From Bacillota bacterium (lineage in GTDB: Bacteria > Bacillota > Clostridia > Saccharofermentanales > DTU023), in NCBI GenBank assembly GCA_029570375.1, contig JAKPXB010000044.1:1-32204 (forward strand): a stretch of 32,204 nucleotides of DNA. Direction: 5' to 3'. A program made the translations under genes and the position numbers. Positions 1-32,204 of the stretch are shown here, piece by piece. Under the pieces are notes generated by a model. That model was not told the origin of the DNA and made no database searches. It saw nothing but the letters and a program-made list of their open reading frames with translations. How positions within the stretch are numbered: position 1 is the first letter of the stretch; every line of letters begins with the position of its first letter.

Positions 1-117
1 GTTGGTATCAAAGGCCTCTTTCATATATGTAAGCTCTGGCCCGTGCATCGTCGGACTGCTGAGCCATACTTTTTTCTCAAATGGTTTGAAGTCGTGGTTT
101 TCTGCAATAAAAGCCAT
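1..117 (-). CDS. DegT/DnrJ/EryC1 aminotransferase, N-terminal fragment (runs off left edge)
   Basis: Partial gene: only the first 39 codons are in the window and the rest lies beyond position 1. The product begins MAFIAENHDF and continues KKVWLSSPTMHG, PELTYMKEAFDTN. The WLSSP.MHG.E..Y..EA.DTNW pattern is typical of the start of PLP-dependent nucleotide-sugar aminotransferases, which make amino sugars for surface glycans. The ATG at 117-115 is preceded by AAAGGG about ten bases upstream. It lies downstream, on the same strand, of a decayed copy of the same protein (205-464). The family call rests on the N-terminal motif only; whether the gene is intact cannot be judged here. Confidence 0.75.
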   Translation of the reverse strand, partial: MAFIAENHDFKPFEKKVWLSSPTMHGPELTYMKEAFDTN

Positions 118-204
118 CGTACGTTATCCCTTTCTCTATTCTGTACCCCGACAGTAATAAATTCGTTAAGACCCCTCGGGTGAATTCCTTTATGATAATT
201 GCAA

Positions 205-464
205 GTTTATGCGTAAAACACTCGGTTTAGCGCCAAATATGCGCCGTAATGCGACTATTTGCCTAGTTGCCGCAGTTCCACATAAAAGTGCAACAGCGTA
301 TTTACACCCGAATTTTACGCCGCAAGACGCTCGATCCCGTTAATGTTTTTCCCGACCGTTGACCTCCAGTTTGTCTGAAAAGCCTTGGTCATATATTGAA
401 GTTCCTCATCGTGCATCGTCGGCGAGGACAACCAGACTTAATGATGGAAAGAATTCAAATACAT
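205..464 (-). pseudogene. Decayed second copy of the DegT aminotransferase N-terminus
   Basis: A good ribosome site (AGAGGAG, 4-6 bases before ATG at 464-462) leads into MYLNSFHH and then a stop. In another frame the sequence reads VWLSSPTMHDEELQYMTKAF, then QTNW, nearly the same as the gene at 1-117. After a further stop and frame change it reads KFGCKYAVALLCGTAAT, which matches the next conserved block of the family (GCKYAVAL..GTAA). Similarity fades near position 205, well short of a full protein of roughly 380 residues. It is therefore a frameshifted and truncated relic, probably from a tandem duplication. The boundaries are approximate. Confidence 0.75.
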
Positions 465-700
465 ATAATCTCCTCTTATACCAAAAAGCAGCGTTTAAAT
501 CCACTTTTTTAACAGCAATTACTTCAACGTTTTCATAAATCTGTCTCTATAAACACCTTGATGTTATGAAGATAATTACATTACGTTATTTAATTCGTAT
601 CAGAAACTTATCTTTGATAATATCCGAACGGTATGTAATCTTGATTTATGTAGCAATCGATCCACATAATCAAGCCGATAAGCCCTTATTTCAGCCCTTT
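465..700. other. AT-rich spacer with no recognisable gene
   Basis: This 236-base stretch between two aminotransferase pieces is AT-rich and has stop codons in all frames apart from a short plus-strand ORF that I do not credit. It probably holds the eroded 3' part of the truncated gene at 701-1324, but no aminotransferase C-terminal motif can be read in it. Confidence 0.4.
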
Positions 701-1324
701 TTAAGCCGTTTTTGCTTCATAATGCCCTGTATAAAACTTGTCCTCATGTAAAGAGAAAGCTGAAAAATCAGCAACAGATCCTGATCGTTTGCCATCATAT
801 ACTGCACCGATAGAATGTGCCGCGTCAGCTAAAATAATGGCTCTCCCATACGCACTCTGGAGATCATTCGCCGGCCTGAACAAGCTTCTATGGCTATCGA
901 CAACATCAAACACTTGCTTGTAGTCGACCATTACTCCCCCGATATCTACAGGAATAATAACTTTTGTTTTGTCCGTCATTGCTTCGGATAAACAATCAAT
1001 GTCAAGGTAAAATGAATTTGGAGCTGTATCGACCAGCACGATCTTGGCACCGACATGCTCAATGACTGAAGCTGAAGCTGTGTATGTATATGCTGTAGTG
1101 ATTACCTCGTCGCCAGGGCCAACCCCCAACGCACGTAGAATCAATTCCATTGCGGCGGTGGCAGAGTTTACACAAACACATGTTGACGTGTTGCAAAAGA
1201 CGGCCAACTCTTTCTCAAATTGTTTCGTCTTTGGTCCAGTTGTAATCCAGCCTGACTTGAGAGCCTGAACAACTGCCTCTATTTCCATTTCAGTAATATC
1301 CGGTGGAGAGAATCCAATGTTCAT
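701..1324 (-). pseudogene. Truncated DegT/DnrJ/EryC1-family aminotransferase
   Basis: This 207-residue product has the N-terminal half of a PLP-dependent sugar aminotransferase: IGFSPPDITEMEIEAV, LKSGWITTGPKTKQFE, VNSATAAMEL, GDEVITTAYTYTASAS and ILADAAHSIGA. It ends at AFSLHEDKFYT, about where the PLP-binding lysine segment (usually SFH..K) should be, and then runs into unrelated residues and a stop. Members are usually about 360-400 residues, so the C-terminal half is missing and activity is unlikely. It belongs to a different subfamily (ArnB-like opening) from the pieces at 1-117 and 205-464. It starts 48 bases after the chain-length-determinant-like gene, so it was probably once the next gene of a glycan cluster. 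An active short protein cannot be excluded. Confidence 0.75.
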
Positions 1325-1372
1325 TTTTCCATTCCGCTAGCTTTTTTCGTTCCGTCAACAGGGTACCTTCTA

Positions 1373-2878
1373 TCAGAACCGCTCTTCCAACTCAAGTACC
1401 CCTACGATTTCCTTCGATAAATCCACACTTCGTCGAATACCATTTAAAAGATTAGAGCTTCTGGTGGCGTTTTTGTAGAGTAGCAATAGACCCATAGAAT
1501 CCCGGCTGGCTAACACAGTATCAGGGTCATCTGTTAAACTCGATCCGGCGACTAGGGTAATTCGTTTACAGTGCTCCGATTTATCCTTATCTAAAGTTTG
1601 TTGAATACGTTCAAGAAGATCTTTGGCACATATATCCCCGTGGACATCCGGCACAAGAATATTAACGGATGCTGTTACTTCTTCGTTACTCCTATACTCC
1701 AACGGGGAATCTTCTTTTTTAAGTTTAGTTTTTAAAATCCCCTGAAGAACTTGAGCGACATAATTTATCTGAATAGAAGCTTTATTATCATCATATGCCA
1801 TTCCAAACATTCTGATGAAAAAATTGTCAACTGATCTTCCGAATCGCTTCTTTCGAATTTCCGAATTCTCTACCAGACATGGTACACCACAGAGATAGGG
1901 AAGGTTATTTGCTTCCGCAATTCCAGCGACATCAATTGTTGTCATCTGGTGACGATAGCGAATCACGGCAATGACAATACTGAGCACAAGTCCCAAGAAC
2001 ACGCCAAGAACAATATTCCTTTTATATGGCTTCGGTGCTTGACTGCCATCAGGAGTTATCTCCCCTTCTTCTTCGAGAAAAGCCTTAAAGGCATCATCAA
2101 TCGACTTATTCAGTTCTTCGATTTTCCCCTCTTTCAAAGCAATCTCGCTCTCAATTTTCTTTTTTAAGAGAGTGATAGAGGGATCCCTGACAACCTCTTT
2201 ATTTACGTTGCTAAATCTTAGATAGTGCGTCGCGAGCAGGTCAATGTCCGGTCTAACATAGTTCTCCAGAAATTCCTGTGTCGTTTTTATCAGCTGATCG
2301 ATGATGATCTCCTCGGATCCCGTTATTTTAAAAACGATAAATCCGTCTTCTCCTATCCTCACATCGATCAGATTGGCCAGGTTTTCAGGACTAAATTTAA
2401 GAATCCCTTTAGTCGCGAGATAGTTAAGATAGCGATCGCTTGCCAGCTGCCGCATATAATGCAGACTGAGCATTTGATTTGTTCTCGCTTCTTCCTCTTC
2501 ATCTTTAAAATCAACCATAAAATAGCTGAATCGAAGGCTGAAACTCTTGTTGATCCGCCTATTGGGATCGATCTGCAGGAACAGGTTGTTATTGAGTTGC
2601 GTATTTAGCTCGGTTACTTCTTTTTCCAGCCCCGTAATTTGAGATGACCAGTCTTTGGCCTCCGCGTTATCCGCAATGAATTTGTCTCTCTTCGCGAGCA
2701 GTTCTTCCTCTTGCTTCGGGTCATCCGGCAGGCTGTTTAGCTGTTGAGACGATGGCTTCAGATAGGTGTAGCCCAGCAACAGGGCAACACATAGCACCAG
2801 ACAGAGTATGGTTACCCGCCAAGACATCAAATAATAGAAAGCAGCTTTCTTCAAATCCAGGACTCTTGTATCTTCCAT
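1373..2878 (-). CDS. Wzz/YveK-like polysaccharide co-polymerase with degenerate C-terminal domain
   Basis: The 501-residue product has two membrane helices bracketing a long coiled-coil extracytoplasmic region. Helix 1 is near residues 21-41 (TILCLVLCVALLLGY) and helix 2 near 287-308 (NIVLGVFLGLVLSIVIAVI). This is the topology of chain-length determinants and polysaccharide co-polymerases. About 190 cytoplasmic residues follow, where BY-kinase-type adaptors carry a P-loop ATPase. I see no Walker A (GxxxxGKS/T) there, although stretches such as VNILVPDVHGD and ITLVAGSSLTDDP suggest a Rossmann-like core. It probably controls export or length of a surface polysaccharide and heads the left-edge glycan cluster. 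The ATG at 2878 has a purine-rich AAGGAAAGAGAG upstream. The kinase relationship is inference. Confidence 0.65.
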   Translation of the reverse strand: MEDTRVLDLKKAAFYYLMSWRVTILCLVLCVALLLGYTYLKPSSQQLNSLPDDPKQEEELLAKRDKFIADNAEAKDWSSQITGLEKEVTELNTQLNNNLFLQIDPNRRINKSFSLRFSYFMVDFKDEEEEARTNQMLSLHYMRQLASDRYLNYLATKGILKFSPENLANLIDVRIGEDGFIVFKITGSEEIIIDQLIKTTQEFLENYVRPDIDLLATHYLRFSNVNKEVVRDPSITLLKKKIESEIALKEGKIEELNKSIDDAFKAFLEEEGEITPDGSQAPKPYKRNIVLGVFLGLVLSIVIAVIRYRHQMTTIDVAGIAEANNLPYLCGVPCLVENSEIRKKRFGRSVDNFFIRMFGMAYDDNKASIQINYVAQVLQGILKTKLKKEDSPLEYRSNEEVTASVNILVPDVHGDICAKDLLERIQQTLDKDKSEHCKRITLVAGSSLTDDPDTVLASRDSMGLLLLYKNATRSSNLLNGIRRSVDLSKEIVGVLELEERF

Positions 2879-3175
2879 TTCTCTCTTTCCTTAGCCACTA
2901 GCAGGAGCTATAATATCCGCGGTTGTGGATGAACACATATTTTTGTCATTATCTCATAAGTGGTTGTGAGGGTAAAGTCAGCGCATCACCAGGCAGAATT
3001 CAGGCGTGTTTCTCCAATTATCTTCACGTCGCCTATTCGTTCATCCGTATTCTGACATAATAACCCCATAAAAATGGGGCAGACCGCAGCCTGCCCCGAT
3101 TTAATGAATCATTTCCAGGAAAAGTAATCCCTGCTAAGAGTCGCGCTCCCTCAATCGGTGTTCTTTCCCCTGTAC
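2879..3175. other. Intergenic region ahead of the glycan cluster
   Basis: This AT-rich leader separates the DUF4349 lipoprotein gene from the co-polymerase-like gene. A possible minus-strand -10 (TATTAT, near 2909-2916) lies shortly upstream of the latter, but I find no convincing -35. The only clear element is the terminator at 3069-3098. No gene or repeat is recognised. Confidence 0.4.
3069..3098 (-). terminator. Intrinsic terminator of the DUF4349 lipoprotein gene
   Basis: GGGGCAG (3076-3082) pairs perfectly with CTGCCCC (3091-3097) around an 8-base loop. On the minus strand the stem is followed by ATTTTTA, so it terminates transcription from the gene ending at 3176. Confidence 0.8.
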
Positions 3176-4219
3176 CTACTCCGCCTTCTCCACTTCAATA
3201 TTCTGGGGCTGGACATCCCCTTCCGGCGACATCACCGCCGCTTGCTCCGGCGGAAGCTGCGGCTGCGCGGCTACGGCCTCTTCCGCCTTTTTCGCGAGCT
3301 TCCTTCTCTTCCTCCGGCGGATTAGCCAGACGAGGATAATAATCAGGATAATGAGGACGATGAAGGGCGCCGCGTAGGCGAGGAACACGAGAAAATACTG
3401 GAACCCCAGGGCAATCCCGATACCGACCTTTTGAACGGCGTTTTTCATCAGGTAGCCGACATCGGACCATTTCAGCGTCTTCAATGTGACCTCCGGCTTC
3501 GTGATCGTCGGGTCCTTCTCCATGCGGATCGTTATATCGATACGCGACTCCTGCGTCAGATATTCGAGAAGCTGGAAACGGCCTTTGAGGCTCTCAAGTT
3601 CCACTGTCAGTTCGTCGATCCGCGTCTGGACTCTCAGCGTATCCTCAATCGTTTCCGCTTTTTTCAGAAGCTCGCGGTAGTGCTCGATCAGATTCTCCGT
3701 CGACTCGATGCGCACTTTCGTGTCGTAGTATTCTTCGGTGACCTCGTCGCTCTTGACCGATTGCGATTCGATCTTCGTCGCGCTCTCCCCCGCGTGCTCC
3801 ATAAAAGAAGTGAGCTTGCCGAACGGAACCGTCACGAGCATGGTAATCGTTTTGTAGGTGTCGCCGACCTGCTGGTTATAGGAGACGACGCGGCCGTCAA
3901 GGCTCGCGGCGAGATCGGACAGCGCCTTGAAGGTCTTCTCGACATCAGCGCTTCGAAGCTCCATCTGGCCGTTCTCGATGAACTTGCGGACAACGGCTCC
4001 GGGCGGGGAAATGCTCGGAATGTCTTTATCCTTCAGCGCGTCCTCACCAGTACGCCCCGGCAGGCTGTTATTATCCCATTTCCCTGACTCGGAGTAGTCT
4101 CCTGGCGCCACAAATTCAGGTTGTGATCTATCTCCATTATTCGCGGAACATCCCGCGGCTAACAAGGAAATGATCAAAAAGATCATCACAAAGGCAGATA
4201 AAAAACGTAGTTTTCTCAT
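3176..4219 (-). CDS. DUF4349 domain lipoprotein
   Basis: I chose the ATG at 4219 over the longer reading to 4276 because it begins MRKLRFLSAF, a typical lipoprotein signal with lipobox LAAGC (Cys24), and has AAGGAAAG just upstream. The mature protein of 347 residues has an extracytoplasmic domain with conserved features of DUF4349 (VEKTFKALSDLA, GRVVSYNQQ, MLVTVPFGKL, SDEVTEEYYDT), a coiled-coil segment (LTVELESLKGRF), and a C-terminal membrane helix (FIVLIILIIILVWLIRRRK) followed by a basic and proline/glutamine-rich tail. The family is widespread in Firmicutes and its function is unknown. It is transcribed alone, with a terminator downstream. Confidence 0.85.
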   Translation of the reverse strand: MRKLRFLSAFVMIFLIISLLAAGCSANNGDRSQPEFVAPGDYSESGKWDNNSLPGRTGEDALKDKDIPSISPPGAVVRKFIENGQMELRSADVEKTFKALSDLAASLDGRVVSYNQQVGDTYKTITMLVTVPFGKLTSFMEHAGESATKIESQSVKSDEVTEEYYDTKVRIESTENLIEHYRELLKKAETIEDTLRVQTRIDELTVELESLKGRFQLLEYLTQESRIDITIRMEKDPTITKPEVTLKTLKWSDVGYLMKNAVQKVGIGIALGFQYFLVFLAYAAPFIVLIILIIILVWLIRRRKRRKLAKKAEEAVAAQPQLPPEQAAVMSPEGDVQPQNIEVEKAE

Positions 4220-4370
4220 TCTTTCCTTCGCTGCCGATTCTCTTACGTGTTGCGCTGAACCGACAGCTCCCTCCAATCTTCAGATTCTTAAAACCTTTCA
4301 ATCTATGAGACGACAAAAAGTCGATTTGGTTATGTGGCCAATTCAGCCTATTTTACCAATGCTTGTCAAA

Positions 4371-4401
4371 GACAGGGAAATACTTTTTTTCCCCCCCTGT
4401 C
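4371..4401 (-). terminator. Possible intrinsic terminator of the FGGY kinase gene
   Basis: GACAGGG (4371-4377) and CCCTGTC (4395-4401) form a 7-bp stem with an A/T-rich loop, downstream of the kinase stop at 4490 on the minus strand. The following bases are TTTG, so the U-run is short. Confidence 0.4.
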
Positions 4402-4489
4402 AACTGGGGCGAACAGCGTTGATCCACGGGTTTTACAGTGGATCCGTGGCTTATCTTTCCTGTCCGCCCTCTCTATCTCTCCGCGCGCT

Positions 4490-6037
4490 TTAATCCGGCT
4501 TAAAACGGGAAAACCGCTCGAGCTCTTTGAACATCTCTTTGTTTTTCTCGTAGATTTTTTTGTAGACCTCCCGATAAAGCCGCTCATATACTTCGACATT
4601 TTCCGGGATGGGATAGAAGATTTTATTTTCCTTCACCATGCTCCGGACGCCCTCTTCGTGGTCTTTGTACAGCCCCGCCCAGATACCCGCGATAATGGCC
4701 GCACCCGCAGCGCAGACTTCATCGTGATCGAGCCTCACCGCCGGCAGATTGAAGATATCCGCCGTCAGCTGCATTGCCGCGTCAGACTTGCTGCCGCCCC
4801 CTACGATAAACAGTTTCTCAATCCGCGTTTTGCATTTCCTCTCGATGATCTCGAGCCCTTCCCGTAGCGCGTATGCGATGCTCTCAAGGAAAGCCCTGTA
4901 GAGATCGGCTTCCGTGTGCCGGTCCATCCAGCCGGCGACCATCCCTTTGCCGTGCGGATAAAGCCCCGGCTGGATCGTCCAGAACGGAAAGACAAACAGT
5001 CCGTTCGAGCCGGGCGGCACCTCCCGTGCCAGCTCGTTCATCCGGTTGAGAAATTCCGGCATCCCCTGTTCTTTTGAGTACTGGCGGCAGAACCACGTGA
5101 TGAGCCAGTACCCTCTGTAGATATTGTATTCAGGGTTCCACGCGCCCGGGATACAGCTCGGAAACGTGTAGAATTTGAGTTTGCTGTCTTCCACGTAGCG
5201 CATGATCGTCGTTCCGATAGTCGCCATCGTCCCATAGCTGATGGTTGCCTGTTTCGGACTGAAGACGCCCGAACCGAGTGTTTCGCACATCTTGTCGCCG
5301 GCAGCCGCGATCAGCGGGAGGCCGGCCGGCAGCGAAGTCTTCTCACTCGCCTCCTGTGTGATCTCTCCCAGCTTGCTCCCCGGCGGAAAAATCTCCGGCA
5401 GCTGGTCGCGTCTGACACCGAGGATCTTGAAGACAGCGGGTATCCTGTACCAATCCAGGCGCTTCGCTTCAAATGGGATGTACCCGATCTGCATGCCGAG
5501 CGAATCGTGCAAGACGCCGCAGAGCCTGAGTGTCAGATAGCCCGTGATCGTCAGGTATATTTTCGCTCTGGCGTAAATGTCCGGTTCGTGCAGGCGAATC
5601 CAATTAAACTTCGACCGCTCGGCCACCATCTCAAAAAAAGCCTTTTTCACGGTATAGACGACTTTGTCAGCGCCCTTGAGCGTCCGCCTCAGAATCGGAA
5701 TGATCTCCGGCGCGCGCCGCGTGTCAACCCATGTGATCCAGTCCCGGAGCGGCTTGTTATGTTCGTCGAGGGGAATGATGTTATCGCGGTTCGCCGTAAT
5801 CGTGACGGCTTTGACGCGGCTGATCTGATCGCCCAGAGCTGCGACGACTTCGTGCAGGACCTGGCACGTATCCTCCCAGAACTGCTCCGCAGGCACTTCC
5901 GCCCATCCGGTCCGCCGGCTGTAGTACGGCTGACTGATCGTCCTGGCAGAGGCGATCTGATCGCCTGCGCGGTTAAACACGATGGCGCGTACGCTCTGCG
6001 TACCGACATCCACAGTGAGGATATACGCTTCGTCCAT
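4490..6037 (-). CDS. FGGY-family carbohydrate kinase
   Basis: This 515-residue protein would phosphorylate a sugar or polyol with ATP in the cytoplasm. The N-terminal domain opens with YILTVDVGTQSVRAIVF (phosphate-1 loop) and contains ITANRDNIIPLDE and WITWVDTRR. The C-terminal domain has AAGDKMCETLGSGV and the adenosine motif FIVGGGSKSDAAMQ followed by DEVCAAGAAIIAG. The ATG at 6037 is preferred because it starts MDEAYILTVDVGTQS directly and has GGAG eight bases upstream. Two in-frame upstream starts exist (ATG 6070, also with a GGAG, and TTG 6094). The substrate cannot be read from sequence: xylulose, glycerol and ribulose kinases and several orphan groups share these motifs. No sugar transporter or isomerase lies beside it, so it stands alone. 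Confidence 0.9.
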   Translation of the reverse strand: MDEAYILTVDVGTQSVRAIVFNRAGDQIASARTISQPYYSRRTGWAEVPAEQFWEDTCQVLHEVVAALGDQISRVKAVTITANRDNIIPLDEHNKPLRDWITWVDTRRAPEIIPILRRTLKGADKVVYTVKKAFFEMVAERSKFNWIRLHEPDIYARAKIYLTITGYLTLRLCGVLHDSLGMQIGYIPFEAKRLDWYRIPAVFKILGVRRDQLPEIFPPGSKLGEITQEASEKTSLPAGLPLIAAAGDKMCETLGSGVFSPKQATISYGTMATIGTTIMRYVEDSKLKFYTFPSCIPGAWNPEYNIYRGYWLITWFCRQYSKEQGMPEFLNRMNELAREVPPGSNGLFVFPFWTIQPGLYPHGKGMVAGWMDRHTEADLYRAFLESIAYALREGLEIIERKCKTRIEKLFIVGGGSKSDAAMQLTADIFNLPAVRLDHDEVCAAGAAIIAGIWAGLYKDHEEGVRSMVKENKIFYPIPENVEVYERLYREVYKKIYEKNKEMFKELERFSRFKPD

Positions 6038-6380
6038 GGCGCTTACTCCATCTTTCGAACAGTCTTCCATCTTATACTCCGCGTTGATTTTCAAGTATTG
6101 CCCGCTCTACTTCGGCGCGTGTGCTTCTCATGAGTGGACTTGGTGTTCCGCTCGCGGATGACAGTCTTCTGCTTCTGATTGACTCAGACTCCGAATCATC
6201 AGACGGCGGCGCGGTACTCCGGGTCTGAATCTGCCGTGACCCCGTCAAACATGCGTTTGATCTTATTCTCTTATTGTAATTCATCCAGAGTTATTTTTTC
6301 TGGCATACTCATCGCTTTCGAAGGCTACATTTTCCACAGCATCAGACAGCCCCCCTGCTGCAGGGTTGCAAGAAATTTAG
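6038..6380. other. Intergenic region upstream of the kinase
   Basis: There is no credible gene here. It holds a 6-bp inverted repeat (6245-6260) and otherwise unremarkable sequence. Short ORFs overlapping it lack ribosome sites and family resemblance. Confidence 0.4.
6245..6260. promoter_or_regulatory. Inverted repeat, possible operator for the kinase gene
   Basis: TCAAAC-ATGC-GTTTGA is a perfect 6-bp inverted repeat with a 4-base centre, about 210 bases upstream of the kinase start. It has the size of a repressor half-site pair, but no regulator gene lies next to it and the promoter is unclear. Confidence 0.25.
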
Positions 6381-6656
6381 TCCCTGGAGAAAATAAAATG
6401 CGGGCTCAAACATTTTGATTCTAACAAAGACGCGCTCTACCACGATCTTTCGTGGCTGTAACTAGAACATCCCTGGTGGAATCTCTGTTGCGCAAAAGCC
6501 ATGGAGTTGTTCAAAAGGACGGGACCGACGAACTATTACGTGACCGTCTTCGGGAACCGCATGGTAAGCGAGTCGATTACTACATGGAACACTACGGCAG
6601 ACCGAAAAGACATTGAGAAGATCCTGTTCGACATGATCGATCATGCGTTGAAATAA
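6381..6656 (+). pseudogene. Remnant of an unidentified plus-strand gene
   Basis: One plus-strand frame reads like real protein on both sides of a single TAA (6459-6461): LEKIKCGLKHFDSNKDAL before it, and after it MELFKRTGPTNYYVTVFGNR, SITTWNTTADRKDIEKILFD and MIDHALK, ending in TAA at 6654-6656. The second part alone could be a 51-residue ORF from ATG 6501, but that ATG lacks a ribosome site. I do not recognise the family. It most likely is the C-terminal end of a gene whose front was lost. Its 3' end sits exactly where the truncated DUF4411 gene on the other strand loses similarity to its family. Confidence 0.4.
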
Positions 6657-6936
6657 TGCACAGATTTTTGTGTTGCAGCACAGCACCATACTGCAAAAGG
6701 ATAGATTTTTCCCGATGATCGATATAATTGGCTATCTCAAGGGCATCAAACCATTGTTTAAGACTATCTTCATTCTTCAGAATTTCTTTTTCTACCATGT
6801 CTAATATTGCTATTCTTCCGGCTTCTATATTGGACCCCACTTGTGTCCAAAATCCGGGAGCAAAGTCAAAAGAATAGTATGTAAGATAGGGGGTTATTAA
6901 CGAGTTAGAATCTATCAGAAATATTTCATTACTCAT
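6592..6936 (-). pseudogene. DUF4411 (PIN-like) toxin-type protein, C-terminally truncated
   Basis: The ATG at 6936-6934 opens SNEIFLIDSNSLITPYL, then YYSFDFAPGFW and ILDMVEKEI. This is the start of DUF4411 proteins, PIN-like putative nucleases that normally run to about 160 residues and pair with an XRE/ImmA-IrrE protein. The first acidic residue of the PIN pocket (LIDSNS) is present. The reading continues to residue 114, but from about residue 90 (HKNLCIISTHDRS onward) it is simply the complement of the unrelated plus-strand remnant ending at 6656. The C-terminal acidic residues needed for metal binding are missing, so it should be inactive. Its ATG overlaps by one base the ancestral TGA of the upstream partner (TGATG), consistent with translational coupling. 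Confidence 0.7.
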
Positions 6937-8108
6937 CAAAAACCACTCCCTGAATTTTCGGTCAATGCTGCAAAGGTAGCACGATTCGTGTTAGTGAGAC
7001 GAAATGCATCAGAGTAGAGTGTTTTCCCTTCTGCCACACTATTTAAAAGCATTTGAAAAAAGCGGCGATCAATTCGACTTGTTGCTGTGCGATAGAAATT
7101 TCCACCGCTGTTATCCTGCTCTTTTTTCTTTTATCTGTGATTGATATATCGTTCTACAGCAAGTTTTGCCGTTTTTTCGTATAACGGATAATCAATAAAT
7201 CCATTATCTAATGCCTTCCTCGCAATAACCGTAATACCGCATCTGAAGTTTCTGGCCAAAACAGAAATAGCTCGTTCTGCATCCATATGATCGATGACAG
7301 AATTCCATTCTTTAGAGAATAATGCCTGTGGGACTATTATTTCAGCAGCAACAGCATTGCATACAGCTTCAGTCTTTTTTACTCTTCTTTCAGTTCCGTA
7401 GCGATCATTAAATAGATTATTTTTTCCTATACAAATGTGTGTAAACTCATGTAACAGAGAAAAGAGCTTGCTGTTTATGGAATCATTAGAATTAATGAAA
7501 ATCAATGGTGCATAGTCATCCACTAGAGTGAACGCTCTAAATTCATTAATATCTAATGGTCTGCGCGTATTATTGCCAACAATTCCACTCATCATGACAA
7601 CTACTCCGGAATTGCTTATAGCCGTACGGATTATCCGAAAAGAATCTTCGGCAGATCGACTTTTACTAAACCAATCATAAGGCAGGTTCAATATTTGCCG
7701 TATAGAATTGGCAAAAGCAAAATGATCCCTTTGCCGCTTAAAAGCTCCAACAAAAGGAATCGTTGTAGCTTCATCAGAGATTAAGTGGTTTCTCATCCAC
7801 TCTTGCACAAACTCCATATCGTGCATAACATCAATCAAATTACGACTGGGGTTTTCAAATGCTGCACTGTCAACAGTCCTGTAGTTGACTAGAGAAATAT
7901 CTTCTGTTGGTGGCGTCTGCAAAAAGAAATACCCTAATGGTATCCCGGTTGCCTTGCTCGTTCTTTCAATTTGATTGAAAGTGGGAATTTTTTCACCGAC
8001 ACTCCATAAATGAAGATATTCTTGTATCTGGCTTGGAAGAGAACTTATCTGGACATGTTCCATAAGCCAATTAATTATTTCATTGGAAATATCAACTTTA
8101 ACTTGCAT
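6936..8108 (-). pseudogene. XRE/ImmA-IrrE (DUF955) metallopeptidase partner, interrupted by an in-frame stop
   Basis: The first 325 codons (8108-7134) encode a degenerate N-terminal helix-turn-helix-like region (about residues 25-65) and an ImmA/IrrE zinc peptidase domain with HEFTH at residues 220-224 and AVAAEIIVP as the downstream metal-ligand helix. A TAA at 7133-7131 stops it. In the same frame, with no shift, 64 more codons follow (7130-6939) with the family's usual C-terminal block: SGGNFYRTATSRIDRRFF, VAEGKTLYSDAFRLTNTN and ATFAALTE, ending in TGA at 6938-6936. The restored length of about 390 is normal for this family. The nonsense codon thus removes the C-terminal domain and breaks coupling to the toxin gene. 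AAGGTG five bases before the ATG is a good ribosome site. The region is AT-rich against its neighbours, suggesting acquisition. Confidence 0.8.
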
Positions 8109-8162
8109 GATAACACCTTCTTTGTGTTCACTCGCCTGTTATGATGTTGTCATATATATTTC

Positions 8163-8191
8163 GAGGGACAAGGTTTTCTCCCTTAACCCTC
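8163..8191. terminator. Hairpin between ssrA and the toxin-antitoxin-like locus
   Basis: GAGGGACAAGG (8163-8173) pairs imperfectly with CCTTAACCCTC (8181-8191): an outer 5-bp stem and an inner 4-bp stem. It lies about 80 bases beyond the tmRNA 3' end, where a terminator is expected. Neither side has a clear T-run, so the call is tentative. Confidence 0.3.
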
Positions 8192-8272
8192 AGTTTCAGT
8201 TGTTGACTTTACAGACATACAATTAACGACAAAGCCGATTTTGAAGAATCAGGTGTTCGTCAAATATCCATT

Positions 8273-8645
8273 TGGTGGAAGCGAGGGGAGTCGAACCCCT
8301 GTCCGAAATTGCGTCAAAAAGGACATCTCCGGGTGCAGCCTGCGATTGGGTATTCCCCTTCCGGCTCGATCACAGGCCGTCTTGCCGGTCAGGTAGTCTG
8401 ATGATACACAGCGTCCGTCAAGACATTCGGCCGCCGGGTGCCCCGTTTAACCTTCCTCCGGAGTAAGGTCTGCTGATAACGTCCGGTTGCGGTCTGCAGA
8501 TCAACCGCTCGGACGGCAGCGGTTACGCCGCTGCGAGTGCCGGTTTATTGGCAATTATAAGAGCTCTCGTTTTTTAAAGAGGCCAACGAGAATCCTCTAC
8601 CCGCTTTCCCGATCTCAACAACCCCGTCGAAACCAGTACGCTCCC
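8273..8645 (-). ncRNA. ssrA: Transfer-messenger RNA (tmRNA)
   Basis: The minus strand begins GGGAGCG and reads TACTGGTTTCGACGGGG, the tmRNA 5' signature. It ends GGACAGGGGTTCGACTCCCC then TCGCTTCCACCA, the T-arm and acceptor 3' half with encoded CCA. The 5' GGGAGCG and 3' CGCTTCC form a 7-bp acceptor stem including one G-U pair. The total of 373 nt is normal for a one-piece tmRNA. The tag frame is discussed separately (8523-8552). tmRNA with SmpB rescues stalled ribosomes and tags the nascent chain for proteolysis. smpB lies two genes upstream on the same strand. Confidence 0.95.
8523..8552 (-). other. tmRNA proteolysis tag reading frame, ANKPALAAA
   Basis: Within ssrA the codons GCC AAT AAA CCG GCA CTC GCA GCG GCG TAA encode ANKPALAAA. 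The hydrophobic alanine-rich end (ALAA-type) and position in the tmRNA fit a tag. The resume codon is inferred from similarity to other tags; the frame is open further upstream, so GCC is the likely but unproven first codon. Confidence 0.65.
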
Positions 8646-8660
8646 ATATATGGCAATAGT

Positions 8661-8669
8661 ATTTTAACA
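8661..8669 (-). promoter_or_regulatory. Extended -10 promoter of ssrA
   Basis: On the minus strand TGTTAAAAT (TGn plus TAAAAT) lies 16 bases ahead of the mature tmRNA 5' end. No good -35 is at the right spacing, as is common with extended -10 elements. The few extra transcribed bases would be removed by RNase P. Confidence 0.45.
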
Positions 8670-8690
8670 CGTTCCGTCAACTTCGATGAT

Positions 8691-8714
8691 AAAACGCCGA
8701 TCGCGTAACATCGG
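8691..8714 (-). terminator. Weak terminator after the isochorismatase-fold gene
   Basis: CCGAT (8697-8701) and ATCGG (8710-8714) form a short stem followed on the minus strand by CGTTTT. It lies between the stop at 8732 and the ssrA promoter. Confidence 0.35.
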
Positions 8715-8731
8715 TTCATTAGGATACACGC

Positions 8732-9298
8732 TTATTTGATCAGGGGCGAAAGCGCCTTGAACTCAGGCGTGCCGGCTTTTTCCAGGAGGTCAAAAATGAT
8801 TGTCTCGGTGCTCGTGACGACGGCGCCCATCTCGCGGAACAACGCGAACGCCGCGTCCCGGTTCTCCTCTGTTCTCGAGTCAACCGCGTCGTAAGGGACG
8901 AAGACTTCATAACCCTGGCCGAGCAGATCCCGGACGGTCTGGAAGACGCAGACGTGCGTTTCAGCGCCTGTAATGATAATCTGCCGCCTTCCCGTCTGCC
9001 TGAGGTAAGCGTTGACTGCGGGGACCGCCGCCGTAAAATGCATTTTCTCGAAAATCTCTCCTCCGCTGATCCCCTCAGCACGCAGCAGACTGACGATCGG
9101 TTCAATGGTTCCGCCGAGGCCTTTGGGGTACTGCTCTGTCGCCACGACAGGCAGCCCGAATGTGCTGGCCGCTATCAGAAGAACGCTCGCCTGCTTCAAA
9201 AGCTGCTTCGGATTGTGCATCGCCGGGATCAGCCGCTCCTGAATATCGATGACCAGGAGCGCCGCGTCGTCGCGGCTCAGTTTATAATTCTCAGCCAT
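8732..9298 (-). CDS. Isochorismatase/nicotinamidase-fold cysteine hydrolase
   Basis: The 188-residue product has the three landmarks of the cysteine hydrolase family. The catalytic Asp is in LLVIDIQERL (residue 18), the Lys in EIFEKMHFTA, and the nucleophile Cys in TGAETHVCVFQTVRDL. The GAETHVC form is typical of the YcaC-like/hydrolase branch rather than true nicotinamidases, and I see no nicotinamidase metal-binding histidine set. The substrate is therefore unknown. It follows smpB closely (18 bases), so it is probably cotranscribed with tsaD-smpB. I prefer the ATG at 9298; a TTG four codons upstream (9310) is also possible, and neither has a strong ribosome site. Confidence 0.85.
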   Translation of the reverse strand: MAENYKLSRDDAALLVIDIQERLIPAMHNPKQLLKQASVLLIAASTFGLPVVATEQYPKGLGGTIEPIVSLLRAEGISGGEIFEKMHFTAAVPAVNAYLRQTGRRQIIITGAETHVCVFQTVRDLLGQGYEVFVPYDAVDSRTEENRDAAFALFREMGAVVTSTETIIFDLLEKAGTPEFKALSPLIK

Positions 9299-9316
9299 AT
9301 GTTTACTCAACCGTTT

Positions 9317-9796
9317 CTAATCCTCTTCTCTTCTTGTCTCTTTCATTCGCCGGCGGATATCCCGCTCCTGCGAACGTTCTTTGATCGTTTCACGCTTATC
9401 GAAAAGCTTCTTGCCCCGGGCGACGCCGATCTCGATTTTGACACGCCCTTCGAGGAAATAAGCTCTGAGCGGAACGAGTGTCATCCCGCGCTGCTGCACA
9501 GCTGTTTCGAGCTGACGGATCTCGTGCCTGTGAGCAAGCAGCTTCCGGTCGCGCGTCGGATCGGGATTGAACCGATTCCCCTGCTCATACGGGCTGATGT
9601 GAGCGCCGACCAGATAGAGTTCATCCCCCCGGATCGTCACGTATGATTCGCCGAGGCTGAAATGGCCCTGGCGGATCGATTTCACCTCTGTTCCCGTCAA
9701 AACTATACCCGTCTCAAGGCGGCGGATAATGTGATACTCAAAGCGGGCACGCCGGTTCTCTGTGATAAGCTTTGTCCCTTTCGCGCTGTCGCTCAT
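9317..9796 (-). CDS. smpB: SsrA-binding protein SmpB
   Basis: The 159-residue protein has the usual SmpB length and motifs: ENRRARFEYHI, ETGIVLTGTEVKSIRQG, ESYVTIRGDELYLVGAHI, DRKLLAHRHEI, GMTLVPLRAYF and VKIEIGVARGKKLFDKRETI. A basic C-terminal tail (ERDIRRRMKET) follows, which enters the decoding centre. It binds the tRNA-like domain of tmRNA, whose gene lies at 8273-8645. I chose the ATG at 9796, which follows GGAGAG and overlaps the tsaD stop by four bases (ATGA). A longer reading to 9838 would add a non-conserved leader. Confidence 0.97.
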   Translation of the reverse strand: MSDSAKGTKLITENRRARFEYHIIRRLETGIVLTGTEVKSIRQGHFSLGESYVTIRGDELYLVGAHISPYEQGNRFNPDPTRDRKLLAHRHEIRQLETAVQQRGMTLVPLRAYFLEGRVKIEIGVARGKKLFDKRETIKERSQERDIRRRMKETRREED

Positions 9797-10956
9797 TCCC
9801 GCTCTCCTCTCTCCGCCACTTCCTGTCCAACTCTCCAATCCGGAGCCTGTTTATGCAGATCGACAGACTCTCTCTCAACGGAAATCTCTTCTTCCTGTCC
9901 GGCGATCTCGTCGAGTTCCGCCATCGGTACGGCGTTCAGATCGAGCGCGGCGCGCCTGCCCGCGCGCCAGGCGAAATACCCGGCGGAAGCGATCATCGCC
10001 GCGTTGTCCGTACAATACGCGGGAGGCGGGATAATCAGGCGCACACCCCGGGAGGAGGCCATGGCCCGCATCGATTCGCGAAGCTTCCTGTTCGCGGAAA
10101 CACCGCCCCCGAGGGCGAGTGTTTTGTGCCCTGTGTCATCGAGCGCCGCCGCCGTATGAGCGGTGAGCGCCTGCACGATAGCAGCCTGAAACGTCGCGGC
10201 GAAATCCGCCTGCGAGCAGGAGGACGGCCACGGGGCGCTCTCGCGTTCCGCCTCGCGCTCAATCTTCCGAAAAGCGTTGATGGCCGCTGTCTTGACGCCG
10301 CTGAAAGAGAAGTCGTAAGAATCCGGGAAATGTGTCACCGGCAGGTAAAAAACGTCGCATCGGCCGCCCGAAGACGCGCGCTCGATCAGCGGACCGCCCG
10401 GGTAGCCGAGTCCGATACTCCGCGCGATCTTGTCAAAGGCTTCCCCCGGCGCGTCGTCCCTCGTCTGCGCGAGTGTCCGGTACCGGGTGTAAGACGGAAC
10501 CTCGACGAGCGTCGCGTGCCCTCCCGAGACGATAAGGCAGAGAAATGGCGGAACCAGCGTTTTGTCAGTCAGATATGAAGCCGCGATGTGCCCTTCCAGA
10601 TGGTTGACGGGGATGAGCGGCAGCCCTGCCGCCGCCGCGAGGCCCTTCGCCGCGGACACGCCGACGAGAAGGGCGCCGACGAGCCCCGGACCGTAGGTCA
10701 CCGCGACCGCCGTGATGTCGTCCAGCGTTTTATCCGCGTCCTTAAGCGCGCGGTCGATGACAGGGAGAATCGATTTCACATGTTCGCGCGAAGCGATCTC
10801 CGGGACGACGCCGCCATACGCCGCGTGCAGATCGATCTGCGACGCGACAACACTCGAGACAATCGTCACACCGTTCTCCACAACGGCCGCGGCCGTCTCG
10901 TCACATGAAGTCTCTATCCCCAGGATGAGATGGCTTCCGATTTCTTCTTTGCTCAT
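9793..10956 (-). CDS. tsaD: tRNA N6-adenosine threonylcarbamoyltransferase TsaD
   Basis: TsaD makes the t6A37 modification of ANN-reading tRNAs together with TsaB, TsaC and TsaE. Visible motifs are LILGIETSCDETAAAVV, GVVPEIASREHV, VTYGPGLVGALLVG, VNHLEGHIAA (metal-binding His pair), LIVSGGHATLV, GEAFDKIAR, LGYPGGPLIE, DFSFSGVKTA, LALGGGVSANRKLR and CTDNAAMIA. The 387-residue reading from ATG 10956 is preferred because GGGTGG lies just upstream; the ORF extends in frame to 10995. There are about 40 non-conserved residues at the C-terminus (after AVPMAELDEIAG). tsaB and tsaE are not in the window. It is the first gene of a tight tsaD-smpB unit with a 4-base overlap. Confidence 0.97.
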   Translation of the reverse strand: MSKEEIGSHLILGIETSCDETAAAVVENGVTIVSSVVASQIDLHAAYGGVVPEIASREHVKSILPVIDRALKDADKTLDDITAVAVTYGPGLVGALLVGVSAAKGLAAAAGLPLIPVNHLEGHIAASYLTDKTLVPPFLCLIVSGGHATLVEVPSYTRYRTLAQTRDDAPGEAFDKIARSIGLGYPGGPLIERASSGGRCDVFYLPVTHFPDSYDFSFSGVKTAAINAFRKIEREAERESAPWPSSCSQADFAATFQAAIVQALTAHTAAALDDTGHKTLALGGGVSANRKLRESMRAMASSRGVRLIIPPPAYCTDNAAMIASAGYFAWRAGRRAALDLNAVPMAELDEIAGQEEEISVERESVDLHKQAPDWRVGQEVAERGERE

Positions 10957-11173
10957 ATCCACCCTTTCGGTCAGCCTTATCCGCCCCACAGACATCTTCC
11001 CGTGCCAGTCTTTCGGATGGCATCAAAACTCTTCGCCGCCTATTCAACAAAGAGAAGGATCTGCCCCGCCGCCTGCTGCATGGCATCAACGGGCGAACCG
11101 GGATAATCATGCGGGAGGCTTTTTCCTTATTTTACTATGACTCGCAGGTGTCTGATTGTAACACCGGGAGAGT

Positions 11174-11203
11174 CTGATCCGCAACGAACACCTGCCGGAT
11201 CAG
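11174..11203. promoter_or_regulatory. 8-bp inverted repeat upstream of the hydrolase gene
   Basis: CTGATCCG (11174-11181) and CGGATCAG (11196-11203) are perfect inverted repeats separated by 14 bases. The right arm overlaps a weak -35 (CTGCCG, 11192-11197) that lies 17 bases before TATCAT (11215-11220). This could be an operator or an mRNA hairpin; neither is proven. Confidence 0.35.
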
Positions 11204-11253
11204 CGGCAACGTGCTATCATCAATATACAGCGAGTTGGCCGCCGGAGGGCAGC

Positions 11254-11328
11254 ATGCAGCCGGATCACCGCAGGAAACCAAAAGACGGTTCAGAACGCAA
11301 AAACCGGAATCGCGACAAATCCGTATGA
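11254..11328 (+). CDS. 24-residue basic small ORF ahead of the hydrolase
   Basis: An excellent ribosome site (GGAGG, five bases before ATG 11254) precedes a short ORF starting MQPDHRRKPKDG and ending RDKSV with TGA at 11328. It is very rich in Lys, Arg and Asp. It stops seven bases before the annotated start of the hydrolase, which itself has a poor ribosome site, so its translation may be coupled to that gene. It is open in frame further upstream to 11137, but no start there has a ribosome site. There is no family resemblance; it may be a leader peptide or only a loading site. Confidence 0.4.
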   Translation: MQPDHRRKPKDGSERKNRNRDKSV

Positions 11329-11335
11329 TGGACGG

Positions 11336-12418
11336 ATGCCGGTACAGCCGGCAGCCTCATGGGAGAACTACACGTTGAGACATGAACTGAGAATCAAACC
11401 GAAAAGAGTAAGACACCGCGGCCTGCGCGTTGTTTTTGTGTTCATCGCCCTTCTTCTCGCGGCGCTTCTTCTCGTTGTGACCAGCAGCCTCGTCACAGCC
11501 GACCGGCTCATGAAAATGGCGGGCGAGCCGATCTCGCCGTACGCCACCAACAAGTTTTCTTCGTTTCGTTCTGTCAGTTTTCCTTCGGCCGGAGGCCAGA
11601 TTTCGCTGAAAGGATGGCTGATCCAGACCGGCGCGTCGAACCCGCGGGGAACCATCATTGTCGTCCACCAACAGGGGGGCAGCAGACTTCCGTTAGGCTT
11701 GCAGACGGCATCACTCTACAGTCACCTGGCAAAAGCGGGATTCCGGATTCTCGCTTTCGATCTTCGCCATTCCGGAGAATCGGGCGGCGATATGTCGTCA
11801 TTCGGCTACGCCGAAGCGGAGGATGTCCGCGCGGCGCTGGCATGGGCAGTCATGCATACGGGGGATTCCCCGATCATCCTCTACGGCTTCGGTTCCGGGT
11901 CCACGGCGATTTTCCGCATGCTGCGCCAGCTGCAGAATGAAATAGAAGAGCAGACACCCGAAGAAGACGGAACCGACCCCGATAAAAACAAAAAAGAGCC
12001 GGGGGCGGTTGAATTGAAAAAACGCGTGAGCGCCATCATCACCGATTCGCCTTCGAGGGACAGCGACGATTTCATCAAAGCGGCTCTACGCGAAAAGGGT
12101 AAAAGCGTTCTCTTCTGGCTCCCGGATACGACTCCCTACGCGATCAGGCTGTCGCTCGGAAACAGTGAGAAGACCGATCATTTTGTCGATTTTACGACAT
12201 TGGCGCTTCCCGTCATGATTCTGGGGCACAAGACTGACAGCCGGCTCCCGGAATACGCCTACCGCCCCATGATTGAGGAGCGCCTGCGCATTCACCCGGG
12301 GTGGACTTCGGTTTATCAACGTGAAGGACAGGGACATCTTTCCTCCTATGAAGAGGACCCGGACGGCTATACCGATGCGCTTCTGACATTCCTGCAGAAG
12401 TGGTTCCCGACACGCTGA
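11336..12418 (+). CDS. Membrane-anchored alpha/beta-hydrolase fold protein lacking the nucleophile serine
   Basis: The 360-residue product has a basic N-terminus, one membrane helix (about residues 31-52, VVFVFIALLLAALLLVV) and an extracytoplasmic alpha/beta-hydrolase domain. The oxyanion region (TIIVVHQQGGSR), strand ILAFDLRHSGESGG, Asp301 (LGHKTDSRLPE) and His334 (EGQGHLSSYEEDP) fit the YqkD/FrsA-like hydrolases. The nucleophile elbow reads YGFGSGS (183-189): the Ser of GxSxG is Gly186, with Ser one residue on. A charged insert (about residues 200-230) follows. It may therefore be a non-catalytic relative, unless Ser187 is used. The start at 11336 lacks a good ribosome site; a TTG 14 codons in, with GGGAG upstream, is an alternative. 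Its stop overlaps the -35 of the next operon. Confidence 0.8.
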   Translation: MPVQPAASWENYTLRHELRIKPKRVRHRGLRVVFVFIALLLAALLLVVTSSLVTADRLMKMAGEPISPYATNKFSSFRSVSFPSAGGQISLKGWLIQTGASNPRGTIIVVHQQGGSRLPLGLQTASLYSHLAKAGFRILAFDLRHSGESGGDMSSFGYAEAEDVRAALAWAVMHTGDSPIILYGFGSGSTAIFRMLRQLQNEIEEQTPEEDGTDPDKNKKEPGAVELKKRVSAIITDSPSRDSDDFIKAALREKGKSVLFWLPDTTPYAIRLSLGNSEKTDHFVDFTTLALPVMILGHKTDSRLPEYAYRPMIEERLRIHPGWTSVYQREGQGHLSSYEEDPDGYTDALLTFLQKWFPTR

Positions 12419-12443
12419 CCGGAGGCGGTTTATATCTTATAAT
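12415..12443 (+). promoter_or_regulatory. Sigma-A-type promoter of the proline-type operon
   Basis: CTGACC (12415-12420), 17 bases, then a perfect TATAAT (12438-12443), inside a very AT-rich patch. Transcription would begin near 12450, leaving a leader of about 50 bases before the ATG at 12503. Confidence 0.7.
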
Positions 12444-12502
12444 AAAAAATAATATAATTTAAGTTGTCTTCTTCACCAACGGCTAACGGAAAGGATGACC
12501 AA

Positions 12503-14128
12503 ATGAACGGATACTTCGCACTCCCACCAGTAAAAAATGAGCCGCTTCAGGACTACTCGCCGGGTTCGCCCGCGCGGGATTCGCTGAAAGCGGAGCTCGA
12601 AAGACAGGCGGCCATCACGCTGGATATCCCCGTGATCATCGGAGGAAAAGATATCAGTACGGGTGATATCAAAACAGTTGTCATGCCGCACAACCACCGC
12701 CATGTGCTCGCCCGCGTGCACCAGGCCGGAGAAAAGGAACTGAAACGCGCGATCGACGCCGCGCTGGAAGCCAAAAAAAGCTGGGCGTCGATGCCGCATT
12801 CGCACCGCCAGGGCATATTTCTGAAAGCGGCGAAACTGCTCTCCGGTCCCTGGCGCGATATCATTAACGCGGCGACCATGCTCGGACAGAGCAAAACCGT
12901 TTATCAGGCTGAGATCGATTCGGCCTGCGAACTCTGTGACTTCCTGCGTTTCAATGTCGCTTACGCTGACGAGATTTACAGAATTCAGCCAAACAGTACG
13001 GACGGCGTGTGGAACCGCATGGAGTACCGTCCGCTGGACGGTTTCGTCCTCGCGGTGACGCCGTTCAACTTCACGTCCATCTCCGGCAACCTCCCGCTGG
13101 CGCCCGCGATTATGGGAAACGCAGTCCTTTGGAAGCCTGCCGGGACGGCGGCGCTCGCGAGTTATTATTTCTACCTGCTCCTGTGTGAAGCGGGTCTGCC
13201 GCCCGGCGTTATCAATTTCATCCCCTCCGCCGGAACTGATGTCGGTCGGTATGTCGTAAGCGACCCGAGGCTAGGCGGCGTCCACTTCACCGGTTCGACG
13301 GCCACGTTCAACGAGATCTGGCGCGAAGTCGGAAGCCATATTTCACGTTACAATCAGTACCCGCGGCTCGTCGGAGAAACAGGCGGGAAAGATTTTGTCT
13401 TCGCCCATCATTCGGCGGATGTCGGCGCGCTGATCGCGGCGCTCGTCCGCGGCTCGTTCGAATACCAGGGACAGAAATGTTCCGCCGCTTCCCGCGCGTA
13501 TATCCCCCGGAGTATCTGGCCGAAAGTGAAAACGCTGCTGCTCCGGGAAATTGAAGAACTTAAGGTCGGCGATCCCGCCGATTTCACCACATTCATGTCG
13601 GCTGTCATCGACCGCGCTTCGTTTGACCGCATTAAGGGGTACATTGATGAGGCGAACGCGTCGGAAGACGCGGAGGTCCTGTGCGGCGGATACAATGACA
13701 GTGAGGGATATTTCGTCTATCCGACTGTCATCGAAGCGAAGGACCCGCATTATCCCAGCATGTGCGAGGAGATCTTCGGACCCGTCCTGACCGTGTTCGT
13801 CTACGATGACGATCAATTCGACGAGGCGCTTGAACTCTGTGACACGTCATCGCCCTACGCGCTGACAGGCGCCGTGTTCGCGAAAGAGCGCGACGTGCTC
13901 GTCGAGATGGAGAACCGCCTCCGCCACGCTGCCGGCAACTTCTACCTGAATGACAAGCCGACGGGAGCGGTCGTCGGCCAGCAGCCGTTCGGCGGCTCGC
14001 GGGCGTCGGGGACCAACGACAAGGCAGGCTCTCTCCTCAATATGATCCGCTGGACGAGTCCGCGCGTCATCAAGGAGTCTTTTGTTTCGATCTACGACAT
14101 CACTTATCCGTACATGGTTGAGGACTGA
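12503..14128 (+). CDS. pruA: 1-pyrroline-5-carboxylate (L-glutamate gamma-semialdehyde) dehydrogenase, ALDH4 type
   Basis: It oxidises glutamate semialdehyde/P5C to glutamate with NAD+, the second step of proline breakdown. The 541-residue length and long N-terminal arm (NGYFALPPVKNEP) match the stand-alone ALDH4/P5CDH group, not PutA. Visible motifs are NHRHVLARVHQAGE, FVLAVTPFNFTSISGNL, VLWKPAGTAALASYY, GVHFTGSTATFNEIW, the catalytic Glu in LVGETGGKDFVFAH, the catalytic Cys in EYQGQKCSAASRAYIP, and EEIFGPVLTVFVYDD. The ATG at 12503 has AAGGA seven bases upstream; the frame is open to 12464 but has no better start. It is the first gene of a five-gene operon whose other members form a flavin/Fe-S dehydrogenase, which fixes its role as the downstream enzyme. 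Confidence 0.93.
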   Translation: MNGYFALPPVKNEPLQDYSPGSPARDSLKAELERQAAITLDIPVIIGGKDISTGDIKTVVMPHNHRHVLARVHQAGEKELKRAIDAALEAKKSWASMPHSHRQGIFLKAAKLLSGPWRDIINAATMLGQSKTVYQAEIDSACELCDFLRFNVAYADEIYRIQPNSTDGVWNRMEYRPLDGFVLAVTPFNFTSISGNLPLAPAIMGNAVLWKPAGTAALASYYFYLLLCEAGLPPGVINFIPSAGTDVGRYVVSDPRLGGVHFTGSTATFNEIWREVGSHISRYNQYPRLVGETGGKDFVFAHHSADVGALIAALVRGSFEYQGQKCSAASRAYIPRSIWPKVKTLLLREIEELKVGDPADFTTFMSAVIDRASFDRIKGYIDEANASEDAEVLCGGYNDSEGYFVYPTVIEAKDPHYPSMCEEIFGPVLTVFVYDDDQFDEALELCDTSSPYALTGAVFAKERDVLVEMENRLRHAAGNFYLNDKPTGAVVGQQPFGGSRASGTNDKAGSLLNMIRWTSPRVIKESFVSIYDITYPYMVED

Positions 14129-14163
14129 ACCTCACACAGTCGAAAGCAGAAGGGAGTTTTTCC

Positions 14164-14484
14164 ATGGAAAACAGACGAATCACGGATCATCCGATCCTTG
14201 ATTTTTCAGAAGGCGAAGTCATCCCATTCACCTTTGACGGAAAACCGATGGAGGGCAGGAGCGGCGACACGATCGCTTCCGCTCTTCACGCCAACGGCGT
14301 CAAAGTGCTGGGATATCATTTCAAGACGAAGCGGCCGCGCGGATTCTATTGCGCGATCGGCAACTGTTCGTCGTGCCTGATGGTCGTCAACGGCCAATCA
14401 AATGTACGCACGTGCACGGAGCCCTTACTGCCCGGCATGAAAGTCGAGACGCAGATCGACAGAGGAGTACCCGATGATGTATGA
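14164..14484 (+). CDS. Small [2Fe-2S] ferredoxin-like subunit of the amino-acid dehydrogenase (HcnA-like)
   Basis: This 106-residue protein has a plant-type 2Fe-2S domain of the Fer2_4 class. It opens with VIPFTFDGKPMEGRSGDTIA, and the cluster cysteines lie in FYCAIGNCSSCLMVVNG and RTCTEPL. Such small subunits occur in heteromeric D- or L-amino-acid and proline dehydrogenases, in hydrogen cyanide synthase (HcnA), and as the N-terminal part of sarcosine oxidase alpha. It carries electrons between the two flavoproteins. AGGGAG precedes the ATG, and its last codons overlap the next start by 11 bases, indicating tight coupling. Confidence 0.9.
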   Translation: MENRRITDHPILDFSEGEVIPFTFDGKPMEGRSGDTIASALHANGVKVLGYHFKTKRPRGFYCAIGNCSSCLMVVNGQSNVRTCTEPLLPGMKVETQIDRGVPDDV

Positions 14485-15589
14485 AACGGATCTTGTAGTC
14501 ATCGGCGGCGGTCCCGCCGGATTGATGGCGGCGAATACGGCAGCCGGAGCGGGCGCAAGTGTTCTGCTGCTCGAACGCGACAGACACCTGGGCGGACAGC
14601 TCATCAAACAGACTCACAAATTTTTCGGATCGGAGAAGCAGCACGCGTCCGAACGAGGCATTGATATTGCCGCCCTGCTCGGCGATGAGCTCAAATCGCT
14701 GGAAGACCGCGTGACGGTCTGGACGCACGCGACAGCGGTCGGCCTGTACGACGACGGCGTGATCACCGTTGATTACGACGGAACCTACCGGAAAGTCAGG
14801 CCGAAGCGCATTGTCGCGGCCACCGGCGCGTCCGAGAAATTCTTATCTTTCCCGAACAACGACCTCCCCGGCATCTACGGAGCCGGCGCCGTGCAGACCA
14901 TGATGAATGTCTACGGACTTCGCCCCGGAAAGCGCGTCCTCATGATCGGGGCCGGGAATATCGGCCTGATCGTCAGCTACCAGCTTCTGCAAGCCGGTGT
15001 TTCCGTCGCCGCGGTTGTGGAGGGACTCCCTCAGATCGGCGGCTATGCCGTACACGCGAGCAAAATCCGACGCGCCGGCGTGCCGATTCTGACATCGCAC
15101 ACCATCGTGCGCGCGGATGGCAAAGAATCTGTCGAGAGCGCGGTGATCGCGGAAATCGGCAGCGACTGGAAGGTCGTCCGCGGGAGCGAACAGACGATCC
15201 CCTGCGATGTCATCTGCATCTCCGTCGGCCTCACGCCCCTCACGGAGCTCTTGTGGCAGGCCGGCTGTGAGATGCGCTATATACCGGCTCTCGGAGGATA
15301 TGTTCCTGCGCGGAGTGACAGACTGGAGACGACCGTCCCCGGTATTTACGTCGCGGGCGATGCGGCGGGCATTGAGGAGGCGAGCGCCGCCATGGTCGAA
15401 GGGCACCTCGCCGGGCTCGAAGCCGCTCTGTCACTCGGCTGTGGCGGCGATGGCTGTGAAGAAGAACGCGCTGATTGCTTAAAGCAGCTGAGCAGCCTGC
15501 GCTCAGGACCGACAGCGGAGAAGATCCGCGCCGGCCTTTCCTGCGCTCATGGTTGTCAGACACCCAAAAGGAGGGATGAACATGCTTGA
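14474..15589 (+). CDS. FAD/NAD(P)-binding oxidoreductase subunit (HcnB/PDH-alpha-like)
   Basis: The 371-residue pyridine-nucleotide-disulfide-type flavoprotein has an N-terminal FAD-binding motif (LVVIGGGPAGLMAANTAAG), the ERDRHLGGQL segment, IVAATGASEKFL, a second dinucleotide fold (VLMIGAGNIGLIVSYQLL) and GIYVAGDAAGIEEASAAM near the end. It is related to the NADH-linked alpha subunit of multimeric proline dehydrogenases and to HcnB. In many relatives a BFD-type 2Fe-2S domain is fused at the C-terminus; here the protein ends soon after CAHGCQTP and that domain is found in the next gene. GAGGAG lies six bases upstream of ATG 14474; ATG 14477 is equally possible. Confidence 0.88.
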   Translation: MMYETDLVVIGGGPAGLMAANTAAGAGASVLLLERDRHLGGQLIKQTHKFFGSEKQHASERGIDIAALLGDELKSLEDRVTVWTHATAVGLYDDGVITVDYDGTYRKVRPKRIVAATGASEKFLSFPNNDLPGIYGAGAVQTMMNVYGLRPGKRVLMIGAGNIGLIVSYQLLQAGVSVAAVVEGLPQIGGYAVHASKIRRAGVPILTSHTIVRADGKESVESAVIAEIGSDWKVVRGSEQTIPCDVICISVGLTPLTELLWQAGCEMRYIPALGGYVPARSDRLETTVPGIYVAGDAAGIEEASAAMVEGHLAGLEAALSLGCGGDGCEEERADCLKQLSSLRSGPTAEKIRAGLSCAHGCQTPKRRDEHA

Positions 15590-16415
15590 AAAAACGGGAA
15601 TAGCGACGCGTGAGCAGATTGAGAAGCTCCTCCCCTCTCCCGGGCGGAGAGCGGAAGGCCCCTACGCGGTGATGGAATGTTTCCAGAAAATCCCATGCAA
15701 TCCCTGCAGCACATCCTGCGCGTTTCACGCGATTCTTCCGATGGATGATATAAACGACATCCCCTCCGTCACGCCGGATAAATGCACAGGCTGCGGCGCG
15801 TGTGCCGCTGTCTGCCCCGGGCTTGCCATCTTCATTATCGATGAGAGCAAGGGCGGCGGGACGGGTACCGTTACCCTCCCCTATGAGTTCAGGCCGCTGC
15901 CCGGCATAGGAGAAACAGTAAAGGCCGTAAACCGCGCGGGAGAAGTGGTCGGAGACGCCGTCGTGACCCGCGTTCTTCCGGGTAAAAAGACGAAGACGCC
16001 TCTCGTGACGATTGAAGTGCCATTATCTCTCGTTCATGAGGTTCGCTTTATCCGATGCGAGGCACATCAGGAGGAGGATCCCAGCGTGGCGGATACGCTG
16101 CGGGAGATACCGGCTCCGCCGCAAACAGCTGACATCGGGGAACAGGACGACGAAGTTGTCATCTGCCGCTGCGAAGGCGTCACGCTCAGAGAGATCCGCG
16201 ATCTGATCCGTGAAGGCTACACGACAGTCGACGAAATTAAGCGCATCAGCCGGGCCGGCATGGGGCCCTGCCAGGCACGCACATGCGGACCGCTGATCGC
16301 CGCGGAGATCGCGAGGATGACGGGGGAGCCTTTGGGATCTGTCGCGCCTTCGGCACACCGCGCGCCGGTCAAGCCCCTGCCCATCGAGTTTTTCTTAGGA
16401 GGCGATACAGAATGA
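15582..16415 (+). CDS. Fe-S electron-transfer subunit: 4Fe-4S domain plus BFD-like 2Fe-2S domain
   Basis: The ATG at 15582 sits seven bases after AAAGGAGG and overlaps the previous gene by eight bases. The N-terminal half has a cysteine cluster (CFQKIPCNPCSTSCAF) and a classic 4Fe-4S motif (CTGCGACAAVCPGLAIF). The middle (about residues 90-165) is a beta-rich segment (VKAVNRAGEVVGDAVVTRV). The C-terminal part has the BFD pattern: VICRCEGVTLREIRDLI, then GPCQARTCGPLIAAEIA. It would link the 2Fe-2S small subunit and the two flavoproteins. Its role is inferred from the domains and the operon position; such fused subunits accompany multisubunit proline/hydroxyproline dehydrogenases in Clostridia and archaea. 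Confidence 0.85.
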   Translation: MLEKTGIATREQIEKLLPSPGRRAEGPYAVMECFQKIPCNPCSTSCAFHAILPMDDINDIPSVTPDKCTGCGACAAVCPGLAIFIIDESKGGGTGTVTLPYEFRPLPGIGETVKAVNRAGEVVGDAVVTRVLPGKKTKTPLVTIEVPLSLVHEVRFIRCEAHQEEDPSVADTLREIPAPPQTADIGEQDDEVVICRCEGVTLREIRDLIREGYTTVDEIKRISRAGMGPCQARTCGPLIAAEIARMTGEPLGSVAPSAHRAPVKPLPIEFFLGGDTE

Positions 16416-17566
16416 ATTTACCGAAATCAGCATCTGTCGTCATTGTCGGGGGAGGCATCTCCGGCTGCGCGATCGCCTGGAATCTGGCGAATCGCGGCGT
16501 GAAAGATATTGTCGTCCTTGAGAAAGACACGCTCGCAAACGGGTCAACCGGACGCTGCGGCGCCGGCATCCGCATGCAGTGGGGGGCGGAGAAGAACTGC
16601 CGGCTCGCGCAGTTCTCCGTCAACTTTTTTGAGAACGCGAACGACATTCTCGCCTATGAGCGCGACATCGAGTTTGAGCAGAGCGGATACCTGATCATCG
16701 CGGCGAACGAGGCGGAAGCGCAGCAGTTCAGAAAAAACGTCGCGCTTCAGAACAGCCTCGGGATCCCCTCTGTATTTCTGAGTCCGGAAGAAGCGACGGC
16801 GATTGTCCCCTACATCAACGCGACACAGTTCGTCGCCGCGACTTTCTGCCAGAAAGACGGGCACCTGAACCCGTTCCACACGACGGACGCCTTTGCGATC
16901 GCCGCCGAGCGGCTGGGCGTCAGGATATTCAAACACACCGAAGTGACCGGCATTGAGGTAAAAAACAACCGCATTGAAAGCGTGGACACAACGGGCGGGC
17001 GCATCGCGACGCACATCGTCGTCAACGCCGCCGGAGGATGGTCTAAGGCGATTGGCAAGATGGCGGGTGTCGATGTCCCTGTCTATGTGCAGCGCCATCA
17101 GATTCTCGTCACAGAGCCTCTGGAGCCCATACTGGGGCCGATGGTCATGGGGTTCTCCTATAACATCTATATCCAGCAGGTTCCCCACGGATCGATCATC
17201 ATGGGGCGGAGTGACCACACGGAGCCGCGGGACTTCCGCACGACATCGGGCTGGAAGTTCATTGAAGAAATGACGAAGACATGCGGCACGCTCCTCCCCT
17301 ATCTCAGGACGGCGAAAATCCTGAGGCAGTGGGCGGGGCATTACTGCATGACAGAAGACGCGCAGCCGATCTACGGGCCTGTCCCCGAAGTCGAGGGCAT
17401 GTATCTCGCCTGCGGATTCAGCGGACACGGGTTTATGCTCGCCCCTGCCACCGCTGAGCTGATCAGCGAGATGATTCTCGGTGAGCCGCTGACGATCGAT
17501 GTATCGGACCTCGATATCGGCCGCTTCAAAAGGCGGGAACTGGTGCGGGAGCAATCTGTCGTTTAG
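16412..17566 (+). CDS. DadA-family FAD-dependent amino/imino-acid dehydrogenase catalytic subunit (PDH-beta/HcnC-like)
   Basis: The 384-residue DAO-fold flavoprotein starts at ATG 16412 (TAGGAGG nine bases upstream) and overlaps the previous stop by four bases (ATGA). Motifs are VVIVGGGISGCAIAWNLANR, VVLEKDTLANGSTGRCGAGI, VVNAAGGWSKAIGKMAG, VYVQRHQILVTEP and the C-terminal GMYLACGFSGHGFMLAPATA. It resembles the beta subunit of multimeric L-proline dehydrogenase and sarcosine oxidase beta. With a P5C dehydrogenase in the same operon the likely substrate is L-proline, or a hydroxyproline isomer. No folate-binding domain is present, which argues against sarcosine. Exact substrate assignment is inference. 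Confidence 0.88.
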   Translation: MNLPKSASVVIVGGGISGCAIAWNLANRGVKDIVVLEKDTLANGSTGRCGAGIRMQWGAEKNCRLAQFSVNFFENANDILAYERDIEFEQSGYLIIAANEAEAQQFRKNVALQNSLGIPSVFLSPEEATAIVPYINATQFVAATFCQKDGHLNPFHTTDAFAIAAERLGVRIFKHTEVTGIEVKNNRIESVDTTGGRIATHIVVNAAGGWSKAIGKMAGVDVPVYVQRHQILVTEPLEPILGPMVMGFSYNIYIQQVPHGSIIMGRSDHTEPRDFRTTSGWKFIEEMTKTCGTLLPYLRTAKILRQWAGHYCMTEDAQPIYGPVPEVEGMYLACGFSGHGFMLAPATAELISEMILGEPLTIDVSDLDIGRFKRRELVREQSVV

Positions 17567-17645
17567 ACACTATCCGCGTAGCAGCATGACGGCGGAGATC
17601 GAGCGGCAAAGACGATTCATTCTTCTCACATCCTGGGTTTTCGTG

Positions 17646-17686
17646 AGGGACGGCTCTTTTGTCATCGCGGCGAAAGAGCCGTCCCT
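17646..17686. terminator. 14-bp palindromic element between the proline-type operon and dut
   Basis: AGGGACGGCTCTTT (17646-17659) pairs perfectly with AAAGAGCCGTCCCT (17673-17686). It lies between two convergent genes, seven bases from the dut stop. No T-run follows on either strand, so it may be a repeat element (GGGACGG ends) that also acts as a bidirectional transcription barrier. Confidence 0.6.
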
Positions 17687-17692
17687 ATGATT

Positions 17693-18304
17693 CTACACGC
17701 CTGTTGAGCCGAAGCCGCCCCCTCTGTCGCTGCCGATCGCCGCGACATCGTCGACCGCCGTCATTACGGGAATCGTCACTTCAGAGAATACGAGCTGCGC
17801 GATGCGGTCGCCTCTGTGAACATAGATGCTGCCGAGCGGGTGCCCTTCTTCGTCGACGAAAATCGTCGGGTCGTGAAACGTGAGCGGCAGCGTATAGCCG
17901 GTTAGTTTCTTGAAATAGGCGGCTGCCGGCATCGCCTGATAGTGTCTGTGGAAGCTTTCTAGGATTTCGGGATGTTTCAGCAGATACGGCACGGGGTCGA
18001 AGAGCGGCGCCGTGTTCTCGCAGATGATCGAAACGACGCCGCGGTAGTCCGCGTCGATTGTCCCTGGAGTGTTCGCGATCCGGAGGCTCGTCCTGAGCGA
18101 TAACCCGCTCCGCGGCCTCACCTGCGCTTCCAGACCGGGCGGCATGGCGATTCTGATACCCGTTGGGACGATAACCGTCTGTCCCGGCTCAATTACCGTG
18201 TCGCCAAACGCGTAGAGATCAAATCCCGCCGCCTGCGAAGAGGCGCGCTCCGGCATTTTTGCGCCGTCTTCCAGCGCGATAAAAACTGTGTTCTCCTGTC
18301 CCAT
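17693..18304 (-). CDS. dut: dUTP diphosphatase with an insertion between motifs 3 and 4
   Basis: It hydrolyses dUTP to dUMP, keeping uracil out of DNA. All five trimeric-dUTPase motifs are visible: AAGFDLYA (1), RPRSGLSLR (2), GTIDADYRG (3), RGDRIAQLVF (4) and the flexible C-terminal DRGGGFGSTG (5). At 203 residues it is about 55 longer than usual. The excess lies between motifs 3 and 4, from PLFDPVPYLL to the segment before GSIYVHRGDR. It follows zapA by six bases in the 3D protein - rsmA - zapA - dut operon. Confidence 0.93.
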   Translation of the reverse strand: MGQENTVFIALEDGAKMPERASSQAAGFDLYAFGDTVIEPGQTVIVPTGIRIAMPPGLEAQVRPRSGLSLRTSLRIANTPGTIDADYRGVVSIICENTAPLFDPVPYLLKHPEILESFHRHYQAMPAAAYFKKLTGYTLPLTFHDPTIFVDEEGHPLGSIYVHRGDRIAQLVFSEVTIPVMTAVDDVAAIGSDRGGGFGSTGV

Positions 18305-18310
18305 CTGCTG

Positions 18311-18886
18311 TCACACCGTTTCTGTCTCTCCCCCGGATTCAGTTTGAGCCGAGGAAGGTGAATCGCCGTCCTGCTCCTGTTCCTGTTCTCCCCCATCCTG
18401 TCCGCCGAGCGCGTCTTCAATTGTCATCTGCAGGTCGCCGAGAAGCCGCTTGTAACCCCTCCTGGCGCGGCGGGGGGTGGGACGGTTCTCCTCTTCGTCC
18501 GGAGACGGCGCCCTTTCAGAGAGTTTCGTCTCATAGATCTCGCAGAGGTTGCGGTAATACAGCAGGTCTTTTTTCATCTGCCAGAACAGCTCGCGCTGCC
18601 GGATCAATTCCGATTTGATCTCTTCCGCTGTCTGTATGGCGAATTCTTTGTCAGCCAGAGCTGACTGCAGCTTCTGATGCGACTCTTCCATCAGTCCGAC
18701 CGCGTTGACAAGGGCCAATACCGCCTGCGCGACCTGGTTGAGCTGGGGAGACTTTTTCGCGACCTGATTCATCATGGCGTCGGCTGTCGCGGCGATGTCG
18801 CGCATTTTCTGCGGATCATCATGCGTCGTCAGCTGGTAGGTAATCTTCCCGATACGGGCTTGTATGCTTTCAACAGGAGCGCTCAC
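18311..18886 (-). CDS. zapA: ZapA-like cell division protein with long C-terminal tail
   Basis: The N-terminal 100 residues fit ZapA: ARIGKITYQLTTHDDPQKM, IAATADAMMNQVAKKSP and AQAVLALVNAVGLMEE, followed by a long helix that forms the coiled coil. ZapA binds FtsZ and bundles protofilaments at midcell. The GTG at 18886 is preferred because AGGAGG lies eight bases upstream; a TTG two codons earlier is too close to that site. The protein is about twice the usual length. The tail has an arginine-rich patch (PTPRRARRGYKR), then an acidic, Gln/Glu/Ser-rich end. Confidence 0.8.
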   Translation of the reverse strand: MSAPVESIQARIGKITYQLTTHDDPQKMRDIAATADAMMNQVAKKSPQLNQVAQAVLALVNAVGLMEESHQKLQSALADKEFAIQTAEEIKSELIRQRELFWQMKKDLLYYRNLCEIYETKLSERAPSPDEEENRPTPRRARRGYKRLLGDLQMTIEDALGGQDGGEQEQEQDGDSPSSAQTESGGETETV

Positions 18887-18913
18887 AGTCAAAACCTCCT
18901 CCCCGTCGTCTAT

Positions 18914-19789
18914 TTATGATACTGGATTCCCGGGCTTGTGAACAGAGCCGCCCGTCCGGAGTGTGAGATAGAGGTCTTTAAACTGAATAGGTGTCAGCTG
19001 TTCCGCCCGGATACCGGGATCACATGCGTGCTGTTCAAGAAAGGAAAGGAGCTCTGCACCCATGTTCTCCGGGGTGAACGCCAGCTTTAGGGCGTTCATG
19101 AGCGTTTTTCTTCTGAACTGAAAAAGACTTGTGATGAATCGATGAAAACCCGGATCGGCCGCCACCTGCTTATCGCTTTCATCCGACGAGGGGATGAGCG
19201 AGACAAGCGATGATGTCACATGCGGCGAAGGTGTGAACGACCGGCGCGGGACAGTATTCTCCACACGCCATATCCCGAACAGATTCGTCACGATCGAAAG
19301 TGTGCCGTATTTCTTCGTCCCCGGTCTGTTCATGAGCCGTTCCACTACATCCTCCTGAATCATGAAGAGAGCGCGCGCCATGGACGGCATTTGGCTGACC
19401 GCCAGCAGCACGAGTTCCGTCGTCAGATAATAAGGAAGATTGCCAAAAACGATCAGGCGCCCGGCCGGCGTTGCCGCGAGCGCATCAAAATCCACATGGC
19501 GCGCATCTTCGTAAACAACACGCGGTTTCGGATCAAGGGATGCGAACAAAGTTTCATGCAGCGGCCGGAATCGCGGATCGATCTCAACCGCGTAGACATC
19601 GCCGGATTCTTCGGCGATCCGCTTCGTTATAAAACCCGGCCCGGCGCCGAGTTCGACGACGCGGTCTCCGCGCGTCAGACCGAGAAGAGCGACAATACGC
19701 TCAATGACTCTGTCATCGGTAAGAAAAACCTGCCCGAGCGAATGCTTCGGCCTCAGGTCAAATTCGCGAAGCAGAGCCTGGTAAGACAT
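18914..19789 (-). CDS. rsmA: 16S rRNA (adenine1518/1519-N6) dimethyltransferase
   Basis: RsmA (KsgA) dimethylates two adenines in helix 45 of 16S rRNA late in 30S assembly. Motifs are RPKHSLGQVFL (usually GQNFL), RVVELGAGPGFITKRIA (SAM binding), VYAVEIDPRF, VYEDARHVDFD, the catalytic VFGNLPYYLTT, and FQFRRKTLMNAL near the C-terminus. The 291-residue reading from ATG 19789 gives the standard 14-residue lead; the frame is open to 19876 inside the upstream gene. It follows a 3D-domain protein, in keeping with the common Firmicutes order of a 3D-domain yabE-like gene, then rnmV, then rsmA, though rnmV is absent here. Confidence 0.95.
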   Translation of the reverse strand: MSYQALLREFDLRPKHSLGQVFLTDDRVIERIVALLGLTRGDRVVELGAGPGFITKRIAEESGDVYAVEIDPRFRPLHETLFASLDPKPRVVYEDARHVDFDALAATPAGRLIVFGNLPYYLTTELVLLAVSQMPSMARALFMIQEDVVERLMNRPGTKKYGTLSIVTNLFGIWRVENTVPRRSFTPSPHVTSSLVSLIPSSDESDKQVAADPGFHRFITSLFQFRRKTLMNALKLAFTPENMGAELLSFLEQHACDPGIRAEQLTPIQFKDLYLTLRTGGSVHKPGNPVS

Positions 19790-19815
19790 GATACGATTCA
19801 GCTGCTGAAAGGGTA

Positions 19816-21138
19816 TTACGGGGACGTAATGATATAGATACCGTTCGTCCAGTTTCTGCGCGTGAGCTTCGAACACTCATCCGCGTCGTAGCAGACGTCA
19901 AAATGAGAACCGCTCCTGTCGCCGACAACCGCCATACCGTACCCGATTACGAAGACCACCGTCCCCCGCGGGTACGTGCCGATCTCCGATTGCGGAACGG
20001 CGACAATTCCGCGCTGCGCGAGCAGGCCGCACGCGGTGCCGTGGCATGTCGGCGTGGTATGTCCGGCGAAGCACACGCCGCCGTTTACAGCAATGGAATG
20101 CCTGCAGACCGCAACGCCGTCATAGTGTGTGGCGCGTCTGCCAGGCATCAGCTGGACATAAGAAATCGTGACCCCGTCGACCGTTATCGTCCCGTTTCCG
20201 TTATCCGTAAACGTTTCATAGTGCCTGTTGATGGACGAACTGCCTTCTTTGTTGATCAGGCCGTATTGCTTCAGCAGCGCGTGGTTCGTGCGCGCAACGG
20301 CATTAGAGCCGCCTGAAGGCGGATTGACAAACGATACCGACCCTGATGGAGGTTTAACGGTCGTCGCCTGCGTGGCTGTAGTAACCGGCGGCGCGGCCGT
20401 GGAGGAGGGCGTCGGCTTCGTCGTCGCACTTGCCGATGGTCCGGAGGTCGGCGCTGTCGTTTTCGGCCTGACCGTCGTTGTGGTTGTAGTGGTTGTGGTC
20501 GGAGGTTCTGTCACAGGCCTGTACTTCGTGATGAAATCGCGGGAGACATAGCCGATCTCGTAGCCCGCCAGCCTCACTTTGGCCCATTCGCTGTTCAGGC
20601 CGATGACGCGCAGCGGCGTCCCGTAATCGAGTTTTCTCAGGACAGGAGCTTTTGTAGAGGGCTTCTCACGGAGGTTCAGACCGTTCTCGGAGTTCGCGTA
20701 ATAGCGGATGTCCACAGATTCAAAAGCCTCGGGATCGCGCGTTGTCGTCGTTTTGGGAGTGGTCGCAACTGTTGTCGTCGTTCCGGATGTGGTTTTAACC
20801 GCCGCCGCGGTTGTCGTTGGTTCCGCGGTGTCCTTTGCCGCGGACTCCTGTGTCGTCGGAGGTTCCGTGTCGGATGACGCGTAATCATTGTCCGGCGACA
20901 GTATTTCATCAACATGGAGATAGTGGCGGTCGATCAGCGCTTCTTCTCCGTCGGTAGTCTCTGACGGTCCGGTGATACCGGCGTCCGGTTTCGTCAGGTC
21001 GCCAAACGGAACGAAGACCGCCTGATCCCTGACGTCAGAGGTTGTGATGATACGCACGGAAAGCACAACAAGAACGGCTGCCACTAATACGAGGGTAGTC
21101 GTCATCAACATAGCGTCCAGATTACGTCTGCGCCGCAT
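19816..21138 (-). CDS. Membrane-anchored SH3b and 3D-domain cell-wall protein with Thr-rich linkers
   Basis: The 440-residue product starts at ATG 21138 (AAAGGAACC just upstream). A membrane helix lies near residues 10-30 (AMLMTTTLVLVAAVLVVLSV). A Thr-rich linker follows, then a bacterial SH3 domain (NGLNLREKPSTKAPVLRKLD, GYVSRDFITKY), and a second low-complexity Thr/Pro/Ser linker with ten consecutive threonines. The C-terminal 3D-like domain has GIVAVPQSEIGTYPRGTVVF, VIGYGMAVVGDRSGSHFDVC and YD, where three aspartates form the catalytic trio of lytic transglycosylase-like 3D domains. About 100 residues before it (NHALLKQYGLIN onward) are unassigned. It probably acts on peptidoglycan outside the cell. 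It heads the operon with rsmA, zapA and dut. Confidence 0.8.
   Translation of the reverse strand: MRRRRNLDAMLMTTTLVLVAAVLVVLSVRIITTSDVRDQAVFVPFGDLTKPDAGITGPSETTDGEEALIDRHYLHVDEILSPDNDYASSDTEPPTTQESAAKDTAEPTTTAAAVKTTSGTTTTVATTPKTTTTRDPEAFESVDIRYYANSENGLNLREKPSTKAPVLRKLDYGTPLRVIGLNSEWAKVRLAGYEIGYVSRDFITKYRPVTEPPTTTTTTTTTVRPKTTAPTSGPSASATTKPTPSSTAAPPVTTATQATTVKPPSGSVSFVNPPSGGSNAVARTNHALLKQYGLINKEGSSSINRHYETFTDNGNGTITVDGVTISYVQLMPGRRATHYDGVAVCRHSIAVNGGVCFAGHTTPTCHGTACGLLAQRGIVAVPQSEIGTYPRGTVVFVIGYGMAVVGDRSGSHFDVCYDADECSKLTRRNWTNGIYIITSP
20471..20502 (-). repeat. Triplet repeat encoding a poly-threonine run
   Basis: Repeated GTN triplets on the plus strand (ACN Thr codons on the minus strand) encode ten threonines in a row within the 3D-domain protein. 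A second Thr-rich stretch lies near 20745-20835. Such runs are prone to length change and resemble glycosylated cell-wall linkers. Confidence 0.6.
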
Positions 21139-21189
21139 TTGGTTCCTTTCAAACACAAAACAGAAGCGTCCGTCACTTCCTGTAGCGAT

Positions 21190-21218
21190 ATTTTATGACG
21201 TTTACAAGAAAAATGCAA
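21190..21218 (-). promoter_or_regulatory. Promoter of the 3D protein - rsmA - zapA - dut operon
   Basis: On the minus strand TTGCAT, exactly 17 bases, then TAAAAT. The -10 is about 50 bases before the ATG at 21138. Confidence 0.55.
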
Positions 21219-21414
21219 ACGACAGGCCGCCGCCACAGACTGATCCAGAATTTTGTTGGCTTTTACACGTGATAATCCCGCTCGCGGAGCATTTTTCTCA
21301 TACAGAAATCCGCGCTGCGGACGGCTGTGTCATCCGGATAACCGTCCTACCTGCGAAAGCCCGCCGCGTTTCATGTACACGGGAATCCGTCCTCCGGCGC
21401 GTACCGGGGGCATG

Positions 21415-21443
21415 TCGGCAGCGTTCGGCGGTTGTGATAAAAT
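21415..21443 (+). promoter_or_regulatory. Promoter of the sortase gene
   Basis: TCGGCA (21415-21420), 17 bases, then TAAAAT (21438-21443) preceded by TGA, making an extended -10 (TGATAAAAT). Confidence 0.6.
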
Positions 21444-21507
21444 AGGTGCAGCTGTTTTTGATGCTGCTAATATTACTTCTGTACACAATAGAAAGGCTGT
21501 CTTTCTT

Positions 21508-22755
21508 ATGAACAACCGTGAAAACCCTATAATGAACGGTTCAGAGCCGGCGATGAGAATTCCTCATTTCCTTGCCGGACGGAAAGATTTTCTTCCTTCC
21601 GACGCGCACAAAGATCCATCACAGGCGCATCTCCCCGACCGGGAGTTCGCCGCGGCTGACACCATCGGGCCGGAGACCGGCCATTCGTCCAACATGCGAA
21701 AACCGCTCATCCGCATGCGCGAACAGCAGAACATCCCTGTTTCTTCCGCTGAGAACCAGCCGGAAAGATACGCTGAAGCGCGCGGCGCAGAGCCACATAA
21801 GACAAATACGCTTGTCATGGCTAACGGGAGCCAGATAGGTATCGGTAATCATACGAACAGCTCAGACGTAAAAAGCGTGGATACAAAGAAATCCCACGCC
21901 ATGAAATCCGCCGGCAAAACGATGGCCGGTAAACCGGCGCTTAAGGAATTAAAGCGGACGGGCAATCCGGATGGCGGCTCTGATACATCCGGGCCTAAAT
22001 CGGAGAAGAACAGGCGCAAGAACCGCCTGATCTCTTTTATCCTGGCTGGTGTGGCCGTCCTCTGCTTCGGTCTGGGGATTTATTTCCTCGTCCTTCCGTC
22101 AATCGTCCACAAAAACCAGGATGAAGCCGCGCAGCAATTGCTTCAGAAGCTGAAGGAACAGGAACGCATTGGACACACCGGTGACGTTGAGATCACGGTC
22201 AAGGCGGGCGATGTGAATGCTCCCGGAAGCTTCAGCGCCGAGTACGATGTGATTTACCGCCCGGGTGAGAGCCGAAATGCCAACCCGCCCGTTTACTCCG
22301 AAGAACCTGTTGAACAGGATGCCATTATTACGATCAAGACCGATACCATCATGCGGATTCCTAAGATCGAACTGGAAATCGCTGTGGCGCCCAACGTCCG
22401 CTCGTCCTCTCTGTGGGTGCTCCCCGGCCACTACCCCTCGAGCGTGCAGCCGGGAGAGAAAGGTGTCGCCGCCTACTTCGGGCACAGGATGTACGGCAAG
22501 GGACGCCATTTCAACAGGCTGAACGAAGTCGAAAAAGGCGACCAGATCATCATTCAGCGCAAAGGGAAAATATACACCTATACAGTCGACGCCAATACCA
22601 TTATCGATCCTGCCGACCTGGGAGAATATGTCTTTGAAGAGACGAATAAAGAGAAAGTGCTCCTTATTACCTGCCACCCCATTCAGATGTCAGGCATCCC
22701 GAAATACAGGATTGCCGTGCAGGGACATCTGACAAAAGTTGAAAAAGTAAAATAG
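21508..22755 (+). CDS. Sortase (class D/E-like) with a long cytoplasmic N-terminus
   Basis: The catalytic domain has the sortase signature: the His in AAYFGHRMYGKGRHFNRL, the Cys in VLLITCHPIQMSG and the Arg in PKYRIAVQG. It is a membrane transpeptidase that joins LPxTG-like proteins to peptidoglycan or to each other. A single membrane helix lies near residues 175-195 (LISFILAGVAVLCFGLGIYF). Before it are about 170 charged, probably disordered residues, unusually long for a sortase. The ATG at 21508 has AGAAAGG 11 bases upstream. No LPxTG-type substrate or pilin gene is in the window. The class is uncertain: the TCHP and R spacing fits D or E better than A or B. Confidence 0.85.
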   Translation: MNNRENPIMNGSEPAMRIPHFLAGRKDFLPSDAHKDPSQAHLPDREFAAADTIGPETGHSSNMRKPLIRMREQQNIPVSSAENQPERYAEARGAEPHKTNTLVMANGSQIGIGNHTNSSDVKSVDTKKSHAMKSAGKTMAGKPALKELKRTGNPDGGSDTSGPKSEKNRRKNRLISFILAGVAVLCFGLGIYFLVLPSIVHKNQDEAAQQLLQKLKEQERIGHTGDVEITVKAGDVNAPGSFSAEYDVIYRPGESRNANPPVYSEEPVEQDAIITIKTDTIMRIPKIELEIAVAPNVRSSSLWVLPGHYPSSVQPGEKGVAAYFGHRMYGKGRHFNRLNEVEKGDQIIIQRKGKIYTYTVDANTIIDPADLGEYVFEETNKEKVLLITCHPIQMSGIPKYRIAVQGHLTKVEKVK

Positions 22756-22777
22756 ACAGGGCGGGCAGCGCGGCAGC

Positions 22778-22829
22778 GGGGACGGTTTTATCGCCGTCGA
22801 GGCGATCACTGTCCCCCTTTCTATTTTCT
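22778..22829 (+). terminator. Terminator of the sortase gene, with GGGACGG-type palindrome
   Basis: GGGGAC (22778-22783) pairs with GTCCCC (22811-22816), and ATCGCC (22790-22795) with GGCGAT (22801-22806), followed by CTTTCTATTTT. Its GGGGACGG start resembles the palindrome at 17646-17686. Confidence 0.75.
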
Positions 22830-22837
22830 CCTATAGC

Positions 22838-23077
22838 CTAATCGTAAAGATCGTCGAGTGAGAGTTCATTGAGAACTGTCAAAAGAATGGCGGCCTCTTC
22901 GCGCGAAAGAGTCACGCCTTTCCCCATTTTCTCGTGATCGGGAGACCAATCGCGGATATCGAGTTTAGGGTTCGCGCCATTCCAGCTGACGAAATTGAGC
23001 TCTCGGTTCCAACCGGATTTCGCGCTGCTTGAAAGCACCGCGAGTTCCTTTTTAATGTCGAATGAAAAATCTGCCAT
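22838..23077 (-). CDS. YdbC-like PC4-type single-stranded nucleic-acid-binding protein
   Basis: This 79-residue protein matches the YdbC family: FSFDIKKELAVLS, then GWNRELNFVSWNGANPKLDI and RDWSPDHEKMGKGVTLSREE. The family has the PC4 transcriptional coactivator fold and binds single-stranded DNA and RNA; its cellular role is not settled. ATAGGAG lies eight bases before the ATG. It is the last gene of a glgP-led unit and faces the sortase gene tail to tail. Confidence 0.9.
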   Translation of the reverse strand: MADFSFDIKKELAVLSSSAKSGWNRELNFVSWNGANPKLDIRDWSPDHEKMGKGVTLSREEAAILLTVLNELSLDDLYD

Positions 23078-23100
23078 TTCTTTTCTCCTATCATGATAAC

Positions 23101-23128
23101 GCGGCCTCTCATGATTGGCCGCTTTTTT
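23101..23128 (+). terminator. Terminator-shaped hairpin oriented against the local genes
   Basis: GCGGCC (23101-23106) and GGCCGC (23117-23122) form a perfect stem followed by TTTTTT on the plus strand. The genes here run on the minus strand, so it would stop antisense transcription heading into glgP. On the minus strand the stem lies just ahead of the ydbC ribosome site, overlapping the end of the 58-residue ORF. Confidence 0.5.
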
Positions 23129-23285
23129 CTTCCGTTTCTAGTAGCGGGAGGCCATCTTCTATTTCCCGTCTGATCTTTGCACACGGATCGTCGGCGTTTT
23201 CCCGGGCGAACAGTGTATTCCAGGTTAACGCAAAAAACGTATTTTGCAAACTGTTGCCGCGGTCTGTCTGATCAAAGCCGTACAT
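23109..23285 (-). CDS. Hypothetical 58-residue protein overlapping the end of glgP
   Basis: The ATG at 23285 lies in the last codons of glgP (14-base overlap), with AAGGG five bases upstream, and reads MYGFDQTDRGNSLQNTFFAL, TWNTLFARENADDPC, IRREIEDGLPLLETEEK. The composition is protein-like and it fills the gap between glgP and ydbC, stopping 31 bases before ydbC. I do not recognise a family. It may be a genuine small coupled gene or a chance ORF. Confidence 0.45.
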   Translation of the reverse strand: MYGFDQTDRGNSLQNTFFALTWNTLFARENADDPCAKIRREIEDGLPLLETEEKSGQS

Positions 23286-25674
23286 AGGGCCCTTCTGCCG
23301 CACGCAGGGTTTCGGGCGCGACCTGCCAGATGTCTCCCGCGTAATCGCGTACGGTGCGGTCGGAACTGAAATTTCCGCTGGAACAGATATTACTCCAGCA
23401 CATTTTCGCCCAGTCGATCTGGTCGCGGTACGCGTCATAGGCGCGGTTTCTTATGTCGCGGTAATCATTGAAATCGCCGAGCACATAGTACGGGTCGGCT
23501 TTCTCGTAGCGTGATCCCTGGAGCAGACGGTTGTAGAGCGCGCGGAACATACCGGTGTTCCCATCCGACAACATCCCGTTGATCAGCGTATCAACCGCGC
23601 GTTTCAGCCCCTCGATGTTCTCGTACTGCCAGTGTGACGTGTAATACCTCTTCGTCTCCGGGAAATCCTTCAGGCGCGGGCCGAACATAAACGCGTTATT
23701 TTCTCCCACCTGATCGAGGATTTCTATATTCGCGCCATCATAAGTCCCGACTGTCAGGGCCCCGTTCATCATAAATTTCATATTTCCCGTGCCGGACGCC
23801 TCCATCCCTACGGTCGAAATCTGCTCTGAAATATCTGCCGCCGGGAAAATGCGCTCGGCCAGCGAGACATTATAGTTGTGCATGAAAATCACACGCATCT
23901 TATGGCTCACATCAAGGTCGTCGTTGACAATCTTTGCGATCTCGTTAATAAACTTAATCGTCGCTTTCGCGAGAAAATAGCCCGGCGCCGCTTTCGCGCC
24001 GAAAATATAAGCGACCGGAGGCGTATCGAGAAGCGGGTTTTCTTTCAGCTTGTAATACCGGTCGAGAATATCGAGGGCATTCATCAGCTGGCGCTTGTAC
24101 TCGTGAAGCCGTTTGATCTGCACATCGAAGATGAAGGACGAATCGATTGCGATCCCCTCGCGCTCGCGGATCAGCTGAGCGAGGCGATCCTTGTTCGCGG
24201 CTTTTATTTCGAGAAGACGGCGCATTTCGTGCGTGTCTTCGCCGACCCCTTTCAATTCGAGCAGGCTGCCCATATCTGTCAGCCATCGGTTGGATCCCGA
24301 AAGCCGCGTCAACATGTCTGAAAGACCGGGGTTGCAGAGATTGAGCCACCGGCGAGGGGTGACACCGTTTGTCTTGTTCTTGAATTTGGACGGCCACCAG
24401 CGGTAGTACGGATGAAAGACTTCCTGTTTCAATATCTCACTGTGGATTTTCGCCACACCGTTGACGGATTGGCAGGCATAGACCGCGAGGAGCGCCATAT
24501 GCACCTGATTGTTGTGCACCGGCGCGAGCTCATCAATCTCCTGTTCATTGAACCCTTGCAGGAAGGCTTCCTCCCTGAACTGCTTGTCAATTTTCCCGAT
24601 GATGGCGAGTATCCGCGGGAACAGGAAACGGAATATTTCGATGTCCCATTTCTCGAGCGCTTCCTGCATGATCGTGTGGTTCGTAAACGCGAATACCTTT
24701 TTCACGATCTCCCACGCCTCGGTCCAGCTCTGCTGGTTCTCGTCGATCAGAAGGCGCATGAGTTCCGGAATCGCGAGAACGGGATGCGTGTCATTCAACT
24801 GAATGACATTCTCTTCGGCAAATCGGGAAAAATCGTAGCCGTTCCGTTCGCGGTGTTTCCGGACAATGGTTTGAAGCGATGCGGAGACGAAGAAATATTG
24901 CTGGCGCACGCGGAGAACTTTCCCGTCGTATGATGTATCGTTCGGGTAGAGGACACGGCAGATATCCTTGACGCGGTTGCGCATGATGACAGCGTCGTCA
25001 AACCGCTGCGAATTGAATAGGTTGAAATCGAATTCCTCGGCGGGTTCGGCTTGCCACAGGCGGATTGTGTTGACATTCCGCGTATTCCAGCCGGTGATCG
25101 GCAGATCCCAAGGAACGGCGAACACGTCCATATCCTGATAGTGCACGAGGACTTTATCTTCGCGGCGTGTCACTAAAAACGGATACGGGAGTTCCATCCA
25201 CGCGTCGGGGTATTCTTTCTGGTGGCCGTGTTCGATCTCTTGACGGAAAAGCCCGTAGCGGTAAAGAATGCCGTGCCCGATGACGGGCAGGTTCATCGTC
25301 GCCGAAGAGTCCAGAAAGCACGCCGCGAGACGCCCCAGTCCGCCATTGCCGAGTGCGGGGTCCGTCTCTTCGTTTATGACCTTGTCAAAATCGAAACCGG
25401 CTTCTTCGACGAGTTCCCGGATATCGTCGAGAAGATTCCGGTTGATCAGATTGTTGAGAAGGCTTCTCCCGACAAGAAATTCAGCGGAGAAATAATGGAC
25501 GGTTCGCCCTTCCCGGTAAATCTCCCTGGTCGCCTCCCAGTCCGGCCCGATGGTCTCCATCACAGCGCGCGAAACGGCAGTCCAGTATTCGTGTTCACTG
25601 GCATGGGCAACGCTCTTGCCGAATTCGGCGTACAAAAAAGACTCTATATTCTCCGCTAACCGTTTCTTGTTCAT
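23272..25674 (-). CDS. glgP: Glycogen/starch/maltodextrin phosphorylase
   Basis: This 800-residue GT35 enzyme releases glucose-1-phosphate from alpha-1,4-glucans. Motifs are TVHYFSAEFLVGRSLLNNL, DPALGNGGLGRLAACFLDS, GHGILYRYGLF, QLNDTHPVLAIPELMR, KFKNKTNGVTPRRWL, DVQIKRLHEYKRQLMN, and the PLP-lysine segment EASGTGNMKFMMNGALTVGT, with Lys633 as the PLP Schiff-base residue. The ATG at 25674 has GAGG five bases upstream. The promoter at 25721-25729 is close. No other glycogen gene is in the window, so the physiological glucan is unknown. Confidence 0.97.
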   Translation of the reverse strand: MNKKRLAENIESFLYAEFGKSVAHASEHEYWTAVSRAVMETIGPDWEATREIYREGRTVHYFSAEFLVGRSLLNNLINRNLLDDIRELVEEAGFDFDKVINEETDPALGNGGLGRLAACFLDSSATMNLPVIGHGILYRYGLFRQEIEHGHQKEYPDAWMELPYPFLVTRREDKVLVHYQDMDVFAVPWDLPITGWNTRNVNTIRLWQAEPAEEFDFNLFNSQRFDDAVIMRNRVKDICRVLYPNDTSYDGKVLRVRQQYFFVSASLQTIVRKHRERNGYDFSRFAEENVIQLNDTHPVLAIPELMRLLIDENQQSWTEAWEIVKKVFAFTNHTIMQEALEKWDIEIFRFLFPRILAIIGKIDKQFREEAFLQGFNEQEIDELAPVHNNQVHMALLAVYACQSVNGVAKIHSEILKQEVFHPYYRWWPSKFKNKTNGVTPRRWLNLCNPGLSDMLTRLSGSNRWLTDMGSLLELKGVGEDTHEMRRLLEIKAANKDRLAQLIREREGIAIDSSFIFDVQIKRLHEYKRQLMNALDILDRYYKLKENPLLDTPPVAYIFGAKAAPGYFLAKATIKFINEIAKIVNDDLDVSHKMRVIFMHNYNVSLAERIFPAADISEQISTVGMEASGTGNMKFMMNGALTVGTYDGANIEILDQVGENNAFMFGPRLKDFPETKRYYTSHWQYENIEGLKRAVDTLINGMLSDGNTGMFRALYNRLLQGSRYEKADPYYVLGDFNDYRDIRNRAYDAYRDQIDWAKMCWSNICSSGNFSSDRTVRDYAGDIWQVAPETLRAAEGPYVRL

Positions 25675-25720
25675 GTATACCTCGCAGGAATCTCAACCCA
25701 TATGGTCAAAACCGAAAGAC

Positions 25721-25729
25721 ATTATATCA
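25721..25729 (-). promoter_or_regulatory. Extended -10 promoter of glgP
   Basis: On the minus strand TGATATAAT combines the TGn extension with a perfect TATAAT. The -35 (TGAACC at 17 bases) is poor, as is usual for extended -10 promoters. Transcription would begin about 40 bases before the ATG at 25674. Confidence 0.65.
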
Positions 25730-25878
25730 GATGTTTGGAAGAAGGTTCAGGAACGTCGGCAAGAGAACCGCGCAAGCGGAAATGCCTATTTGACAGTTGC
25801 CGGCCGCTGTTCTCCCATTCCCTGTCCGCTCACGGATGAAGACATCGGTACATTGATCCCGGGAGCTGACGAGAGACT

Positions 25879-26466
25879 TTGTGCGAGTATACGGAAATAG
25901 CGGCGGTCACCGCGCATGTCGGCCGTTTCGCGGTCATGGCGCGCATGTCGTACCTCGACGTCCGTTTCAGAACCGTTCTTGACCGCGACCTCGCGTGGCT
26001 GGCGTTCTTCAACACGCTTCCGCTGCTCTTCTATCCGGCGGCCATGGACGCGCTCCCTCCGATTAATCAAATCCCCGGCTGCGGGATCCCTGCCTGGCTT
26101 TCGCCGTTGACCGTTTCCGCGCCGCTCTGGCTCTTACAGATTATTTCGCTCGCCGCGTCAGCCTGCGGGGCATTGTTCCTGTTCCTCACGTCTCTTATCC
26201 TGAAGTGTTTCTCGTCGAAGGAGTACATTGGCGCGGGAGACATCCTCTTTGTCCTGGCGGCGGGCTTCGGAAGCAGCGGACGCGCTTCGCTGAGGATGGT
26301 TCTGCTCGCTTTTGTGTTGGCGTTCCCCGCCTCTCTGATTATGAAAGCCGCGCGGTCAGTCCGCTGTGCGGACGGCGGGATCGCTTTTATCCCTTTTCTG
26401 TCTCTCGCCTCCTTTCTCGTCAGAGCCTTCCCGGAGGCGTCTGTCTGGTCGGGGTTTCCCTTCTGA
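25879..26466 (+). CDS. Prepilin-peptidase-like (A24 family) membrane protein
   Basis: The 195-residue protein has several hydrophobic helices and the two aspartate sites of A24 aspartic peptidases. Asp27 is in MSYLDVRFRTVLD, matching the YxDxRxRxIPN pattern, and Asp121 is in the GxGD motif (SSKEYIGAGDILFVLAAGFG). It lacks the N-terminal methyltransferase domain of full PilD, like TadV/CpaA-type peptidases. The TTG at 25879 is the longest start; ATG 25936 or 25945 is also possible and none has a strong ribosome site. No pilin or secretion ATPase gene is nearby, so its substrate is unknown. Confidence 0.7.
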   Translation: MCEYTEIAAVTAHVGRFAVMARMSYLDVRFRTVLDRDLAWLAFFNTLPLLFYPAAMDALPPINQIPGCGIPAWLSPLTVSAPLWLLQIISLAASACGALFLFLTSLILKCFSSKEYIGAGDILFVLAAGFGSSGRASLRMVLLAFVLAFPASLIMKAARSVRCADGGIAFIPFLSLASFLVRAFPEASVWSGFPF

Positions 26467-26507
26467 GATGCCGCAGACGGCATTCTCCACGGTGAACACA
26501 GTCGTGT

Positions 26508-26519
26508 TAAACTGAACGC
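26508..26519 (+). promoter_or_regulatory. -10 element next to the start codon (possible leaderless transcript)
   Basis: TGTTAAACT (TG at 26505, TAAACT 26508-26513) ends six bases before the ATG at 26520. Transcription would then start at or near the A of ATG. No ribosome site is present between them. Confidence 0.4.
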
Positions 26520-27659
26520 ATGAGTGAAGTAACGAAAAAGAGAGCCCTCCCGACGGAAAAAAGAAAGACGCTGCCGGCTATCCCCGCGAAGGCGGCGGGG
26601 CCACCCTCCAATAGTGAGAACAGCACGGCCGCCGCGCACGAAACGGCCGCGCTCGCAGTCATCGACACGCGAGCGGAGAGAAAGAGCAGACTTTTGCAGG
26701 AAACGAAGCGCCTTGTCCCGATGGCCGCACTTGCCGCGGCTGTCTTTACAGTGCTGTCGCTGGCCTGTTTTTTACTCGAGCGGGCACACATATGGCAGAT
26801 CTCCCTTGCTTACGAGGCAAGCATTGAATCGTACGCGCTGCGGTCTATCCTTTATCTCGGCCTCATCCCGCTTGCCACAATCTCAGCGATGGTCGCTGTC
26901 TTCAGGCCTTCCGCGGATTACGTTCTCGGGTTTGCGCCTGATTATTCAATCTGGTTTTCCGCTCCGCTGACGGGATTTCTGATAGGTTCTCTTATCTGGT
27001 GCGCGGCGCGGTTCCTGGCGACGTTTAACACAGCCGCTGACCGCCTGCTCGCGACACCCGCCATCTGGGAGATCGGCATTTTTCATATCGGGAAGACACC
27101 GCTCAGCACGGTTGTCACGCTCCTGGTCTCCGTTCTGCTTCCGGCGGCCTCTCTTGAGCTCCTCGCGCGCGGACTCGTCCAGCCGGCGATCACAAGCCGC
27201 GCTTATCCGGCGATCGCCGGTGTAATCACCTCCGTCCTTTACGCGCTCTCATTCTTCGACAAAGGCGGTCTTATTATCCTGATCTTCTGGGGTGTTCTCG
27301 CGTTCTGGGTCCGCCTGATGACAAATTCCCTCTTCGCTTCCGCGCTCACGTCCGCTTCTTACGCGCTGGCGATGCTTTTCGCACGCTCAATATCCGCTTC
27401 CATCAGTCAGCTGCTTTTCCGGATGCCTTTGATCGAGACTTCGAAGCTGCGCGTGTTTCTTGTCATGTGCAGCCTCATTCTTGTCGTATTACTGCTGATC
27501 CCGCTGTCGTTCATCCATGACGAGGGAAGACGGCTCCGCGCGGGTAAAAAGCCGCGGGGCTCACGGGAGAAAGAAACACAGGAATCCGCGCACTACGTGC
27601 TGTGGGCGGTCATCTGTTTCTGTATCGGCGTCTTCACGGTGCTCCTGTTTTTCAACTGA
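26520..27659 (+). CDS. Polytopic membrane protein, degenerate CPBP (CAAX protease/bacteriocin-processing-like) family
   Basis: The 379-residue protein has a basic, Pro/Ala-rich cytoplasmic N-terminus of about 65 residues and eight or so membrane helices. The segment LLPAASLELLARGLVQPAIT followed by YPAIAGVITSVLYALSFFD resembles the CPBP motifs EExxxRG and FxxxH. Here the first Glu is Leu212, Glu213 and Arg217 remain, and the His position is hydrophobic, so intramembrane peptidase activity is doubtful. The C-terminal half (FWGVLAFWVRLMTNSLFASA) also fits CPBP topology. It starts 53 bases after the prepilin-peptidase-like gene. The family call is moderate. Confidence 0.65.
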   Translation: MSEVTKKRALPTEKRKTLPAIPAKAAGPPSNSENSTAAAHETAALAVIDTRAERKSRLLQETKRLVPMAALAAAVFTVLSLACFLLERAHIWQISLAYEASIESYALRSILYLGLIPLATISAMVAVFRPSADYVLGFAPDYSIWFSAPLTGFLIGSLIWCAARFLATFNTAADRLLATPAIWEIGIFHIGKTPLSTVVTLLVSVLLPAASLELLARGLVQPAITSRAYPAIAGVITSVLYALSFFDKGGLIILIFWGVLAFWVRLMTNSLFASALTSASYALAMLFARSISASISQLLFRMPLIETSKLRVFLVMCSLILVVLLLIPLSFIHDEGRRLRAGKKPRGSREKETQESAHYVLWAVICFCIGVFTVLLFFN

Positions 27660-27660
27660 A

Positions 27661-27683
27661 AAATCCGGCGGTCTGCCGGATTT
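27661..27683. terminator. Bidirectional terminator between the CPBP-like gene and mltG
   Basis: AAATCCGGC (27661-27669) and GCCGGATTT (27675-27683) form a perfect 9-bp stem with a 5-base loop, immediately after the plus-strand stop (27657-27659). On the minus strand it is followed by TTTTTCAG, on the plus strand by CCGTTTG. Confidence 0.75.
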
Positions 27684-27737
27684 CCGTTTGCCGCGAAGCA
27701 GCCTCGTTACTCGTGTCCCAAAGCCGGCGTCCCACGG

Positions 27738-28877
27738 TCAGTTTCCGTTCTGTCTGTACCGCGCCGCCTTCTCCTCGTGCTCCTGAAGCGTCTTGGAGAA
27801 ATCGCTCGTCCCTCTGCCTGTCGCGACGAAATAGAGAAAATCGTCCGCTCCCGACCATGTGCGTTCAGTGGCCGGCCAGAGGACGGCTTCGATCGCAATC
27901 GTTCCGGGGGAATTGATTGGCCCGGGGGGCAGTCCGCCATGGCTGTATGTGTTGTATTCATTAGACTGATATCGGTTCAGGTCGTCATTGAGAATCCATA
28001 AGACCGGCTTCTTTCCGTCTTCAGAGCGAAGGTAGTTGATCGTCGCGCACGACTGCAGGGGCATATCCCGGTCCATGCGGTTCAAAAACACTTTGGCCAC
28101 CTTGGGCATCTCCTCGATTGCGCCTTCCATCTGGACGATGGAGGCAAGTGTGAAGACGTCTTCGAGGGTCATGTTGAGTTTCGCCGCGCGTTCGTAATAA
28201 CCGCCTAGCTTGATATGGCGTTCCGTATTGTTGAGGATAATCCTGAGAATCTGCTGTTCCGTGGCGTTGATATCGAATTGGTACGTGTCAGGCCAGAGGT
28301 AGCCCTGCAGCAGCCATTCGCGCCCCGGCGACGCTTTAATCAGGGGGACAAAAGAGTAATCGGTAAAAAGATACGGGCGCCGCACCATCGCGTCGAGAAG
28401 GTCTGGATTGAAGCGCATGCCCGCGTCCAGCATCTTCTTCTTCATCTGGTTGTATGTCATACCCTCATAAAAAGTAATCGTGACCGGATCAGGCTTGTTT
28501 GTCAGGACGACCATGATCTCGTCATAGCTCATCTCGGGGAGTAGGTAATGCGTTCCGTACTGGTAATGTCCGTCAAAACCGTTGAACTTCGAGAGAACCT
28601 CAAAAGCCATCGTGTTGTTGATAAGTCCTTTTTCCTTGAGCATTTTCGCGATGTCTTTCGTGTCAAACTGCTGCCGGACATAGACCTCAACAACTCCCGG
28701 TGTGTCTTTCGTGTAGGGTGAGGAACCGCGCTCGTCAAATTGCTTCTTCAGGCTTTCCAACCGCTTGTCCTGTTCGCGCACATAACGGTAGCCGATATTA
28801 AACCCGACGAGGGCGCAGGCCATCAAGACGATAATCACTAAGAGTATAATAATCGGTTTTGACAGTCGACGAGGCAT
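27738..28877 (-). CDS. mltG: Endolytic peptidoglycan transglycosylase MltG
   Basis: MltG (YceG) cleaves nascent glycan strands and releases them from the membrane. The 379-residue protein has a membrane helix at about residues 8-28 (PIIILLVIIVLMACALVGF), a LysM-like subdomain (VRQQFDTKDIAKMLKEKGLI), and the catalytic domain with QGYLWPDTYQF, TLASIVQMEGAIEEMPKVA, VFLNRMDRDMPLQSCATI, NTYSHGGLPPGPINSPG and FLYFVATGRGTSDFSKT. The usual ASIVEKE reads ASIVQMEG here; one of the two Glu is retained. AGGAGTG precedes the ATG. It has its own extended -10 promoter just after der. Confidence 0.93.
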   Translation of the reverse strand: MPRRLSKPIIILLVIIVLMACALVGFNIGYRYVREQDKRLESLKKQFDERGSSPYTKDTPGVVEVYVRQQFDTKDIAKMLKEKGLINNTMAFEVLSKFNGFDGHYQYGTHYLLPEMSYDEIMVVLTNKPDPVTITFYEGMTYNQMKKKMLDAGMRFNPDLLDAMVRRPYLFTDYSFVPLIKASPGREWLLQGYLWPDTYQFDINATEQQILRIILNNTERHIKLGGYYERAAKLNMTLEDVFTLASIVQMEGAIEEMPKVAKVFLNRMDRDMPLQSCATINYLRSEDGKKPVLWILNDDLNRYQSNEYNTYSHGGLPPGPINSPGTIAIEAVLWPATERTWSGADDFLYFVATGRGTSDFSKTLQEHEEKAARYRQNGN

Positions 28878-28912
28878 ATCACTCCTGAATCAGCATGTAT
28901 TTGATATCCACT

Positions 28913-28921
28913 ATTTTACCA
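28913..28921 (-). promoter_or_regulatory. Extended -10 promoter of mltG
   Basis: On the minus strand TGGTAAAAT lies about 36 bases before the mltG ATG, in the short gap after der. The -35 region is poor. Confidence 0.5.
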
Positions 28922-28938
28922 TGCCGTGCTAAAGGCTT

Positions 28939-30294
28939 CTATCGCTGATCCTCCGGCGTCACGCGCGAAGAGGCGGCATCCCTGGCGGCTTTGCCTTTGA
29001 AAACGAATTGAATAGGCGTACCGAAGAAATCAAAGTTCTCGCGAAGGCGATTCTCTAAATAGCGCTCGTAAGAGAAATGGAGAAGCTTCTTGTCGTTGAT
29101 GAAGAAGACGAATGTCGGCGGCGCGACGGCTCCCTGCGTCGCGTAATAGATGCGCAGATGCCTCCCCTTATTCTGCGGGGTGGGGTGCTGTACAACCGCT
29201 TCGGCGATTACATCGTTCAAGACGCTCGTCCCGACCCGGCGCTGTGATGAGTCGTAAACACGCCGGATCAACGGCCACAGGCGGTGGAGATTGAATCCCG
29301 TTTTGACGGACACGAAAAGAACCGGCGCGTAAGACATAAACTCAAACCGCTGCCTCAGCTGTTTCTCGAATGCCGGAACCGTCGTTTCCCCTTCGACGAG
29401 ATCCCATTTATTGACGAGGAATATGGATGCCTTCCCGCTGTTGTGCGCGAGACCGGCCACTTTCGTGTCCTGTTCCGTAACGCCTTCCGCCGCGTCGATC
29501 ATGATTAAGGTGACATCCGCCTTCTCGACGCTCCGGCGCGAGCGCAGGCCGCTCACATATTCAATCTGGTCGTCGACGCGCGACTTTCGCCGCAGTCCCG
29601 CCGTGTCGAAAATGAGAAAACGTCCGTGCTCATTCTCGATGAAACTGTCTATCGTATCGCGCGTCGTCCCCGGTATGTCGGAGACGATGCTGCGTTCTTC
29701 CCCGACCAGCCGGTTACAGAGTGAAGACTTCCCGGCGTTCGGACGCCCTGCGACCGCGAGCGTAATATAATCGCGCGGCTCCTCCTCATCAGCCAGCGCC
29801 TTCATCGGCGCCGTCACCGCGTCGAGCAGTTCCGTTAAGCCCAGTTTATGTGAGGCTGAGATCGCGAAGGTTTCCGGGAAACCGAGTTCATAAAATGAAT
29901 AGAATTCGGGAGGCTCGGCGCCTGGCCTGTCGATCTTGTTTACCGCCGCGACAACAGGCTTTCCGCTCTTCCGAAGCATATCGGCTATCTTGTACTCAAT
30001 ATCGGAGAGACCCGCGTCGAGCGCGCACAAAAAGCAGATGACATCCGCCATCTCAACCGCTATTTCCACCTGGCTGTGAACGAGTCTCTGCATATTGTCG
30101 TCGGCGAAATCGATTCCTCCCGTATCGATGACGGTGAAATTCATGCCGCTCCAGCTGACTTCACCCATCACGCGGTCGCGCGTTACACCCGGTTCAGGGC
30201 CAACAATCGCGTCGCGACTGCCTGTCAGTGCGTTGAAAAGTGTTGATTTTCCGACGTTGGGCCGGCCTACAATGGCCAGTACGGGTACGCTCAC
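28939..30294 (-). CDS. der: Ribosome biogenesis GTPase Der (EngA)
   Basis: Der is a double-GTPase needed for 50S assembly. The 451-residue protein has two G domains, each with full motifs: GRPNVGKSTLFN, DTGGIDF and NKID in the first; GRPNAGKSSLCN, IFDTAGLRRKSR and NKWDLVEG in the second. A C-terminal KH-like domain follows (TPQNKGRHLRIYYATQGAV, PPTFVFFIND, YERYLENRLRENFDFFGTPI). The GTG start at 30294 has GAGGCGGAG upstream. It lies 81 bases after rpmF and is probably cotranscribed with it. Confidence 0.97.
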   Translation of the reverse strand: MSVPVLAIVGRPNVGKSTLFNALTGSRDAIVGPEPGVTRDRVMGEVSWSGMNFTVIDTGGIDFADDNMQRLVHSQVEIAVEMADVICFLCALDAGLSDIEYKIADMLRKSGKPVVAAVNKIDRPGAEPPEFYSFYELGFPETFAISASHKLGLTELLDAVTAPMKALADEEEPRDYITLAVAGRPNAGKSSLCNRLVGEERSIVSDIPGTTRDTIDSFIENEHGRFLIFDTAGLRRKSRVDDQIEYVSGLRSRRSVEKADVTLIMIDAAEGVTEQDTKVAGLAHNSGKASIFLVNKWDLVEGETTVPAFEKQLRQRFEFMSYAPVLFVSVKTGFNLHRLWPLIRRVYDSSQRRVGTSVLNDVIAEAVVQHPTPQNKGRHLRIYYATQGAVAPPTFVFFINDKKLLHFSYERYLENRLRENFDFFGTPIQFVFKGKAARDAASSRVTPEDQR

Positions 30295-30375
30295 GACTCC
30301 GCCTCTCTTTTCTTAAACGAACAAAAAGCAACGTGCCGCCGGCGCGCTGCTCCTTCGTTCACACTTATGACGCGT

Positions 30376-30561
30376 TTACTTGCTGTCTTCGACAGAAACG
30401 ACTTCGCGTCCGTTGTAATACCCGCATGCCTTGCAGACTACGTGCGGCTTCTTCAGCGCGTGGCACTGCGGGCAGCGTGACAGATAAACCGGATCGATCT
30501 TCCAGTTCGCGCGATGTGTCCGTGATCTCTGTTTCGACCATTTTCTCTTAGGAACAGCCAT
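30376..30561 (-). CDS. rpmF: 50S ribosomal protein L32
   Basis: The 61-residue protein has the L32 opening MAVPKRKWSKQRSRTHRANW and an intact zinc ribbon with four cysteines (Cys30, Cys33, Cys43, Cys46: CPQC...CKAC). A GGGAGGTG site lies eight bases upstream of the ATG. Its promoter sits at the end of the DUF1934 gene. The DUF177/yceD gene that often precedes rpmF is absent; a DUF1934 gene takes its place. Confidence 0.97.
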   Translation of the reverse strand: MAVPKRKWSKQRSRTHRANWKIDPVYLSRCPQCHALKKPHVVCKACGYYNGREVVSVEDSK

Positions 30562-30659
30562 TCTATGTACACCTCCCCCGGGTCAGTATTTCATGTTCTT
30601 CCGCCTCGCCGGAGGCGTCTCGTATCATCTGATAATGCGCCTGACAGCGCACCTTATGT

Positions 30660-30688
30660 ATTATCCTTCACCATCGGCAAACTGTCAA
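30660..30688 (-). promoter_or_regulatory. Strong sigma-A promoter of rpmF-der
   Basis: On the minus strand a perfect TTGACA (30688-30683), exactly 17 bases, then GATAAT (30665-30660). The -35 overlaps the stop of the DUF1934 gene. The leader to the rpmF ATG would be about 90 bases. Confidence 0.85.
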
Positions 30689-31179
30689 ACGTTATTTTTC
30701 GGCCTGCCGTTGTCTGGCGGCAGCGGTTCACTTTCCGGAAGTACCTGCAGGTGCAGCTTCGTACTCATCGCGTGCCGATTGTCAAATCCGAGGGAGTAGC
30801 CGAGTTCGATGTCACCGCCGTCCGCTGTCATCTCTCCCCTCGCCTCGTGCGTCAGAACAGAAAACTTCATCAGACCGTACGGTGTCCTCTTCTGCTCGAT
30901 ACGCTGGTCACCTTTAACAAACTCGATTTCCATTTCGATCTCGCCGGTCCGGCGAAGAACGACATGCCCGTCAGGGAAAAGACTGAGGCGCGTGCGCGTG
31001 CCGCGCATCCCGGTGGCGTCGCTCTCATCGTAAGAGACATTCCAGACCCGGTCCTTTTCCTGATACGACAATTGCCCGTGCGTCATGAGACGGACAGGTT
31101 GAAACTGTTCACCATCCGCCCATTGGCTGCTCGTCAGATTGATGATGGCTTCACGGTTGATATCTGCCGCGGACAGCAC
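30685..31179 (-). CDS. DUF1934 (YwiB-like) protein
   Basis: The 164-residue product matches DUF1934, a calycin-like beta-barrel family of Firmicutes with unknown ligand: GQLSYQEKDRVWNVSYDES, TRTRLSLFPDGHVVLRRTGE, IEMEIEFVKGDQR, TPYGLMKFSVLTHEARGEM and LGYSLGFDN. It begins at GTG 31179 (GGGAG four bases upstream) and overlaps the end of murI by 46 bases in another frame, so it is likely translationally coupled. The substrate or role is not known. Confidence 0.85.
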   Translation of the reverse strand: MLSAADINREAIINLTSSQWADGEQFQPVRLMTHGQLSYQEKDRVWNVSYDESDATGMRGTRTRLSLFPDGHVVLRRTGEIEMEIEFVKGDQRIEQKRTPYGLMKFSVLTHEARGEMTADGGDIELGYSLGFDNRHAMSTKLHLQVLPESEPLPPDNGRPKNNV

Positions 31180-32102
31180 AGGTCTCCCTCCCTTATCGAA
31201 ACTGTTTCCAAGTCAACATGATGAACGAAATCAACAGGCATGTCAAGGAAACGCTCCGCCTGGCAGCGGAATGTATCGATTGAATCGCTGCAATAGAACA
31301 CTGTTTCCGCGGGCCCCTCCGCTGAGCCGGCGCTGCCGGCGGGAACAAGCCATCCCCGCTCGCGCAGTATCGCTTCGGCTCGCTGCACAACAGCGGGCGC
31401 GCAGTCCGTCAGTATCGTGCCCTCCGGGAGCGCTTTGGCGATCGGTTCCGATAAGACGGGGAAGTGAGTACAGCCCAGGATGACGACATGGGGCTTGAAT
31501 TCTCTCATGGCGCGGAGATAACGCGCGGCGGTGAGATCCGGAATCTCCCCGCTCCACCATCCCTCTTCGACGAGAGGAACGAAAAGCGGGCACGCCTGCT
31601 GCAGAATCTCCGGCCGCCTCATTCCACGTGCGTCCGCGAGCACGCGGATTCTATCGGCGTATACGCCGCTCCGCACCGTTGTATCAGTCCCGAGAATGCC
31701 GATCCGGGCATCGCCCCGATGGTCGGGAGGGATCATCTCCAGAGCCATCTCCGATCCTCGTCCGACAACCTCGATAACGGGGACGGGATAAGCGCATTCG
31801 CGTATGATATCGCCTGCGACGGCGCTCGCCGTATTGCAGGCGATCACGATCATCTTGACGTGATGACTCAGGAGGAACGCCGTAATCTGAAGCACACACC
31901 GCCGGACTGTTTCAGCGGATTTCGATCCGTACGGGGAACGGCCGAGATCGCCGACATAAATGAAGCGCTCCGCCGGGAGGGCGTGGCGCATCATTTTCAG
32001 TACAGTTAATCCGCCGATGCCGGAATCGAAGACACCGATCGGAGCATCCTTCATATCAGCCGGAAACATTATCTGATCCATGGCGGGCTGTTTTTGCGAC
32101 AC
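31134..32102 (-). CDS. murI: Glutamate racemase
   Basis: MurI interconverts L- and D-glutamate for peptidoglycan. The protein has the diagnostic motifs PIGVFDSGIGGLTVLK, FIYVGDLGRSPYGSKS, the first catalytic Cys in VIACNTASAVA and the second in VILGCTHFPVL. The C-terminus (after VFYCSDSIDTFRCQAERFL) is about 40 residues longer than typical and overlaps the DUF1934 gene. The start is uncertain: GTG 32102 lies nine bases after the proS stop and could be reached by coupling; ATG 32081 or 32054 (MKDAPIGVFDSG) would give a more standard N-terminus, but none has a clear ribosome site. Confidence 0.93.
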   Translation of the reverse strand: MSQKQPAMDQIMFPADMKDAPIGVFDSGIGGLTVLKMMRHALPAERFIYVGDLGRSPYGSKSAETVRRCVLQITAFLLSHHVKMIVIACNTASAVAGDIIRECAYPVPVIEVVGRGSEMALEMIPPDHRGDARIGILGTDTTVRSGVYADRIRVLADARGMRRPEILQQACPLFVPLVEEGWWSGEIPDLTAARYLRAMREFKPHVVILGCTHFPVLSEPIAKALPEGTILTDCAPAVVQRAEAILRERGWLVPAGSAGSAEGPAETVFYCSDSIDTFRCQAERFLDMPVDFVHHVDLETVSIREGDLCCPRQISTVKPSSI

Positions 32103-32111
32103 TGAGGCGGC

Positions 32112-32204
32112 TTAATAGGCCTTGCCCCAGTACACGGAGTGCTTAGCGGGTTTGCCGCAGACAAAACAGACGCGTCCTTCTGTATCGCCGCCCTCCTCGA
32201 TGCA
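32112..32204 (-). CDS. proS: Prolyl-tRNA synthetase, C-terminal fragment
   Basis: Thirty codons and a stop reach the right edge. The sequence CIEEGGDTEGRVC, FVCGKPAKHSVYW, GKAY has the CxxCGxPAK zinc-site pattern and the terminal Tyr of the eukaryote/archaeal-type (ProRS type 3-like) C-terminal domain, also found in many Clostridia. It would charge tRNA-Pro. murI follows after nine bases. The call rests on a short piece only. Confidence 0.65.
   Translation of the reverse strand, partial: CIEEGGDTEGRVCFVCGKPAKHSVYWGKAY

Follow-up and report, generated by a model that had tools for sequence, protein, structure and literature searches.

A conserved, probably folded insert between motifs III and IV of a chromosomal trimeric-type dUTPase in a clostridial family

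The question raised by the dut gene of one Bacillota bacterium is why its product, a dUTPase and thus an enzyme that prevents uracil from entering DNA, carries a long additional segment between two of its catalytic motifs. The gene lies in a stretch of 32,204 nucleotides (GCA_029570375.1, contig JAKPXB010000044.1, positions 1 to 32,204 of the forward strand), referred to here as the window. An earlier note made from the letters alone had described five intact catalytic motifs with a Phe/Tyr/His-rich insert of about 55 residues between motifs 3 and 4, and had suggested that the insert could add a regulatory or protein-binding surface to the trimer. The five motifs were found, in order, at the following positions.

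17693..18304, minus strand: dut, dUTP diphosphatase of 203 aa (open reading frame, Pfam and NCBIfam)
18209..18229, minus strand: motif I, AGFDLYA, residues 26-32 (sequence, alignments)
18104..18115, minus strand: motif II, PRSG within RPRSG, residues 64-67 (sequence; invariant in the alignment)
18038..18073, minus strand: motif III, NTPGTIDADYRG, residues 78-89 (sequence; invariant residues)
17795..17812, minus strand: motif IV, GDRIAQ, residues 165-170 (sequence, alignment)
17699..17725, minus strand: motif V, RGGGFGSTG, residues 194-202 (sequence, alignment)

The protein matched the NCBIfam dut model with 127.3 bits (3.6e-37; cut-off 102.55) and the Pfam dUTPase model with 87.3 bits (9.6e-25), and it is the single dUTPase match in the window's genome. 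It has the conserved motifs of the trimeric dUTPases in their order as well as the all-beta core fold, the latter in an AF2 model and its PDB matches. Judged from its sequence, the gene encodes a trimeric-type dUTPase, a normal-looking bacterial housekeeping enzyme that is predicted to form a homotrimer and to hydrolyse dUTP. Identity with DCD-DUT (dCTP deaminase/dUTPase) was rejected. These enzymes are described as lacking the C-terminal P-loop motif V (PMC5593958), which is present in the window protein, and the DCD Pfam match was secondary (35.8 against 87.3 bits).

From Tyr87 of motif III to Arg167 of motif IV the window dUTPase counts 80 residues, against 24 from Y86 to R110 in the Mycobacterium tuberculosis dUTPase (PMC9927489). 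Hence 56 residues are extra, in agreement with the earlier estimate. Two parts can be told apart in this region.

17867..18013, minus strand: extra segment, residues 98-146, with predicted helices 104-110, 112-121 and 127-135 and a strand 123-126 (AF2; complete in 46 sequences)
17819..17866, minus strand: hairpin ahead of motif IV, residues 147-162, with the pattern [LVI]D..G.P.G[TS] (alignments, AF2)

The D..G...G[TS] part of the hairpin also occurs in many shorter clostridial linkers. Phe, Tyr and His make up 23% of the insert residues in the window protein and 6% of its core, so the description as Phe/Tyr/His-rich holds for this protein; it does not extend to the family, since the inserts of 19 other long forms counted have 7-21% of these residues and 0-5 His, and the His residues picked out before (the string quoted then corresponds to residues 116-134) are unconserved among long forms.

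The search for dUTPases sharing the insert, which the earlier note had recommended, returned 46 different full-length sequences including that of the window, and the insert is therefore not a chance feature. A dUTPase match was present in 53 of the 59 relatives searched and in 165 of 188 genomes of the order. All 33 matched genomes of the window's own family (f1) have the long form, every sequence having been read; one of them (L048, genome G016) is truncated by a contig end with its long linker still visible. At least five f1 genomes gave no dUTPase match, of which four are at most 84% complete and one (G014) is 93% complete. In the sister family f3 the long form was found in 11 of 17 matched genomes (all 11 read, that of G046 ending at a contig end); the other six gave split matches, and the four of these that were read are short. 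The ten sequences read from families f2 (six) and f4 (four) are all short, and the remaining matches of these two families, among the matches listed, end before the end of the insert.

In a class sample of 392 genomes (358 matched), seven had a single full-length match among the matches listed by E-value. Besides the window these were two f3 genomes, G038 and G041, and four from other families, G346, G326, G415 and G519. When 398 genomes sampled from the phylum were searched, the insert profile found the window and none of the other 397; with the whole-protein profile eight genomes reached E 1e-40, the match being full-length in the window only. As a control, the insert profile recovered nine of nine chosen long-form genomes, at E-values no higher than 2e-12 and with at least positions 2-83 of its 85 covered, and two of four short-form genomes over the last 27-28 positions only. 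These last positions cover the hairpin and motif IV, which indicates that the hairpin is shared between the forms and the helical part is not. Among the loci collected, L051 and L015 are the same gene.

Some loci showed peculiarities of their own. Genome G046 has two dUTPase matches, on contigs C8 and C213; one is the long form, located where a contig starts, and the other lies in a 148-residue frame. The short-form dut genes of L064 and L065 (G173 and G174) are contained in longer open frames (407 and 430 residues), whose N-terminal part, rich in Arg and Pro, looks like out-of-frame GC-rich sequence and not a fusion. The insert was also considered as a standalone module, and this was rejected, as the sole candidate, situated near dut in genome G005 (L049 8580-8813), is a frame of 77 aa that resembles a decayed partial copy of the dut insert region. 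It lies among three similar tandem genes, which presumably encode surface-like proteins.

The length of the insert is nearly constant. The Tyr-to-Arg distance is 73-103 in the 46 full-length long forms (80-84 in 32 of them and 80-81 in 23), 39-46 in the 20 short forms except one at 59, and 23-64 in 62 phage dUTPases obtained from 80 fetched viral loci. A second count of the phage loci, in which 58 of the 80 were parsed, 12 rows remained unparsed and 10 loci had no row, gave 22-63, as most of its rows were counted from the residue after the Tyr. The site between motifs III and IV tolerates insertions widely, yet the long form is held within a narrow length range.

The sequence of the insert is less conserved than that of the core, with a mean pairwise identity of 33% against 57% among 31 f1 sequences and a genus-weighted entropy of 2.31 against 1.37 bits. 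The insert evolves faster than the core, as would also be expected of a surface under light constraint or tuned to a partner. Nevertheless, 21 of the 63 insert columns are conserved (entropy below 2 bits), and their mean hydrophobic fraction is 0.59 against 0.34 in the other 42. In addition to the hydrophobic ones, the conserved positions include Thr98, Pro112, a basic residue or Gln at 123, Asp151, Gly154, Pro156, Gly158 and Ser/Thr159. The mainly hydrophobic nature of the conserved positions points to the core of a fold more than to a patch conserved for docking. The dN/dS values for 16 long-form pairs were 0.03-0.36 for the insert and 0.04-0.12 for the core (14 pairs with a value in each case), some of them unreliable as dS exceeded 1; one short-form pair was also run. 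In the 13 pairs with both values the insert was higher in eight and lower in five. The insert is thus under purifying but relaxed selection.

Structural prediction is consistent with a folded element. The AF2 alignment consisted of the window sequence, one insert-bearing relative and 54 phage dUTPases, and thus held two insert-bearing sequences only; the whole model has a mean pLDDT of 88.4 and a pTM of 0.79. Within the insert it places helices at 104-110, 112-121 and 127-135 and strands at 123-126 and 147-150, and the mean pLDDT of blocks of ten residues is 79-93 over residues 101-160 (79-90 over 101-150). When the insert was modelled alone, from two sequences, nearly the same elements appeared with a mean pLDDT of 69.3. 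On these models, the insert is probably folded as helix-helix-strand-helix plus hairpin, and does not resemble a floppy linker. An insert that is common, disordered and unconserved across the whole order, named beforehand as the outcome that would speak against the idea of a functional addition, is contrary to what was found, namely a conserved and probably folded one. Comparison of the whole model with 1six, 2py4 and 8hrv by VIA gave Z of 20.3-20.9 and rmsd of 1.3-2.1, values that bear on the core and say nothing on the insert. The low-confidence model of the insert alone gave no significant match in the PDB (best E 0.79), and VIA over 60 chains returned none with a Z of 2 or more; at this model confidence the result speaks for neither a new nor a known fold.

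The nearest analogues are the dUTPases of staphylococcal phages 80alpha and phi11 (3zez, 5cco, 4gv8), which likewise carry an extra segment, motif VI, between motifs III and IV with the core intact. Foldseek aligned 182-204 columns of the model with these structures at rmsd 7.4-8.5, so that the extra segments themselves need not superpose; the match of profile A2 in the 80alpha structures runs as far as position 124, within the insert. Motif VI of the 80alpha enzyme starts around Asp95, a residue that faces the threefold channel, and has its tip at the convergence of motifs IV, V and VI (PMC5593958). Since Asn97, invariant in the 36 long forms aligned, opens the insert of the window protein, the insert should begin at about the same place as motif VI. 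By analogy with the course of motif VI from the channel to that convergence, it would sit on the face of the trimer, between the channel and the rim of the active site.

The two elements differ in other respects. Phage motif VI has about 30-40 residues and is diverse (PMC6770826), against 56 extra residues in the window; it is phage-borne and involved in binding of the repressor Stl, whereas the insert is encoded on the chromosome and is a conserved feature of a bacterial family. The window gene belongs to a chromosomal run of ksgA, zapA and dut and is not phage-carried, and hence its product is not a member of the staphylococcal phage motif VI group. M. tuberculosis and other canonical enzymes (1six, 2py4, 8hrv) are alike in core fold and motifs and have no insert. 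The clostridial short forms, with their stretch of 39-46 residues (one of 59), have a similar hairpin before motif IV, with D..G...G[TS] in many, but are without the helical segment of the long forms; in several loci their dut lies near zapA and a U32 peptidase gene, as in some long forms, and in the wider tree they fall together with the long forms, apart from the four canonical enzymes of solved structure (95/89).

Phylogeny suggests a single origin of the insert. In a tree of the insert-free core, the 46 long and 20 short forms stood on opposite sides of one branch (93/98, recovered in 91% of bootstrap trees). In a wider tree with 62 phage and four solved enzymes added, for which the program warned of few columns, the long forms, the short forms and 11 phage rows came together (95/89), with weaker support for the long clade itself (84/49). 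Two short-form rows of one f3 genus (g27) and seven phage rows adjoined the long clade (84/80), and thus the short forms are not one clade in this tree. The two forms also differ in their core. In each of the 46 long forms Asp precedes the motif III Tyr, and Ala or Ser stands two positions ahead of the motif I Gly; the 20 short forms invariably have Gly and Asp at these respective positions. In phi11, H21 and D24 at the beginning of motif I are contact residues for Stl (PMC6695447); if these correspond to residues 22 and 25 of the window protein, the long forms would be without both contact residues. The insert probably grew once from the hairpin between motifs III and IV.

One genus holds both forms, the long in G346 (L052) and the short in G284 (L056), apparently at the same locus behind zapA and the U32 gene. 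The two genomes are 86.7% identical in zapA, 64.7% in U32 and 79.0% in DNA polymerase IV, but just 53.3% in the dut core; with the dut cores of G326 and G415, which belong to other families, that of G346 shares 74% identity. This pattern fits the replacement of dut in place by transfer, and differential loss of two old dut forms is the alternative to it.

The genes upstream of dut in the window are as follows.

18311..18892, minus strand: ZapA-like cell division gene, directly upstream of dut (Pfam PF05164, synteny)
18914..19876, minus strand: ksgA/rsmA (NCBIfam TIGR00755)

The run ksgA-zapA-dut is present across most of family f1, and a ZapA-like gene occurs in the fetched dut flanks of 29 of 32 f1 loci (all except L008, L037 and L063). 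In G004, which is 97% complete, zapA was not found at E 0.01, ksgA directly adjoins dut, and the long insert is kept. The order zapA, U32 peptidase, dut is found with the long form in L052, L053 and L055 and with the short form in L056, where one additional gene separates zapA from U32, and a similarity search placed zapA and U32 in the short-form loci L057, L069 and L070 as well. Adjacency to zapA as a mark of the long form was rejected on this ground, a zapA query from a short-form locus having found zapA and U32 beside short-form dut. As zapA stands near both forms and G004 keeps the insert in its absence, the linkage is older than the insert and does not track it.

The ZapA-like protein of the window has a long C-terminal extension with the motif Q-x-x-[ILF]-x-[DE] (18410-18430, minus strand), which we take to resemble a sliding-clamp or PIP-type binding motif. 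A looser pattern fits 38 of the 42 distinct ZapA-like proteins examined, at a different site in a few rows. The tail motif is seen with long and short dUTPase forms alike and is absent from ZapA of L052, L053, L055 and L056; co-variation of the tail with the insert was looked for across the loci and not found. On the other side of dut, convergent with it, the plus strand at 12464-17566 carries an aldehyde-dehydrogenase-like gene and redox subunits (FAD, Fe-S), of which the last two genes were searched; the run is presumably a multi-subunit proline or hydroxyproline oxidation cluster.

With the insert profile no relative was found in 600 stretches of viral contigs, among the matches listed, and the one viral contig that matched a DNA pattern for the conserved hairpin was rejected, its frame not being a dUTPase. 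The whole protein has matches in 1897 records of annotated phages, each below 60% identity and 237 of them over at least 80% of its length. Plasmids gave no match to the insert, and PHROGs returned dUTPase for the whole protein and nothing for the insert. Titles and abstract openings in the literature held no mention of such a clostridial insert, a weak result as subscription journals are mostly outside the coverage. The suggestion that the insert serves phage-related signalling thus found no backing, ksgA and zapA being the upstream genes and the viral stretches examined, plasmids and PHROGs having yielded no relative of the insert. Likewise, the suggested link to the division proteins encoded next door did not hold up, given zapA near both forms, the insert of G004 and a tail motif independent of the form. 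The more general idea of an added regulatory or binding surface fares better. It is a fair one in so far as the insert is real, conserved, probably folded and at the site of phage motif VI; it is the proposed links to division proteins and phage signalling that gained no support.

What the insert does may be best described as a structural cap near the active-site rim, a reading held tentatively and with a little less than even confidence. In a housekeeping trimeric dUTPase the hairpin between motifs III and IV would have grown into a folded mini-domain of about 50 residues, which would lie on the face of the trimer, between its threefold channel and the rim of the active site. Such a cap could stiffen the trimer and shape the closure of the C-terminal arm that bears motif V, and would be dispensable for catalysis itself. 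The model follows motif VI of the phage enzyme in placement and in dispensability for catalysis (PMC4914113, PMC5593958). It draws further on the intact motifs, the predicted fold, the near-constant length, the mainly hydrophobic conserved columns, the purifying selection and the grouping of the long forms by core. Against it count the short forms at the same locus, which manage without the insert, the faster evolution of the insert than of the core, the two insert-bearing sequences only in the AF2 alignment, the weaker support for the long clade in the wider tree and the rmsd of 7.4-8.5 in the Foldseek matches to the motif VI enzymes.

The main rival is that the insert is a docking or regulatory surface for a repressor-like, replication or repair partner, which would make the enzyme a dUTP-dependent switch. 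We regard this as possible but on the unlikely side. The insert occupies the position of motif VI, the removal of which leaves catalysis of the 80alpha enzyme intact and abolishes detectable Stl binding (PMC4914113), although the phi11 insert is described as not essential for Stl binding (PMC6770826). Fast evolution relative to the core would suit a partner surface, and so would long forms that group by core across families, one of them in the place of a short form; the conserved insert columns, mostly hydrophobic or Gly/Pro, would not, nor would zapA, the one neighbour examined, which does not track the insert, nor the lack of an insert relative in the viral-contig stretches examined, plasmids or PHROGs.

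A neutral elaboration, in which an insertion-tolerant hairpin acquired the insert once and the insert folded well enough with no function of its own, appears rather improbable. It would account for the spread of the same stretch over 23-64 residues in 62 phage dUTPases and 39-59 in 20 bacterial short forms, and for the short form at the same locus in a sister species. It is opposed by the near-constant length, the purifying selection and the presence of the insert in 33 of 33 f1 dUTPases found. More speculative still, and held at low confidence, is the notion that long and short dUTPases are exchangeable alleles at one conserved clostridial locus, the folded module of the long form making a housekeeping dUTPase a sensor or effector that has a protein partner of its own. 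Such a module would be the counterpart in bacteria of phage motif VI, with selection coming for example from satellites or phages to which dUTPase serves as a signal. That the insert is a contact point for the neighbouring division protein ZapA is highly improbable: a ZapA-like gene stands at 29 of 32 f1 dut loci, but zapA with the U32 gene also adjoins short-form dut, G004 keeps the insert with no zapA match, and the tail motif occurs with both forms and is absent with both in other families.

The window enzyme possibly works as the dUTPases of staphylococcal phages do, with an accessory element on its surface. Phage and some bacterial dUTPases carry small extra elements that are dispensable for catalysis and matter in vivo (PMC4914113, PMC10815766, PMC12524310). 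The insert of the window protein is a conserved, probably folded extra element on bacterial chromosomes, and the short form that sister species have at the same locus completes a clean pair for comparing the two forms.
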